In this document: one piece after another, positions 1 to 64,000 of the stretch
Position numbering within the stretch: position 1 is the first letter of the stretch
How the letters are laid out: every line of letters starts with the position of its first letter
Assembly: GCF_015840335.1 (NCBI RefSeq)
Contig: NZ_CP060395.1
Location: 310,001 to 374,000 of the forward strand
From: Synechococcus sp. CBW1108
GTDB taxonomy: Bacteria > Cyanobacteriota > Cyanobacteriia > PCC-6307 > Cyanobiaceae
Length of the DNA stretch: 64,000 nucleotides
Direction of reading: 5' to 3'
Position numbers and translations under genes: made by a program
The notes under the pieces: generated by a model
The model's input: only the letters and a program-made list of their open reading frames with translations
Databases searched by the model: none
What the model was told of the DNA's origin: nothing

Positions 1-76
1 GAATCAAGCTCCAAGTGCCCTTGTAGGAGGCGCGTCCGTCCTCGAGGGTGATCAGTGCGAGGTCAGAACTGACCAT
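1..76 (-). CDS. Partial CDS at left edge, hypothetical
   Basis: The minus strand opens with an ATG at 74-76 and stays open for 25 codons to the window edge, reading MVSSDLALITLEDGRASYKG and onward. The amino acid composition looks like a genuine protein start. An in-frame GTG lies four codons upstream, so the true start could be a little earlier. Too little is visible to name a family. Confidence 0.35.
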   Translation of the reverse strand, partial: MVSSDLALITLEDGRASYKGTWSLI

Positions 77-214
77 GGGGCTTATCACGGGGCCAGGGCA
101 GGAAATAACCACTGCAGCCGTTAGCCGGCAATGGCGCTGTGACTGTCGCGACAGATTTGCGATTCTTTACGCCTACCGCCTGGACTTACCCTTGGGGGCC
201 AAGTGCGGCCATGT

Positions 215-1192
215 CTAGGGGTAGCAGTTGGGCACAAAAAACTGTTCATTCAGCGGGGGCCTCTGGTAGTCGCCACCGCCCAGGCGGGGGGGCAGTTCGA
301 TCGGCTCAGGAGTCATGTCCACATAGGGAACCTTGCTGAGCAGGTGCTGGATGCAGTTGAGACGGGCACGGCGCTTGTCGTCAGCCTCAACCGTGAACCA
401 GGGGGCTTCAGGAATGTTGGAGTGGGCGAACATCTCGTCCTTCGCTTTGGAAAACTCAACCCAGCGATCACGGGACTCCAGATCCATTGGGCTTAGCTTC
501 CAGCGCCGGGCTGGGTCTTCAAGGCGGGAGCGGAAGCGGGCTTCCTGCTCCTCATCACTGACCGAGAACCAGTATTTCAATAACGTGATGCCGCTGCGCA
601 CCAGCATGCGCTCAAATTCTGGACAGGATTGCCTGAACTCCTCAACCTGCTGGGGCGTGCAGAAGCCCATCACGTTTTCCACCCCGGCGCGGTTATACCA
701 GCTGCGATCGAAGAGCAGAATCTCGCCAGCGGAGGGGAAGTGCTCCACATAGCGCTGGAAATACCACTGGGTCTTCTGCTGATCCGAGGGTGTGCCCAAG
801 GCTACTACCCTGCAACCGCGGGGGTTGAGGGGCTCGGTTATCCGCTTGATCGTTCCGCCCTTACCAGCGGCGTCCCGTCCTTCAAAGAGCAGGATGATGC
901 GATAGCCAGTGTGCTTGATCCAGTACTGCATCTTGACCAACTCCACCTGGAGCCGGGCCAATTCTTTTTCATATAGCTTGCGATCGAGCCTGGTTTTCTT
1001 GCCCTCCGAATTGACAGAAAAATCATCAAAGATTGGCGAGGGGAAATAGCGATCGCTCGGGCTGTCAGGCCTAGATTTACCTGCTTTAGCATGGGCAGCC
1101 GGGTTCTTTTTGGCCTCTTTTAACTTCTTTTTCAAGCTCTTTTTCTTCTTGCCGGCCTGCCCATCCGCTGGAATTGCCACCACATTGGTCAC
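215..1192 (-). CDS. ppk2: Polyphosphate kinase 2 (PPK2 family)
   Basis: PPK2 enzymes move phosphate between polyphosphate and nucleoside di- or monophosphates, so this cytoplasmic enzyme links phosphate storage to the nucleotide pool. The 325-residue product has a lysine-rich, probably disordered start (about residues 14-40). It then has the Walker A motif EGRDAAGKGG (104-113), a lid region and the Walker B-like FDRSWYNRAGVE (161-172), all diagnostic of PPK2. Length fits a single-domain PPK2. Which nucleotide it prefers cannot be read from the sequence. It stands alone; the next minus-strand gene upstream is an unrelated hypothetical. Confidence 0.93.
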   Translation of the reverse strand: MTNVVAIPADGQAGKKKKSLKKKLKEAKKNPAAHAKAGKSRPDSPSDRYFPSPIFDDFSVNSEGKKTRLDRKLYEKELARLQVELVKMQYWIKHTGYRIILLFEGRDAAGKGGTIKRITEPLNPRGCRVVALGTPSDQQKTQWYFQRYVEHFPSAGEILLFDRSWYNRAGVENVMGFCTPQQVEEFRQSCPEFERMLVRSGITLLKYWFSVSDEEQEARFRSRLEDPARRWKLSPMDLESRDRWVEFSKAKDEMFAHSNIPEAPWFTVEADDKRRARLNCIQHLLSKVPYVDMTPEPIELPPRLGGGDYQRPPLNEQFFVPNCYP

Positions 1193-1274
1193 GGGAAACT
1201 ATCCATTACTCATGCTAGGCCTACCGCTTGCGGAGCAGGCCAATTGCAGCAAAGGCCACATAAGGGCGTGATTG

Positions 1275-1661
1275 TTATTTTTCTTTATGGAATACCGGCG
1301 CGGGCTGGGGCTCCGGCTGCTGAATAAGCGGCTGATCCAGCGTCTGGTCCAGAGACTGATCCAGAGACTGGTCCAGAGGCTGTTCCAGCAGAGCAACTAG
1401 TTCCCTGCGGGCGGGGCTAGCCCGATTCAACTCCCTCTCCAGGCTGGCAATGCGCATTTCACGCAGACAGTATTTGCAGCCACCGGTGGTTTGCAGATGC
1501 TTTTCAGGGGTAATCGAAATCTGCTTTACCGGATGGGTGGTGCAGCGAATTCGCACCGGTGTCTTGTAGCTTTTATAAATGATCTCAGCGTAATCATATT
1601 GATTGCCAAAGCGAAATCTGGCCCGCTCTAGGAAAAGCTCCCGACTGATTGGGTTGCCCAT
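1275..1661 (-). CDS. Zinc-ribbon-like protein with LDQ repeats (DUF723-like)
   Basis: The 128-residue product starts with a module of about 60 residues: FGNQYDYAEIIYKSYKTPV, then IRCTTHP, a HL pair and GCKYC. This spacing of F-G-x-x-YDY, C-x-x-H and C-x-x-C resembles the small zinc-binding repeat (DUF723 type) that accompanies phage and homing endonucleases. No nuclease domain is present. The C-terminal third is a tandem repeat, LDQSLDQSLDQTLDQP, followed by a proline- and glutamine-rich tail. It could be a captured DNA-binding module; the function is unknown. The family call is from recognition of the pattern, not a search. Confidence 0.6.
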   Translation of the reverse strand: MGNPISRELFLERARFRFGNQYDYAEIIYKSYKTPVRIRCTTHPVKQISITPEKHLQTTGGCKYCLREMRIASLERELNRASPARRELVALLEQPLDQSLDQSLDQTLDQPLIQQPEPQPAPVFHKEK

Positions 1662-1782
1662 CGCCAGGCCCCTTCCGAAGTCTTAAGGGGCATAATTTAA
1701 ACAAGCACCGGCCCTATCCCGCAAGTTCCTGCCAAAGCGACACGTTGCTGCGATCCTGGCTAGCGATCTCCCGAAACGGATC

Positions 1783-1896
1783 ATGATTCCCGAGAAGCCC
1801 CAGCGGCCTGCCTGGCTGAACTGGTTGTTCCTGGCAGCCTTCCTCTGGAGCTCCTACCAGCTGGCAGGTTTCTGGATACAGCGCCTACATGGCTAG
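1783..1896 (+). CDS. Possible small single-pass membrane protein
   Basis: An ATG-started frame of 37 codons reads MIPEKPQRPAWLNWLFLAAF and continues WSSYQLAGFWIQRLHG before TAG. It has a basic, proline-rich start, one hydrophobic segment of about 20 residues and a basic end, as expected of a small membrane protein. It fills an otherwise empty gap between two minus-strand genes. There is no family assignment and no clear ribosome binding site, so this is tentative. Confidence 0.35.
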   Translation: MIPEKPQRPAWLNWLFLAAFLWSSYQLAGFWIQRLHG

Positions 1897-1904
1897 GTGT
1901 CCGC

Positions 1905-2279
1905 TCAGGGACGAGCTGGTGGCTGGGGCCAGAGGGCCTGAATCAGGCGAATCAGAGCCAACACCACCAAAGCGACCGCCGCCGCCGCCGCAAGTACCAG
2001 CAGAAGCACGGAAAGCAACTGCAGAACGCCCCAGAGCGCCTGCTTGACGCCTTCGATCAGATTGACCAGGGCTTTGCTGAGCACCAAAAAGGTGTCAAAC
2101 CGATCCGGCACCTGCAACAGGGCAAGGATGAGGCCTACCCCAGTGCCGCCCAGCAGGAAGGAAGTGCCGACTTGGCGCAACCGGGCCTGGAGCTGGCGGC
2201 CCCTAAATACCCGCCGCCTGGTCTTAGCGGGCTTGCCGCTGACATAAAGCTGCTTCTCGCGGCGACGGCCTGACTTCAT
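1905..2279 (-). CDS. Hypothetical membrane protein
   Basis: The 124-residue product has an arginine/lysine-rich cytoplasmic start (about 1-35). A first hydrophobic stretch lies near 43-57, and a long alanine/leucine/valine-rich region (about 84-115) could form one or two membrane spans. Its start overlaps the stop of the upstream gene at 2276 by four bases, so the two are probably translated together. I do not recognise a family. It is the last gene of a four-gene minus-strand cluster that begins with the DUF3038 gene. Confidence 0.6.
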   Translation of the reverse strand: MKSGRRREKQLYVSGKPAKTRRRVFRGRQLQARLRQVGTSFLLGGTGVGLILALLQVPDRFDTFLVLSKALVNLIEGVKQALWGVLQLLSVLLLVLAAAAAVALVVLALIRLIQALWPQPPARP

Positions 2280-2524
2280 ATCTCTAGGACGTAGCCGGCA
2301 CCGCGCATCCAGCGCTCGAATTCAATCAGCACCAGCTCATTGGGGCAATCGATCAGGGAAAGATCGGCCACGGTGCAATCCCCGTGGCCGCCATGGTGGA
2401 GGGAGAGGCGAAAGTCTTCGCCACTGAGCCCGCAGACCTCCGGATCACTGCGCACCACCACCCCAAGGCTGGCGCCTAGCCGGGCAACCCGAATCCGTAG
2501 CTCTGACCAACTCAGCTTCGGCAT
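2276..2524 (-). CDS. Hypothetical protein, 82 residues
   Basis: A small soluble protein with no recognised family. It has a mixed alpha/beta-looking composition, several histidines in the middle (LHHGGHGDC) and two further cysteines. It is translationally linked to the membrane protein downstream (four-base overlap) and lies 45 bases after the DUF4335 gene. The tight packing argues that it is a real gene in the same transcript. Confidence 0.55.
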   Translation of the reverse strand: MPKLSWSELRIRVARLGASLGVVVRSDPEVCGLSGEDFRLSLHHGGHGDCTVADLSLIDCPNELVLIEFERWMRGAGYVLEI

Positions 2525-2569
2525 GGACCAGGCTGGAACAACTTCAGTGTGACCAGGCCGGCGCCAAAG

Positions 2570-3172
2570 TCAAGAAGGGGGCTGCTGGACCGCGCTGGGG
2601 TTGGCCGTGGGTGGGGCCACAGGCTTGGGTTCGGGAAGCAGCAGGCCCAATCCAGCTGCCAGCCCCAGGGCCAGCACCCCCCCCAGCGGGGCGGCCAGGC
2701 GCTGGGCCAGGGGCCGGCGTTCCAGCAGCTCCCGGGCCCTGAGGGGCAGGGGCGAGGGCAGCTCAAGCTGCAACTGCAGGCGGGGATCAAGGCGCAACTG
2801 ATCGAGCACCCGCACCAGATCGGCTAGCTCGGCATCGTCGAGTTCTAGCTGTAACGGGGGCGTATCGGCCTGGCTGCTGCGCAGCAGCAGCAGGTGGCCC
2901 CTGCCAGGGTTGGGGCCAATCTCGACCGGCGTGGGGTCGGCCCCAAAGCGGCGGGGCACGCCGCTGATCAAATAGCGGGCGTAGGGCAACACCACCTGCA
3001 TCAGGGCTAGCAGGTGCTCCTTGCGGCCCTCCAACGCGGGGCGACCGGCCCACTGCAGGCTCCAGCCCGTGATGATGCCGAGGGCCCCGGCACCCTGGCC
3101 CATGGACACATCCGGCAGACCCTCCACCCGCAGGCGACAGCTGAGTTGGTCGTATTGAAGGGACTGTTTCAT
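2570..3172 (-). CDS. DUF4335 family protein
   Basis: Cyanobacteria-specific protein of unknown function. I take the ATG at 3172 (MKQSLQYDQLSCRLRVEGLP) because the longer open frame upstream runs into the preceding DUF3038 gene. The 200-residue product has a conserved-looking N-terminal domain, an acidic leucine-rich middle, and one C-terminal membrane span (about 165-183) followed by a proline-rich tail. DUF3038 and DUF4335 genes are commonly adjacent in cyanobacteria, as here (13-base gap), suggesting a shared role. Nothing shows what that role is. Confidence 0.8.
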   Translation of the reverse strand: MKQSLQYDQLSCRLRVEGLPDVSMGQGAGALGIITGWSLQWAGRPALEGRKEHLLALMQVVLPYARYLISGVPRRFGADPTPVEIGPNPGRGHLLLLRSSQADTPPLQLELDDAELADLVRVLDQLRLDPRLQLQLELPSPLPLRARELLERRPLAQRLAAPLGGVLALGLAAGLGLLLPEPKPVAPPTANPSAVQQPPS

Positions 3173-3185
3173 GGCCTGGGCAGAT

Positions 3186-3728
3186 TCATGGCTGGGCGTC
3201 CAGGAGGCTGGCCCGCAGGCGCTCAAACCCGCCCGCGCCCGCGCCAAGGGCAAGGGCCTGCACCAGCTGGCGGGCCTGGCGGGCGCCGGCATCGGGGTCG
3301 AGCAAGAGTTGCACGCCGCCACGGCGGGGGTTCATGCGCTCGCGGATCAGCTCCAACAGGCGGCCGCGGAACAGGTCCCAGCGCTGGCTGAGCACCTCGG
3401 CAGGCTCGGCGCTGGTGAGCAGGCCGCGCAGCAGGGGGTAGAGGCGGTCGGCCAGGGAACAGAGAATGCGGATCAAGGCGTCGGTTTCCACCGGGTCGAG
3501 GCCATCGCGGCGGGTGGTGCGGCGCAGGGGATTGGTGCAGCGCCGCTTCCAGAGTTCCACCCGGTTGGGGAAGAGCTTGGTGAAGCCCATCTGCTCGCTC
3601 ATCCACACCATCGACTCGCCGCCGTTGAGGTCGAGGGCCTCCACGCTGAGCAGAAGCAGGTCGAGGCGCTCCAGGCCGCGGCGGGGAAGCCGGGCGCTGG
3701 GTTCCGGCGCGGTTGGGTCCAGGGACAT
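3186..3728 (-). CDS. DUF3038 family protein
   Basis: A 180-residue soluble protein of the cyanobacterial DUF3038 family, recognised from the stretch around LERLDLLLLSVEALDLNGGE and the helical, arginine-rich second half. No catalytic motif is visible. It is the first gene of a minus-strand cluster (DUF3038, DUF4335, an 82-residue protein, a membrane protein). It is divergent from apt, whose reading frame begins about 40 bases away, so the two promoters must overlap or be very short. Confidence 0.8.
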   Translation of the reverse strand: MSLDPTAPEPSARLPRRGLERLDLLLLSVEALDLNGGESMVWMSEQMGFTKLFPNRVELWKRRCTNPLRRTTRRDGLDPVETDALIRILCSLADRLYPLLRGLLTSAEPAEVLSQRWDLFRGRLLELIRERMNPRRGGVQLLLDPDAGARQARQLVQALALGAGAGGFERLRASLLDAQP

Positions 3729-3769
3729 GGCTGCGATGATGCCAGCAAGTGCCCCCCCCCGTCACGTCC

Positions 3770-4294
3770 ATGACCCCAGACCTGCGGGAACTCGTGCGGG
3801 ATGTGCCCGATTTCCCCAAGCCCGGCATCCTGTTTCGCGACCTGACGCCACTGATGCGCGACCCCGCCGGCTGGCAGGAGGTGATCCGTCAGCTGGGCGC
3901 GGTGTGCGAGCGGCTGCAGCCAGAGCTGATCGTCGGCATTGAGTCGCGGGGCTTCATCGTCGGCACCGCCCTGGCCACTGCCGTCCGCCTGGGCTTCGTG
4001 CCGGTGCGCAAGGCAGGCAAGTTGCCCGGCAAGGTCACCGGTGTCGATTACGCCCTGGAATACGGCAGCGACCGCCTGGAGATCCACAGCGACGCCCTGG
4101 CCGACGGCTCCAGGGTGCTGATCATCGACGACCTGCTGGCCACCGGCGGCACCGCCGCCGCCTGCGCCGAACTGGTGCAGGCGGCCGGCGGCGAGCTCTG
4201 CGGCTTCGGCTTCGTGGCCGAGCTGGCGGCCCTCGAGGGCCGCCGCAAATTGCCCCAGCAGCAGCCGGTCGAATCGCTGATCATCTACAGCTGA
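3770..4294 (+). CDS. apt: Adenine phosphoribosyltransferase
   Basis: Salvages adenine with PRPP to give AMP in the cytoplasm. The product from the ATG at 3770 is 174 residues, the usual length. It begins [20 protein letters not shown], typical of bacterial Apt. The PRPP-binding loop [14 protein letters not shown] is at about 116-129, and the adenine-site segment ESRGF lies near 58-62. An in-frame ATG at 3749 would add seven residues that look unlike the family. It is divergent from the DUF3038 gene and convergent with the DUF2949 gene. Confidence 0.95.
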
Positions 4295-4312
4295 TTATCT
4301 AGAGCTGGTCAC

Positions 4313-4519
4313 CTACAGCTGGTCCTGCCAGCCGATCAGGGTGTCAAATTGCTCGAGGCTGATCAGCCCGTAGCGCCAGAGCACCACCGGCAGGGGTGCC
4401 AGCTCCTGCTGGGCCTGGCGCAGACCGAGCTCCAGGGCACTCTCACTCAGCCCGAACTGATGCCGCAACAGGCGCACCATCTCCTGGGAGGGGGGGGGCA
4501 GGGAAGGGGTGCTGATCAC
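4313..4519 (-). CDS. DUF2949 family protein
   Basis: A 68-residue cyanobacterial protein. The core EMVRLLRHQFGLSESALELG and the end PLPVVLWRYGLISLEQFDTL match the DUF2949 pattern: a helical, mostly soluble small protein. Its function is unknown. It is convergent with apt and is the nearest gene downstream of the FAD hydroxylase gene on the same strand, 34 bases away, so it may share that transcript. Confidence 0.75.
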   Translation of the reverse strand: MISTPSLPPPSQEMVRLLRHQFGLSESALELGLRQAQQELAPLPVVLWRYGLISLEQFDTLIGWQDQL

Positions 4520-4553
4520 CTTGGGCTAGGGGGCCACGTGCAATTCATGCTGG

Positions 4554-5792
4554 TCATTGGCGCAACAGCTGGCAAGGTCCGTGGGTCATCGCCGCCAGGG
4601 CCAGCTGCCTCAGAGGTGGCAGGCGAGCCAAAAGCACCAGGGCCAGGTGGCGGATGGGCAGAAGCAGGGGCGAACGGTTGGAGAAGAGCCTTACCAACAG
4701 GTCGGTAGCCAGCAGGGTGAGCAGCAGGTCGGGCCAGCGGCGGCGGCCATAGGCCGCAGGTAGCCGCTCCACCGCCAACCGGCCAGCCACCACCTGCCCC
4801 GCCAGACGCTGGAGCTGGGCCACGTCACGCCAGCAGAGGTTGAGCCCCTGTCCGCCTACCGGATGGCAGCGATGGCCGCTCTCGCCCACCAGCACGGTGC
4901 GGCCTCGATGCAGGCTGTGGGCCAGCAGCAGGCCCGCCGGATAGGCCCGGGGGGCATCCAGCAGGGCATCGGGCTGGAGCCCATCCGGCAGGGCGCCAGC
5001 CAGGGCGTCAAGGAAAGCCCCATCGCCAAGGCTCTCCAGCTGGCGGCAGCGGCGGGCCGGCGCACTCCAGACCAGCTGGAATATGCCGTCTCCCAGGGGC
5101 AGCACCGCAAAGGGCCCCTCGGGCCGCAACAGCTCCCAGGCCTGGTCGTTGGCGCTGCCGCGCAGCTGCACCAGACAGGTAAGGCAATTCTGGGAGTAGG
5201 CCCAGTGCAGGGCGCCGATTCCCAGGGCCGCCCGGCTGGGGGAGTGGGGGCCGTCGGCGGCAACCACCAGATCTGGCGGCGGCAGGGACGACTGGGCCGG
5301 TGGAGAGCCCAGCTCGAGAACCACGGCGGGATCGGCCGCAAGGGCCGCCAGCAAGGGCGGCAGAAGCTGCTGATGCTGGGCTATCCAACCCACTGCGGTG
5401 GATGAAAGGGTGGCTGAGGGGGGGGCGTTTGCCGGGCCCGGGCCAAGATCAGCCGGGGTGAAGCCCACCTGGCGCTCAACAGCCAGGTCAACCAGCTCCA
5501 GGCGGCGAAAAGGAACCATGACCTGCTCCAGGGAGCTCCACAGCCCCATTTGGGAGAGCAATCGCTGGCTGGAGTGGCTGAAGGCATAGGCGCGGTTGCG
5601 CTCCAGCAGGGCCGAGGCCGGCAGGGGATCACAGATGCGCACCTGCCAGCCGGCCCGGGCGAGCGCCAGGGCCGCCAGGGCACCGGTGGGACCGGCCCCC
5701 AGCACCTGGGCCCGGAAAACCGGATTGGGATGGACCATGGCGACAGGCTGATCAGCCCGGGTGGGAGCACAAAAAAGCCGCAGCTCATTCAC
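4554..5792 (-). CDS. FAD-dependent hydroxylase, UbiH/Coq6/VisC family
   Basis: A flavoprotein aromatic hydroxylase. The dinucleotide-binding motif VLGAGPTGALAALALARAGW sits near residue 30-49, a DG motif (VVAADGPHSPSRAALG) lies in the middle, and the FAD ribose-binding motif is GESGHRCHPVGGQGLNLCWRD, with Ser-Gly where many relatives have Asp-Ala. In cyanobacteria relatives of UbiH are candidates for quinone-ring hydroxylation; that substrate is inference. The ATG at 5738 (MVHPNPVFRAQ) is a plausible alternative start, because the first 18 residues of the longer form are not family-like. Confidence 0.82.
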   Translation of the reverse strand: MNELRLFCAPTRADQPVAMVHPNPVFRAQVLGAGPTGALAALALARAGWQVRICDPLPASALLERNRAYAFSHSSQRLLSQMGLWSSLEQVMVPFRRLELVDLAVERQVGFTPADLGPGPANAPPSATLSSTAVGWIAQHQQLLPPLLAALAADPAVVLELGSPPAQSSLPPPDLVVAADGPHSPSRAALGIGALHWAYSQNCLTCLVQLRGSANDQAWELLRPEGPFAVLPLGDGIFQLVWSAPARRCRQLESLGDGAFLDALAGALPDGLQPDALLDAPRAYPAGLLLAHSLHRGRTVLVGESGHRCHPVGGQGLNLCWRDVAQLQRLAGQVVAGRLAVERLPAAYGRRRWPDLLLTLLATDLLVRLFSNRSPLLLPIRHLALVLLARLPPLRQLALAAMTHGPCQLLRQ

Positions 5793-5831
5793 TGCGGCTC
5801 AAGCTGAAACTGGGCAGGGATTTAGCTGAGC

Positions 5832-6089
5832 TCAGCCGATGCCGAGCAGACCGCGGGTGAAGGATTCGCCGCCCAGGGCAAATTCGGTGATCAGCAGGGC
5901 AATGAAACCGAGCATGGCCATGCGGCCGTTGAGCTTTTCAGCGCGCTCGTGGAAGCCCCAGCCGCTTTCGCTGGAGACCACTTCCATCCGGGGCTCGGTG
6001 GCGAAGGCATTGAGGCGGCCCCCGTCTTCGGTGGTGACGGTGGCGCCCCTGATGGTGGCAGCGGTGACTGCGGGAGTGGCCTGGGTCAT
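5832..6089 (-). CDS. hli: High-light-inducible protein (Hli, LHC-like)
   Basis: A small thylakoid protein with one chlorophyll-binding helix. Hli proteins protect photosystems and pigment-binding intermediates under strong light. From the ATG at 6089 the product is 85 residues. Its C-terminal half carries the LHC motif FHERAEKLNGRMAMLGFIAL, with the Glu, Asn and Arg used for chlorophyll ligation and helix pairing. The N-terminal 50 residues are polar and variable, as is usual. An upstream in-frame ATG at 6170 lies in a strong inverted repeat and is unlikely to be the start. Confidence 0.93.
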   Translation of the reverse strand: MTQATPAVTAATIRGATVTTEDGGRLNAFATEPRMEVVSSESGWGFHERAEKLNGRMAMLGFIALLITEFALGGESFTRGLLGIG

Positions 6090-6132
6090 CGGGGCTCTAA
6101 TGTGAGGTTGCTGTCGAAATTGTAACGCATTA

Positions 6133-6170
6133 TTGCAGAGCCTGGGCGGATCGGCGCCCAGGCTCTGCAA
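6133..6170 (-). terminator. Perfect 16-bp inverted repeat, terminator-like
   Basis: Arms TTGCAGAGCCTGGGCG (6133-6148) and its exact reverse complement (6155-6170) flank the loop GATCGG. It starts 18 bases after the stop of the upstream minus-strand gene and ends about 43 bases before the hli start. It therefore probably ends the upstream transcript or shields its 3' end. There is no run of T after it in either direction, so a classic intrinsic terminator is not proven. It could equally be a 5' leader element of hli. Confidence 0.5.
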
Positions 6171-6188
6171 ACCTCTCTGCGAAAACCC

Positions 6189-6839
6189 TCAGCGGAATCT
6201 TTTGAGGCAGAGCTCCTCAAAGGCTGGGCGCAACAGGAAGGGGTATTCCCCCACCCACAGCTTCAACTGGGGTAGCCAGGCATCGGTGATCGCCCCCACC
6301 TGGGAGAAATCCTTGCGCTCACTGAGCACCAGCACCCGCACCACCATGCCGGCGCGGATCTTCTGGTGTTTCTTCTTGTCAAAGGGGAAGCGCACCTTGC
6401 CGAGATAGCCCTGCTCGTCCTCCAGCTCGAGGGTGAGCCAGGTGCGGCGGTTTTCCACCAGCTCCAGGCGACCGCTGTTATTGGCCTGTTCGCGCCGATC
6501 CTCAACAATCTCGCGGGTATAGAGATCAGCTATCTCCCCTTCAAACAGGGCGGCCGCCGGGTAGCGGCGCAGGGTCGCGTTCTTCTGGCCGGCCTCCAGG
6601 ATCGGGCCCCAGAGCAGGTAGAGGGCAAAAACCACTCCCACCATCAGGAACACGGGCCCAAACTGGCTGGAGAACAGCAGGGTCTGGCTGATCAGCAGGG
6701 CGATCACGGCGCCGATCACGGAGATCAGCACCCTCTGCAGCACCTTGCGGGGATTGCCAGTGCAGGCATTGAACTGGGGGCCGGTGGCGACCGCCGGGAT
6801 CAGGCGGGGGAGCTCGCCGGGGCGCAGGGGAATCAGCAT
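6189..6839 (-). CDS. Conserved cyanobacterial membrane protein
   Basis: The 216-residue protein has two closely spaced hydrophobic segments near 38-55 and 61-80, then a soluble C-terminal domain with a basic patch (FPFDKKKHQKIRAGMVVRVL). Relatives occur across cyanobacteria and are often labelled phosphate ABC permease; nothing here supports that label. The two-helix plus beta-rich domain layout suggests a membrane-anchored cytoplasmic domain. It is 25 bases downstream of dapB on the same strand and may be cotranscribed. Confidence 0.7.
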   Translation of the reverse strand: MLIPLRPGELPRLIPAVATGPQFNACTGNPRKVLQRVLISVIGAVIALLISQTLLFSSQFGPVFLMVGVVFALYLLWGPILEAGQKNATLRRYPAAALFEGEIADLYTREIVEDRREQANNSGRLELVENRRTWLTLELEDEQGYLGKVRFPFDKKKHQKIRAGMVVRVLVLSERKDFSQVGAITDAWLPQLKLWVGEYPFLLRPAFEELCLKRFR

Positions 6840-6864
6840 GGGGCCAGTGTGGGCTCAGGCCTCT

Positions 6865-7713
6865 TCACAACAGCCGCTCCAGGCCATACACCAGCCCACC
6901 CAGCTGGCGCACCTTTCGCACGGTGAGCAGAACCCCCGGCATGTAAGCGGAGCGTTCGATCGTGTCGTGGCGCAAGGTGTAGGTCTCCCCGGGCGCGCCA
7001 AACAGCACCTCTTGGTGGGCCACCAGGCCCGGCAGGCGAATCGAATGGAGCCGCAGACCGCTCTCGCGCAGCCCACCGCGGCAGCCCGCCAGGGTTTCGT
7101 GCTCCTCCACCTGCTGGGGGTTGAAGGCTTTGCCCAGCTCCTCGATCAGCTCGGCGGTCTTGATGCAGGTGCCACTGGGGGCATCGGCCTTGCGGTTGTG
7201 GTGCAGCTCGGTGAGTTCGGCGTAGTCGTAGAAGCGGGCGGCGGCGGCAGCGGCCTGCTGCAGCAGCACCATGCCGACTGAGAAGTTGGGGATCACGGCC
7301 CCACCCACCCCCGCCTTCTCGGCAAACGCAGCCAGATCGGCCAGCTGCTCGCTCGAGAGACCGGTAGTGCCGATCACCGGGTGCACCCCGTAGGCGATGG
7401 CGCCGCGGCTGTGCTCGTAGACCACCGAGGGGTGGGTGAAATCCACCAGCACGGCAGCCCCGCCGCTGCGGGCGGCCTGGCTGGCCTGGCAGAGGGCCCC
7501 CTCAAAATCGCTGGTAATCGCCACCTGGAGCTCCCCCAGGCCGAGCTCCAGGCCCACATCGGCGCCCTCCTTGCCGGAGGTGGTGTCGATCGCTGCCACG
7601 AGCTGGCAGTCGGGCGCGGCATGGAGGGCCTTGATCACCTCTGCGCCCATGCGGCCCAGGGCTCCGGCCACCACCACGGGGATCGGGGCAGCGGGGGCAG
7701 GGGCAGGAGCCAT
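6865..7713 (-). CDS. dapB: 4-hydroxy-tetrahydrodipicolinate reductase
   Basis: Reduces the DapA product with NAD(P)H in the diaminopimelate/lysine pathway, supplying lysine and peptidoglycan cross-links. The 282-residue product has the nucleotide-binding motif [11 protein letters not shown] near its start, [11 protein letters not shown] and [10 protein letters not shown] in the Rossmann domain, and the substrate-binding signature [14 protein letters not shown]. The length is typical for cyanobacterial DapB. It is divergent from chlH, with about 100 bases between the starts. Confidence 0.96.
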
Positions 7714-7821
7714 GGCGAGCGCAGGTAGTGGGGTCGAGCCTATGTGTGCCGCGCAGGCCTGGCCAGCGGTCGCATCAGGTCAGGGAGCTCCGTAGATTCC
7801 CTGGGATCAGTCCAGTTGCCC

Positions 7822-10800
7822 ATGTTCACGCAGGTTCGCTCCACCAACCGCCGCATCAGCCCCGGTGAGGTGAACGGCCGGGCCGTGATGAAGGCCGTGT
7901 ATGTGGTGCTCGAACCCCAGTACCAGCACGCCCTCACCCAGGCGGCCAACTCGCTCAACGACCAGAACGGTCCCCTGGCGATCGAGCTGAGCGGTTACCT
8001 GATCGAGGAACTGCGCGACCCCCAGAACTACGCCGACTTCCAGGCCGATGTGGCCGCAGCGGACGTGTTCATCGCCTCGCTGATTTTCATCGAAGACCTG
8101 GCCCAGAAAGTGGTCGAGGCCGTTGCCCCCCACCGCGACCGGCTCAAGGCCGCCGTGGTGTTCCCCTCCATGCCGGAGGTGATGCGACTCAACAAGCTCG
8201 GTACCTTCTCGATGGCCCAGCTGGGCCAGAGCAAGAGCGCCATCGCCAGCTTCATGAAAAAGCGCAAGGAGGCCGGTGGCGCCGGCTTCCAGGACGCGAT
8301 GTTGAAGCTGCTCAATACCCTGCCAACCGTTCTCAAATATCTGCCGGTGGAGAAGGCCCAGGACGCCCGCTCCTTCATGCTCAGTTTCCAGTATTGGCTG
8401 GGCGGCACGCCAGACAACCTGCGCAACTTCCTGTTGATGCTGGCCGACAAATACGTCTTCCCCCGGGCTGACAGCGATCGGGCCGCCGTGGTGGTGGCCG
8501 AGCCCGAGGTGTTCCCCGACCTGGGCATCTGGCACCCCCTGGCGCCGGTGATGTTCACCGACCTCAAGGAATACCTCAACTGGACCTCCAGTCGCACCGA
8601 TCTCAGCGAAAAGGCGCTCCAGGGTCCGCTGATCGGCTTGGTGCTGCAGCGCAGCCACATCGTTACCGGCGATGAGGCCCACTACGTGGCGATCATCCAG
8701 GAACTGGAATACCGCGGCGCCCGCGTGATCCCGGTGTTCTGCGGCGGCCTCGATTTCACCAAGCCGGTGAATGCCTTCTTCTACGACCCGCTCAACCCCG
8801 ATGTGCCCCTCGTCGATGGGGTGGTGTCGCTCACCGGCTTTGCCCTGGTGGGAGGCCCGGCCCGCCAGGACCACCCCAAGGCGATAGAGGTGCTCCAGAA
8901 GCTCAACCGCCCCTACATGGTGGCCCTGCCGCTGGTGTTCCAGACCACCCAGGAGTGGGAGGAGAGCGACCTGGGCCTGCATCCGGTGCAGGTGGCCCTG
9001 CAGATCGCCATCCCCGAGCTCGATGGCGCCATCGAGCCGATCGTGCTCAGCGGCCGCGACGACGCCACCGGCAAGGCCCACACCCTCCAAGACCGGGTGG
9101 AGGCCATCGCCGAACGCTCGATCCGCTGGGCCTCGCTGCGGGTAAAGCCCCGGGCCGTAAAGAAGCTGGCCATCACCGTATTCAGCTTCCCGCCAGACAA
9201 GGGCAACGTGGGCACCGCCGCCTACCTGGATGTGTTCGGTTCGATCCACCGGGTGCTGGAGGAGATGAAGCTCAAGGGCTACGACGTGCAGAACCTGCCG
9301 CCCACTGCCAAGGCCCTGATGGAGGCGGTGATCAACGACCCAGAAGCGCTTCAAGGGGCCCCGGAGCTCTCGATCGCCCACCGCATGAGCGTGACCGAAT
9401 ACGAGCAGCTCACCCCCTATTCCGAGCGGCTGGAGGAGAACTGGGGCAACCCCCCGGGCAACCTCAATTCCGACGGCACCAACCTGCTGATCTACGGCCG
9501 CCACTTCGGCAATGTGTTTGTAGGCGTGCAGCCCACCTTTGGCTATGAGGGCGACCCGATGCGGCTGCTCTACTCCCGCAGTGCCAGCCCCCACCACGGT
9601 TTTGCCGCCTACTACACCTATCTGGAGAAGGTGTGGCAGGCCGATGCGGTGCTGCACTTCGGCACCCATGGCTCGCTGGAGTTCATGCCCGGCAAGCAGA
9701 TGGGCATGAGCGAAACCTGCTACCCCGATTCCCTGATCGGTGCCCTGCCAAACCTCTATTACTACGCGGCCAATAACCCGAGCGAGGCGACGATCGCCAA
9801 GCGGCGGGGCTACGCCTCCACGATCAGCTATCTCACCCCACCGGCAGAAAACGCCGGCCTGTATCGGGGTCTCAAGGAGATGGGCGAACTTGTGGGGTCC
9901 TACCAGCAGCTGCGGGAAAGTTCCCGCGGTGTGCAGATCGTCAACGCAATCGTCGAAACGGCGCGCCAGTGCAACCTCGACAAAGACGTAAGCCTGCCCG
10001 AGCTGGATGCGGCCCAGTTGAACCTGGACGCAAGGGATTCCGTAGTGGGTGCGGTGTACCGCCAGCTGATGGAGATCGAAAGCCGCCTGCTGCCCTGCGG
10101 CCTGCACACGATCGGCAAGCCCCCCACCGCGGAGGAGGCGATCGCCACCCTGGTGAACATCGCTGCCCTGGAGAGAGACGAAGACGGCCTGCGTTCCCTG
10201 CCGGCCCTGCTGGCCGAGAGCCGGGGCCGCACGATCGGCGACATCTACAAGGGCAATGACGCCGGCGTGCTCGCCGATGTGGAGCTCAACCGCGTCATCA
10301 CCGAGGTGTGCCGTGCGGCGGTGGCTTCGATGGTGAAGGCCGTCACCGGCGCCGATGGCCGGGTAACCCTGCGCCAGAACTTCGCCTGGCTGTTCGCCCT
10401 GCTGGAGCGCTTCGGTTTCCAGCTGCCCAGCCCCTGGCTGAGTTCCTGCCGCGCGGCTGGCTTCCCAGGGGTGGATCAGGCCGAACTCGACAAATTGTTT
10501 GGCTACCTGCGCTTCTGCCTCGAGCAGATCTGCGCCGACATGGAAATGGAGAGCCTGCTCAAGGCCCTAGATGGCGAATACGTGCTGCCTGGCCCCGGTG
10601 GTGACCCGATCCGCAACCCCGGCGTGCTGCCCAGCGGCAAAAACATCCACGCCCTCGATCCCCAGTCGATCCCCACCAGAGCAGCGATTGCGGCCGCCAA
10701 GGTGGTGGTGGATCGGCTGATCGAGCGCCAGAAGGCGGAACAGGGGGCCTGGCCCGAAACAATCGCCTGCGTGCTCTGGGGCACCGACAACATCAAGACC

Positions 10801-11826
10801 TACGGCGAATCTCTGGCCCAGATCCTCTGGTTTATCGGCGTGCGGCCCGTGGCCGACTCTCTAGGCCGGGTAAACAAGCTGGAGCTGATCACCCTTGAGG
10901 AGCTGGGCAGGCCCCGCATCGATGTGGTGGTGAACTGCAGTGGGGTATTCCGCGACCTCTTCATCAACCAGATGGGCCTGATTGACCAGGGCGTGAAGAT
11001 GGCAGCTGAGGCCGATGAGCCCCTGGATATGAACTTCGTGCGCCGCCACGCCCTTGAGCAGGCGACAGCCCAGGGCGTTTCCCTGAGGGATGCGGCTACA
11101 CGGGTTTTCTCCAATGCCAGCGGCAGCTACAGCTCCAACGTCAACCTGGCGGTGGAGAACAGCACCTGGGAACAGGAGGATGAATTGCAGGAGATGTATC
11201 TCTCCCGCAAAACCTTTGCCTTCAATGCCGACAACCCGGGGGAGATGAATCAAAACCGCGAAGTGTTTGAATCAGCCATGAAGACGGCCGATGTTACCTT
11301 CCAAAACCTGGACTCCGCCGAAATCTCGCTCACCGATGTGAGTCACTACTTCGATTCCGATCCCACCAAGCTGATTGCGGGCCTGCGCGACGACGGCAAG
11401 GCCCCGGCCAGCTATATCGCCGACACCACCACAGCCAACGCCCAGGTGCGAAGCCTGAGCGAAACTATCCGCCTCGATTCACGCACCAAGCTGCTCAACC
11501 CCAAGTGGTATGAGGGCATGCTCAAAAGCGGCTATGAGGGCGTGCGGGAGGTGGCCAAAAGACTCAACTTCACCCTGGGTTGGAGTGCAACCAGTGGCGC
11601 GGTGGACAATTTCGTATATGAGGATGCCAATGACACCTTCATAAATGACCCGGAGATGCGCAAGCGGCTGATGGACCTCAATCCCCACAGCTTCCGCCGC
11701 ATCGTGGGCACCCTGCTGGAAGTTAATGGCCGCGGCTACTGGGAAACCAGCGACGAAAACATCGCCCAACTCCAGGAGATCTACCAGGAGATCGAAGACC
11801 GCATTGAGGGGGTAACGGAGGCATAA
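7822..11826 (+). CDS. chlH: Magnesium chelatase subunit H
   Basis: The large porphyrin-binding subunit of the ATP-dependent enzyme that inserts Mg2+ into protoporphyrin IX, the first committed step to chlorophyll; it works with ChlI and ChlD, not in this window. The ATG at 7822 ([20 protein letters not shown]) gives 1334 residues, matching cyanobacterial ChlH. An upstream open extension of 26 codons has no family support. The CobN/Mg-chelatase core is evident, for example [17 protein letters not shown] near residue 612. ChlH is also known to bind the activator GUN4 in other species. Confidence 0.97.
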
Positions 11827-12064
11827 GCGCCAGATTAGTTAAATCGACTACCGCCGTTTGAGGGTTATGGGCGGCCTCCAGTCTGCTGCGGCAAGTGGCA
11901 GAAGGAAGGGTTTTCACAATTGAATCTCACGGCCGACCTGTTGCCACCTTGGCGCCGGCTAAAACCGCCAACGCGTCCCACTCTGCTTCCCGTCGCGCCT
12001 TCTTCAATCTACTGGCCAACCAGCCTGCAAGCGGTGGTTGCCGCACATGGCATAGAGATGAGTT
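11827..12064. other. Intergenic stretch after chlH, no supported gene
   Basis: About 240 bases between the chlH stop and the convergent HEPN gene. I see no convincing reading frame, T-tailed hairpin or promoter. Short open frames exist on both strands, but their translations look like noise. Confidence 0.5.
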
Positions 12065-12442
12065 TTACGACTGATGCGGGCCGCACGCCTCTTTGACCAC
12101 ATCACTCCGCAAAAACATGATCTGCTCGAGGATGAGGCTGCGATCATCACAGAGTGGAAACGGACCCTCTTCATAACGAGCTTCCACCTCATAGGGCTGG
12201 AGGCTGAGCAGGGCGGGATCCAGTTCCAATCCCGCCAACAGGGCCAACTCCTGGAGCATGTGCGTGAAGGGAGGGCGCTGATCGTCGAGCACTATGCGAG
12301 CCTTCAGCAACTTCTCCACGCTCTGCTGGGCGGTGAAACCCCACTCCTCATCGGGATAGGCGGGATCCAGGTTCAGCCTCAGGGCCTGCAGATGGCGATC
12401 CACGAGGGCAAGCAGCACCCGGGCGTCCTCTTGAGGAGTCAT
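12065..12442 (-). CDS. HEPN-domain protein, toxin partner of MNT nucleotidyltransferase
   Basis: A 125-residue helical protein of the HEPN superfamily. The segment FTAQQSVEKLLKARIVLDDQ followed by RPPFTHMLQELALL is the usual second-helix core, and R-P-P-F-T-H supplies an R-x4-H arrangement like the ribonuclease motif of toxic HEPN proteins. In HEPN/MNT modules the HEPN protein is the toxin and the MNT protein silences it, by AMPylation in the studied HepT-MntA pair. Its start overlaps the stop of the MNT gene by four bases, the standard layout. Whether this HEPN still cleaves RNA is not known. Confidence 0.78.
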   Translation of the reverse strand: MTPQEDARVLLALVDRHLQALRLNLDPAYPDEEWGFTAQQSVEKLLKARIVLDDQRPPFTHMLQELALLAGLELDPALLSLQPYEVEARYEEGPFPLCDDRSLILEQIMFLRSDVVKEACGPHQS

Positions 12443-12843
12443 GGCTGCACCACCAGCACCACACCATGGCGGGCAGCCTCGCTGATTACGTGCCAGCGGG
12501 AGCCGGCCAGGCGGGCGGCATCAGCCGAGCCACTCAACACCAGATCAACCGAGATAGGGAGATGCTGCAAAGGCCGAAAATGGCGCCACCAGCTGGCCAC
12601 CTTGGCCTCACCCTCAAGATGGGGAGTACGCTCCACCACGAGCAGATCCACATCCGACGTGGGCCTGGCCGTGCCCGTGGCGCGGGAGCCAAACAGCACC
12701 AAGGCCTGAACCGTGGCATCGGCAGCAATCTGCTGCAAGGCTGCCTCCAAACGCTGCTGAAGCCCATCCTCCAGCCCTGGCCCCAAATCGGGCAGGGTAA
12801 AGGGCTGGGGTGTGGTCCAGTCAGCGAGGGCGAGGCTGGTCAT
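12439..12843 (-). CDS. MNT-family nucleotidyltransferase, antitoxin-like
   Basis: A minimal nucleotidyltransferase of 134 residues from the ATG at 12843; the open frame continues 46 codons upstream, but that extension is unlike the family. The catalytic core LVLFGSRATGTARPTSDVDL has the GS motif and the SDxDL metal-binding pair. Directly downstream and overlapping by four bases is the HEPN partner, giving a canonical MNT-then-HEPN operon. In known pairs the MNT enzyme modifies and neutralises the HEPN toxin. Confidence 0.8.
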   Translation of the reverse strand: MTSLALADWTTPQPFTLPDLGPGLEDGLQQRLEAALQQIAADATVQALVLFGSRATGTARPTSDVDLLVVERTPHLEGEAKVASWWRHFRPLQHLPISVDLVLSGSADAARLAGSRWHVISEAARHGVVLVVQP

Positions 12844-12890
12844 GGAGCCATTCTGGTCGAACCCAAAGCCGAGAGATAGACCTCGCCCGA

Positions 12891-13191
12891 TCAGGAACAA
12901 ATCACAGCAAACGGATTGCGCACCGCGACCGTGCCATAGGTTTCGCCATCGCTCATGTCTTCGGAGAGCACAAGGGTGCAACCGGATTGCTGGGCAGCGG
13001 CCAGGTCGAGACGGTCTGAGCGGGTGGCACGCCTCACCTGCACAACAAACTCCTGAGAAACTTGCACAGACACTGTCCAGTCGTCCTCGTTGAGCAGATA
13101 GCGGGCGAGCTGGCGCTTGAGTGCCTCAGCGGGCGTGGTGCTTAGGGGCATAAAGCAACACATTTGTGTCGAGAAAGCACCCTGCCGTCAT
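12891..13191 (-). pseudogene. Broken VapC-like PIN-domain ribonuclease gene
   Basis: From an ATG at 13191 the frame reads MTAGCFLDTNVLLYA, the PIN-domain start with its metal-binding Asp. It then loses frame in a run of four C (13143-13147 region). The next frame continues LSTTPAEALKRQLARYLL and ends with LAAAQQSGCTLVLSEDMSDG and VRNPF, typical of VapC C-termini. The piece is also short: after RRATRSDRLD about 40-50 residues expected between the N- and C-terminal halves are absent. So there is one frameshift and one internal deletion. No convincing antitoxin is left upstream. Confidence 0.72.
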
Positions 13192-13294
13192 GCCATGCGG
13201 GGCTGGCGATCGGTTGGCTGAGCTCGGCTTGATCTCCCCCCTCCACCGCCCGCTTCTTCTCGCTGGCCAAAGTCAGTGAACAGGGCCAGATCGA

Positions 13295-14137
13295 TTACCC
13301 GCCGGGCTGAGGGGGCCTGAGCGCATCGGCCATGCGGGCAACCTGCACGATGGGCCCAACGTCGTGCACTCGCAGGATGCGGGCCCCCTGGGCAATCGCC
13401 TGGCTGCACACCGCCGCCGTGCCCCATAGCCGCGCCCGTGGCCTGGGCTCGCTCAACACCGCGCCGATAAAGCGCTTACGAGAAGGCCCCACCAGCAGGG
13501 GAAAACCCTCAGCTGCCACGGAGCTTAGGCCCCGGAGCAGATCCAGGTTGTGGTCAGTGTCCTTGGCAAAGCCCAACCCCGGATCCCAGATCAGCTGCAG
13601 CGGGCGCACACCCGCTGCCAGAGCCATTTCAGTGGCGGCCAATAGGCCAGCCCGCACCTCCGCCACCACATCGCCGTAACTGGCAAGGGAGTTCATGCTG
13701 CGGCTATCGCCGCGGCTGTGCATCAACACCAGTGGGCAGCCGGCAGACGCCGCCAAGGGCAGCATGGCCGGATCGCGGCGGCCGCCACTGACGTCGTTGA
13801 TCCAGTCGGCTCCGGCAGCCAGGGCCGCCTCGGCCACGGCGGAATGGAAGGTGTCGACCGAGAGCAGGACCGCGGGATGGGCAGAACGGATCGCCGTAAG
13901 AGCCGGCAGCAGCCGCGCCAGCTCCCGCTTGGGCCCCACCTCCTCAGCGCCAGGCCTGGTGCTCTGGGCGCCAAGGTCAAGCAGATCTGCCCCCTGGGCC
14001 AGCATCCGCCCAGCGGCGCCCACGGCCTGGGCCACGCTGGTGAGGCGGCCGCCATCGCTGAAGGAATCGGGGGTGAGGTTCAGCACCCCCATCACGGCGG
14101 TGCGGTTGCCCCACGGGGCTCGGGGATCAGCCATCAC
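13295..14137 (-). CDS. folP: Dihydropteroate synthase
   Basis: Joins p-aminobenzoate to the pterin pyrophosphate in folate synthesis; the classical sulfonamide target. The 280-residue product has LTPDSFSDGG at 21-30, GAQSTRPGA near 57-65, the INDVSGG loop and GPSRKRFIG near its end, all family hallmarks. It lies nine bases downstream of tpiA on the same strand, so the two probably share a transcript. The first two codons are both ATG; either could be used. Confidence 0.96.
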   Translation of the reverse strand: MMADPRAPWGNRTAVMGVLNLTPDSFSDGGRLTSVAQAVGAAGRMLAQGADLLDLGAQSTRPGAEEVGPKRELARLLPALTAIRSAHPAVLLSVDTFHSAVAEAALAAGADWINDVSGGRRDPAMLPLAASAGCPLVLMHSRGDSRSMNSLASYGDVVAEVRAGLLAATEMALAAGVRPLQLIWDPGLGFAKDTDHNLDLLRGLSSVAAEGFPLLVGPSRKRFIGAVLSEPRPRARLWGTAAVCSQAIAQGARILRVHDVGPIVQVARMADALRPPQPGG

Positions 14138-14146
14138 CCCTGCCTT

Positions 14147-14875
14147 TCAGCGGCCGTAGTTGGCGATGCGGGCGAAGCTCACCGGGTCGAGCGCAGCCCC
14201 CCCCACCAGCACGCCGTCGATCTCTGGCTGGGCCATCAGGTCGTCGATGGTGGCTGGATTAACCGACCCTCCGTACTGCACCGTGACGCCGGGATTGCCC
14301 ACCCAGCCGCGAATCAGCCCACAGATGCGGTTGGCCTCCTCGGCAGCGCAGGTTTTACCGGTGCCGATCGCCCAAATCGGCTCGTAGGCGACGATCAGGG
14401 AGGCGGGATCCACCTCCTCGAGGCCCTGCTCAATCTGGCGATGAATCACCCGCTCTGTTTCGTTTGATTCCCGCTGATCCAGGCTCTCGCCCACGCAGAG
14501 GATCGGGATCAACCCATGGCGCTGGGCGTTGCGGGCCCGCAGGTTGATCTGCTCGTCGCTCTCGCTGTAGTACTTGCGGGGCTCGCTGTGGCCCACAATC
14601 GCGTGACTGACGCCATGCTCCAGCAGCATCGGCGCCGAGATCATGCCGGTGTAGGCACCCTGGTCTTCCCAGTGGACGTTCTGGCCGGCAATCTGCACGC
14701 CAGCACCCTCCAAGTGGCGGCAGAGGGTGGGGATGGAGGTAAAGGGCGGCGCGATAACCACCTCCCGATCGTTGGGCAAATCGGCGATTAGGGGCCTGAA
14801 AACGGCTGCAAACACCCGCGTCTCCGCGCAGGTCATGTGCATCTTCCAGTTGCCCGCGATCACAGCTTTACGCAC
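14147..14875 (-). CDS. tpiA: Triosephosphate isomerase
   Basis: Interconverts dihydroxyacetone phosphate and glyceraldehyde 3-phosphate in glycolysis and the Calvin cycle. The 242-residue protein keeps every catalytic element: NWK with Lys11, His96 in VGHSEPR, Glu165 in [13 protein letters not shown], and the phosphate-binding YGGSVNP near the end. Length and spacing are normal. It is followed closely by folP. Confidence 0.97.
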
Positions 14876-14904
14876 CGGCGCCAGCTCCGTACTGTCAGCA
14901 AAAC

Positions 14905-15102
14905 CTAATGGTCCGCGGGCCGCTCTCCCATGAACAGCACCTCCCGGCCGTTGATGGTCACCGCATCCCCCAGGGCCAGCTGGCGACCCCGCCGGGTTTC
15001 GATGCTGCCGTTCACCTGCACATCACCGCGCTGGATGCGCAGCTTGGCCTCCCCGCCAGTACCCACCAGGCCCTGGTACTTGAGGAATTGGTCGAGTTTC
15101 AA
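14905..15102 (-). CDS. S4-domain RNA-binding protein, YbcJ-like
   Basis: A short stand-alone S4 domain: [19 protein letters not shown], then [20 protein letters not shown], as in the YbcJ/YaaA group that binds structured RNA. I choose the TTG at 15102 because it begins exactly at the domain and gives 65 residues, near the family norm. The ATG at 15159 would add 19 unlike residues and overlap the start of the divergent ABC exporter. It lies upstream of tpiA-folP on the same strand. Confidence 0.72.
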
Positions 15103-15149
15103 AGCTGGGGCTGCAAAGGGGCTGCAAGAGTGGGGAATAGCGTGAAGCC

Positions 15150-16889
15150 ATGCTTGCACCGCCTACGGCCGGGTTTCGAAAGCTCTGGCCGCTGCTGAAG
15201 CCCCACTCCCGGCGCCTCGCCGCCGGGGGACTGTGCATGCTCATCTTTGTGGCCTGCTGGCCCCTGCTGGCCTGGCTGGCCGGCCAGCTGATCCCCGCCA
15301 TCGGCGCCGGCAACTTCCCGCTGGTGGCGCGCACCATCGCCGCGGCCCTGGGGTTATTTCTGGTGCAGAAGGCCGCCCAATTCGGCCAGGACACCCTGTT
15401 GGCCGGCCCGGCCCTGCGGGTGAGCCAGGAGCTGCGCCGGGGGCTGTTTGCCCGGCTGCAACGGCTCGAATTCGGCGCCCTGGAAAAACTCTCGGCCGGC
15501 GACCTCACCTATCGGCTCACCGAGGATGCGGACCGGGTGGGAGAGGTGATCTACAAAACCATCCAGGACACCATCCCCAGCGCCCTGCAGCTGGTGGTGG
15601 TGCTCGGCTACATGGTGTGGCTCGATCCGCCCCTGGCCCTGGCCACCCTGCTGCTCGCCCCGGTGGTTGTGGTGCTGGTGAGCAGCTTCGGCGCCCGGGT
15701 GATGGCGGCGGCAGAACGCAGCCAGAAGCAGGTGAGCGAGTTGGCGGGCCTGCTGGGCGAGGCGATCACCGGCCTGCCTTTGGTGCGGGCCTTTGCGGCC
15801 GAACCCTGGCTGCAGCAACGGTTCGACACCGAAATCGACCTGCACCGCCGGGCCCGCTACCGCACCCTCAAGCTGCTGGCCCTGCAGCACCCGGTGGTGG
15901 GCTTCCTCGAAGCGGCCGGCATTCTCACCGTGCTGCTGATCGGCGCCGCCCGCATTCAGGCCGGCGGCCTCAACAGCCAGGGTTTCAGCAGCTACGTGGC
16001 GGCGTTGCTGATGCTGATCGATCCGATCTCCCACCTCACCACCAACTTCAACGAGTTCCAGCAGGGCCAGGCCTCGCTGCAGCGGTTGCGGGCAATTGAG
16101 GCCGAGCCGGTGGAGGCCCCCGACCGTCCTGGAGCCCAGCCCCTGGGCAAGGTGCACGGCGCTTTGGTGCTCGAGCAGGTGCTCTTCGGCTATGACGCCG
16201 CCCGACCGGTGCTCCACAACCTCAATCTGAGCGTCGAACCAGGCCAGGTGGTGGCCCTGGTGGGGCCATCCGGCGCCGGCAAGAGCACCCTCTTCTCGCT
16301 GCTGTTGCGCTTCAACACCGCCCAGGCGGGCCGGGTTCTGCTCGATGGCCACAACTTGGCCGACCTGCGGGCCCGGGAGCTGCGCCGGGCTGTGGCCCTT
16401 GTACCCCAGCAGAGCAGCGTGTTCTCGGGCACGGTGGCCGAGGCGATCGCCTTCGGCCGGCCCGCCACGGAGGCGGCGATCCGCCAGGCCGCCCAGCTGG
16501 CCAATGCGTCCAGCTTCATCGAAGCCCTGCCCCAGGGCTACGCCAGCCGCATCGAGGAGCGGGGCAGCAATTTCTCCGGCGGCCAACTGCAAAGGCTGGC
16601 CATCGCCCGCGCCGTCCTCGGCAACCCGGCGGTGCTGTTGCTCGATGAGGCCACAAGTGCCCTCGATGCGGAGGCCGAGGAGGCAGTGCAGCGGGGCCTG
16701 GAGCAGGCCATGGCCGGCCGCACCGTGCTGGTGATCGCCCACCGGCTGGCGACGGTACAGGGGGCCAACCGGATCCTGGTGCTCGATGGCGGGCGGATCG
16801 TTGAGCAGGGCAGCCACAATGAGCTGATGGCCAGCGGCGGCCGCTACCGCGACCTCTGCGAGCGCCAGTTCATCCACCTGCAAGCCTGA
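15150..16889 (+). CDS. ABC exporter, fused permease and ATPase (MsbA/MDR type)
   Basis: A half-transporter of 579 residues that probably works as a homodimer in the cytoplasmic membrane. The N-terminal half has about six membrane spans. The ATPase half has Walker A GPSGAGKST near 371, signature FSGGQLQRLAIARA near 474, Walker B VLLLDEATSALD near 495 and the switch His in VIAHRLATVQ. Substrate (lipid, drug or peptide) cannot be read from this. Its stop shares a base with the start of the next gene (TGATG), so translation of the two is coupled. Confidence 0.9.
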   Translation: MLAPPTAGFRKLWPLLKPHSRRLAAGGLCMLIFVACWPLLAWLAGQLIPAIGAGNFPLVARTIAAALGLFLVQKAAQFGQDTLLAGPALRVSQELRRGLFARLQRLEFGALEKLSAGDLTYRLTEDADRVGEVIYKTIQDTIPSALQLVVVLGYMVWLDPPLALATLLLAPVVVVLVSSFGARVMAAAERSQKQVSELAGLLGEAITGLPLVRAFAAEPWLQQRFDTEIDLHRRARYRTLKLLALQHPVVGFLEAAGILTVLLIGAARIQAGGLNSQGFSSYVAALLMLIDPISHLTTNFNEFQQGQASLQRLRAIEAEPVEAPDRPGAQPLGKVHGALVLEQVLFGYDAARPVLHNLNLSVEPGQVVALVGPSGAGKSTLFSLLLRFNTAQAGRVLLDGHNLADLRARELRRAVALVPQQSSVFSGTVAEAIAFGRPATEAAIRQAAQLANASSFIEALPQGYASRIEERGSNFSGGQLQRLAIARAVLGNPAVLLLDEATSALDAEAEEAVQRGLEQAMAGRTVLVIAHRLATVQGANRILVLDGGRIVEQGSHNELMASGGRYRDLCERQFIHLQA

Positions 16890-17185
16890 TGACCTGGGAG
16901 TACAGGGTGATCCACATCAATGTGGAGAGCGGCAATCCGCCTGGGCCGCCCTCACCCAAGACAGACAGCGAGCGGCTGGGGGGAGCGCTCAGCCCCGAAT
17001 TTCTGCAGCGGGAATTCCCCCAGCAATACGACGCCGCTGCGACCAAGCCTCGCCACCCGGCCGAGCAGCTGCAGTTCTTTCTCAATGCCCTCGGCAAGGA
17101 GAACTGGGAGATGGTGGAGGCAGCCCAAGTGGGGCCGCTGCTGATGTTTTTTTTCAAGCGGCCGGGTCCCACCCCCCTATCGTGA
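16889..17185 (+). CDS. Hypothetical protein, DUF4177-like
   Basis: A 98-residue protein beginning MTWEYRVIHINVESG and ending LNALGKENWEMVEAAQVGPL followed by a phenylalanine-rich strand. The pattern of a beta strand with YRV, then an L-x-x-L-G-x-x-x-WE helix and a last strand, is that of small DUF4177-type proteins. Function unknown. It overlaps the exporter stop by one base, so it belongs to that operon. Confidence 0.6.
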   Translation: MTWEYRVIHINVESGNPPGPPSPKTDSERLGGALSPEFLQREFPQQYDAAATKPRHPAEQLQFFLNALGKENWEMVEAAQVGPLLMFFFKRPGPTPLS

Positions 17186-17206
17186 GGGGTACCAAATTCC
17201 GTTTCC

Positions 17207-17443
17207 GTGGACATCGTCAGCCCCAACACCACAGGCAGCCAGCCGCCAGTGCTCACCTTCGAGGGCAAGCGCTACGACCTCAACAGCCTGCCCGATGAGC
17301 TCAAGGAGCTGGTGCGGGGCATGCAGGTGGCCGATGCCCAGCTGCGCATGCATGAGGACACCCTGAAGGTGCTTGCCGTGGGCCGCCAGTCGATGGCCAG
17401 CCAGCTCAACGACAAGCTCCAGGCCATCACCCCGCTGCCCTGA
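17207..17443 (+). CDS. DUF6447-like small protein
   Basis: A 78-residue protein from a GTG start. The core LTFEGKRYDLNSLPDELKEL followed by a coiled-coil-like helix (about 40-72, VADAQLRMHEDTLKVLAVGR) matches a small cyanobacterial/phage-associated family I recall as DUF6447. It probably oligomerises through the helix. Function unknown. It is 21 bases after the DUF4177-like gene. Confidence 0.55.
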   Translation: MDIVSPNTTGSQPPVLTFEGKRYDLNSLPDELKELVRGMQVADAQLRMHEDTLKVLAVGRQSMASQLNDKLQAITPLP

Positions 17444-17471
17444 ACAGGCCAGGCCTTATCAAGCGCAAGAC

Positions 17472-18494
17472 CTAACCCACCACCTCCTTCGCCTCCTTCA
17501 GCAGGGCCTCGGGCAGGGTGACACCGATCGCCTGGGCCGTGGCCTTGTTGACCAACAGCTCGGTTTTGGTGAGGGGCTCAAAGGCCATGGTGGCCGGGGA
17601 TTCCCCCTTCAGCACCCGCACCGCCAACTTGCCGGCCGCGTAGCCGTCATCGAAGTAGGCCCAGCCGATCGTGGCCAGGCAGCCGGGCAACTTGATGTCG
17701 TCGGCATCCACCGAATACACGGGGATCTTCTTCTCGAGGCCCACCTTGGCGATCGAGCCAAAGCCCTGGATCGTGGCGTAATCGCCGATCTTCACGAAGG
17801 CCTGCACCTGCTTCTGAGCCAGCACCTGGGCGGCCTGCAGCACCTCGCCGGAGTTGGCCACCGATTGCCCCACCACGGTGATATCGCGCTTGGCCGCCTC
17901 CTCCTTGAGCACCTTGGCTTCGTATTCGGAATTGGGCTCACCGGGGTTGTAGATCACCCCGACGGTCTTGAGCTCCGGATTGATCTGACGGGCCAGGTCG
18001 AGCTCCTTGCCCATCGGGTTGGTGCCAATGGTGCCCACCACGTTGGGCTTGTGCTGACCCACGCCACCGGGTGGCGTGCCGGCACCGGCACCCCAGGGAT
18101 TGGAGCAGTAGCAGAAGATCACCGGCGTGGTTTCCGGAGCCACCTTCATGGCGGCCTGCAGGGGCGGGGTGCCCACCGCCAGGATCATGTCCACCTTGTC
18201 ACCCACGAACTGCTTCATCACCAAGGTGGTGTTGGGCAGTTCACCGGCCGCATCCTTCTGGATGAAGTTGGCGGTTTTACCAGGGGTGTAGCCAGCCTCG
18301 GCCAGGGCCGCCTCAAAGCCCTTGCGGGTGTTGTTCGGAGGCGGCGCATCCAGCATCTGCAGCATGCCGATGGTGGGGCCCTTCACCCTGGCGTCGCCGC
18401 CAAGTTTTCCGCAAGCCGAGAGCACCACCGTACTGACAGCGCCTGCCCCTACCAGGCTGAGAAATTCACGACGCTGGAGACCCATCAGGGGCAC
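17472..18494 (-). CDS. ABC importer substrate-binding lipoprotein (TrpX/COG2984 type)
   Basis: The periplasmic binding component of an importer whose permease and ATPase genes lie directly upstream on this strand. The 340-residue precursor has a twin-arginine-like start (QRREFLSLVG) and a lipobox LSAC with Cys28, so it is probably a Tat-exported lipoprotein. The rest is the two-lobed fold of the family, with the FYSVDADDI-like segment (VYSVDADDIKLPGCLATIGW). Family members have been linked to tryptophan or other aromatic compounds in Firmicutes; the ligand here is unknown. Confidence 0.88.
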   Translation of the reverse strand: MPLMGLQRREFLSLVGAGAVSTVVLSACGKLGGDARVKGPTIGMLQMLDAPPPNNTRKGFEAALAEAGYTPGKTANFIQKDAAGELPNTTLVMKQFVGDKVDMILAVGTPPLQAAMKVAPETTPVIFCYCSNPWGAGAGTPPGGVGQHKPNVVGTIGTNPMGKELDLARQINPELKTVGVIYNPGEPNSEYEAKVLKEEAAKRDITVVGQSVANSGEVLQAAQVLAQKQVQAFVKIGDYATIQGFGSIAKVGLEKKIPVYSVDADDIKLPGCLATIGWAYFDDGYAAGKLAVRVLKGESPATMAFEPLTKTELLVNKATAQAIGVTLPEALLKEAKEVVG

Positions 18495-19329
18495 TGGAAG
18501 ACTGCGGCGCCACTATGGCCGTGCCGTACATCGCCCGCAATGCCGGCGGATCGAGAGCTTCACGCTCCGCAGCGCTCCAGTCCCCGATCAGGCGACCCTC
18601 GTGGAGCATCACCAGCCGGTCGCCGTGGCCGAGGGCCTGGTCGAGGCTGTGGGTCACCATCAAGGCGGTGGTGCCGAAGCGGCGGATCAGCTTTTCGGTG
18701 AGGGCCATCACGGTGGCCTCAGCCCGGGGATCGAGGGCGGCGGTGTGCTCATCGAGCAGCAGCAGGTCCGGCGAACTAAGGGTGGCCATCACCAGGCTGA
18801 GGGTCTGGCGCTGGCCACCGGAGAGCTGGCCCACGGGCTCATCGAGGCGGTCGGCCAGGGGCAGGCCTAAGTCGGCCAGCAGCTGCCGGTAGCGCCTGCG
18901 GTCTCCGCCATTGGGATGGACGCCACCGAGGGCACCAAGCAAAAAGCCTGCTGCAAGCCTGGCTGGCCTGCTGCGCCGTTCAGCCAGGCGGAGGTTCTCA
19001 GCCACGGTGAGACCGGGGCAGGTGCCCTCAAGCGGGTTCTGCATCACCCGGCCGATCCAGCGGGCCCGCTGGTAGTCGCGCAGCTTGTGCAGGGGGCGAT
19101 TGCCGAGGTGGATCTGGCCATCAGCCAGGGCCAGGGTGCCGGCCACCAGGTTGAGCAGGGTGCTCTTGCCGGAGCCGTTGCTGCCGATCACCACCAGAAA
19201 CTGACCCGCCGGGCAGGTGAGCGAAAAATCGCTGAAAAGCTGGCGCCAGACCCCCCCGGGCAGGGGATGGCCCCAGCCGAGATTGGCAACGGTGAGACTC
19301 GAGCTGGCGCCCTTGGTGACGCTGCTCAT
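18466..19329 (-). CDS. ABC importer ATPase (TrpZ/COG1101 type)
   Basis: Energises the neighbouring permease. From the ATG at 19329 the product is 287 residues; a longer open frame upstream runs inside the permease gene and is not real. Walker A GSNGSGKST is at 49-57, followed by a Q-loop (VMQNPLEGT), the signature LSGGQRQTLSL, Walker B LLLLDEHTAALD and a switch His (TALMVTHSL). Its start overlaps the permease stop by four bases, and its own end overlaps the binding-protein gene start by 29 bases. Confidence 0.9.
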   Translation of the reverse strand: MSSVTKGASSSLTVANLGWGHPLPGGVWRQLFSDFSLTCPAGQFLVVIGSNGSGKSTLLNLVAGTLALADGQIHLGNRPLHKLRDYQRARWIGRVMQNPLEGTCPGLTVAENLRLAERRSRPARLAAGFLLGALGGVHPNGGDRRRYRQLLADLGLPLADRLDEPVGQLSGGQRQTLSLVMATLSSPDLLLLDEHTAALDPRAEATVMALTEKLIRRFGTTALMVTHSLDQALGHGDRLVMLHEGRLIGDWSAAEREALDPPALRAMYGTAIVAPQSSSAPDGSPAS

Positions 19330-20213
19330 CCCTGCAGCCTCCCCTGGTCGGAGAGCCCCGGGATGCTCAGCCGCCCAAGGGCCAGGGCGATCAGCAGCAG
19401 CAGGGCCGTGGCCAGCTTGAGGTCCACCGGCTCGAGACCCAGCTGCAGGGCGATGGCGATCAGGGTGCGGAACAGGATTGCCCCCAGCACCACCGCCAGC
19501 AGGGCCTGGGTCACCGAGCGGGGCCGCAACACCGATTCGCCGATGATCACCATGCCCAGGCCCAGAATCAGCGAGCCGATGCCCATGGTCACATCGGCGA
19601 AACCCTGGTAGTTGGCCACCAGGGCGCCAGCCAGGGCCACCAGGCCATTGGCGGCGGCAATCCCCACCGTGAGGCCGCGGCGCTGGTTGATGCCGTTGGC
19701 CCTGGCCATGGTGGGGTTGTTGCCCAGGGCCCGCAGGGACAGACCGAAATCGGTGGCCAGCAGCAGGCTGATCAGCAGGATCAGGCCCAGCATTGTCAGA
19801 GCAAGGGCTACGGCCCACTGCCCATCTAGGCCTAGGCCCAGGTCGGGCAGGGCTTGGATGCCGGCAGGGGTCTCCGGCAGGGGGATGTTGGAGCGCCCCA
19901 TCAGCCGCAGGGTGATCGAGTAGAGGCCAGTGGTGGTGAGGATGCCGGCGAACAGGTCGTTCACGCCAAGGCGGGTGTGGATCAGGCCGGTCACCAGACC
20001 GGCCAGGCAGCCAAACAGAATCGCCATGGCAAGGGCCACCGGCACCGGGGCGCCCTGGCTGATCAAAACCGCCGCCGTGCCGCCGCCGAGGGCGAAGGAG
20101 CCGTCGACGGTGAGATCGGGAAAGTTAAGGACCCGCAGGGTCAGATAGGTACCCAGGGCCAGGCCTGCGTAGGCCAGGCCCTGGTCAGCGGCACCAAGCC
20201 AGAGGGAGAACAT
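19326..20213 (-). CDS. ABC importer permease (TrpY/COG4120 type)
   Basis: A 295-residue integral membrane protein with about eight or nine spans. The segment LTLRVLNFPDLTVDGSFALG is a recognisable signature of this branched-chain-permease-like family. It is the first gene of a permease-ATPase-binding protein operon in which all junctions overlap. It probably forms a homodimeric channel with the ATPase. The substrate is not evident. Confidence 0.9.
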   Translation of the reverse strand: MFSLWLGAADQGLAYAGLALGTYLTLRVLNFPDLTVDGSFALGGGTAAVLISQGAPVPVALAMAILFGCLAGLVTGLIHTRLGVNDLFAGILTTTGLYSITLRLMGRSNIPLPETPAGIQALPDLGLGLDGQWAVALALTMLGLILLISLLLATDFGLSLRALGNNPTMARANGINQRRGLTVGIAAANGLVALAGALVANYQGFADVTMGIGSLILGLGMVIIGESVLRPRSVTQALLAVVLGAILFRTLIAIALQLGLEPVDLKLATALLLLIALALGRLSIPGLSDQGRLQG

Positions 20214-20245
20214 CGACGCATTTTGCCGGGCGAGCGCCCGCGGGC

Positions 20246-20941
20246 CTAGCCCAGGGGAACCAGATCCTCGAACCGAAACACCTGGCGGCCCGCCGGCGTA
20301 TCGCCGTGGGCCTCGGTCTCTACCACCCGCTCGCTCAACACCCAGGGGCCAGTCTCGGTGAGCGGCACGAAGGTGTCGGTGAAGCGGCTGATCCCCCCTT
20401 TGACTTCACCCGTAGCTGGGTCGCTGTAGCGGCTGGTGTAGGTGCGGCTCAGGTAGCCGCTACCGGTGTCGGTGGTGCTCTCGGTGAAGATCGTCACCAC
20501 GGTGCCGTGGATATGGCGATGCACCATCGTCACCACGTCGCCCTTGATGCGGTAGCGGTCGCCCTCGCCCTTGCCGCCCACGATCACCTCGGTGCCCACC
20601 GCATCGGTGTCGCCGGCGCTGAAGCTGTTGGCGCCGTGGGTCTGCTCGAAGCTGCGGCGCACCCGGTGGATCGCCACCTCCCAGAGCTGGGAGGCCAAGG
20701 CCTTATGGATCTCGGCGTCGTCGATGCCCTCCAGGCTGGCCTTGAGGTCGGCGCCCAGCTGGAAAGTGCCGGTCACGGTCCGCTCGCCCTGCTGCCAGCT
20801 ACAGCGGCCGGCGTAACCAGCAAAACCGCTCTCCCAGGTGTAGCGGTTCTCGTAGGCCGCCCGGAAGGCCGCCGTGCAGTCGCTGCCCGGGGCGATCGGG
20901 GCGCTGTGCTGGGAAGGGGGTGCCTCGGGGGTGACGGTCAC
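20246..20941 (-). CDS. DUF3386 family protein
   Basis: A cyanobacterial/plastid-lineage soluble protein of 231 residues, recognised from AAYENRYTWESGFAGYAGRC and the C-terminal segment RFTDTFVPLTETGPWVLSER. It looks beta-rich, with repeated short threonine/valine strands. No catalytic motif is visible and the function is unknown. It lies 27 bases downstream of carB on the same strand and may be read through from it. Confidence 0.75.
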   Translation of the reverse strand: MTVTPEAPPSQHSAPIAPGSDCTAAFRAAYENRYTWESGFAGYAGRCSWQQGERTVTGTFQLGADLKASLEGIDDAEIHKALASQLWEVAIHRVRRSFEQTHGANSFSAGDTDAVGTEVIVGGKGEGDRYRIKGDVVTMVHRHIHGTVVTIFTESTTDTGSGYLSRTYTSRYSDPATGEVKGGISRFTDTFVPLTETGPWVLSERVVETEAHGDTPAGRQVFRFEDLVPLG

Positions 20942-20968
20942 GGGGATGGTCGAAGGGATTTATCAACC

Positions 20969-23900
20969 CTAACGAGCCAGGTGGGGATGGATGTCCTGCA
21001 GGGCATTCACCTCGATCGTCTGCTGCTGCAGGGCGGTGATCGCCTCCACCGCCGCCCGGGCCCCGGCCAGAGTCGTGACCGTGGGTACGGAGTAGTCGAG
21101 GGCGGCGCGGCGCAGGTACTTGTCGTCAAAGGCGGCCTGGCGGCCAATCGGCGTGTTGATGATCAGCTGGATGCGGGCGGAGCGAATCGCGTCTTCGATG
21201 TTGGGGCGGCCTTCGTGCACCTTGAGAATCGATTCCACCGTCAGGCCTGCGGCCCGCAGCGACCTGGCGGTGCCGCCGGTGGCGATCAGGGCAAAACCCA
21301 GCTCCACCAGTCGCTCGGCCACTGGCAGCAAAGCGGGCTTGTCGCGGTCATGGGTTGAAAGGAAGGCGGTGCCACCGGTGGGCAGGGCCTCATTGGCGGC
21401 CAGCTCGGCCTTGGCGTAGGCCATGCCCGCACTGGTGGCGATACCCATCACCTCGCCGGTGCTGCGCATCTCCGGCCCCAGGAGGGTGTCGGAACCGGGA
21501 AAACGCTTGAACGGCAGCACGGCCTCCTTGACGGTCTGCAAGGGCGGCCGGGGCTCGGCCCTGAGGCCCAGCTCCGCCAGGGTGCGGCCCGCCATCAGCT
21601 GGCTTGCCACCTTGGCCAGGGGCACGCCGGTTGCCTTGGCAACAAACGGCACCGTGCGGGAAGCGCGGGGGTTGGCCTCAATGATGAACACCCGCTCGCC
21701 CAATTCGGGGTCACTCTGCACGGCAAACTGCAGGTTGATCAGGCCGCGCACCCCCAGAGACAGGGCCAGGGCCCGGCTCCAGGCGCGAATCGTGGCCAGG
21801 GCTGGCTCGCTGAGGCTCACCGACGGCAGCCAGCAGGCCGAGTCGCCCGAGTGGATCCCGGCCGGCTCGATGTGCTCCATCACACCGCCGATCACCACTA
21901 CCCCCTCCCGATCGCAGAGGGCGTCCACATCGATCTCCACGGCATTTTCCAAGTACTGGTCGATCAACACCGGGTGGGCTGGCTCCACCTGGACCGCCTC
22001 CACCATGTAGCGGTTCAGCTCCGCCTCGTCGTAAACCACCTCCATGGCCCGGCCGCCCAGCACATAGCTGGGGCGCACCACCACTGGATAGCCCACGCGC
22101 GCGGCGATGGCCCGGGCCTCGGCCTCACTGCGGGCCAGGCCATTGCGGGGCTGGCGAATCTCCAGGCGCCGCAGGATCGCTTCGAACTGTTCCCGGTCTT
22201 CGGCCGCATCGATCGATTGCGGCGACGTACCCCAGATGCGGCTGCCCGTGGCCAGTCCCTCCGGGGAGGCCAGCCAGTTCAGCAGCGGAATCGCCAGCTT
22301 GAGGGGGGTCTGGCCGCCGAACTGGACGATCACCCCCACGGGCCTCTCCACCTCGATCACGTTGAGCACGTCTTCGAGGCTGAGCGGTTCGAAGTAGAGG
22401 CGATCGGAGCTGTCGTAGTCGGTGGAAACGGTTTCCGGGTTGCTGTTCACCATCACCGTGGCGAAGCCCTCGGCCTGCAGGGCGAAGGAGGCGTGGCAGC
22501 AGCAGTAGTCGAATTCGATGCCCTGGCCGATGCGATTGGGGCCACCGCCCAGGATCATCACCTTGGGGCGTGTTTCCGGCTGGACCTCATTTTCAGGGGC
22601 CACGGTCTCCAGCTCGCCAGCGGCGTTGATGCGCTCCAGAGGGCGCTCATAGGTGGAGTAGTGATAGGGGGTGCTGGAGGCGAACTCCGCCGCACAGGTG
22701 TCGACGGTCTTGAACACAGCGTTAACGCCCAGGGCCTGGCGGTGGCGCCGCACAGCCAGCTCATCGCTGCCCGTGGCCCAGGCCAGCTGGCGGTCGGAGA
22801 AGCCCAGCTGCTTCAGCTCCAGCAGGGCCGGCGCCTCCAGCTCGGCGAGGCTGCGGCCCTGCAACAGCCGCTGTTCGGCCTCGAGAATTTGACGCAGCTT
22901 GGCCAGGAACCAGGGATCAATGGCACTGAGCTGGTGGATCTCCCCATCGCTGCGGCCGGCGACCATCGCCTCGCGCACGGCAAAGATCCGATCGGGGGTG
23001 GGGGTGCGCAGGGCCCGGGCCAGGGCCGGGGGTTCCCAGCTGGCAGCGGGCCGGTCGCAGCCCCAGCCGGCATGGCCCGTTTCCAGGGAACGCAGGGCCT
23101 TCTGGAACGACTCCTCAAAACAGCGGCCAATGGCCATCGCCTCCCCCACAGACTTCATCGAGGTGGTGAGCACCGGCGTGCTGCCCCGAAACTTCTCGAA
23201 GGCGAAACGGGGAATCTTCGTGACCACGTAGTCGATCGTGGGTTCGAAGCAGGCCGGCGTGGCGCCGGTGATGTCATTGACGATCTCGTCGAGGGTGTAG
23301 CCCACCGCCAGGCGGGCGGCGATCTTCGCGATCGGAAAACCCGTGGCCTTGGAGGCCAGCGCCGAGCTGCGCGAAACCCGAGGATTCATTTCGATCACCA
23401 CCACATCGCCGTTGGCGGGGTTGATGGCGAACTGGATATTGCTGCCGCCCGTATCCACGCCGATCTCGCGGATGATCGCGATCGACTGGTCCCGCAGGCG
23501 CTGGTATTCCCGGTCAGTGAGGGTCTGGGCTGGAGCCACGGTGATCGAGTCGCCGGTGTGAACCCCCATCGGATCGAGGTTTTCGATGCTGCAGACGATC
23601 ACCACGTTGTCGGCGCTATCGCGCATCACCTCCAGCTCAAATTCCTTCCAGCCCAGCAGCGACTGCTCGATCAGGATCTGGGTGACGGGGCTGGCCTCCA
23701 GGCCGCTCTTGCAGATCGTCCGAAACTCCTCAGGGTTGTAGGCGATGCCGCCACCGCTACCGCCCAGGGTGAAGGCGGGGCGAATGATACGGGGATAACT
23801 GCCGATGGCTGCGCCCACCTGCTCGGCCTGCTCCGGGGTGTGGGCAATGCCGGAAGGGCACACCGCCACGCCGATGCGCTCCATCGCCTGCTTGAACAGC

Positions 23901-24289
23901 AACCGATCTTCCGCCTTCTGGATCGCCGCCAGGTTGGCGCCGATCAACTCAACCCCGTATTTGGCCAGGGTGCCGTTCTCGGCCAGGGTCACTGCCAGGT
24001 TGAGGGCGGTCTGGCCGCCCATGGTTGGCAGCAAGGCATCGGGGCGCTCGATCTCGATCACCCGGGCCACCACCTCGGGGGTGAGCGGCTCGATGTAGGT
24101 GCGATCGGCCATGTCCGGATCGGTCATGATCGAAGCGGGATTGGAGTTCACCAACACCACCTCAAAACCTTCGGCCCGCAGGGCTTTACAGGCTTGGGTG
24201 CCGGAATAGTCGAATTCACAGGCCTGGCCGATCACGATCGGACCCGACCCCAGCAGCAGGATGCGACGCAGGTCCGTGCGGCGGGGCAT
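20969..24289 (-). CDS. carB: Carbamoyl-phosphate synthase large subunit
   Basis: Makes carbamoyl phosphate for arginine and pyrimidines from ammonia delivered by CarA (not in this window), bicarbonate and two ATP. The 1106-residue protein has both halves: the first ATP-grasp unit starting [19 protein letters not shown], the second starting [19 protein letters not shown], and a C-terminal MGS-like regulatory domain ([13 protein letters not shown], then NTPIGRQ). Full length with no sign of damage. Confidence 0.97.
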
Positions 24290-24389
24290 GGGGGGGGAGT
24301 CTGGCCAAACAGGCCCAGCCTCTCACGCTCACCCCTGGGCGCCTCCAGCCCCAACCCGGCCGCCAGGGCTGCCAGTGGGGCCTGGAATG

Positions 24390-24407
24390 GTTAACGTGAT
24401 CGTTAAC
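24390..24407. promoter_or_regulatory. Palindrome GTTAACG-TGAT-CGTTAAC, candidate operator
   Basis: Two perfect 7-bp arms separated by four bases lie 15 bases before the DUF3318 start and about 100 bases upstream of the carB start. The size and symmetry suit a dimeric regulator. No known cyanobacterial box (NtcA, LexA, Fur) matches closely. The assignment is by symmetry and position only. Confidence 0.4.
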
Positions 24408-24421
24408 AAGGTCCATTTTCG

Positions 24422-25057
24422 ATGAGCGAACTCCAGCGGCTGAAAGGGCTGCTGCCCCCTGAATTGCAGAGCTGGGTGTTTGTGGAAGCGGCGGCGTCCG
24501 TGGATCCGCCCCTGATCACCATCGAAGAGATCGGCCGCGACGAAGTGGAGATCCAGATCGATCTGGAGAAGTGGGACGCCCTGGCGCTCGACCACCGCAA
24601 CCTGCTCTTCTGGCATGAGGTGGGGCGCATCCAGAACGACGCCGTGCCCCGCGACGGCTGGGAGATGGCGGCCCTGGCCATCGGCCTGGGTGGGGCCATT
24701 GGGGAGTTGTGGGTGCAGGACGGCCTGCTGCTGGTGATGGCCATGGGCCTCTCCGGCTTCGCCGGCTACCGCATCTATCTCAAGAACAATTCTGAAAAGC
24801 GCCTGCAGGACGCCGTCTCCGCCGATGAGCGGGCGATCGACCTGGCCACCCGCTTTGGCTACTCCCTGCCCAATGCCTACAAGAGCCTAGGCGGCGCCCT
24901 CAAGGAGCTGGTGGAGCAGACCCGCAAGAAGAAGAAGCGGGCCTTCTATGAAGACCGGCTCGAGGCCCTGCGCAAGAGTGCCGGCAAGGCCCGTGCCGAA
25001 ATGGCCCAGCAACATGGTTCCCGCCAATCCGTCACCAGTGAAAATGTCTATGGTTGA
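24422..25057 (+). CDS. DUF3318 family protein
   Basis: A cyanobacterial protein of 211 residues. It begins MSELQRLKGLLPPELQSWVF, has a short membrane-like segment around 78-115 (ALAIGLGGAIGELWV onward) and a lysine-rich helical end. Its function is unknown, although the gene is commonly found next to rsfS in cyanobacteria, as here. Its stop overlaps the rsfS start region. Confidence 0.78.
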   Translation: MSELQRLKGLLPPELQSWVFVEAAASVDPPLITIEEIGRDEVEIQIDLEKWDALALDHRNLLFWHEVGRIQNDAVPRDGWEMAALAIGLGGAIGELWVQDGLLLVMAMGLSGFAGYRIYLKNNSEKRLQDAVSADERAIDLATRFGYSLPNAYKSLGGALKELVEQTRKKKKRAFYEDRLEALRKSAGKARAEMAQQHGSRQSVTSENVYG

Positions 25058-25445
25058 AGCTCCCAATAGACAAGAGCTCACCAGCGAGCAGCTGGCCCAG
25101 CTGGCCGCCGAGGCCTGCGACGATCGCAAGGCGGTAGACATCCGCCTGATCCGGGTGGATGAAGTGTCGTCTTTGGCCGACTGGTTTGTGATAGCCAGTG
25201 GCCTTTCCGACGTGCAGGTGCGCGCCATCGCCCGCTCGGTGGAAGATCAGATCGAGGCGGCCACTGGCAGGCTGCCCCTGCGCCGGGAGGGGCAGAAGGA
25301 GGGCCGCTGGCTGCTGCTCGATTACGGCGATTTGATCGTGCACATGCTCACCCCCAGTGAACGCACCTACTACGACCTGGAATCCTTCTGGGGCCACGGT
25401 CAACAGGTGCGCTTCGTAAGCTCCACACCTGCTGTGATTTCCTGA
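25044..25445 (+). CDS. rsfS: Ribosome silencing factor RsfS
   Basis: Binds ribosomal protein uL14 and blocks joining of the subunits, lowering translation when nutrients run short. The family core is clear: AVDIRLIRVDEVSSLADWFV, then IASGLSDVQVRAIARSVE and DYGDLIVHMLTPSERTYYDLE near the end. Two in-frame ATGs at 25044 and 25050 overlap the DUF3318 stop; the open frame continues upstream but inside that gene. Either ATG gives about 131-133 residues, the normal size. Confidence 0.93.
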   Translation: MSMVEAPNRQELTSEQLAQLAAEACDDRKAVDIRLIRVDEVSSLADWFVIASGLSDVQVRAIARSVEDQIEAATGRLPLRREGQKEGRWLLLDYGDLIVHMLTPSERTYYDLESFWGHGQQVRFVSSTPAVIS

Positions 25446-25450
25446 GTCCC

Positions 25451-25933
25451 ATGCAGTGCCCGGTGCCGCCTGAGCAACGGCCCCTGCGGGAATACGAGCA
25501 GCTGCTGGAGTCGTGGTTCTTTGTCTGGCCCGCCCACAACTTCAACGAGCTGGTCCGCCCCCTGGCCACCAGCTGGCTGCTGCTGGCCCCCCTCACCGTG
25601 CTGGTGGCCAGTGGCAGCTGGGTGATGCGCCATCACCCGGCCCAGCTGGTGCTGGCCGGCCTGGTGGCGGCGGTGGCTCTGCCAATCCTGCTGCTGGTAC
25701 GCCAGTGGCTCGGTTGGACCTATGTGCACCGGCGCCTGCTCTCCGAACGGGTGGAATACGAGGAGTCGGGCTGGTACGACGGCCAGGTGTGGGAAAAGCC
25801 CCTGGCCTGGCGCCAACAGGACCTACTGGTCGCCCAGCACCAGGTACAGCCGGTGCTGAGACGGCTGCAGCAGGCAGCGATGCTGGCGGTGATCCTGGCC
25901 CTGCTCGGGGCGAGCCTCTGTCAGGCTCTCTGA
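25451..25933 (+). CDS. CGLD27/Ycf36-like membrane protein (DUF1230)
   Basis: A 160-residue protein conserved between cyanobacteria and plastids. It has the N-terminal signature CPVPPEQRPLREYEQLLESW followed by two hydrophobic hairpin spans (about 39-58 and 66-84), the motif YEESGWYDGQVWEKPLAWRQ, and a last span near 140-157. Plants and algae have a homologue (CGLD27) tied to photosynthetic growth under iron limitation; the cyanobacterial role is not settled. It starts six bases after rsfS. Confidence 0.82.
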   Translation: MQCPVPPEQRPLREYEQLLESWFFVWPAHNFNELVRPLATSWLLLAPLTVLVASGSWVMRHHPAQLVLAGLVAAVALPILLLVRQWLGWTYVHRRLLSERVEYEESGWYDGQVWEKPLAWRQQDLLVAQHQVQPVLRRLQQAAMLAVILALLGASLCQAL

Positions 25934-25952
25934 AAGCGGCTTCCGGGCACCT

Positions 25953-26960
25953 GTGACCCTGTCCTCCAGTTTTGGTGGCTCTGCCCGCGGAGATAGCCCT
26001 GCCCGCGGAGCTAGCTCTGCCCGTGGAGGTGTTCCTCCGCTGGAAGTGCGGCTGCTGCGCGACGGTATCCCGGAGTCGCGGCATCGGGTGCACGCAGTGG
26101 TGTGTGATGGCCGGGGGCGGGTGCTGATGCGAGCCGGCGATCCCCAGCAACTGAGCTTTGTGCGCTCAGCCCTCAAACCGTTCCAGGCCAGCGTGTTTGT
26201 CAGCAGTGGCGCAGCCGACCACTGCAACTGCGGCGAGCGGGGCCTGGCGATCGCCTGTGCCAGCCATGCCGGCAGGGCCATCCACGCCCGCGAGGCCTTC
26301 AAGTTGCTCTGGGGGGCCGAGCTCGAAGCCGAGCAACTGCAGTGCCCCGTGCCTGCCGCCGGCAGCAGCCCCCTGGAGCACAACTGCTCCGGCAAGCACG
26401 CCGCCTTCCTGGCCACCTGCCGCCAGCTGGGCTGGAGCCGCGAGAGCTACCTGCAGATCGCCCACCCGCTGCAGCAGGAGGTGCTGAAGCGGGTAGGGGA
26501 TCTGCTGGCCCTGCCCGCCGCCGAACTGCTCACCGCCCGCGACGACTGCGGGGCCCCCACCCTGCAGCTGCAGCTCGCCCAGATGGCCCTGCTCTACGCC
26601 CACCTGGGCGCCGGCAGCCAGGCCGATCTGGAGCGCCTCAGCCGGGCCATGCTGGCCCACCCCGAGCTGGTGGCGGGTGAGGGGCGCTTCGACACCGAAC
26701 TGATGCGCCGCGGCCACGGCCAGGTGATTAGCAAGGGTGGCGCCGAGGGCATCCAGTGCCTCAGCCGCGTCGGCGCGGGCATGGGAGTGGCCATCAAGGT
26801 GGAAGACGGCTCCAGCCGGGCCAAACATGCGGTGGCGCTACACCTGCTTGAGCAGCTCGACTGGCTCACCCCCATGACCCTCGAGGAGCTAGGCAACCGT
26901 TTTCTCCAGCCAGCCCCCCACTTGCGGCTGAAGGTGATCGGCGAGCTGCGCTTCGACTGA
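25953..26960 (+). CDS. Asparaginase II-family amidohydrolase
   Basis: A 335-residue enzyme of the Rhizobium AnsA-like asparaginase family (PF06089), which releases ammonia from asparagine. Family landmarks are VRSALKPFQA, EHNCSGKHAAFLATC and DDCGAPTLQLQLAQMA. The GTG start at 25953 leads into an unusual head, SARGDSPARGASSARGG, built from near-identical 18-bp units. The conserved domain begins near residue 31 (VRLLRDGIPESRHRVHAVV), so a later start is possible. It follows the Ycf36-like gene by 19 bases. Confidence 0.83.
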   Translation: MTLSSSFGGSARGDSPARGASSARGGVPPLEVRLLRDGIPESRHRVHAVVCDGRGRVLMRAGDPQQLSFVRSALKPFQASVFVSSGAADHCNCGERGLAIACASHAGRAIHAREAFKLLWGAELEAEQLQCPVPAAGSSPLEHNCSGKHAAFLATCRQLGWSRESYLQIAHPLQQEVLKRVGDLLALPAAELLTARDDCGAPTLQLQLAQMALLYAHLGAGSQADLERLSRAMLAHPELVAGEGRFDTELMRRGHGQVISKGGAEGIQCLSRVGAGMGVAIKVEDGSSRAKHAVALHLLEQLDWLTPMTLEELGNRFLQPAPHLRLKVIGELRFD

Positions 26961-26977
26961 TACAGTTTCATTGGCGA

Positions 26978-27054
<77 letters not shown>

Positions 27055-27061
27055 CTTTCCC

Positions 27062-27096
27062 GAAACCCCGGCAGCCCCCTGCCGGGGTTTCCTTTT
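27062..27096 (+). terminator. Intrinsic terminator after tRNA-fMet
   Basis: A 13-bp perfect stem GAAACCCCGGCAG with loop CCCC and its complement, followed by CTTTTAT, begins seven bases after the tRNA. It should end the asparaginase-tRNA transcript. Confidence 0.85.
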
Positions 27097-27163
27097 ATCT
27101 GGGCCCCGGCCGCCTATCCGGCTCCTAGCGCCGCTTTGATCTTCCCCTTGCGCTCCCCAGGCC

Positions 27164-28801
27164 ATGGCCGACCCCGCGCTGCAACCTGACGCCATCGTGG
27201 TGGGCTCCGGTGCCACCGGCGGCGTGGCGGCCATGGTGCTGGCCGAAGCCGGCCTGAATGTGCTGGTGCTAGAGGCGGGGCCGGAGCTGGGCTGGCGCGA
27301 GGCCCTCGGCAGCGAGCCGCTCAATAGCGCCCGGCGCCTGGCCCATATCTCCAGCGGCAAGCAACGGCTCCAACGCCACCACCCGGGGTATTGGAAACAC
27401 AATCCAAACCTGTTCGTCGATGAGCGGCGCAACCCCTACACCACCCCCGCTGATGCCCCCTTTCTGTGGACCCGAGGGCGGCAAGTGGGCGGCAAAAGTC
27501 TCACCTGGGGTGGCATCACCCTGCGGCTCTCCGACTACGAATTCCAGGCCGACGCCCGCACTGGCCAGGGGCCAGGCTGGCCAATCGGCAGCAGGGAGCT
27601 GGCCCCCTACTACGGGCGGCTCGAGCAGCTACTGGGGGTGCACGGTGGCTGCGATGGGCTGAGCCAGTTGCCCGATGGCCACTTCCTGCCCCCCCTGCCC
27701 TTCACCCCGGGCGAACGGCACCTGCAGAGCCGCATCGCAGCCGAGCTCGGGCTGCCCCTGATTCACTCCCGCGGCTTCAGGCTGCATCGGCAGGCGGGCT
27801 GGCCCCGCTCCGCCAGCCAGGGAAGCACCCTGGCCAGGGCCCTGGCCACCGGCCGCACCCAGGTGCGCAGCAACGCGGTGGTGAGCCACCTGCTGATCCG
27901 AGGCGACAGGGCCGAGGGGGTGGTGCTGGTGAATGGAGCCACGGGCGCCCAGGAGCGGCTCAGCGCCCCCCTGGTGGTGCTGTGTGCATCCACGATCGAA
28001 ACCGTACGGATCCTGCTGCACTCCAGTGAGGCCCACCAGAGCGGCGGGCTGGTCGATCCATCGGCAAGCCTGGGGCGCCACCTGATGGATCACATCTCCA
28101 GCAGCCGCTTCTTCTCCATTGCCGGAGTGGGCCCGCCGCAGGAAGAGGTGGAGCTCTCAGGAGCCGGCAGCTGCTTCATTCCCAACACCGTCAACCTGGA
28201 GCCGGGCAGCCAGAGCGACTTCCAGGGCGGCTACGGCCTCTGGTGCGCCCTGCAGCGTTTCGACCCGCCCAAGCTGCTGCAGCGGCGCCGCGGCGAGGCG
28301 GTGGGCTTCCTGATCGGCCACGGCGATGTGCTGCCCGATCCGGCCAACCAGGTGACCCTGAACACCAACCAGCTCGATGCCTGGGGGTTGCCCACGGTCC
28401 ATATCAACTGCCGCTGGGGCGCCAACGAGCAGCGGCTGCTGGCCCACATGCACGGCCGCATGGAGGACGTTGTGGCCGCCGCCGGCGGCCAGATCCGGGC
28501 GATCGAAGAGCTGTTCGTGCTGCCGCTGCTGGAGCCCTGGCTCCGCACCAGCCTGGCGGTTAGCCCGGGGGCCCCACCCCCCGGCTACTACATCCATGAG
28601 CTGGGAGGGGCCCGCATGGCCGCCACGGCCGACGGGGGGGTGGTGAATTCGCTCAACCAGTGCTGGGGGGCGGCGAACGTGCTGGTGGTGGATGGAGCCT
28701 GCTGGCCGCGGGCCGGCTGGCAGAGCCCCACACTCACGGAGATGGCGATCACCTGGCGGGCCTGTGAAGCGGCCGCAGAACGGCTGCGCCACGGGGGTTA
28801 G
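27164..28801 (+). CDS. GMC-family FAD oxidoreductase
   Basis: A glucose-methanol-choline type flavoprotein of 545 residues. The FAD-binding motif IVVGSGATGG is at 11-20, the family region GRQVGGKSLTWGGITLRL near 105-122, and the C-terminal catalytic block includes HELGGARM and ACWPRAGWQSPTLTEMAI. The electron acceptor and the alcohol or sugar substrate are not readable. No signal peptide. It stands alone between the tRNA terminator and another terminator. Confidence 0.87.
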   Translation: MADPALQPDAIVVGSGATGGVAAMVLAEAGLNVLVLEAGPELGWREALGSEPLNSARRLAHISSGKQRLQRHHPGYWKHNPNLFVDERRNPYTTPADAPFLWTRGRQVGGKSLTWGGITLRLSDYEFQADARTGQGPGWPIGSRELAPYYGRLEQLLGVHGGCDGLSQLPDGHFLPPLPFTPGERHLQSRIAAELGLPLIHSRGFRLHRQAGWPRSASQGSTLARALATGRTQVRSNAVVSHLLIRGDRAEGVVLVNGATGAQERLSAPLVVLCASTIETVRILLHSSEAHQSGGLVDPSASLGRHLMDHISSSRFFSIAGVGPPQEEVELSGAGSCFIPNTVNLEPGSQSDFQGGYGLWCALQRFDPPKLLQRRRGEAVGFLIGHGDVLPDPANQVTLNTNQLDAWGLPTVHINCRWGANEQRLLAHMHGRMEDVVAAAGGQIRAIEELFVLPLLEPWLRTSLAVSPGAPPPGYYIHELGGARMAATADGGVVNSLNQCWGAANVLVVDGACWPRAGWQSPTLTEMAITWRACEAAAERLRHGG

Positions 28802-28914
28802 GGGCCCGGGCGCCCAGGCCGCTCGGCAATCCTGTGTCAATCGCCACAATCGATACCGGCCGGGCTGCGCACAATGACTTGGCGACCTTTAACAGGGTCG
28901 GGCAAGGGAGAATC

Positions 28915-28946
28915 AGGCGGAGGTTGGCCCCTCTGCCTTTTTTTTT
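28915..28946 (+). terminator. Intrinsic terminator
   Basis: Stem AGGCGGAGG (28915-28923), loop TTGGCC, then CCTCTGCCT (one G:U pair) merging into a run of nine T. It lies 114 bases after the GMC oxidoreductase stop, farther than usual, so it may instead end a short RNA made from the gap. Confidence 0.82.
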
Positions 28947-28971
28947 GGCTCCCCAGCTGGGGGCTTTGGGC

Positions 28972-29247
28972 TCAGCTGTTGAGGGAAAACCCGTTTAGGT
29001 AATGCTGGGCGACGTTTTGATCGCTGCAGCCGTTCTGAAATAGAAAGCTGGCCAGGGCTGAAGAAATCAGCCGGTATTGGTCCCACTGGGGATGCTGGAG
29101 CAGAAATTCCTTCATGCCCTCGAACAAAACCTCCGGCACCTCCGCCTCCAAGCTGACGCTGGCGGCCTCCTGCTCGATGCCGGGCTCCATGCAGCTCTCA
29201 ATACAGCTCTCCATGCAGCGTTGAAGGTGGAGGCGTTCAGTGCTCAT
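28972..29247 (-). CDS. DUF2811 family protein
   Basis: A 91-residue cyanobacterial protein. Residues from about 30 onward (VSLEAEVPEVLFEGMKEFLL, HPQWDQYRLISSALASFL, FQNG) are the DUF2811 core, which resembles a small helical regulator. The first 27 residues are an added, cysteine-rich, repetitive stretch (CMESCIESCMEPGIEQE). The core has an internal in-frame Met only late, so this extension is probably translated. Function unknown. Confidence 0.75.
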   Translation of the reverse strand: MSTERLHLQRCMESCIESCMEPGIEQEAASVSLEAEVPEVLFEGMKEFLLQHPQWDQYRLISSALASFLFQNGCSDQNVAQHYLNGFSLNS

Positions 29248-29500
29248 CGGCTGGGGAGGGCCCCGCTGCGGTGGCTTAAGTACGCCACAGGGAAGGGGGG
29301 TCGGTCAAATCGCACCGCCATCGCCAAACCCATCCCAATCCGGATTGAGATCGCCTGTGCTGACGGTCTCCTGCGGGAGCTGACGGCCCGCAGGAGTGGG
29401 GTGGGGTAGCGGGGCCCCGGGCTGTCAAGGGCAAGCTGAACCTTTGGCTGATTTCCCCAGCAGCAAGACTCCACGGGGAGCCTTGAGCGCTTTTTTGTGG
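29248..29500. other. Intergenic region with a 10-bp stem-loop, no gene seen
   Basis: Together with the part up to 29637 this is about 390 bases without a supported gene. It contains a perfect 10-bp inverted repeat CTCCTGCGGG (29368-29377) and its complement (29387-29396) around a 9-base loop, with no T run on either side. The nearest promoter needed is that of the DUF2811 gene. Confidence 0.45.
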
Positions 29501-29522
29501 AAAAACCCCAGCAAAACTGGGG
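29501..29522 (-). terminator. Intrinsic terminator for cbiX
   Basis: On the minus strand CCCCAG-TTTTG-CTGGGG is followed by TTTTT. It lies about 115 bases past the cbiX stop, so that mRNA would have a longish 3' tail. Confidence 0.7.
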
Positions 29523-29637
29523 AAAAGGGGGGCGAAATGGGGAAAGCCGCCATTGGTCAGCAGAGCTTATGCGCCCTGGTCCGGCAAGACTCGTCCCGCG
29601 CCGAGACGCTTGCACGGCCTGATCGATCCCGATTCCC

Positions 29638-30735
29638 TCACCCGCCAGTCCCGCCGCCTTTGCGCAGGGTGCCTGGACCCAGTGGGTGGTCTGCGTGGGG
29701 ATAGGGGGCGTGGTGATGGCTGTTCTGGTGGTGATGGCTGTGCTCGTGGTGATGGCCAGCTGCGGGCAGGGGAACGCCATCGGGCTGGCAGGCGCCAGTG
29801 CACTCCCGCTCACAGAGATCGCAGCCATCGGTGAGGCCCTCAACGTGGTGGTGGTGGCTGTGCTGGGGAGCCCCCACTTCCGTTTCAAAGCCGAGCACCT
29901 GGGCCCGGTACTTGCACAGGGAGCAGTTCATCTGGGTGTCACCCCGCACCACCTCGGCAACCCTCTCGACGAAGGTGCCCAGCACCAGGGGGTGGTCAGC
30001 CAGGTAGGAAGCCTGCAGGAACTCCACCTCCGGGTGGTCTGCCGCCACCCGCTCGGTGTGCTGCCGGATCCGACTGACCAACACCCCTGAAAACAGAAAG
30101 TAGGGAAAGACGATTACACGGCGGTAGCCAAGCCTGACCACATGGCGCAAACCGGGCTCCACCAAAGGGAAGGTGACGCCGGAATAGACGGTTTCGCCCC
30201 AGCCGAAACCAAAGCCCTCCACGAGCATCCGGGTCACCTTGGACACATTGGAATTGGCATCCGGATCGGAGGAGCCCCGGCCCACCACCACCAGCAGGGT
30301 CTCGTGCAGAGGCACATCGGTCGGGGCCTGGGCCAGGGCTTCGCGGATCCGGGCACCGGCTGCCTGAATCATGTTGAGGTCGATGCCCAGCTCCCGGCCG
30401 TAGTCGATGCGCAGGCCAGTTTCGGCTGCGTAGGTGTTCAGCACCGAGGGGATGTCGTTTTTGGCATGGCCGGCGGCAAACAACATGGCCGGCACCGCCA
30501 GCACCTGGCCCACCCCCTTTGCCCGCAGGGCGTCGAGGCCATCACGCAAGATTGGCCGGGCGAATTCCAGGTAGCCGTATTCCACCGGCACCGCGGGCAA
30601 TTGGGCCTGCAGGCCCCGGGCCAGCTGGGCGAATTCAGCCACCGCCAGGCGGTTGCGGCTGCCGTGGCCGCACACCAGAACCCCAATCGGTCCGTGGGGG
30701 CCTTGGCTGAGGTCAAGACCGGAGGGGGAAGCCAT
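29638..30735 (-). CDS. cbiX: Sirohydrochlorin chelatase CbiX, long form with His-rich tail
   Basis: Inserts cobalt (cobalamin branch) or iron (siroheme) into sirohydrochlorin. The 365-residue protein has the two half-domains of the long CbiX type. Probable metal-binding histidines are His24 in CGHGSRNR and His90 in FAAGHAKNDIP. After the chelatase domain comes the Cys pair MNCSLCKYRAQVLGFE, seen in CbiX with an iron-sulfur centre. A tail from about residue 290 then carries many histidines and a C-x-x-C-x3-C patch (CDLCERECTGAC). The tail probably holds metal. A cobyrinate amidase gene, cbiA, lies far downstream. Confidence 0.9.
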   Translation of the reverse strand: MASPSGLDLSQGPHGPIGVLVCGHGSRNRLAVAEFAQLARGLQAQLPAVPVEYGYLEFARPILRDGLDALRAKGVGQVLAVPAMLFAAGHAKNDIPSVLNTYAAETGLRIDYGRELGIDLNMIQAAGARIREALAQAPTDVPLHETLLVVVGRGSSDPDANSNVSKVTRMLVEGFGFGWGETVYSGVTFPLVEPGLRHVVRLGYRRVIVFPYFLFSGVLVSRIRQHTERVAADHPEVEFLQASYLADHPLVLGTFVERVAEVVRGDTQMNCSLCKYRAQVLGFETEVGAPQHSHHHHVEGLTDGCDLCERECTGACQPDGVPLPAAGHHHEHSHHHQNSHHHAPYPHADHPLGPGTLRKGGGTGG

Positions 30736-30813
30736 GGCAGATCACACTTGCTGCGACCCTATTCCCGCAAGTCAGCCGGCAGGATAGGGGGTCTTCAGGC
30801 TGCCCAAGCCGCA

Positions 30814-31470
30814 ATGGCCCTGCGCCTCCCCCCCTACCAGGAGCTGCCTGCCCCGGGCCCGGCCAGCGAACTGCTGGAAATTCCCATTGCCCAGCTCCGT
30901 CCCACCCAGCTCTGCGTGGGGCTGGCCGAAGTGCGCAGCCGGCTGCGGGACTTCAGCGCAGAGGATGCCGGCGAACGCCGCTCCTACCTGGGCAGCAAGC
31001 CGGTTCCCCTGGTGCGCAACCGGGCCGGCCAGATGTGGATGGTGGATCGCCACCACCGGCTGCGGGCCCTGATCGAAATCGCCCCTGGCGCCACCGCCTT
31101 TGGCTACGTTGTGCTCGAGCTCGACAGCGACGACCCGCTGCAGGTGCTGGAGATCCTGAAGGAACGGGGCTGGTTGTATCTCTACGACGGCCGCGGCCTG
31201 GGGCCCCTGTCGCCCTCAGCCCTGCCCGCCCAGCTGACCGGTCTCCAGGACGACCCCTACCGAAGCCTGGTGTGGAAACTGAAAAAAGAGGGGGTGATCG
31301 AGCCAGCGCCGCTGATCCCCTTCCATGAATTTCGCTGGGGAGCCTGGCTGCGCAGCCGGCCCTTACCCCCCTTCAGCTCCGAGCAGCTCGAGCCTGCCCT
31401 GCCGCGGGCCATGGCCCTGGCCAAATCCAAGGCTGCCTCCCACCTGGCGGGCTGGAAGGGCAGTGCCTGA
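30814..31470 (+). CDS. ParB-like nuclease-domain protein (ParBc_2)
   Basis: A 218-residue protein. I take the ATG at 30814; the long upstream open frame is antisense to cbiX. The domain is recognised from IPIAQLRPTQLCVGLAEVRS, then KPVPLVRNRAGQMWMVDRHH and the DRHHRLRALIE signature, as in the putative ParB-like family PF08857. There is no DNA-binding helix-turn-helix and no ParA neighbour, so chromosome partition is unlikely. Function unknown. Confidence 0.75.
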   Translation: MALRLPPYQELPAPGPASELLEIPIAQLRPTQLCVGLAEVRSRLRDFSAEDAGERRSYLGSKPVPLVRNRAGQMWMVDRHHRLRALIEIAPGATAFGYVVLELDSDDPLQVLEILKERGWLYLYDGRGLGPLSPSALPAQLTGLQDDPYRSLVWKLKKEGVIEPAPLIPFHEFRWGAWLRSRPLPPFSSEQLEPALPRAMALAKSKAASHLAGWKGSA

Positions 31471-31482
31471 AGCCGAAGCCGC

Positions 31483-31608
31483 GTGATCTCAAGCTGGCTC
31501 AGCGATAACCGGCTGACAGTCTTCGCCCTGCCGCTGCTGGGGGGCCTGTTTGGCGACCTGCCGATTACCGCCAGCACGCGGGTGAGTCGGTTGCTGGGCC
31601 GGCTCTAG
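31483..31608 (+). CDS. Possible small membrane protein
   Basis: A 41-codon frame from GTG reads MISSWLSDNRLTVFALPLLG and ends RVSRLLGRL before TAG. It has one weak hydrophobic stretch and a basic end. It fits in the gap between the ParB-like gene and the stress-protein gene. The evidence is only the open frame and its composition. Confidence 0.25.
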   Translation: MISSWLSDNRLTVFALPLLGGLFGDLPITASTRVSRLLGRL

Positions 31609-31646
31609 TGCTCCACGCTGGTGATCAGCGATCCCCTGCGCAGCTG

Positions 31647-32093
31647 ATGACCTTTCACCACCTGCTGGTGCCCACAGATGGCTCGGAGCTCTCCAGCCAG
31701 GCCGTAGCCCAAGCAGTGGAGCTCGCCGGGGCGATCGGGGCGCGGCTCACCCTGTTTCACGTGCAGACCAACTTCCCGATCTCCCTGGTGGGCGTGGGCG
31801 AGCTGGTGGATCCGCACACGGTCGACACCCTGGTGAAGGCGGCACGAGCCCGGGCCGAGCAAATCCTGACGGAAGCTGGCGCGATGGCGGAGGCCGCCGC
31901 CGTGCCCTGGGGCCGCGAAACGGTGGTGCATGCCCTGCCCCATGGCGCAATTCTGGAGGCCGCCGGGCGCCTTGGCGCCGACCTGATCGTGATGGCCTCC
32001 CACGGGCGCCGCGGCCTGGAGGGGGTGCTTCTGGGCAGCGAAACCCAGCGGGTGCTCAGCCAGAGCCCCTGTCCGGTGCTGGTTGTGCGCTGA
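31647..32093 (+). CDS. Universal stress protein (UspA family)
   Basis: A 148-residue single-domain Usp starting MTFHHLLVPTDGSELSSQAV. It has the ATP-binding pattern G-x2-G-x9-GS (ASHGRRGLEGVLLGSETQRV) and the closing strand CPVLVVR. It is therefore probably an ATP-binding, dimeric cytoplasmic protein induced by stress or starvation. I chose the ATG at 31647 because the domain begins there. Confidence 0.9.
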   Translation: MTFHHLLVPTDGSELSSQAVAQAVELAGAIGARLTLFHVQTNFPISLVGVGELVDPHTVDTLVKAARARAEQILTEAGAMAEAAAVPWGRETVVHALPHGAILEAAGRLGADLIVMASHGRRGLEGVLLGSETQRVLSQSPCPVLVVR

Positions 32094-32128
32094 CCTCTAC
32101 GCTGCGAGCCAGTGCAACAGGCGAGCTG

Positions 32129-32803
32129 GTGGCGAAGGACGAAGCAAGCAGGGGTGAGGAACTCCGCGAACTGGGCTGGACCGCCGAGGAGGTGCGCCAG
32201 TACGAGGAGCTCTGGGAGTACCGCCAGCGCTGGGGGGCCATCAACCTCGAGCCGGAGGACCGGGTGTTGCTGCGCCGGGCCGAGGCCGCCCTGCCCAAAC
32301 GGGCCGCCCATGGCAAGGGTTCCGTGAAGAAGACGATCAAGGAGAAGTCCCATTACCGCTGGCTCAGCTTCTACCGCGATGCCATGCTCGCCAGCGCCGC
32401 CGAAGTGGGGCTCGCAGCCGATGAAGAGGCCGCCTGGGTGATCCTGCTGGAGGCGGAGCTGGCGGCCCTCGAGCAGCTCCAACCGGTGCTCGGCCTGCCG
32501 GACACCCTCAAGGCCAAGGGACTGCTGGCCGCCCGGGAGGCCTGGATCGAGGCCATCGCCAGTCAGGGCCGACTGCTCAGCTTCGACTTCGACGCCCCGC
32601 TGCTGGCCCTCAAGCAAAAGGAGAGCAGCAACTGGAAACCCCTGCGCCCGGAGGGCGCCCGCTCCTACCCGGTGCTGGATGCGGCTGGGGCCGCCGCCTT
32701 TCGCGCCCAGGTTGGCCCTGCCCTCTCTGCCTGGATGGGGGCCAACTTCCCATCCCTCAAGGAGACCCCTCAGAGCCAACCGGTGGCAGCGGCTGCCGGC
32801 TAG
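32129..32803 (+). CDS. Hypothetical protein, helical, cyanobacterial
   Basis: A 224-residue acidic, mostly helical protein beginning at GTG (VAKDEASRGEELRELGWTAE). It has a basic segment near 60-75 (HGKGSVKKTIKEKSHYRWLS) and an alanine/leucine-rich rest. I do not recognise a family. It is convergent with glgP: the two stop codons overlap by four bases. Confidence 0.6.
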   Translation: MAKDEASRGEELRELGWTAEEVRQYEELWEYRQRWGAINLEPEDRVLLRRAEAALPKRAAHGKGSVKKTIKEKSHYRWLSFYRDAMLASAAEVGLAADEEAAWVILLEAELAALEQLQPVLGLPDTLKAKGLLAAREAWIEAIASQGRLLSFDFDAPLLALKQKESSNWKPLRPEGARSYPVLDAAGAAAFRAQVGPALSAWMGANFPSLKETPQSQPVAAAAG

Positions 32804-35274
32804 GGCACCGGCGCATCGGCACTGGCCTGCACCCGCACCGGCGCCACCTTCCAGATCCGCTCGGCATAGTCGGCAATCGAGCGGTCGCTGCTGAAGAAGC
32901 CGCACTTCATCGTGTTGTGCAGGGACATCCGGGCCCAGCGGCTGCGGTTAATCCAGGCCCCATCCACCTCATTTTGGGCGCGACGGTAATCGGCCACATC
33001 GGCCATCACCCGGAAGGGGTCATGGCTGGTGAGGCTGGCCAGCAGCGGGTGAAACAGCTCCCCATCGCCCTCACTGAAATAGCCCGAGCCAATCAGCTCC
33101 AGGGCCTGCCGCACAACCGGATCCTGCTCGATCCAGGGCATGGGGTGGTAACCGCTGTGGCCCAGCTGCTCGATCTGCTCGGCGGTGTGGCCGAAGAGGA
33201 AGAAGTTTTCCGCCCCAACGCAATCGCGGATCTCGATGTTGGCCCCATCGAGGGTGCCGATCGTCACGGCCCCGTTGAGCGCCATCTTCATATTGCCGGT
33301 ACCGGAGGCCTCCTTGCCAGCGGTGGAGATCTGCTCGGAGAGGTCAACCGCCGGATACACCAGCTGGCCCAGGCTGACGCTGAAATTGGGCAGGAACACC
33401 ACCTTGAGGCGCCCATCCATGGCCGGATCCATGTTCACCACATCGGCAATACCCACCAACAGCCTGATGATCAGCTTGGCTATGGCGTAGCCCGGCGCCG
33501 CCTTGCCGCCGAACACGAAGGTGCGGGGCGGCAGGTTCTCCCCCTCACGGATGCGCAGGTAGCGCTCGACGATCTGCAGGGCCGCCAGGTGCTGGCGCTT
33601 GTATTCATGGATGCGCTTCACCTGCACATCGAAGAGGGAGTTGTGGTCCACCAGCACCCCCAACTCCTTGCGCATGTACTGGGCCAGGCGCTGCTTGCCG
33701 AGATCCCGCACCGCCTGCCAGCGCTCGAGGAAGGCCGGGTCATCGGCATAGGGCGCCAGCCCCTCCAACTCCTCCAAATGGGTGCGCCAGCGCTCCCCGA
33801 TCACCTCGTCCAGCAGGGTTGCCAGGGGAGGATTGGCCACCGCCAGCCAGCGCCGGGGGGTGACGCCGTTGGTGACATTGGTAAAGCGCTCCGGCCAGAT
33901 CCGAGCCAGGTCGGCGAACAGGTGCTGCTTGAGCAGGGTGCTGTGCAACTCGGCAACGCCATTGACGTGGTGGCTGCCAACCACTGCCAGGTTGGCCATG
34001 CGCACCCGCCGTTGGGGGCCCTCTTCGATCAGGGAGATGCGCTGCAGAATTTGGAAATCTCCGGGGTAGCGAATCCGAGCCATGCGCAGGAAGCGGGAGT
34101 TGATCTCGTAGATGATCTCCAGCTGGCGCGGCAGCAGCTGCTCGAACAGCTCCACCCCCCAGGTTTCGAGGGCCTCGGGCAGCAGGGTGTGGTTTGTGTA
34201 GCTGATGCTGGCGGTGGTGATCGACCAGGCGGTGTCCCAGTCGACGCCGTGGACGTCCAGCAGCAGCCGCATCAACTCGGCGACGGCGATGGCGGGATGG
34301 GTGTCATTGAGCTGCACCGCAAACTTGTGGTGGAATTCGGTCACTTCCAGGCCCTGGCCCCGCAGGATGCGGAACATGTCCTGGAGGGAGCAGCTGACGA
34401 AGAAGATCTGCTGGGAGAGGCGCAGCCGCTTGCCCTGGTCGAGTTCGTCGTTGGGGTAGAGCACCTTGGAGAGGGTTTCCGACTGCATCTTGCGCAGCAC
34501 GGCCCTGGTGTAGTCACCTGCGTTGAAGGAGGCGAAGTCGAAGGCCTCCGGTGCCACCGCCGACCACAGCCGCAGGGTGTTGGCGGTGTTGACGCCGTAG
34601 CCAAGGATCGGTGTGTCGTAGGCCACGCCGATCACGGTGTGCTCACCGATCTGCACCGGGTAGCTCCACTCGGGCCGGATCAACTCCCAGGGGTTGCCCT
34701 GGGCCAGCCAGGGGTCCGTGCTCTCCACCTGGCCATGGGGTGTGATCTGCTGGCGGAAGATGCCGAATTCGTAGCGGATGCCGTAACCGATGGCCGGCAG
34801 TTCCAGGGTTGCCATCGACTCCTGGAAGCAGGCGGCCAGCCGGCCGAGGCCCCCATTGCCCAGGCCGGGCTCGGGCTCCTCAGCGATCAGCTCCTGGAGG
34901 TTCAGGCCCAAGCTGGTGCAGGCCTGCCGGGCCGCCTCCACCAGGCCCAGGTTGACCAGGTTGTTTTCGAGGTGGGGGCCGAGCAGGTATTCCGCCGACA
35001 GGTAGGTGGCGGTGCGCACGTGCTCGCGGGTGTAGGTGTCAGCCGTATCCACCCAGTTGCGCAGCAGGCGGTCGCGCACCGCCAGGGCCAGGCAGCGGTA
35101 GTGGTCGTGGCGGGTGGCCAAGGAGGCGGATTTGGCCTGACTGAAAAAGAGATGACGCTGCATCGATTCAACCAGCGCCTTGCTTTCGGCAGAGGCCATC
35201 CGCACCATTTCCAAAATGAAATTCTGAATGGAATAGCTGGAATTGGCAGGGAGGCTGTGGGGAAAGCCAGACAA
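32800..35274 (-). CDS. glgP: Glycogen phosphorylase
   Basis: Releases glucose 1-phosphate from glycogen, mainly for the dark. The 824-residue protein is full length. The pyridoxal-phosphate lysine lies in EASGTGNMKMALNG, followed by GTLDGANIEIRD, both near 650-680. N-terminal landmarks are YLSAEYLLG and GNGGLGRLAACF. Alternative starts at 35208 or 35202 would remove up to 24 poorly conserved residues. It is divergent from glnN, with about 79 bases between. Confidence 0.96.
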   Translation of the reverse strand: MSGFPHSLPANSSYSIQNFILEMVRMASAESKALVESMQRHLFFSQAKSASLATRHDHYRCLALAVRDRLLRNWVDTADTYTREHVRTATYLSAEYLLGPHLENNLVNLGLVEAARQACTSLGLNLQELIAEEPEPGLGNGGLGRLAACFQESMATLELPAIGYGIRYEFGIFRQQITPHGQVESTDPWLAQGNPWELIRPEWSYPVQIGEHTVIGVAYDTPILGYGVNTANTLRLWSAVAPEAFDFASFNAGDYTRAVLRKMQSETLSKVLYPNDELDQGKRLRLSQQIFFVSCSLQDMFRILRGQGLEVTEFHHKFAVQLNDTHPAIAVAELMRLLLDVHGVDWDTAWSITTASISYTNHTLLPEALETWGVELFEQLLPRQLEIIYEINSRFLRMARIRYPGDFQILQRISLIEEGPQRRVRMANLAVVGSHHVNGVAELHSTLLKQHLFADLARIWPERFTNVTNGVTPRRWLAVANPPLATLLDEVIGERWRTHLEELEGLAPYADDPAFLERWQAVRDLGKQRLAQYMRKELGVLVDHNSLFDVQVKRIHEYKRQHLAALQIVERYLRIREGENLPPRTFVFGGKAAPGYAIAKLIIRLLVGIADVVNMDPAMDGRLKVVFLPNFSVSLGQLVYPAVDLSEQISTAGKEASGTGNMKMALNGAVTIGTLDGANIEIRDCVGAENFFLFGHTAEQIEQLGHSGYHPMPWIEQDPVVRQALELIGSGYFSEGDGELFHPLLASLTSHDPFRVMADVADYRRAQNEVDGAWINRSRWARMSLHNTMKCGFFSSDRSIADYAERIWKVAPVRVQASADAPVP

Positions 35275-35353
35275 TTTTGAGGTCGAATCGCTCGAGTGGT
35301 AACAACGGCGGCAATTTCAGGGCAGCTCGAAGGCTTTGGGTAGGTATTGATTG

Positions 35354-37540
<2,187 letters not shown>

Positions 37541-37555
37541 GTTACTGCAGGAGCG

Positions 37556-38302
37556 TCACTGGGGGAACACGCTGATCTTGGCGTGTTCCCGATAACTGGG
37601 GTCGGCCATGGTGTCGACCTCAAACCAGGTCCAGGTGGCGCTGGGTTCTGGAGTGCACCGGGTCAGGGGCCACTCGATTCGCCGCCGCTGGTAGGTGAGC
37701 CCCACACAGGTGAGGGCGACATCGTCGGCCATCAGCGACCAGAGCACATGCACCTCGCCCCGGTCATAGGCGATCGGCGTCCCATGGATCCCCTGCTCGG
37801 GGAGCCAGCCGGGCAACTTGGTGAGGCTGAGCTGGTTTTCCCAGCAGAGATAGGAGCCGTTGTCGGTGGGATAGAACCAGCAGGTTTCGTTCTCCGCCTC
37901 CGTCAGCGCGAAGCGATCCACCAACTGCACCGCCTGCAGCTGCAGCGGCGGGCCGCCGGCCGGCCGCTCCCCCTCCGGCCAGGCCAGGCCGCTGAGGGCG
38001 TAGACGCCGATCCACAGAGATGGCACCTCCAATTGGGGAACGAGGGCGTCGCAAATCAGTGCACGGCGGGGGGGAGAACCTGGCAAGGGGTCGGGTAGGG
38101 GGTCTTCGCCGGTGATGGTGGCGCTGCTGCTGCCCACAAGTTGGTCGAGGGTGCCCGACCAGCCATCCGGGAGGCGGAAGATCCGCAGCGAGCGTCCCAG
38201 CCCCGGGCCCCTCTGCTGGGCACCGACCAACTGCTGCCAATCCACGTCTTCCCCGGGCAGCTCCTGGCTCCCGGCGAGCACAAAAGCAAGGGTGTTCAGC
38301 AT
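37556..38302 (-). CDS. Hypothetical cyanobacterial protein, 248 residues
   Basis: A soluble protein of 248 residues with no recognised family. The sequence is tryptophan-rich (LCWENQL, WTWFEVD, VLWSLMADD) and has alternating strand-like segments, suggesting a beta-rich fold. No signal peptide or transmembrane helix. It is convergent with glnN and separated from it by 15 bases. Confidence 0.6.
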   Translation of the reverse strand: MLNTLAFVLAGSQELPGEDVDWQQLVGAQQRGPGLGRSLRIFRLPDGWSGTLDQLVGSSSATITGEDPLPDPLPGSPPRRALICDALVPQLEVPSLWIGVYALSGLAWPEGERPAGGPPLQLQAVQLVDRFALTEAENETCWFYPTDNGSYLCWENQLSLTKLPGWLPEQGIHGTPIAYDRGEVHVLWSLMADDVALTCVGLTYQRRRIEWPLTRCTPEPSATWTWFEVDTMADPSYREHAKISVFPQ

Positions 38303-38398
38303 GGGCTGCCGGGGACAGATGGAAGCCGGCGGAAAGGGGCCGGTAGGTATTAGACCCTAGGAGCCCTGACCCGCTGCAGTGGTGTTGGTCGCTGCCGA

Positions 38399-38521
38399 TC
38401 AGGCCGGGCGCAGCACCACCTCAACGATCACAAAGCCAACCAGAGCTGCTAGAGCCAACAGGGAGGACAGCCGCACCAACACCTCATGCAAACTGAATCT
38501 TAAGAAAATCCTAGGAGCCAT
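38399..38521 (-). CDS. Possible 40-residue membrane protein sharing its start with the lipase gene
   Basis: A minus-strand frame MAPRIFLRFSLHEVLVRLSS followed by LLALAALVGFVIVEVVLRPA contains one clear membrane span. Its ATG falls in the palindrome CCATGG, whose other strand carries the ATG of the lipase gene, so the two starts overlap base for base. That makes simultaneous use awkward. The span is nevertheless well formed and the gap is otherwise empty. Confidence 0.35.
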   Translation of the reverse strand: MAPRIFLRFSLHEVLVRLSSLLALAALVGFVIVEVVLRPA

Positions 38522-39170
38522 GGCTGATTGCGGCGAGAACGGCACCAGGTCTTCACATCTCGATGACCCGGGCGGCCAGCCCAGCCCTCCCCTGGTGCTT
38601 GTGCATGGGCTGCTGGATAGCCCGCTGGTGTTTAACGGCCTCAAACGTTCCCTGGCCAACCGGCGCCAGCCCCTGCTGCTGCCAGATCTGCCCTTGCGGC
38701 TCGGGCTCACCCCCGTGCGGGAAGCGGCGGAACTGCTGGGCAGCCACATCGAGGCGGCCTTCGGGTGCGAGCAGCCCCTAGACCTGCTGGGCTTCTCGAT
38801 CGGCGGGGTGATCGCCCGCACCTGGGTGCAACTGCTTGGGGGCCACCGGCGCACCCGCCGCCTGACCAGCGTGGGCAGTCCCCAGCAGGGCACCCTCACC
38901 GCCCACCCCTGGCCGGCTCGCCTGCTGGCTGGCATAGCCGATCTCAGGTATGGCAGCCAACTGCTGGAGCAGCTCAACGGCAACCTCAGCAACCTGGCTG
39001 GGATCGAGTGCTGCAGCTTTTACTCAGCTATCGATCTGGCGGTGCTGCCGGGCTGGCGGGCCGTATTGCCGGTCGGCAGACGCCAGATGCTGCCGGTGTG
39101 GGCCCATCCCCAACTGCTGCGCTCGGCGCGGGCCCTGAAGCCCCTCACCGAGGAGCTGCTGCGGCCATGA
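38520..39170 (+). CDS. Lipase/esterase-like alpha/beta hydrolase
   Basis: A 216-residue hydrolase from the ATG at 38520. The oxyanion-hole segment VLVHGLLDSP comes first, then the nucleophile elbow GFSIGG (Ser near 88), and late Asp and His residues that could complete the triad. The size and the HG motif suit bacterial lipase class 2-like enzymes acting on acyl esters. No signal peptide. Its stop overlaps the start of the acyltransferase gene (ATGA), so the two are cotranslated. Confidence 0.78.
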   Translation: MADCGENGTRSSHLDDPGGQPSPPLVLVHGLLDSPLVFNGLKRSLANRRQPLLLPDLPLRLGLTPVREAAELLGSHIEAAFGCEQPLDLLGFSIGGVIARTWVQLLGGHRRTRRLTSVGSPQQGTLTAHPWPARLLAGIADLRYGSQLLEQLNGNLSNLAGIECCSFYSAIDLAVLPGWRAVLPVGRRQMLPVWAHPQLLRSARALKPLTEELLRP

Positions 39171-39637
39171 GCGCCAGCGCTTCCCTGGCCGTTCTGCAAT
39201 GCGCCCTAGGCTGGCTCTGCTGGAGCCTGCTGGTGGGAGCCCTGGCCAACCGGATTCCAGCCAGCTGGCTAGCAGCGGGGCACTGGATCTGGCGGCGACC
39301 TTGGCGGGAAAGCCGCCAGGCCTTCGAGCGGCGCCTGGCAATTCGTCGCTGGAAGGGCTGGCTCCCCGATGCAGGTAATGCCTTACCAAAAGGGGTAGCC
39401 AAGGAGGCCTTGGTGGGCCGCAATCGTGCCGATCTCGAGCGGCTGGTGCTGGAAACCAGAAGGGCAGAACTGGTCCACTTGCTGCTTTGGCCCTTCTGGA
39501 TCGTCACATCCAGCTGGCTGGCGCCGGCGGAAGTGCTGCTCAACCTGCTGTTTGCCTACTGCTTCAACCTGCCCTGTATTTGGATACAGCGCTACAATCG
39601 GCTGAGGCTAATCAGGCTGCTGGAGAGGCACCCTTAG
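39167..39637 (+). CDS. CrtO-like acyltransferase, membrane protein
   Basis: A 156-residue membrane protein resembling the glycosyl-diaponeurosporenoate acyltransferase family. Matching segments are ANRIPASWLAAGHW, the middle RRWKGWLPDAGNALPKG, and the end FNLPCIWIQRYNRLRL. Hydrophobic spans lie near 10-30, 110-120 and 128-142. In Staphylococcus this enzyme acylates a carotenoid glycoside; here the substrate is unknown. Coupling to a lipase-like gene hints at acyl-glycolipid or carotenoid-ester turnover. Confidence 0.7.
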   Translation: MSASASLAVLQCALGWLCWSLLVGALANRIPASWLAAGHWIWRRPWRESRQAFERRLAIRRWKGWLPDAGNALPKGVAKEALVGRNRADLERLVLETRRAELVHLLLWPFWIVTSSWLAPAEVLLNLLFAYCFNLPCIWIQRYNRLRLIRLLERHP

Positions 39638-40122
39638 AAGCGGAACCAGACCCGGCGGCCGAGCACGGGCCGGACGGCTGAACTTTCGATCGAGCCGTAG
39701 GCGGCATAGGTGGGCTGGGGAGCAGGGACCGATTCCCAACGCAGGGCTGGCCGATCAAGCTGAACTAGCTCCATCGGATCAGGTGTGGCAACAATGGCCA
39801 GAACCTGGGAGTGGAGAATGCGCTCGTGGGCAGGCACCCGCTCCCAGCGAGGGTTGGCCGAGGCCAGGGTGATGCTGGCGGCAGGGGTGGAACCTGGGGC
39901 AGGAACTATTTCCCAGCGGGGCTTCTGAGCCTGGGCAACCACTTCCCAGCCGGGGTATGCGGCCTTGACCGGGAGCGCCTGGGGCTGGGGCTTTGCGGTG
40001 GTCAGGTCAGCCCTGGGCAGGGGGGGAAGGGGCGGCGGCGGGCCGAGGGTCCAGGTGAAGGCTGCGGCGGGGTGGGCGCCGGTTAACAGCAGCAGCAAAG
40101 CGGCTGGCAGGGAACTAGCCAT
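39634..40122 (-). CDS. Exported protein with WExVP repeats, exopolysaccharide locus
   Basis: From the ATG at 40122 a signal peptide (MASSLPAALLLLLTGAHPAA) precedes a 140-residue proline-rich protein. The mature part has four copies of a short motif: WEVVAQ, RWEIVPAPG, RWERVPAHE and RWESVPAPQ, spaced by 19-45 residues. It ends in RVWFRF, whose final aromatic-x-Phe resembles an outer-membrane insertion signal. The start lies inside the 3' end of the Wzc-like gene (8-base overlap), so it is translated with it. No family known to me; probably periplasmic or outer-membrane associated. Confidence 0.68.
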   Translation of the reverse strand: MASSLPAALLLLLTGAHPAAAFTWTLGPPPPLPPLPRADLTTAKPQPQALPVKAAYPGWEVVAQAQKPRWEIVPAPGSTPAASITLASANPRWERVPAHERILHSQVLAIVATPDPMELVQLDRPALRWESVPAPQPTYAAYGSIESSAVRPVLGRRVWFRF

Positions 40123-42445
40123 CGATCCAGTGCAGCAGAGCCTTGCCCCGCTTGCGCAGCGTGAGGAGCTGGGACGGCATCCAACCAGCTGAAGAGGCCG
40201 GAATTTGGGCATGATCTGGTTCTCCATCAGCTTCAGCATAGCCATATCTTTGATATAGGGTTTCATTTGGAGACGTTTCCTCCTCTTTAATAGCATTAGT
40301 TATTAGTCCAAGCAAGGGCGCCCCCGTTGCACTGATCCTAGCGAGGGCCTCCTTAGGCAGGTTCCGATCAACCCCGTCAAGGGACACCAGCAGGATCAGA
40401 CCGTCGAGGTGCTGGGTCAGCAGGGCAGTATCGGCCATGCCTAGGACCGGGGGGGTGTCGAACAGGATCAGATCAAATTGGCCCGACTGGCTAATATCTC
40501 GAATTAGTTCCTTCATGCGATCAGCGCTGAGCAGGCGGGTGGGATCGGGCGGTCGGCGACCGGCAGGAATAACCCACCAGTTTTCATAGCCCGGAACAGG
40601 CACCAAGGCCTTACCCCAATGGTCATCTTCAGTCAGCAGACTGGAGAGACCCAGCAGATTGTTGAGACCAAGACGGAGATGGACTTGGGGCTTGCGCATA
40701 TCGGCATCAATCAACAGCACCCGTTGGCCCATTTCAGAGACTGTTTTAGCCAGCAATACGTTCACCAGGCTCTTGCCTTCGCCAGGAGTCGAACTGGTGA
40801 GACCCACAGTGAGTAGCTTTTGGTCTGTGCTGAGGAAGCGAAGGGAGGTGTAGAGGTTTCGAAAGGCCTCCTTATAGGCGAAGCGCTGGTAAACCTGCGC
40901 TCCTGGAGTTGAGCCGGTCAGATAGGGGCCAGCCATCGAGCCAAGGCTCGCCGAATCCCTATCGAGTTCTTCCACCTGAAAGCGCCCAGTCTCCGCCACA
41001 CCTTGGAAGAAGGGCAGGTGGGGAATATGGCCCAGCAGGGGCAACTTGAGCTGATCACGCACCTCGCCAGAACGGCGAAAGACGTGGTCGAAGCGATCGC
41101 GCAGGATCGCCGCTCCCATCCCTGCAATTAAGCCGAATAATATAGCCTTCGTTAGGCCTTGGCGCAACTTGGGGGCAACCGGATTGCCATCCACAGCGGG
41201 CGGCGAGAGCAAAGTCCAGGGCACCGACTTCTGGGCCCGCTCCAGCTGGAAGGTGGAGCGGGTGGTGAGGAAGTTGGTAAGGTTCTGCTGGGCAACCGTG
41301 AGCCGCTGCTGGATCTGTTCGTAATCCTTGATCAGGGCCGGTTGCTTCAGGAACCTGCGATCAACCTGGCGGCGTTGGCCTGCAAGGGTGCTGGCCCGGG
41401 CGGCATTGAGCTTGAGGGCCGTATCAATAGCTTCGAGCTGGTTGCTGCGCAACTGGCCTGCCAGGCGGGCGCGCAGGGCCGTAAGGCTCTGCATGCGGGG
41501 CGTATCGCTTCGATAGGTGGAGCGGGCCAGGCTGAGTTGCTCCTCGACGCCCTGCAACTGGGCCAGAAGGTCGCCGTTTGCCTGGGTGACGGTGACCCCT
41601 GAATCTGAAGCGGTACTGAAGCCGGAGGAGGTGAGGGTGCCCGCCACCACTCCTTGGCGCAACTTCTCAAGGCGGCTGCGTTCAGCATCCAGCTCCCGCT
41701 CCACACCGTCAAAACCAGATGATTCGGTTTTAAGTGCGCCGGCCTCGATCTCCGGGTCGAGCAGGTTGTAGCGCCGCCGGAAGGCGGCCAGTTGACCCTG
41801 GAGCTGGTTGACGGTGAACTGGAGCTTTGGTTCCTGCTCATCGAGGAACTTGAGGCCCTCATTAAGCTGACGCTGGCGCTGATCAATGGCGAAATTCAGA
41901 TAGGCCGCGCTGAGGCTGTCGAGGGCTGCTTGGATCTCGCTCGGCTTACTGCCAGAGAGCGATACTGACAAGACTCCTTCCGCTACCTGGCTCACCTGGG
42001 CTGCACCGAGCAGCCCCCCGGCTGGCCCGAGCTGACGGCGCAGGGGGTCGAGAACCATCGGGCTCCGCAGGGTTTCCACCAGGGAGGGGAAGTCAATGCT
42101 GGTGCGGTTGCGAGCCAAAGTTTCAACCGTGCCACCTTCGGCGCCAGCACCATCCCCAGTGCTGATGGGGTCACTGATCAACAACTGAAAGCTACCCTGG
42201 TAGATGGGCGAGAAGGTCCTCTCCCAGAGGGTTGAGCCAAAGGCGCTGGCGGCCACTACCGTCCCAACCAACAGGGCCAGACGTCGCCTGCGGCGCACGG
42301 CTTGCCAGAGCTCACCCAGATTTAATCCCTCCGATTCGGTCGGGGTTTCATCCGAGCCAGAGACTTGACTCACTGGCAGCCTGGCTAGCTGGGCCGGGCT
42401 CGGGGAAAGCCTATCAACTTGGGGGGTGGAATTTAACGGGGCCAT
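40115..42445 (-). CDS. Exopolysaccharide chain-length regulator/tyrosine kinase (Wzc type)
   Basis: A BY-kinase that controls polysaccharide assembly and export. The ATG at 42445 gives 776 residues; the open frame continues upstream but past the divergent promoter. A Wzz domain with a first span near 50-70 and a long coiled coil (about 190-420) is followed by a second span (KAILFGLIAGMGAAILRDRF). The cytoplasmic kinase then has Walker A TPGEGKS, A' VLLIDADMRKPQ and Walker B LILFDTPPVLG. A small C-terminal tyrosine cluster (LYQRYGYAE) is the likely phosphorylated tail. Confidence 0.9.
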   Translation of the reverse strand: MAPLNSTPQVDRLSPSPAQLARLPVSQVSGSDETPTESEGLNLGELWQAVRRRRRLALLVGTVVAASAFGSTLWERTFSPIYQGSFQLLISDPISTGDGAGAEGGTVETLARNRTSIDFPSLVETLRSPMVLDPLRRQLGPAGGLLGAAQVSQVAEGVLSVSLSGSKPSEIQAALDSLSAAYLNFAIDQRQRQLNEGLKFLDEQEPKLQFTVNQLQGQLAAFRRRYNLLDPEIEAGALKTESSGFDGVERELDAERSRLEKLRQGVVAGTLTSSGFSTASDSGVTVTQANGDLLAQLQGVEEQLSLARSTYRSDTPRMQSLTALRARLAGQLRSNQLEAIDTALKLNAARASTLAGQRRQVDRRFLKQPALIKDYEQIQQRLTVAQQNLTNFLTTRSTFQLERAQKSVPWTLLSPPAVDGNPVAPKLRQGLTKAILFGLIAGMGAAILRDRFDHVFRRSGEVRDQLKLPLLGHIPHLPFFQGVAETGRFQVEELDRDSASLGSMAGPYLTGSTPGAQVYQRFAYKEAFRNLYTSLRFLSTDQKLLTVGLTSSTPGEGKSLVNVLLAKTVSEMGQRVLLIDADMRKPQVHLRLGLNNLLGLSSLLTEDDHWGKALVPVPGYENWWVIPAGRRPPDPTRLLSADRMKELIRDISQSGQFDLILFDTPPVLGMADTALLTQHLDGLILLVSLDGVDRNLPKEALARISATGAPLLGLITNAIKEEETSPNETLYQRYGYAEADGEPDHAQIPASSAGWMPSQLLTLRKRGKALLHWIDG

Positions 42446-42552
42446 CCTAGTCAAGCGACTCGCATCGCCTAAGTTGCCACAACCATAGCGAAATTCAAAA
42501 AAATTGCCCCTTGCGCGCCCGCTACAATTACGTGACTTGTACTTGCCCAGTG

Positions 42553-43611
42553 ATGAAGCGAGGCCGTCTCCGCCACTTCGCCGTAGCGGCTTCGCTTGTG
42601 CTGAGTCTCTCCCCTCTGGCAGGGGTACGAGCCCAGATGCTGTCTGGCGATCAGGAAGATGCATACATCCTAGGGCCGGGGGATTCCCTCTCGCTGCGCT
42701 TCTTGGCGGCAACGGAACTATCAGGGCCGTTCAACCTGCTCAGCGATGGCACCGCCAGTTTGCCCCTGCTCGGCAACGTGCGACTTACGGGTCTGACCCT
42801 TTCCCAGGCCAGCCAGTGGCTGGAAACCCTTTATAAACGCCAGTTACTGCGTCCAGAATTGCAGCTTTCGGTGGTCACCCCCAGACCACTGCGCGTGGCA
42901 CTGGTGGGCCAGGTATCCCATCCGGGCCTCTACACACTTTCGCAAGCTAGTAATGAATCTCGAGGGGACGTTGCCGTTAGCAATGAGGGCCTGCCAACCT
43001 TGGTGGATGCCATCGCCAAGGCAGGCGGCATCACGTCCGACGCCGACCTGCGCAGCGTAATGTTGCAACGGCGCCTGCCTGGGGAGGCAGGAGCTTACAA
43101 GCGCACCCGGCTCAATCTGTTGGCCCTGATCCTCGAGGGTGACCAACAGCAGAATCCCCTCCTATTTGATGGCGACACTATTCGGATCGAAGCGGCGACC
43201 GAGCCCGTGCCCGAAATGATCGAACTCTCCTCCACAACCCTGGCTCCTCAAGACATCACAGTGAACGTGGTTGGCGAGGTGAAAGGCGCCGGCCGCGTTC
43301 AGGTGCCGGCCAACACCCCCTTGGTGCAGGCGGTGTTGGCGGCAGGCGGGCCAATCGCATGGCGGGCCAATCGGGGCGATGTGGAATTAGTGCGGATCAA
43401 CCGCAACGGCACGGCCACCCGTAAGAAATTTGCCCTCGACCTGAGCCAGGGTGCATCTAACAGCAAGAATCCGCCCCTACGCGATGGCGATACCGTAGTG
43501 GTGAATCGCAGCGGGCTTGCTGTGACCAGCGACGCGCTAACTGCGGTCGTCACCCCTCTAAGTCCTATTTTAGGTATCCTGGGCTTCATAGAAGTTGTCA
43601 ATAATCGCTGA
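42553..43611 (+). CDS. Polysaccharide export protein (Wza type, SLBB domains)
   Basis: An outer-membrane or periplasmic export component. From the ATG at 42553 a signal peptide (MKRGRLRHFAVAASLVLSLS, then ending near AGVRAQ) leads to the Poly_export domain, with the YILGPGDSLSLRF signature. Two SLBB-like segments follow (VALVGQVSHPGLYTLSQ and VNVVGEVKGAGRVQVPAN). The 352-residue length is right. A TTG at 42511 would lengthen the start without adding family residues. It is divergent from the Wzc-type gene, so the two must be produced together from a shared regulatory gap. Confidence 0.88.
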   Translation: MKRGRLRHFAVAASLVLSLSPLAGVRAQMLSGDQEDAYILGPGDSLSLRFLAATELSGPFNLLSDGTASLPLLGNVRLTGLTLSQASQWLETLYKRQLLRPELQLSVVTPRPLRVALVGQVSHPGLYTLSQASNESRGDVAVSNEGLPTLVDAIAKAGGITSDADLRSVMLQRRLPGEAGAYKRTRLNLLALILEGDQQQNPLLFDGDTIRIEAATEPVPEMIELSSTTLAPQDITVNVVGEVKGAGRVQVPANTPLVQAVLAAGGPIAWRANRGDVELVRINRNGTATRKKFALDLSQGASNSKNPPLRDGDTVVVNRSGLAVTSDALTAVVTPLSPILGILGFIEVVNNR

Positions 43612-43636
43612 TTTGCTCTCGCACCAATTAGCAACC

Positions 43637-43683
43637 GTGGAGAACATCCCTATTATCCCCTTGAAAAAGGGTTTACCCTCCAC
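43637..43683. terminator. Nested hairpin after the Wza-type gene, possible terminator
   Basis: Outer arms GTGGAG and CTCCAC enclose the tight hairpin CCCTT-GAAA-AAGGG, which is followed by TTT. It begins 26 bases after the stop codon. The T run is short, so efficiency is uncertain. The rest of the gap to 43869 is AT-richer than its surroundings and holds no supported gene. Confidence 0.45.
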
Positions 43684-43869
43684 AGCTAACAGCTATCCAT
43701 GCTTTCAAACAGCTGGGTACTGAGATAACACTGTGCCCCCTAAATTTATTTACATTTAAGAGCCCCAGTACGAAGCACCCAGTAGCACTACGAATAATGC
43801 TGCCCAGCTCACCAATTGACATCTCTGATCAATGTGCTGAACTGTGATCGGAAGCTTTATCATTTCCAA

Positions 43870-44355
43870 ATGATCACCATCTCAGCCTTCCCAATCAGTT
43901 GGGTGCTGGTTCAAGACCTAGCCCTCGGCCCCGCGCCGGTGGCCTCTAGGCATCTGAACAGGTTGGAAGCCGAGGGCATCACGGCGGTGCTCAGCCTCTG
44001 CTCCACCGAGGAAAAAGCAGCTCCGCCCGACCTAGAGGAGCGCTTCCACTGTCGTCGCCTGGTGCTGCCAGACCACCGCAGCCAGGCCGCCCTCAGCATT
44101 GGCCAACTGGAGCAGGCCCTGGCGGCTTTGGCTGAGCTGCGCAGCCATGGGCCGGTGTTTGTCCACTGTGTGGCGGCGATCGAACGCTCGCCCCTGGTCT
44201 GCCTGGCCTGGCTGATGCGGGAGCATGGTCTGAGCAGGCAGAACGCCCTTGACTACATGCTCCAAGTTCACCCTGGCACCGGCCCGACGGCAGCCCATTT
44301 GATGCTGCTTACCCAGCTCAGCCATACCGCGCCGGCAGGACTGAAAATAGCCTGA
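43870..44355 (+). CDS. Dual-specificity/tyrosine phosphatase-like protein
   Basis: A 161-residue phosphatase-fold protein from the ATG at 43870; a TTG at 43816 is also in frame. The active-site loop reads VHCVAAIERSP, that is HC-x5-R with the nucleophile Cys and the phosphate-binding Arg, and an upstream DHRS supplies a candidate general acid Asp. It sits between the Wza-type gene and gmd, so it may dephosphorylate the Wzc-type kinase, a job usually done by a different phosphatase class. Confidence 0.78.
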   Translation: MITISAFPISWVLVQDLALGPAPVASRHLNRLEAEGITAVLSLCSTEEKAAPPDLEERFHCRRLVLPDHRSQAALSIGQLEQALAALAELRSHGPVFVHCVAAIERSPLVCLAWLMREHGLSRQNALDYMLQVHPGTGPTAAHLMLLTQLSHTAPAGLKIA

Positions 44356-44421
44356 AAGCTAAGATTGCCTGAGAGATAATTCCCGGCCATCATGGGCACG
44401 CCCCCAAATCCTGGCGCATAG

Positions 44422-45603
44422 ATGACCGTAAGCAATTCCGCCTCCAAATCCGCCCTGATCACCGGCGTCGCCGGCCAGGACGGCTCCTACCTGGCCGAGT
44501 TGTTGCTGGAGAAGGGCTACAGCGTGCATGGCATCAAGCGCCGGGCCAGCAGCTTCAACACCCAGCGGATCGATCACCTCTATCAGGATCCCCACGAGAC
44601 CGGCAGCGAGGGCCAGGCCCCCAAGCTGCAACTGCACTACGGCGACCTCACGGACAGCTCCAACCTGATCCGGATCATCCAGCAGGTGCAGCCCGATGAG
44701 ATCTACAACCTCGGCGCCCAGAGCCATGTAGCCGTTTCCTTCGAGAGCCCCGAATACACGGCAGACTGCGACGCCCTCGGCCCGTTGCGCATCCTCGAGG
44801 CCGTAAGGATCCTCGGCCTCAGCTCCAAAACCCGCATCTACCAGGCCTCCACCTCCGAGCTCTACGGCCTGGTGCAGGAGATCCCCCAGAAAGAAACTAC
44901 CCCCTTCTATCCCCGTTCCCCCTACGGCGTGGCCAAGCTCTACGGCTACTGGATCACCGTCAACTACCGGGAGGCCTACGGCATGTATGCCTGCAACGGC
45001 ATCCTCTTCAACCACGAATCCCCGCGCCGGGGTGAAACTTTTGTGACCCGCAAGATCACCCGCGGCCTGGCCCGCATTGATGCGGGGCTCGACGATTGCC
45101 TTTACATGGGCAACCTCGACTCCCTGCGGGACTGGGGCCACGCCCGCGACTATGTGGAGATGCAGTGGCGCATGCTCCAGCAGGAAGGGCCCCCGCAAGA
45201 CTTCGTGATCGCCACCGGCCGGCAGGAAACGGTGCGCCGCTTCATCGAGCTCACCGCCGAGCAGCTCGGCTGGGGGGGCATCGAATGGCAAGGTGAGGGT
45301 ATCCATGAGATCGGCCGCCGCTCTGGCAGCAGCGAAGTGGTGGTGCGCATCGACCCCCGCTACTTCCGCCCCGCTGAGGTGGAAACCCTGCTGGGGGATC
45401 CCACCATGGCCCGCGAGAAGTTGGGCTGGGTTCCCACCACCACCCTTGAGGAGCTGGTGGCCGAAATGGTTGCAGCCGACAAGGAAGAGGCCAAAAAAGA
45501 AGCGATCCTGCGGCTCAAGGGCTTTGCGGTGGTGGGGTCGATGGAAAACCCGCCCACCAACCCCATGGCCATCGAGCAGGCCCGCGAAGCGATCCAGCCA
45601 TGA
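44422..45603 (+). CDS. gmd: GDP-mannose 4,6-dehydratase
   Basis: First step from GDP-mannose to GDP-L-fucose or related deoxysugars. The 393-residue short-chain-dehydrogenase-like enzyme has the NADP motif [15 protein letters not shown], the family stretch [15 protein letters not shown] and the catalytic [10 protein letters not shown] (Tyr-x3-Lys). All are intact. Its stop overlaps the fcl start (ATGA), so both pathway enzymes are made together for the exopolysaccharide or O-antigen. Confidence 0.96.
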
Positions 45604-46607
45604 GCAGCGGGCCCACCATGGGCAATGCGCCCCTGATCCAGCCCCAGGATCGGATCTTCGTGGCCGGCAGCCGGGGCATGGCGGGCTCGGCGATCGTGCG
45701 GGCCCTCAGCGCCGCCGGCTATGGCCAGATCCTCACCCCCCCCCGCAGCGAGCTCGACCTGCTCGATGGGGCGGCCGTTTCCAGCTGGTTTGACGCCGAG
45801 CACCCCTCGGTGGTGGTGCTGGCGGCCGCCAAGGTGGGCGGTATCCACGCCAACGCCACCTACCCGGCCGATTTCCTGCTGGACAACCTCAAGATCCAGA
45901 CCAACGTGATCGAGAGCGCTTGGCGCTCGGGCGTGCGGCGACTGCTGTTTTTGGGCAGCAGCTGCATCTACCCCAAATTTGCCGAGCAGCCGATTCGGGA
46001 GGAAGCCCTGCTCACCGGGGCGCTCGAGCCCACCAATGAGTGGTATGCGATCGCCAAGATCGCCGGCCTCAAGTTGTGCGAAGCGCTGCGCCGGCAATAC
46101 GGATTCGACGCCATCAGCCTGATGCCCACCAATCTCTATGGGCCGGGCGACAACTACCACCCCACCAACAGTCACGTGCTGCCGGCACTGATCCGCCGCT
46201 TCCACGAAGCCTCCGAGCGCCCCGAGCAGGGACTGGGCACCCAGGTGAGCTGCTGGGGCACAGGCACGCCGCTGCGGGAATTCCTGCATGTGGACGACCT
46301 CGGTGAAGCCTGCCTGTTTGCCCTCGAGCACTGGAGCCCTGGGCCCGAGGCAATCCCCTATCTCAATGTGGGCACCGGCCTGGATCTCTCGATCGGCCAG
46401 CTGGCCAAGGCGGTGGCCGAGGCAACCGGCTTCCGCGGCGAGATCGTCTGGGACTCCAGCCAGAGCGATGGCACCCCGAAAAAGCAGCTGGATGTCAGTC
46501 GCCTCAGCGCCCTTGGCTGGCAGGCCCGCATTCCCCTGGCCACGGGCCTGCAGAACACGGTGGACCTGTTTCGCCAGCAACTTCAGCAGCAGCTGGTGCG
46601 CCTCTAG
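45600..46607 (+). CDS. fcl: GDP-L-fucose synthase
   Basis: Epimerises and reduces the Gmd product to GDP-L-fucose using NADPH. The 335-residue protein has the nucleotide motif [20 protein letters not shown], the catalytic Ser in [11 protein letters not shown] and Tyr-x3-Lys in [11 protein letters not shown], and the substrate-binding [11 protein letters not shown]. Start: the first ATG overlaps the gmd stop; a second ATG at residue 7 is possible. The stop codon falls in a CTAGGCCTAG palindrome. Confidence 0.96.
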
Positions 46608-46625
46608 GCCTAGGACTAGGCCTAG
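46604..46625. repeat. Two tandem CTAGGCCTAG palindromes holding both stop codons
   Basis: Two identical 10-bp palindromes (46604-46613 and 46616-46625) are separated by GA. The fcl stop TAG is in the first copy and the stop of the convergent gene is in the second. The pair could act as a shared 3' end structure; there is no T run. Confidence 0.8.
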
Positions 46626-47071
46626 CCGGCATCAAAAAATCGCTTGCCGTCCCTGCGCTTCTGGTTAAGCCGGCTTGCCTCCCTGCGGCTGTATTCGCTC
46701 ACCGACGGGTTGGCTACGATCGGATCCACATGGGCCACCTGCTCCCAGAGGTCCCGCGGCGCCCAGCGCACCGTGTGCTCCACCCGATCATGGCGGGTGA
46801 CATGGCACCAGCAGCTGGTGCCGCAGGCCGGGCAGAAGAGCTCCTCGAGCCACTCGTTGCTCAGCACCAGCACCGGATATGCCTGGATTACCAGCCGGGC
46901 CTTCTTATCGGGCATGCCCCGGGCCTGGAGCTGCTCAGCGTTGAGCAGGTGCAGGAAATACTTCTTGCCGTTGCCCTCAATTCGCTGCTCCGGATGGGCA
47001 GGGCAGAAGAGTTGGCGCCGCTGGGGGCGGCGGGAACGGGGCTTGGGGTCGCCATCCTGGCTCTGGGCCAT
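46622..47071 (-). CDS. Conserved hypothetical, putative zinc-binding
   Basis: A 149-residue protein with a basic start and two clustered cysteine/histidine sites: FCPAHPEQ near 22-29 and FCPACGTSCWCHVTRHDR near 79-96. These could form a zinc site. The C-terminus is strongly basic and arginine-rich (YSRREASRLNQKRRDGKRFF). This suggests nucleic-acid contact, but no family is recognised and no role should be assigned. Confidence 0.6.
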   Translation of the reverse strand: MAQSQDGDPKPRSRRPQRRQLFCPAHPEQRIEGNGKKYFLHLLNAEQLQARGMPDKKARLVIQAYPVLVLSNEWLEELFCPACGTSCWCHVTRHDRVEHTVRWAPRDLWEQVAHVDPIVANPSVSEYSRREASRLNQKRRDGKRFFDAG

Positions 47072-47099
47072 CCCAAGGGCTAATTCGCTTGCAGGGACT

Positions 47100-47666
47100 T
47101 TAACGTCCCCGCTGCAAAACCAAACCGGCTTGTGCCGACTTCAGAGCCTCAAGTTGGGCCTGGTCACAGCTGCTCCAGGCGGCGCGGGCCTCAGCGGTGG
47201 GAGCCACACCCAGCCGGCTGAGCTCGGCTAGGGCCTGCTCTCGCCCGGCGATAAGCGCCCCCCGGCGGGCCTGCTGCTGCTCCTGCCAGCGGCGTTTCCC
47301 AGCCCGATCCGCCTGGCGCCAGCGCTCCAGGGCCTGGCCATGGCGCTCCAGCTCCAGCTCCTGATCTTCCCGGGTGAAGCGCGCCAGCAGCTCTGGATCC
47401 GGAGCCGGGGGCCGCGGCAGCGAGGTGTAGGTCTGCAGGCTGAGCCGGCTGAGCCGGACGTTAGTGCTGGCAAGGTTCTCAACCTGCTGCCGCACAGTCG
47501 CCTGCTGGCTGCGGCAGCGGCTCAACATTGCAGTTAGTTGCCTTTGGCGGAGCTCAGCAGCCTGCTGCTGCTGCCGCTTGGCGCCATTGCAGGAGATCAG
47601 CAGAAGTGCCAGTAGGGGGGGCAGCAAGGGGGCCAGTAACTTGCCCGTTCCAGCTCTCTGGTCCAT
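47100..47666 (-). CDS. Putative lipoprotein, coiled coil
   Basis: A 188-residue exported protein. The hydrophobic start ends in the lipobox LISC (Cys near residue 26). The mature protein is a glutamine-, arginine- and alanine-rich helix, probably coiled (about 30-70 and 90-150), with a second Cys pair far apart (Cys50 and one near 166). It is nine bases downstream of the ATP-grasp ligase gene on the same strand and likely in its operon. Function unknown. Confidence 0.62.
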   Translation of the reverse strand: MDQRAGTGKLLAPLLPPLLALLLISCNGAKRQQQQAAELRQRQLTAMLSRCRSQQATVRQQVENLASTNVRLSRLSLQTYTSLPRPPAPDPELLARFTREDQELELERHGQALERWRQADRAGKRRWQEQQQARRGALIAGREQALAELSRLGVAPTAEARAAWSSCDQAQLEALKSAQAGLVLQRGR

Positions 47667-47675
47667 GGATGGAGC

Positions 47676-49187
47676 CTACCTACCGAGAACCTGGGCGGCC
47701 CGAAGCAGTTCGGCTTCGGTGGCGGCGTATACCGCCGCAGCCTCTGCGGCACTGCGGCCGATGCAGGTCATGCCGAGCTTGCCGTATTCGGAAAGACAGC
47801 CCAGCAGGTGAAAGACGCTGCCGCGCAACTTAGCTGGATCGAAGTGCAACCCAGCCTCGGTGACGATGTCGACCAGATCGACCGGCAGCAGGCCGCGGAG
47901 CTCCGAAGCCGTGAGGTTATCGGTGGCCCGGTAATGCAATGGCTGGCCGCTGGGGGAGTGGTAGAGCCCGCTGGCCGGATCCAGGCTGCCGCCACTGATC
48001 GCGCTGAGGGCGAGATAGGGGTGGGTGGTGCCCCCCTGGCGCAGGTTCACCTCAATCGCCTGCAGGTCCCAGCGGTCGCCGAAGCGCCGGGCGATGAAAT
48101 CCACCGCGTAGCGCTCCAGCGCCCCCTCCGCCGCCAGCGCCTCGCCCACTGCCTGGCCGTGGCGCATCAAGGCCTGCCGGTAGGGAGCGGCCGCCGGGAA
48201 AGTGCAGCCTTGGTAGGTCTGGCCACTGGCGCCACCGAGCACCTGCTCATGGCTTGAGAGCATCTCCACCAGGCCGGGATGGCCAGGGTGGCCAGGATGA
48301 ATCGTGCCCTGCACGCTGGGGGAGCTGAGCTCCTCGCCCCCCTCCAGCCAGGCTTCCACCAGGGCCCCCTGCTGGCCCAGCTGTTCACGCCAGCTGGGGG
48401 AGGGCATCGGCAGCTGCTCAAGGGCCTGGCGCAGCCGCTGGCGCCGCCCGGCGGCACCGAGCTCGGCCAGCTGGAGCGGGGCCAGGGCCAGGGAAGCGTT
48501 GCCCTCGCCGCCGAAGCCTTCGTTGAGCTTCACGACGCACTTGCCCAGCTGGGGATGGGCCTCCCAGAGGTCGGCGGTGGCCTCCGTCAGGTCGTCGAGG
48601 TTGTGGGTGAGGGCCGAGCCGGGGGGATGGGGTACGCCGCAGCGGGCAAACAGCTCCCGGCTGCCGGCCTTGCTGCCCCAGTAGCCCAGGGCCGGGTCGG
48701 TGCCCAGCAGGGGCACCTGCAGCCGCTCCGACAACTGCCGCTCCAGATCGCTCACCACAAAACAGTTGATGAAGCTGCGCCCTGGCCGCAGCAGCTCAGC
48801 TATGCGGGCCAGCAGGGCAGGCCGCTCCAGCAGCTTGGCGGTGAGGGGCCGACTGGAGGCATCGTCGGTATCGAGCAGGTGCAGCCGCCGCCGCGCATGG
48901 GAGGTGGGCAGGCCCGGCAGCAACTCCAGCACCGCATCCACTACCAGCTCCCCCAGGGGCTTGCTGGTGGTGTACACCATGCGCACCCCCGGATCCCGAA
49001 GTCGCATCAGGGCGAACAACTGCCGCTCCTCGTAGTGGTGGGCTCCAGTCACCAGGTCGATCTGGCGCTGGTCCATCGACAGCGACGGCACCATCAGCAC
49101 ATCCACATCCGGCCCCTGGGCCTGGGTGGTGCGGCCCCATTCGGGCTTCAGCTGGCGCTGGAGCTCGCGGAAGCTGAGCAGGGTCAT
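47676..49187 (-). CDS. ATP-grasp peptide ligase-like protein (PGM1-related)
   Basis: A 503-residue ATP-grasp enzyme from the ATG at 49187. The pre-ATP-grasp part contains FINCFVVSDLERQLSERL, the ATP-grasp core GKCVVKLNEGFGGEGNASLA, and the late metal-binding pair in LQAIEVNLRQGGTTHPYL. The closing segment beginning GLYHSPSGQPLHYRATDNL fits the C-terminal domain of PGM1-type ligases. The founding member, from a peptide antibiotic pathway, joins a carboxylate to an amino-acid amine. The substrates here are not known. It lies seven bases after the 7TM-HD gene. Confidence 0.75.
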   Translation of the reverse strand: MTLLSFRELQRQLKPEWGRTTQAQGPDVDVLMVPSLSMDQRQIDLVTGAHHYEERQLFALMRLRDPGVRMVYTTSKPLGELVVDAVLELLPGLPTSHARRRLHLLDTDDASSRPLTAKLLERPALLARIAELLRPGRSFINCFVVSDLERQLSERLQVPLLGTDPALGYWGSKAGSRELFARCGVPHPPGSALTHNLDDLTEATADLWEAHPQLGKCVVKLNEGFGGEGNASLALAPLQLAELGAAGRRQRLRQALEQLPMPSPSWREQLGQQGALVEAWLEGGEELSSPSVQGTIHPGHPGHPGLVEMLSSHEQVLGGASGQTYQGCTFPAAAPYRQALMRHGQAVGEALAAEGALERYAVDFIARRFGDRWDLQAIEVNLRQGGTTHPYLALSAISGGSLDPASGLYHSPSGQPLHYRATDNLTASELRGLLPVDLVDIVTEAGLHFDPAKLRGSVFHLLGCLSEYGKLGMTCIGRSAAEAAAVYAATEAELLRAAQVLGR

Positions 49188-49194
49188 GGCGGGA

Positions 49195-51252
49195 TCAGGC
49201 GCTGTAGGCCTTGCGGGCCGGGATCGGGTAGGGGATGCGACGGTGGCGCATCCGCTTCCACACCCGCACGAAGGCACGGATCAGCAGTTCTAGTTCGGCC
49301 CGGCTGATCCCGCTCTGCACCAGCTGGTTTTCAGCCTGGCGCGCCTGCACGATGCGACGCACCATCTGGCGTGCCTCCGCTTCGTTGGTGCCAGGAGGCA
49401 GAGAGCGCAGGGCAGCTTCACAGCCATCGGCCAGCATCAGGATTGCCGTTTCCCGACTGCGGGGCGTGGGGCCCAGATAGCGAAACCGCTGTTCGGGGGT
49501 ACTGGGATCCCTCTGGCGAGCCTGGTGGAGGAAGTAGCCCATCTTCAAAGTGCCCTGGTGCTCGGGGATAAAGTCGGCGAGGGGCCGGGGCAGCCGATAG
49601 CGGCGGGCCAGCTTCAGCCCCTCATCCACATGGGCCTGGAGGATTCGGGCGCTGGCGGCGGGGTCATCAAGGGCGTCGTGGGGGTTGCTGCCTTCCCCTT
49701 GGTTTTCGATGAACCACTGGGGGCCATGCAGCTTGCCCACGTCGTGATAAAGGGCCCCGGTACGCACCAGGTCGATATCGGCCTGGATCGCCCGAGCCCC
49801 CTCCTCAGCCAGGCCGGCGATCATCAGAGTGTGTTCGAAGGTGCCTGGCGCCTCAACCGATAGCCGCCGCAGCAGCGGCCGCTGCAGGTCGGCCAGCTCC
49901 ATCAGCCGCGCCCGGGTCACAAGCCCGAAGAAGGTCTCCACCAGTGGGGCCAGCAGCAGTCCCGCCATCAACAGCCCGCCCAGCAGCAGGGCCTCGCTGA
50001 GCAGGTCTACCTGCACCGCCGGGCTGCGGCTCTGCAGCAGCAGATACTGAACTCCCAGGCCCGCCCCCGGCAGCAGCACGGCCAGCTGCAGCAGTTCGGC
50101 CCGGTTGCGCTGCCGGCCGGCCGTCACCGCCGCTGCGCTGCCCACGCCAACGGCCACCAGCAGCCGCAGGGCAACCAGGCCCGTGATGGGTAGGGGCCAT
50201 AGCAAGCTGGCCGCCGCCAGCCAGGCCAGGCCGCAGGCCGTGCCCAGGCCCTGGGCCAGCAGCAACACCGGCGGCACCAGCAGCACCATGGGGCTGGCCA
50301 GGGGGCCCAACCAGAGGGTGAAGCCCTGCATCACCAACATGGCCCCCAGGGCCAGCAGGGCCTGCCGTGGCTCCAGACAGGCCCGCCAGCGCCGCAACAC
50401 GAGCACCATCACCCCCGCCACGGCCAGGGCCTCAAGGAAGTGGCCCAGCCAGGTCAGGGGGCGGGGCCGTCGGTTGACCAGACCGAAATAATCGAGCACA
50501 TCCAGAGCCTGGGGACTGATGGGCTCCCCCTGGCGGGTAACCAGATCGCCTTGCTGCACCACGATCGTGGGGATGCTCTGCTGGGTGATCAGGGCCTCGA
50601 TGCGCCGCTGGCTCAAGCCCTGGTCACTGCGCAGGTTGGAGTGGCCCTGCAGCGAAGCGGCCAGCAGCCTGGCGCCCAGCCCCCTCGGGATCGGCGCCAA
50701 CGACTCCAGTTGGAGGCTGGCGGCCTGCAGCAGGTGCCCTTCAGCCAATCCGGGAGCCAGCCCCTGGCTGAGCATGCGCAACTGGGCCTGGCGCACCTCC
50801 CGGGCCCAGGCCGTGAGCTCGGCGCTGCCCAGACCCTTCAGCCAGCTGCGCTCCTGGGCGGTGATCTGCACCGGTTCGAGGCGTGGTTGGTCGGCGTTGG
50901 CCTGCTGCTCCACCGCCTTGAGACCCTGCTCCAACTTCTGGCTCAGCAGTCGGTTGGTCTGCCCATCCACCACCTGGACAGTGATGCCCTGGACCAGCGC
51001 CTGACGGCGCTGGTCCAGGGCATCACTGTCGAGCACCCGGGCCGCCTGCGGGGCCCGCAGCGTGAACGGGGCCGCCATTCCGGGCCGCAGGCTGGGCTCC
51101 ACCAGCCAAGGCCAGCTCGCCACCAGGGCCACCAGGGCGCACACCAAAAGCACCGAGACCGTGTCTCGAGCGCGCCAGATTGCCGGCGACTGGCGCGGGC
51201 GCTCCAGTCGCAGCAGCTGACGCCAGAGGGATCGCAGCCGCCTCAACACCAT
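49195..51252 (-). CDS. 7TM-HD phosphodiesterase (PgpH-like)
   Basis: A 685-residue membrane protein: one N-terminal span, an extracytoplasmic 7TMR-HDED-like domain (about 60-250), about seven spans (265-430), then a cytoplasmic HD domain. The HD metal ligands are present: H in FEHTLMIAGLAEEG, HD in GALYHDVGKLHGP, and later H residues (NPHDALDDP, LQAHVDEG). In Listeria and others, PgpH of this layout cleaves the second messenger c-di-AMP. This is the only such candidate in the window. Confidence 0.88.
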   Translation of the reverse strand: MVLRRLRSLWRQLLRLERPRQSPAIWRARDTVSVLLVCALVALVASWPWLVEPSLRPGMAAPFTLRAPQAARVLDSDALDQRRQALVQGITVQVVDGQTNRLLSQKLEQGLKAVEQQANADQPRLEPVQITAQERSWLKGLGSAELTAWAREVRQAQLRMLSQGLAPGLAEGHLLQAASLQLESLAPIPRGLGARLLAASLQGHSNLRSDQGLSQRRIEALITQQSIPTIVVQQGDLVTRQGEPISPQALDVLDYFGLVNRRPRPLTWLGHFLEALAVAGVMVLVLRRWRACLEPRQALLALGAMLVMQGFTLWLGPLASPMVLLVPPVLLLAQGLGTACGLAWLAAASLLWPLPITGLVALRLLVAVGVGSAAAVTAGRQRNRAELLQLAVLLPGAGLGVQYLLLQSRSPAVQVDLLSEALLLGGLLMAGLLLAPLVETFFGLVTRARLMELADLQRPLLRRLSVEAPGTFEHTLMIAGLAEEGARAIQADIDLVRTGALYHDVGKLHGPQWFIENQGEGSNPHDALDDPAASARILQAHVDEGLKLARRYRLPRPLADFIPEHQGTLKMGYFLHQARQRDPSTPEQRFRYLGPTPRSRETAILMLADGCEAALRSLPPGTNEAEARQMVRRIVQARQAENQLVQSGISRAELELLIRAFVRVWKRMRHRRIPYPIPARKAYSA

Positions 51253-51321
51253 TCCCAGACGCTAGCCGGCCCATTCGCAGCCGGGATTGCAAGCTGGGGA
51301 GCAGGTTGAATTCTTTTTCCT

Positions 51322-52200
51322 ATGGCCACCCTTCTGGATGGCCGCCGCCTGGCCGGCGAAATCGAAGCCCGGCTGCAGGCGGTGATTGCCATGCATGGCA
51401 CCCAGCTGGGTCGCCCCCCCGGGCTGGCCGTTTTACGGGTGGGTGATGACCCCGCCAGCGGCGTCTACGTAGCCAACAAGGAAAAGGCCTGCGCCAGGGT
51501 CGGCATCACCAGCCTCGGCGCCCATCTGGCCGCCGGCACCGGCGCCGAGGAGGTGCTCGCCGCCGTGCGCCGCCTCAATGCCGATCCCTGCTGTGATGGC
51601 ATCCTGCTGCAGCTGCCCCTGCCGGCCGGGCTGGCGGAGGGTCCCCTGCTGATGGCAATCGATCCGGCCAAGGATGCCGATGGTCTCCACACCCTCAACC
51701 TGGGCCACCTGCTCAAGGGGGAACCCGGGCCCCGCAGCTGCACCCCCGCCGGGGTGATGGCCCTGCTGGCCCGCCACAGCGTGGCGCTGGCCGGCCAACG
51801 GGCCGTGGTGGTGGGCCGCAGCATCCTGGTGGGCCAGCCCATGGCGCTGATGCTGCAGGCCGCCGACGCCACCGTCACGGTGGCCCATTCCCGCACCGCC
51901 GATCTGGCCGCCCTCACCCGCCAGGCCGACGTGCTGGTGGTGGCCGCCGGCCGACCGCGCATGATCGGCGCCGAGCACGTCAAACGTGGTGCGGTGGTGG
52001 TGGATGTGGGCATTCACCGCACCGAGAGCGGCCTCTGCGGCGATGTGCGCTTTGAGGAGGTGGAGCCGATCGCCAGTGCCATCAGCCCCGTGCCCGGCGG
52101 CGTTGGCCCAATGACCGTCACCATGCTGCTGGTGAACACCGTGGTGGCCTGGTGCCGCCGGGCCGGGCTGGACCACGGCCTGGGCGATCTGGTGCCTTAA
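51322..52200 (+). CDS. folD: Methylenetetrahydrofolate dehydrogenase/cyclohydrolase
   Basis: A bifunctional one-carbon enzyme that interconverts methylene- and formyl-tetrahydrofolate with NADP. The 292-residue protein keeps the catalytic Lys in YVANKEKAC, the [10 protein letters not shown] loop, the NADP motif [14 protein letters not shown] and the final [13 protein letters not shown]. Length is normal. It is divergent from the 7TM-HD gene; its start is preceded by a short AT-rich patch. Confidence 0.97.
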
Positions 52201-52273
52201 AAGAGATTGGACGGTCCCTGGGCTGGTCAGGATCCGGGGGGAGGTCAGGGTCGAGGGGGTGGTGTTCTGCTGC

Positions 52274-52311
52274 TGTCTTTGATTTTGTACAGCTGTACAG
52301 AATCAAAGACA
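52274..52311. promoter_or_regulatory. 38-bp near-perfect palindrome between folD and GGPP synthase
   Basis: Left arm TGTCTTTGATTTTGTACAG and right arm CTGTACAGAATCAAAGACA match in 18 of 19 positions with no spacer. The centre GTACAGCTGTAC resembles the GTAC-N4-GTWC core reported for cyanobacterial LexA, though the flanking bases differ. It lies about 90-110 bases before the likely GGPP synthase start. An RNA hairpin is also possible; no T run follows. Confidence 0.55.
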
Positions 52312-52401
52312 CTGTGCCCAGCGAAGCCAGAACTCTCGGCCGCAACGTTCTGCGCTCTTGAGCACCCTCTGCCACCCCGCCTGAGAGAATCCCCGCCAGG
52401 A

Positions 52402-53343
52402 ATGGCCAGAGGCCCAGCCCCCATGACCGCGGCGGTAACAACCACGTTTGATTTCGCCGCCTACCTGGAGGCCGCCCGCCTGAGGGTGGAAGGGGCGCTC
52501 GCTGCCTCCCTGGGGCCGGAGCGACCCGAGACCCTGCGGGAGGCGATGCGCTATTCACTGCTGGCTGGCGGCAAGAGGCTGCGGCCGATCCTCTGCCTGG
52601 CTGCCTGTGAGCTGGCCGGCGGCGACAGCGAGCTGGCGATGCCGACGGCGGTGGCCCTGGAGATGGTGCACACGATGTCGTTGATCCATGACGACCTTCC
52701 CGCCATGGACAACGACGACCTGCGCCGCGGCCGGCCCACCAACCACAAGGTTTACGGCGAAGCCAAGGCGATCTTGGCCGGCGATGCCCTGCTCACCCGC
52801 GCCTTCGAGATGGTGTCTCTGCGCAGCCCCGGCGTGCCCCCCCAGCAGCTGCTTGCCGTGGTGGGCGAACTCTCCCTGGCCTCCGGTGCCCCCGGCCTGG
52901 TGGGCGGACAGGTGGTGGATCTGGAATGCGAGGGCAAATCCGTTGACCTCGCCACCCTCGAATACATCCACCTGCACAAAACCGGCGCCCTGCTGCGGGC
53001 CTGCGTGCTCAGCGGCGCCCTGATCGCCGGCGCCCCAGAGGCGCTGCTGGCGGCCCTCCGCACCTACGCCCGCGGCATTGGCCTGGCCTTCCAGATCATC
53101 GACGACATCCTCGATGTCACCGCTAGCAGTGAGGTGCTCGGCAAGACCGCCGGCAAGGACCTCACCGCCGACAAGACCACCTATCCCAAGCTGCTGGGCC
53201 TGGAGGAATCCCGCCAGCGGGCCGATGCCCTGGTGGCCGAGGCCAAGGCGGCCCTGGCACCCTTTGCCACCGGGGAGCCGCAGGCGCTCAAGGCCGCGCC
53301 CCTACTCGCCCTGGCCGACTTCATCACCAGTCGCGACCGATGA
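52402..53343 (+). CDS. crtE: Geranylgeranyl diphosphate synthase
   Basis: A trans-prenyl transferase that makes GGPP for carotenoids, phytol and quinone tails. The product from the ATG at 52402 is 313 residues (306 from 52423). Both aspartate-rich Mg sites are intact: the first as [20 protein letters not shown] and the second as [18 protein letters not shown] near the start binds diphosphate. Farnesyl diphosphate synthase is the other possibility for this family. Its stop overlaps the next gene (ATGA). Confidence 0.92.
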
Positions 53344-53882
53344 GTGAGCCTCTGCTGGCCATATTTGACAACGGCGTGCTGTGGTGGGGCCTGGCCTCTT
53401 GCGGGGTGGCCCAGCTCTCCAAACTGGTGATCGAGCTGGTGGTGCATCGCCGCTGGAATCCGCGGGTGCTGGTGGAAACCGGCGGCATGCCCTCAAGTCA
53501 CTCGGCCCTGCTCACCGGCACCACCGCAGCCCTGGGCTGGGTGGAGGGTTTTGGGGGGCCCCTCTTCGGCCTGGCGGCCGTGCTCTGTTTCGTGGTGCTC
53601 TATGACGCCTCCGGCGTGCGCCGTGCCGCCGGCCTCACCGCAGCCCGGGTGAATGCAATGGGTCAAGTTGAAATGGGTGAAATCCAGAGAGGTGAAATCC
53701 AGCTAGATAGTGCCAATCCCCGCCAGCACGGGAAGCCCCTCAAGGAGAATCTCGGCCACACCCGACTGGAGGTGCTGATCGGCTCCCTGATCGGCCCCCT
53801 GGTGGCCCTGCCCGGGCTGGTGCTGGCGGGATCCCCCCTGCACCTGGCCCAGGCCCTGGGCTGGCTCGCCCCGATTGGCTGA
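53340..53882 (+). CDS. DUF212, divergent PAP2-like membrane protein
   Basis: An 180-residue membrane protein of the family labelled acid phosphatase/vanadium haloperoxidase-related. It has the signature [17 protein letters not shown], then [11 protein letters not shown], and [16 protein letters not shown] near the end. Three or four spans are likely. Between the last two motifs sits an odd insert, [15 protein letters not shown], made from a short in-frame repeat. Function is not established. It is translationally linked to the prenyl synthase gene upstream and to the helicase gene downstream. Confidence 0.82.
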
Positions 53883-55323
53883 AGCCCCCACCCTCACCGC
53901 CGACCAGCAGGCCGCCGCCACCGCCTTCGCCGCCTGGCTCGCCGCGCCAGGGGATGGGGCGCCGTTTGTGCTGGGCGGCTATGCCGGCACCGGCAAAACT
54001 TTTCTATCCACCCGGTTTCTGGCCCAGGTGGAGGCCACCGGCCTCTGCTGGACCGTGGTAGCCCCAACCCACAAGGCCGTGGGTGTGCTGCGCTCCCAGC
54101 TGGCCCTGGCGGGCCTTTCCCCCACCTGGTATCCCTCCACCATCCACCGGCTGCTGCGCCTCAAGCTGCGCCGCCAGGGGGACCAGGAGCGCTGCGAGGA
54201 AACCGAGCAGACCGCCCTGGCCCTCGAGCACCTAGGCCTGGTGCTGGTGGATGAGGCCTCGATGGTTGACAGCAGCCTGCTGGAGATTGCCCTGCGCTGC
54301 GCCCACCCCTTCCGCACCCGGCTGGTGTTCGTGGGCGATCCGGCCCAGCTGCCGCCGGTGGGCGAGCCCGAGAGTCCGGTGTTCAGCCTGGGCCGGGCCT
54401 GCCGGGCCGAACTGCAACAGGTGGTGCGCCACCAGGGGCCGGTGCTGCGCCTGGCCTCCGGGCTGCGCCAGGGGGACCTGCCCTGCCACAGGCCAGCGGC
54501 GCTGGCGCCGATCCGCACCGAGACCGGCCAGGTGGCCCTGCTGGAGCGGGGCGCCTGGCTGGAAGCCGCCCAGGCCGCCTTGCGCCGCAGCGCCGAAACC
54601 GACAACCCCGACCTGGCGCGGATCCTCTGCTACACCAACCGCTGCCTCGAGCAGCTGGTGCCGATCGCCCGCCGCGCCCTGCACGGCGAGATGGCCGACC
54701 AGCTGCCGGTGCTGCCCGGCGAGGTGCTGATCACCCGCACGGCGGTGATGGCCCCCGCCTGCCGGGAGGGAGAAGATGCCGCCGAGGAGCCCGACATGCT
54801 GCTGGGCTCGAACCGGGAGCTGGTGGTGCGCGATGTCATCCCGGAGCGCTGCGACCTGGCCGACTTCGGCGTGGCTGATGCGCCGGTGATCGACACCCTC
54901 ACCGCCCGGGTGGAAGCGGGCGAGAGCCAGCTGAGCCTGAGGCTGCTGCCGCCGTTGGGCACGGCGGCCCGGATCGCCCTTGAGGCTGTGTTGGCCCGCC
55001 TGCGCCAACAGGCCAAGGACGCCGGCAAGCAGGAAGGTAGGAGCCTGTGGCGCCGTTTTTTCCTGGTGCGCGACGCCTTTGCCTCCCTCGGTCCGGCCGC
55101 CGTTCTGACCGTGCACCGCAGCCAGGGCAGCACCTTCGCCGAGGTGTTCGTCGCCGACGATGTGTTCTGGCCCAGCGACCCGGTGCTGCGCCGCCAGCTG
55201 GTGTATGTGGCGGTGAGTCGGGCCAGCCAGGCGGTCACCCTTGAGGCCAGCGCACCGGGCGCCGATCCCAGCTCCCGCGCCGACCAGCAGCTCTGGCGCG
55301 ACTGGTTGGGGGCAGATTGCTGA
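53875..55323 (+). CDS. RecD-like/UvrD-type ATP-dependent DNA helicase
   Basis: A 482-residue superfamily 1 helicase of the RecD2/Dda-like type. Motif I is GGYAGTGKTFLSTRFL (about 34-49), motif II is LVLVDEASMVD and motif III is LVFVGDPAQLPPVG. Late motifs TVHRSQGSTF and VYVAVSRASQAV complete it. It starts at TTG 53875, overlapping the DUF212 stop by eight bases. There is no RecB or RecC in the window, so it probably works alone in repair or transcription-replication conflict. Confidence 0.86.
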   Translation: MAEAPTLTADQQAAATAFAAWLAAPGDGAPFVLGGYAGTGKTFLSTRFLAQVEATGLCWTVVAPTHKAVGVLRSQLALAGLSPTWYPSTIHRLLRLKLRRQGDQERCEETEQTALALEHLGLVLVDEASMVDSSLLEIALRCAHPFRTRLVFVGDPAQLPPVGEPESPVFSLGRACRAELQQVVRHQGPVLRLASGLRQGDLPCHRPAALAPIRTETGQVALLERGAWLEAAQAALRRSAETDNPDLARILCYTNRCLEQLVPIARRALHGEMADQLPVLPGEVLITRTAVMAPACREGEDAAEEPDMLLGSNRELVVRDVIPERCDLADFGVADAPVIDTLTARVEAGESQLSLRLLPPLGTAARIALEAVLARLRQQAKDAGKQEGRSLWRRFFLVRDAFASLGPAAVLTVHRSQGSTFAEVFVADDVFWPSDPVLRRQLVYVAVSRASQAVTLEASAPGADPSSRADQQLWRDWLGADC

Positions 55324-55343
55324 TTGGGCAGATCGCTGATTGC

Positions 55344-56036
55344 TCAGGCCAGCTGCAGGCCCTCGATCCCCTGCCAGCCCAGGTAGAGCGCCAGGGCCAC
55401 ACTCACCAGGCCCACCAACAGGTCGCCCTTGGCGAACAGCCCCTGCTTGCCCCGCTCGAGCAGGGGCAGGATGCGCTCGGGGCCAACCAACAGCAGGGCC
55501 AGCAGGGGCGTCAGCAGCAGGCTGGCGCTCACCAGGCTGAACACAGCGGTGGCCAGCACTTCCGTTCCCCGGCCCAGGCGGGCGGCCAGCAGGCTGGTGG
55601 CCGCCTTGGCAAACAGAAACAGGTCGTCTGGGCTGGCCACCTGGAGGGCGGCGCTGATGGCCAGCAGCAGGGGCAGAGGCATGGCGCTGAACTGATCCAG
55701 CCGGCGGGTCCAGCCCGGCGGTCCGGCCCCCTCCTCCTCCTTGCTGAGCAGCTCCTTGAGCCCTAGCCCCAGCAGGGCGCCGGCGGCCAGCAAATCCAGG
55801 CCGGTGCGGTGGCTGGTGCCCTTTTCCATGCTGAGCACTAGGCCGTGACCCACCGTGAGCAGCAGGGCCACCGCCAGGGCGGCCGTCACCAGCCAGGCGG
55901 CCACAAACCAGCCGCCCCGCTGCAGGGGCTTGGGGCCGAGCAGGAGCAACAGCAGCAGGCCGATGTGCAGCGGCGAGAAACCGATCGCCAGACCAAAGGC
56001 CGCGAGCTCCCCCAGCAGGCTGGCCAGATCAGTCAT
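55344..56036 (-). CDS. GAP-family (Sap-like) membrane protein
   Basis: A 230-residue protein with about six hydrophobic spans and a short charged cytoplasmic loop (SKEEEGAGPPGWTRRLDQFS). The first-span segment LAIGFSPLHIGLLLLLLLG and the later ASPDDLFLFAKA suit the GAP/Sap family (PF11139), first studied for sulfolipid addressing in mycobacteria; the role in cyanobacteria is unknown. Its start overlaps the upstream phosphatase stop by four bases. Confidence 0.72.
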   Translation of the reverse strand: MTDLASLLGELAAFGLAIGFSPLHIGLLLLLLLGPKPLQRGGWFVAAWLVTAALAVALLLTVGHGLVLSMEKGTSHRTGLDLLAAGALLGLGLKELLSKEEEGAGPPGWTRRLDQFSAMPLPLLLAISAALQVASPDDLFLFAKAATSLLAARLGRGTEVLATAVFSLVSASLLLTPLLALLLVGPERILPLLERGKQGLFAKGDLLVGLVSVALALYLGWQGIEGLQLA

Positions 56037-56635
56037 TTCACCGCAGGCGCGACGGGCACATTCCAGCGCACCAGCGTGCGCCGCTCGCGCTCATGGCCGA
56101 GCACGCTGAGCGTGGCCGTATTCAGATTGAACAGGGCGCCACCGGCGGGTCCCAACCCCAGCCAGGTGCCCGCCAGGCTGCGCAGGATGTGGCCGTGGGC
56201 CACCAGAGCCACCGCCCCAGCTCCCGCCAGGGATTCAGCCAGGGCGATCACCCGCAGGCAGCGCTCCTCCACCTGGGCGCTGTCCTCACCGCCTGGGCAG
56301 CCGTGGCTCCACACAGTCCAGTGGGGCACCTGGCGGCGGATCTCGGCGGTGGTGATGCCCTCGTAGCGGCCGTAATCCCACTCCTGCAGGTCTGGACAGG
56401 GGCGAGCCCCTTCCCCCAGGCCCGCCAGCTCGGCGGTGCGCCGGGCCCGCTGCAGCGGACTCACCAGTACGGCCGCAAAGGGCTGCCGCGCCAATACCGG
56501 GGCGAGCGCCCGCGCTTCCGCCTCTCCCTCCGGCAGCAGGGGCAGGTCGGTGCGGCCGGTGTGGCGCCCGTTCAGGGCCCATCCCGTGGCCCCATGGCGC
56601 AGCAGCAAGAGTTCCAGCGCCGGTGTAGCCAGCAT
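56033..56635 (-). CDS. Histidine phosphatase-family protein
   Basis: A 200-residue phosphoglycerate mutase-like phosphatase. The RHG triad is in LLLRHGATGWALNGRHTGRT (His near 14), the second Arg in VSPLQRARRTAEL, Glu in EWDYGRYEG, and the final His in VAHGHILRSLAG. All catalytic residues are present. Substrate could be a sugar phosphate or a cobalamin-pathway phosphate (CobC-like); proximity to cbiA hints at the latter but does not prove it. It starts five bases after the acylphosphatase stop. Confidence 0.85.
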   Translation of the reverse strand: MLATPALELLLLRHGATGWALNGRHTGRTDLPLLPEGEAEARALAPVLARQPFAAVLVSPLQRARRTAELAGLGEGARPCPDLQEWDYGRYEGITTAEIRRQVPHWTVWSHGCPGGEDSAQVEERCLRVIALAESLAGAGAVALVAHGHILRSLAGTWLGLGPAGGALFNLNTATLSVLGHERERRTLVRWNVPVAPAVK

Positions 56636-56640
56636 GGGGT

Positions 56641-57066
56641 TCAGGTCCGCACCTCAAACCAGTCGGCACCGGTGGCGGCCACCTGGGTGCTGGCCACGCT
56701 GTTGACCACCGCTTGCGCTGGGCCCTTTTCGCACCAGATGCGCAGCTCGGTGAGGTCCTGGGGGTCGCCCTCTGCCTCCAGTTCCACTGAGCCGTCAGGC
56801 AGGTTGCGCACCCAGCCACTGAGGCCTAGTTCCTGGCAGCGGGCAGAGCAGGCAGCCCGGTAGCCCACCCCCTGCACCTGGCCGCGCACAATCAGCCGCC
56901 AGCGCTCCTGCTGGATCAGGGGCTTGGGCTCATGGGGGCGGATGAAACGGCGCTCATCGGCAGCGGCACGGCGCGCCCGGCTGCGGCTGCCAGCCGTGAG
57001 GGAATCACCGGGCATCCAGCCCAGTGGAGATGCAGCCAGCTGGCGTGCACGTTCGGCGCTGTCCAT
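56641..57066 (-). CDS. Acylphosphatase, start uncertain
   Basis: Acylphosphatases cleave carboxyl-phosphate bonds. The core WRLIVRGQVQGVGYRAACSA has the catalytic Arg, and SGWVRNLPDGSVELEAEGDP the catalytic Asn; this block of about 90 residues runs from 56920 to the stop and is the normal family size. The open frame with ATG starts at 57066 and 57015 overlaps the 3' end of cbiA by 100-150 bases and adds up to about 48 residues of arginine-rich sequence. A start at a non-ATG codon near 56920 would avoid this. Function is confident, boundary is not. Confidence 0.75.
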   Translation of the reverse strand: MDSAERARQLAASPLGWMPGDSLTAGSRSRARRAAADERRFIRPHEPKPLIQQERWRLIVRGQVQGVGYRAACSARCQELGLSGWVRNLPDGSVELEAEGDPQDLTELRIWCEKGPAQAVVNSVASTQVAATGADWFEVRT

Positions 57067-58349
57067 CCTTCGCTCCGGGTTGCGGTCCCCCAGCCATCAA
57101 GCTGCCACAGCCCGTTGCCACTGGCTACAGATTCAAGCTGCCAGCGATGAAATTCATGGCCGCTGAAGGTTTCCCCAGGCCGCACCAGCAACCCTGCCGC
57201 CCTTGCCGTGGCCTGGCGATAGCCCAGGCTCAGCCCCCCCTTGCGCGCCTGGAAGGGCAACACGCCGGCCATCCGGTGCAGCCGGCCCTCGCCATCGGCC
57301 AGCTGCTCACCGAGCAATAACAATCCGCCGCATTCAGCCACCAGCGGCACCCCCCCGGCCGCCGCACGGGCCAGGTCTGCCAGGCTGCGCCGACTGGCCG
57401 CCAACCGGGTGGCATGGAGCTCCGGGTAGCCCCCCGGCAGCAGGACCGCCCGGCAGCCGGCGGGGAGGGGCTCGTCGGCCAGGGGGCTCCAGGCCAGCGG
57501 CTCCAGGCCGACGGCCTGCAGCAGTTCGCCGGCTTCGGGGTAGCGGAAGTGGAAGGCCGCATCGCTGGCGATCGCCACCGGCAAAGACCCTGAGCCCCCG
57601 CTGGCTTCAAGGGGCGGTTGCTGGTCCCGCAGGCACCAGTGGATCGGATCGATCTCCCCGGCCTGGACGGGCGGGGGGGCCAGCAGCGGCACGAGCTGCT
57701 CCAGATCCAGATGTTCGGCGGCCAGCTGGCTCCACTGCTCCTGGCGCTGCTCAAGGTCGTGCAGCTCGCCGGGCGGCAGCAGCCCCAGGTGGCGGGAAGG
57801 GAGCGCCAGGCTTGGGTGGTGGGGGAGCACCCCCAGCAGCGGCACGGCGATGCTCGCCAGGGCTTCGGCCAGCAGGGCGTGGTGGCGTTCGCTGCCCACC
57901 CGGTTGATCACCACGCCGGCCAGCTGCACCGGCGGCGGGCCGTGGTCGCGGAAGCCCCGCACCAGGGCCGCCACAGATCCCGCCTGGCGGGAGGCCTCCA
58001 CCACCAGCACCACCGGCAGGCCCAACTGGGCAGCCACGGCCGCCGAGCTGCCCTCGCTGCTGGGGCCGCGGCCATCGAACAGGCCCATCACCCCCTCCAC
58101 CAGGGCCAGGTCGGCCCGGCTGCCATGCCAGTGGAAACATCGCTCCACCCACTCCGGCCCGCAAAGCAGGGGATCGAGGTTGCGGCAGGTGTGGCCGCTC
58201 ACCTGGCTGAGCAGCTGGGGGTCGAGGTAGTCGGGCCCCACCTTGAAGGGCTGCAGCTGGAGGCCCTGCCGCCGGGCCCAGGCTGCCAGGCACAGCGACA
58301 GCAAGGTCTTGCCGCTGCCACTGCTGGGCGCGGCGATCAGGCAGGCCAT
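56916..58349 (-). CDS. cbiA: Cobyrinic acid a,c-diamide synthase
   Basis: Amidates cobyrinate a- and c-carboxylates with glutamine in cobalamin or pseudocobalamin synthesis. The 477-residue protein has an N-terminal ATPase with P-loop SSGSGKTL (8-15), the DYLDP motif and LVEGVMGLFDG. The C-terminal amidotransferase domain carries the nucleophile Cys in VAECGGLLLL and late His in SGHEFH. Last ~30 residues overlap the acylphosphatase frame. It pairs functionally with cbiX at 29.6-30.7 kb. Confidence 0.94.
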   Translation of the reverse strand: MACLIAAPSSGSGKTLLSLCLAAWARRQGLQLQPFKVGPDYLDPQLLSQVSGHTCRNLDPLLCGPEWVERCFHWHGSRADLALVEGVMGLFDGRGPSSEGSSAAVAAQLGLPVVLVVEASRQAGSVAALVRGFRDHGPPPVQLAGVVINRVGSERHHALLAEALASIAVPLLGVLPHHPSLALPSRHLGLLPPGELHDLEQRQEQWSQLAAEHLDLEQLVPLLAPPPVQAGEIDPIHWCLRDQQPPLEASGGSGSLPVAIASDAAFHFRYPEAGELLQAVGLEPLAWSPLADEPLPAGCRAVLLPGGYPELHATRLAASRRSLADLARAAAGGVPLVAECGGLLLLGEQLADGEGRLHRMAGVLPFQARKGGLSLGYRQATARAAGLLVRPGETFSGHEFHRWQLESVASGNGLWQLDGWGTATRSEGWTAPNVHASWLHLHWAGCPVIPSRLAAAAGRAVPLPMSAVSSAPMSPSP

Positions 58350-58371
58350 TGCGGGCGGGGAGAGCGCGAGC

Positions 58372-59667
58372 TCAGGGGAGAAGTCTGGCGGCGATCGGGG
58401 CAGCTACCGCCAGCAGGGGGTTGGTGGAATCGTGGCCGCCGGAGAGCAGGCGGGCCATCTCCATCTCCTCACTTTCATTGGGCAGGGGAACCACCTCCTC
58501 TGCCAGCTCCATGCTGGCCATACCGCCCGATTCGAGCCGCATGCAGCCGCCCGATTCCGAACAGAGAATCACGCACAGCGGCGACCCCTGGCTGCTCTGG
58601 CAGATCAGGCGCAGGCCCACCATGGCGCCCGGGTGGGTCTTGGGAACCCCCACCGGCACGGGCATCTGACGAAAGCGCACGGTCTGGCCGTCGGTGCGCT
58701 CAAATTCGGCGCCGATCCCCTGGCCGGAGCCATCGCCATCGACGGCATAGGTCGCGGTCAGGTGCCAGCCCAAGCGGTCGGCCAGCCAGGCCGCCAGCAG
58801 CAACCCCTTCACCGGGTTGTCGCCCTCGACGTCCAGGTCGAGCTGCACCACGTGGTTGAGAGCATCCCGCCGGGAAGGGGGGTCGAACACCATGGCCAGG
58901 GATTCCCGCCAGCTGCGCAGCCGCATCCAGTTGAGGTCGTTGATCGGCTGGCCCGCACCAACCCGGGCCACCAGCAGGTCGAGGCAGCGGCGCGGATCCC
59001 CTAGTGACGAATCCACCACCAGGCGGCGGTTTCCGCTGGCCAGGGCCGCCATCACCTCAGGCGCCTCATCGAGGCTGCTGTTCCACCACACCCAGCAGGG
59101 CAGCTCGGGACTGATCAAGGGTTGCACCAGGTCGAGGTTCTCGCGCAGGGCACCGGTGCCGCCCCGCAGCACCACCACATCGCCACAGGCATCGCCGCCG
59201 GCCCCCTCCTCCGGTAGGGGGCAGTAGGCCGCCACCAGGGTTTCCAGGGGTTTGGCGCCATCGAGGGTGGGGGCCAGGGTGATCAGTCGCCGGGGCATGT
59301 GGGCGCTGATCGCCCCCTCGACAAACTGGCCCCGCAGGTCGTCGGCGTGATGATCACCACCCAGGTTGCCGATCGCCCAGGCCAGTTGGGGATCCATGGG
59401 CGCAGTGCTCAAAGGGAGCCCGCAGTTGATCGCGGCGGCCCGGGCAGCCTCCAGCACCGTCTCGTTGAGCAGGCCGGTGATCGGCCCATCCAGACGGCCG
59501 CAGCGCACCAGTTGCTGCTCCAGCCAGGAGCCCTCCCACACCACCAGGGTGAAGGTGGCGGCGCCGTGGGAGCTGCCCAACTCCTCACTCCAGAGGCGCT
59601 CCAGGTAGCCGGGCACCTCGGCGGGGGGTAGGACGAGCGGGGCCTGGAGAGTGAGCTGGGTCGACAT
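58372..59667 (-). CDS. opcA: Glucose-6-phosphate dehydrogenase assembly protein OpcA
   Basis: Activates Zwf in the oxidative pentose phosphate pathway. The 431-residue protein is recognised from its place after zwf and segments such as CWVWWNSSLDEAPEVMAALA and HVVQLDLDVEGDNPVKG. A Cys-x5-Cys pair is present near the C-terminus (ILCSESGGCMR). In filamentous cyanobacteria two C-terminal OpcA cysteines with the same spacing are a thioredoxin-sensitive redox switch, so light-dark control is likely here. It starts 20 bases after zwf. Confidence 0.93.
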   Translation of the reverse strand: MSTQLTLQAPLVLPPAEVPGYLERLWSEELGSSHGAATFTLVVWEGSWLEQQLVRCGRLDGPITGLLNETVLEAARAAAINCGLPLSTAPMDPQLAWAIGNLGGDHHADDLRGQFVEGAISAHMPRRLITLAPTLDGAKPLETLVAAYCPLPEEGAGGDACGDVVVLRGGTGALRENLDLVQPLISPELPCWVWWNSSLDEAPEVMAALASGNRRLVVDSSLGDPRRCLDLLVARVGAGQPINDLNWMRLRSWRESLAMVFDPPSRRDALNHVVQLDLDVEGDNPVKGLLLAAWLADRLGWHLTATYAVDGDGSGQGIGAEFERTDGQTVRFRQMPVPVGVPKTHPGAMVGLRLICQSSQGSPLCVILCSESGGCMRLESGGMASMELAEEVVPLPNESEEMEMARLLSGGHDSTNPLLAVAAPIAARLLP

Positions 59668-59687
59668 GGCGGATCAGGGATGAAAAA

Positions 59688-61232
59688 TCAGGGGCGTCGC
59701 CAGATCAGGCCGTCCTCGGCCATCAGGCTGTCGGCGGCACCGGGGCCCCAGGTGCGGGCCTCGTAGGGGTAGACCGGCAACTGGGCGGGGGCGTCTTCGA
59801 TCAGCTCCAGCAGGGGGGTGTAGAGCCGCCAGGCGGCCTCTACTTCATCACTGCGGGTGTAGAGGGTGGGGTCACCCAGCATGGCGTCAGCCAGCAGGCG
59901 CACATAGCCCTCGTCGCTGGGTTCGCCGAAGCTGTCGTCGTAGGAGAAGGCCATGTCCACCGGCCGGCTGCGCATGCCCGAGCCAGGGGCCTTGACCTCG
60001 AATTTGAATTCCGCCCCCTCATCGGGCTGGATGCGCAGGATCAGCTGGTTGGGAGTGGGGGCGCCACCGGCCGCGTCAAACAGGTGCACCGGCGCCTCCC
60101 GGAAGGTAAGCACCACTTCGGAAAGCCGCTTGGGCAGCCGTTTGCCGGTGCGCAGATAGAAGGGCACCCCCTGCCAGCGCCAGTTGTTGATGAAGAGCTT
60201 CATCGCCACGTAGGTCTCCGTGGTGCTCTCGGGGTTCACCCCGGGCTCCTGGCGATAGCCCGTGATCGGCTGGCTGCTTGAGCCCCCCGGCCCGTACTGG
60301 CCCCGCACGCAGCACTTCCAGGGTTCGTCCTCATTGGCCAGTCGGGCCGCCTGCAGCACCTTGGCCTTCTCGTTGCGCATCGACTCGGGGTCGAAGCGGC
60401 CCGGCGCCTCCATGGTGGTGAGGGCCAGCATCTGGGTGAGGTGGTTCTGCATCATGTCCCGCAGGGCCCCGGAGCTCTCGTAGTAGCCGGCCCGTTCCTC
60501 AACCCCCACGGTTTCGGCGGCGGTGATCTGCACACTGGAGATGTAGTTGCGGTTCCAGATCGGCTCGAAAATCGTGTTGGCGAAGCGCAGCACGAGGATG
60601 TTCTGGACCGTCTCCTTGCCCAGGTAGTGGTCGATCCGGAAGATCTGGTTTTCCTGGGCACAGGCCAGAACCACCCGGTTGAGCTCCTGGGCGCTGCCGT
60701 AGTCGCGGCCGAAGGGTTTCTCGATCACCACCCGGCTGCGGCTCGGGTCACTCAGCAGGCCGGCGGCGGCCAGGGCCCGGCAGCCACTGCCATAGAAGGT
60801 GGGTGAAACCGAGAGGTAGAAGGTGCGGTTGTTGCGGGTGGCCCGCTGCCGGTCAATCACGGCAAGGCGTTCACCCAGTCGCACCACCGAGGGGGGATCC
60901 TGCAGGTCGACCGGTTCGTAGAAGAGCCCAGCCGCAAATTGCTCCCAGGCCAGCGGGTGCTCGGCCACCTCATTTGCCAGAGCCTCGGCCATGCGGCTGC
61001 GGAACTCCTCGTCGCTCCAGGGGCGGCGGGCGCAGCCCAGCACGGCGAATTCACTGGGTAGGCGCCGCTGGCGGAAGAGCTCAAACAGGGCCGGGATCAA
61101 TTTGCGGTGGGTGAGGTCACCGCTGGCCCCGAAGATCACCAGGCATTGGGGGGGAATGACCCGCTCCTGGCGAAGACCTACCCGCAGTGGATTGGTGAGC
61201 ACAGCGCCCATGGATGCCTTTCCGGTATCCAT
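59688..61232 (-). CDS. zwf: Glucose-6-phosphate 1-dehydrogenase
   Basis: Makes NADPH and 6-phosphogluconolactone, the main dark reductant source. The 514-residue protein has the NADP motif LVIFGASGDLTHRKLIPALF and the active-site RIDHYLGKETVQN, with all residues intact. The ATG at 61211 (MGAVLTNPLRVGLRQERV) is nearer the usual family start; the longer form adds seven residues. It forms a minus-strand unit with opcA and, upstream, petH. Confidence 0.96.
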   Translation of the reverse strand: MDTGKASMGAVLTNPLRVGLRQERVIPPQCLVIFGASGDLTHRKLIPALFELFRQRRLPSEFAVLGCARRPWSDEEFRSRMAEALANEVAEHPLAWEQFAAGLFYEPVDLQDPPSVVRLGERLAVIDRQRATRNNRTFYLSVSPTFYGSGCRALAAAGLLSDPSRSRVVIEKPFGRDYGSAQELNRVVLACAQENQIFRIDHYLGKETVQNILVLRFANTIFEPIWNRNYISSVQITAAETVGVEERAGYYESSGALRDMMQNHLTQMLALTTMEAPGRFDPESMRNEKAKVLQAARLANEDEPWKCCVRGQYGPGGSSSQPITGYRQEPGVNPESTTETYVAMKLFINNWRWQGVPFYLRTGKRLPKRLSEVVLTFREAPVHLFDAAGGAPTPNQLILRIQPDEGAEFKFEVKAPGSGMRSRPVDMAFSYDDSFGEPSDEGYVRLLADAMLGDPTLYTRSDEVEAAWRLYTPLLELIEDAPAQLPVYPYEARTWGPGAADSLMAEDGLIWRRP

Positions 61233-61240
61233 GGTTTAAC

Positions 61241-61319
61241 CGGCCCAGGGCCCTCTCCCGACGCTTGGCCCACTTTGTGATGGTTTCTGTGTGGGATTGG
61301 CCAAAAAGCGGCCCTGGGC

Positions 61320-61321
<2 letters not shown>
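61241..61321 (-). other. Structured gap between petH and zwf
   Basis: The 87-base gap holds two nested inverted repeats: an outer pair (GGCCCAGGGCC near 61242 and GGCCCTGGGCT near 61310, one mismatch) and an inner pair built on TTGGCC/GGCCAA with neighbouring CCCAC/GTGGG. Read on the minus strand, they could fold into one long stem between the two genes. There is no T run. It may be a partial terminator or an mRNA processing site. Confidence 0.45.
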
Positions 61322-62507
<1,186 letters not shown>

Positions 62508-62635
62508 TCATAGGGAACCCATCCGCTGCGATTTTGTGGCGAACACCGCTAGGTTTGCCAGCACACTGTGACCGTGCCTCCTTGGCGCAGATCCTTGTAC
62601 CGTCGTCGGCCGCCGGTTTTCTGTCCCAAGGGGCA

Positions 62636-63184
62636 GTGAATGGGCCCGATTTAGCGAGCCAGGCTGATCCAGCTAGCCAGCAGCTCTGCAGCCTCGACAC
62701 GATTCAGCAGGAGATGGAGCGGCTCCCCCAGGGGGCCCGGCGGCTGGCGGTGCAGCTGAGCCTGAGCCCCGATCCCCAATGCCTCTGGTCGGTACTTACC
62801 GATTACGGCAACCTCAACCGATACATCCCCAACCTGGCCTCCTCCCGCCAGCTCTGGCGTCGCGGCAACGTGGTGGGCCTGGAGCAGGTGGGAACCCAGC
62901 AGTTCTGCGGGTTGCGCTTCAGCGCCAGGGTGGAGCTGGAACTGGTTGAAGACCGGGAGGCCGGCGTGCTGAGTTTCTGTATGTGCCGCGGCGATTTCCG
63001 CCGCTTCGAGGGCTGTTGGCAGATCAGCCGGGCTGGGGAGAGCACCCGGCTGCTCTATGAGCTCACCGTGCAGGGCCGGCCAGGCATGCCGATCGGCCTG
63101 ATCGAACAGCGACTGCGCGAAGACCTGGCCAACAACCTGCGCGGCGTGCAGCGCGAAGCCGAACGGCGCACCGCCCAGGCCTGA
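62636..63184 (+). CDS. SRPBCC (START-like) family protein
   Basis: A helix-grip-fold protein of the type that binds hydrophobic ligands (Coq10/polyketide cyclase-like). The domain runs from about LAVQLSLSPDPQCLWSVLTD, with the signature YGNLNRYIPNLASSR, to the end RLREDLANNLRGVQREAER. I prefer the GTG at 62636 (182 residues); an ATG at 62534 adds a tail of non-conserved residues. A ligand such as quinone or pigment is possible, but not shown. It is divergent from petH. Confidence 0.75.
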   Translation: MNGPDLASQADPASQQLCSLDTIQQEMERLPQGARRLAVQLSLSPDPQCLWSVLTDYGNLNRYIPNLASSRQLWRRGNVVGLEQVGTQQFCGLRFSARVELELVEDREAGVLSFCMCRGDFRRFEGCWQISRAGESTRLLYELTVQGRPGMPIGLIEQRLREDLANNLRGVQREAERRTAQA

Positions 63185-63239
63185 GCCAGACCTGGCCAGA
63201 ACAGCCAAAAGACTGCCAGAAAGCTGCCAGAAAAAGTAA

Positions 63240-63312
63240 TACCCCCAAGGGGATTCGAACCCCTGTCGCCTCCGTGAAAGGGAGGTGTCCTAGGCCTCTA
63301 GACGATGGGGGC
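63240..63312 (-). tRNA. tRNA-Glu (TTC anticodon)
   Basis: A 73-base cloverleaf read on the minus strand, starting GCCCCCATCG and with anticodon loop CTTTCAC. The G1:U72 pair is usual for cyanobacterial tRNA-Glu. CCA is not encoded. In cyanobacteria this tRNA also feeds tetrapyrrole synthesis as glutamyl-tRNA, the pathway served by chlH and petH-linked NADPH here. Confidence 0.95.
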
Positions 63313-63349
63313 CAGGCCACAACGCCCGGAAGCGCTGCTGGTTTGGAAG

Positions 63350-64000
63350 CTACGGGTCAGGGTGACCCTTCGTCAAGGCGGGCTGGCCCTGGCCGCTCCA
63401 GACCGGAACGGTGACATGGAAACAGGCCCCTTCACCGGGCTCGGAGGCCACCCAGATCCGGCCGCCATGAACCTCGGCAATGCGCCGGCACACCGACAGG
63501 CCCACGCCGTAGCCGGAGGTGGTGCCGGAAGTCTGGGGCAAACGCACCCGATCCAGGAAAATCCGCTCCTGCTCGCCCTTGGGAATGCCCGGACCGCTGT
63601 CGCAGATGCTCACCTGCACCCACTGGTCGGTGCGGTGCAGCAGGGCCAGCTGCACCCGACCCTGATCGGGAGTGAATTTGAGGGCGTTTTCCAACAGGTT
63701 GAGCAGCACCTGGCGCATGCGGCGTTGGTCGGCAAACACATCCGGTAGGTCGGCAGGGATGTCGGTGAGCAGCTCCAGGTCGCGGCCGATCCACAATTTC
63801 TCCAGCTCCAAAATGGCCTCGGCCACTACCTCGCCCAGGGCCAGGCGCTGGGGGTTGAACAGGGCCTCCCAGCGGGTGGTGCCCACCTCGAGCAGATCTT
63901 TGGAGAGCTCCTGGATGTCGTCGAGCCGGCGGGTGAGCACGTCGCGGAAGCGGGGCTCGTCGATCTGGCCGAGGGTGTGGCTCTGGAGGGCGAGCTTGGC
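63350..64000 (-). CDS. sasA: Circadian output histidine kinase SasA, C-terminal part
   Basis: The gene continues past the right edge; only the last 216 residues are visible. They hold the end of the dimerisation helix ([20 protein letters not shown]), the N-box [12 protein letters not shown]1 DSGPGIPKG and G2 [11 protein letters not shown]. The N-terminal phrases [10 protein letters not shown] and [11 protein letters not shown] are distinctive of SasA, the KaiC-stimulated kinase that phosphorylates RpaA. The His-box and KaiB-like sensor lie outside the window. The stop at 63350 is near tRNA-Glu. Confidence 0.85.

Follow-up and report, generated by a model that had tools for sequence, protein, structure and literature searches.

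The palindrome between folD and crtE of Synechococcus sp. CBW1108 is one copy of an interspersed hairpin family with a constant centre and variable stems

The palindrome that lies between folD and crtE in Synechococcus sp. CBW1108 is one copy of an interspersed hairpin family of about 41 bp, in which a constant centre is flanked by variable, paired stems. The copies share this structure, are dispersed, lie near the 3′ ends of genes and turn over between species. We think it probable that they represent a REP-like element of freshwater picocyanobacteria, with a conserved middle and a variable stem, and that at the folD–crtE junction the element forms the 3′-end hairpin of the folD RNA. A mobile RNA or DNA hairpin is more likely than a switch for crtE. 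The window referred to throughout is the whole stretch of 64,000 nucleotides that was analysed (contig NZ_CP060395.1, positions 310,001 to 374,000), and the features of the junction are collected in Table 1. A limited literature search found no published description of the hairpin family.

Table 1. Features of the folD–crtE junction, in window coordinates
Feature	Position	Strand	Basis and remarks
folD, upstream neighbour	51322..52200	+	NF010783; folD stop to palindrome, 73 bases
Stretch of about 118 bases missing in G001, hairpin in its 3′ part	52205..52322 (ends approximate)	+	Comparison of folD–crtE gaps
38-bp palindrome representing the interspersed hairpin family in the window	52274..52311	.	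Direct comparison and covariance model R1
Constant centre, TTGTACAG/CTGTACAG in the window copy	52285..52300	.	Columns of the 17-sequence alignment, most of them invariant or almost so
CTGAGAGAAT box before crtE, possible −10-like promoter element	52381..52390	+	Conserved in crtE upstream regions
crtE, downstream neighbour	52423..53343	+	NF045685; palindrome to crtE start, 111 bases

The two arms of the palindrome (52274–52292 and 52293–52311) match at 18 of 19 positions with no spacer, just as the initial annotation of this DNA had described, and the single mismatch places a T opposite a G, where a G-U pair is possible in RNA of the plus strand. No other 38-base palindrome in the window is as good. 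The best found in 200 first-order Markov simulations of the window matched at 16 of 19 positions and none reached 17, in agreement with the earlier judgement that symmetry of this length is very unlikely to arise by chance. Folding of the gap gives a stem of 17 bp closed by a 4-base loop. Another strong inverted repeat, matching at 17 of 19 positions, lies at 50985–51022 (more widely about 50976–51029) inside an HDIG-domain gene on the minus strand; it is without the hairpin core, and none as good was seen in the 200 simulated windows. The third best, at 6133–6170, matches at 16 of 19 positions, and nine such palindromes occurred in the simulations.

NCBIfam assigns FolD and CrtE to the neighbours of the palindrome. 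From the end of folD (52200) to the start of crtE homology (52423) the gap measures 222 bases, so that the gap of about 200 bases noted earlier in the folD–crtE–helicase run is confirmed, as are the overlapping junctions after crtE, where crtE, a 180-aa ORF and the helicase ORF run into one another by a few bases. No NCBIfam match was obtained for the 180-aa ORF, and the RecD-type NCBIfam matches of the helicase ORF fall far under the curated cut-offs. A search of 52100–52600 against Rfam returned just four miRNA matches, far under their gathering scores (E 0.14–0.69).

The core of the family is CTGTACAG-N0-1-CTGTACAG, around which the stems vary from copy to copy and mostly remain paired. Its 12-base centre GTACAGCTGTAC occurs 14 times in the genome of 3.23 Mb, and the reversed control not once. 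When 150 bases of the gap were compared by BLAST with 40 genomes, the dispersed matches scarcely exceeded the palindrome, covering query positions 73–133 at their widest (the palindrome being 79–116), and the gap flanks matched at the crtE of relatives. In 17 aligned copies 11 of the 17 pairs are changed on both sides, and the covariation score is 0.300 compared with 0.149 ± 0.022 in shuffles, none of the 500 shuffles reaching 0.300. The rows of this alignment were located through the core or through BLAST searches with the palindrome and were picked by hand, and the alignment therefore favours pairing. A less biased set was obtained by retrieving 60 stretches from public genomes by 18 core bases alone, of which 45 came from picocyanobacteria (records named Cyanobium, Synechococcus, Synechococcaceae or Aphanothece) and 15 from other bacteria. 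Over the 10 stem positions that follow, the former have a mean of 6.1 paired and the latter 3.1 (Mann–Whitney p 0.0003, with several of the 45 sharing genomes). Seventeen of the 45 pair at eight positions or more, with 14 different left stems, and others are at chance level. The spacing of the centre also varies: an extra base separates the GTAC half-sites in 9 of the 15 copies kept for this genome and in 61 of 78 overall, a total that includes some loci fetched with a 1-base-centre pattern. Before this count 8 of 86 hairpins were dropped, namely repeat copies in L002, L004 and L005 and all of those in L003 and L114.

A further set of copies lies between the thiC leader and the same-strand upstream gene in six records, where the stems differ around an almost unchanging centre; in one record (L146) the gene was identified as ThiC by NCBIfam together with a TPP riboswitch. 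Pairing in this set is 86%. Its covariation is modest, with 18 of 500 shuffles reaching the score and 377 of 500 reaching the count of further pair types. By eye, the same junction holds a degenerate hairpin in L155 and none in L175.

The covariance model R1 scores positions 52273–52312 at 57.5 bits on the plus strand and 56.8 bits on the minus strand, the window copy being one of the model's own 17 training rows. This genome contains at least 24 separate R1 sites at E ≤ 0.001 and at least 34 at E ≤ 1, both lower bounds with 150 of 307 candidates scored. At E ≤ 0.1, 12 of the 16 genomes of the genus have matches and G002, G003, G008 and G011 have none, three of these four genomes being 85–88% complete. 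With stricter filters and E ≤ 0.001, matches were found in 19 of 151 sampled genomes of the family, in 8 of 59 genera. The carriers appear to be freshwater picocyanobacteria of the Cyanobium/Synechococcus group. The exact 18-base core is also present in two viral contigs (L226 and L227).

The sites avoid coding DNA, prefer convergent junctions and lie near 3′ ends after stop codons. Using our own codon-usage gene calls we classified 88 sites, of which 77 remained after repeat copies had been screened out by a letter filter: 32 tandem, 19 convergent, 7 divergent, 11 intragenic and 8 at locus edges. The locus-edge sites were excluded from the fractions below; the filter let through a few repeat copies (L002, L003, L114), and some of the sites are not independent of one another. 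Convergent junctions hold 19 of the 58 intergenic sites and make up 16% of intergenic space, while the corresponding figures are 7 of 58 and 23% for divergent junctions and 32 of 58 and 61% for tandem junctions. Only 11 of the 69 classified sites are intragenic, although coding sequence makes up 85% of the loci. Counted by eye, 28 of the 32 tandem sites are closer to the 3′ end of the upstream gene (p 2e-5), with five of the 32 being the same thiC junction in five records and one (L145, 6128) falling within the frame of an ftsY-like gene. At five loci a hairpin also lies inside the reading frame for the N-terminal part of an SRP54-type (ftsY-like) gene, and at two inside the frame of cbiB. In polA an in-frame stretch with a hairpin is present in G000, G015 and G012 and is lacking in the other 13 of 16 genomes, and this stretch makes the gene about 25 codons longer, by eye, than the polA of G001. 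REPs within replication and repair genes are known from the published account cited (PMC3733652).

Comparison of the crtE junction between relatives shows how the element turns over. A core-like palindrome is present in 5 of 30 crtE regions, those of this genome, G015, G005, G012 and G006. The sister genome G015 carries this palindrome the other way round, with 100% identity to the reverse strand, although two substitutions would give the same appearance as an inversion. The palindromes of G005 and G012 are altered, and that of G006 has a different stem within a gap of 577 bases before crtE, hairpin included. The distance from the folD stop to the crtE start is 222 bases here compared with 104 in G001. 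The expectation that close relatives carry the palindrome at this place is thus borne out by G015 and, in altered form, by G005 and G012, and fails in G001, where the stretch is missing. Downstream of the hairpin the CTGAGAGAAT box is exact in 26 of the 30 crtE upstream regions and has one-base variants in the remaining four. It begins 69 bases beyond the end of the palindrome, lies 32 bases before the crtE start and looks like a conserved crtE promoter element, and on account of its conservation crtE is likely to have a separate start site beyond the hairpin.

Mobility is also indicated by copies at other places. In WB8_1B_136 six similar stems (11.4 of 13 positions alike) lie at six places whose 200-base flanks share no BLAST match. 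Over all genomes stem likeness is 8.00 of 13 within and 7.31 between genomes (permutation p 0.006); the values are 7.11 and 7.14 for this genome, 6.0 and 6.91 for T1B-Tous and 7.83 and 7.68 for G012. The extra bases that accompany the hairpin at crtE, polA and polA–cysS number 75 to 514. Between polA and cysS, G015 has 528 bases including a hairpin, compared with 14 bases in 11 of 14 other genomes (this one included), an overlap in one and other DNA in two. Because similar stems stand at unlike flanks and extra DNA is present at polA–cysS, the copies move or arrive with DNA. A search for empty sites found no close pair with clean ends or a target duplication among those listed. The suggestion in the initial annotation that the palindrome is a recombination remnant therefore holds as regards dispersed copies and presence or absence in relatives, and not as regards a clean-ended insertion.

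The possibility that the palindrome is an RNA hairpin, also raised there, is supported by the covarying stems and by the location near 3′ ends. A terminator of folD and other genes, in which a strong hairpin releases RNA polymerase, would account for sites after stop codons and between convergent genes and for the 17-bp stem with its 4-base loop, and a T-rich tail occurs at 7 of 156 hairpin sides, a modest excess over the 24 of 1560 seen at random. Moreover, cyanobacteria are without Rho, and in the passages cited known pathways do not account for the ends of most S. elongatus transcription units, intrinsic termination leaving most of them unexplained (PMC13289151). We nevertheless regard this explanation as unlikely. 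The T-rich tail is absent at 149 of the 156 sides, no T-run follows the palindrome, and the constant centre would be needless. A terminator scan of the gap did not call the palindrome itself, its one weak match being a 5-pair stem on the minus strand beside it (52310–52323), with 0.3 expected by shuffling. A canonical intrinsic terminator is rejected, since the copies are mostly without a T-run.

Control of crtE by a dimeric regulator, LexA or another, that binds the symmetric centre is less probable still. The constant centre does call for a protein reader. Hairpin copies without the central base share the core GTAC-N4-GTAC with the cyanobacterial LexA box, which is given in the part of the source cited as RGTACNNNDGTWCB or AGTACWNWTGTACT, and this core fits both, except that the two outermost positions of the former disagree (PMC3091678). 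The window centre TGTACAGCTGTACA misses the first R and the last B and meets the other positions, so that the earlier description of it as near, but not identical to, the LexA core was accurate. However, the genus has its own lexA box, G[GA]T[AT]CATCTGTAT[TC]. The lexA family is matched in 16 of 16 genomes, 15 of them above the curated cut-off, and by eye this conserved LexA-type box stands before lexA at 15 of 15 loci (L210–L224), also in the four genomes without a hairpin match, whereas R1 has no match at these 15 lexA loci. LexA is therefore an unlikely reader of the hairpin, and identity with its box is rejected. The hairpin further differs from a LexA box in its longer stems, whose covariation reaches beyond any 14-bp box, and in its variable centre spacing, the extra base of many copies being forbidden by an N4-spaced box. 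The sites are also found more often after genes than at promoters. The operator proposed in the initial annotation is not supported, because the same element occurs at unrelated genes, because the CTGAGAGAAT box lies well downstream of the palindrome and because stem letters alter with pairing retained.

It is very unlikely that the hairpin serves as a recombination or capture site, that is, as an attachment site of small gene islets with a logic like that of attC. Many of this genome's copies crowd one repeat-rich island (1.518–1.545 Mb), in which 11 hairpin sites are spaced at 0.5–3.4 kb, except for a single interval of 10 kb, and are interspersed with DUF2887/DUF4351 genes, a group II intron maturase and ORFs that resemble, by eye, PIN toxins, antitoxins and IS genes. 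Extra DNA accompanies copies at polA–cysS in G015 and in the long gap before crtE in G006, and DUF2887 is found in 8 of the 10 genomes that have 10 or more hairpin matches, compared with none of the 6 others. Against this, segmental duplication suffices for some island copies because they have long flanks in common. The DUF2887 association is confounded by phylogeny, and DUF2887 is absent from G014 and G006 despite their hairpin matches; Rpn-type DUF2887 genes were rejected as a partner on these grounds. The island (L004–L005) also contains repeated DUF2887/DUF4351 genes and three ORFs with identical first 60 residues. Finally, a chance palindrome is refuted by the simulated windows, which hold no equal, and by its presence at the same site in G015 and, altered, in G005 and G012.

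Several known families of small repeats resemble the hairpin. Nostoc contains small dispersed repeats, reportedly described by Elhai in 2008, which to judge from the title alone are likewise very small mobile repeated elements of cyanobacteria. Rickettsia palindromic elements, of about 100–150 bp, are inserted in frame in genes; the hairpin unit measures about 41 bp and for the most part lies outside genes. Interspersed palindromic repeats are 20–60 bp, present in many copies and mainly extragenic, as is the hairpin. The closest likeness described in the sources cited is to the GTAG and CGTC superfamilies of REP elements, which are short palindromes of 20–60 bp (PMC3116915), present many times per genome in families of 20–100 units, lying downstream of genes and between unidirectional and convergent genes, in some cases in replication and repair genes, and with alternative complementary stem letters (PMC3733652). 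The hairpin differs from them in having a constant centre rather than an unpaired end tag, a stem of about 17 bp and 0 or 1 base at its centre. By eye, no unpaired GTAG tag is common to the alignment ends or the 15-base flanks. Nor does the hairpin have the unpaired CGTC, TGTC or CCTC tag, 8–9 bp stem and 4–5 base loop of CGTC REPs, as TGTC is present in the window copy but paired with GACA in a 17-bp stem. Mobilization by RAYT is not supported: the Y1 transposase (PF01797) is present in 5 of 16 genomes, this one included, and was not found in the hairpin carriers G010, G014, G004, G007, G001 and G006, and seven Y1 loci have no hairpin-model match.

For the REP-like element favoured here we suggest that copies spread by means of a trans-acting enzyme that would read the hairpin tip, and that those behind genes are tolerated and may be transcribed there as 3′-end hairpins, which could stop exonucleases or set where the RNA ends. 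In the present case the folD RNA would end at the hairpin, and crtE would be transcribed from a promoter of its own further downstream. Among the defined transcript ends without a U-tract in S. elongatus, REP-like stabilising structures are reported in the passages cited to be largely absent (PMC13289151). A more specific version, in which a candidate enzyme reads the constant tip CTGTACAG-N-CTGTACAG and copies or captures variable hairpins together with gene islets, while the host, lacking Rho, keeps them as 3′-end RNA hairpins, is a speculative one that we consider rather unlikely; if true, this structure-recognised mobile hairpin would be neither a REP/RAYT system nor an integron.

Palindromes of this kind should not be annotated as LexA boxes. 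With its constant centre and variable stem, the hairpin is well suited to the identification of whatever protein reads it. For the question of how RNAs are ended in cyanobacteria, which lack Rho, these hairpins behind genes of freshwater picocyanobacteria offer a testable case for RNA 3′-end formation or stabilisation.
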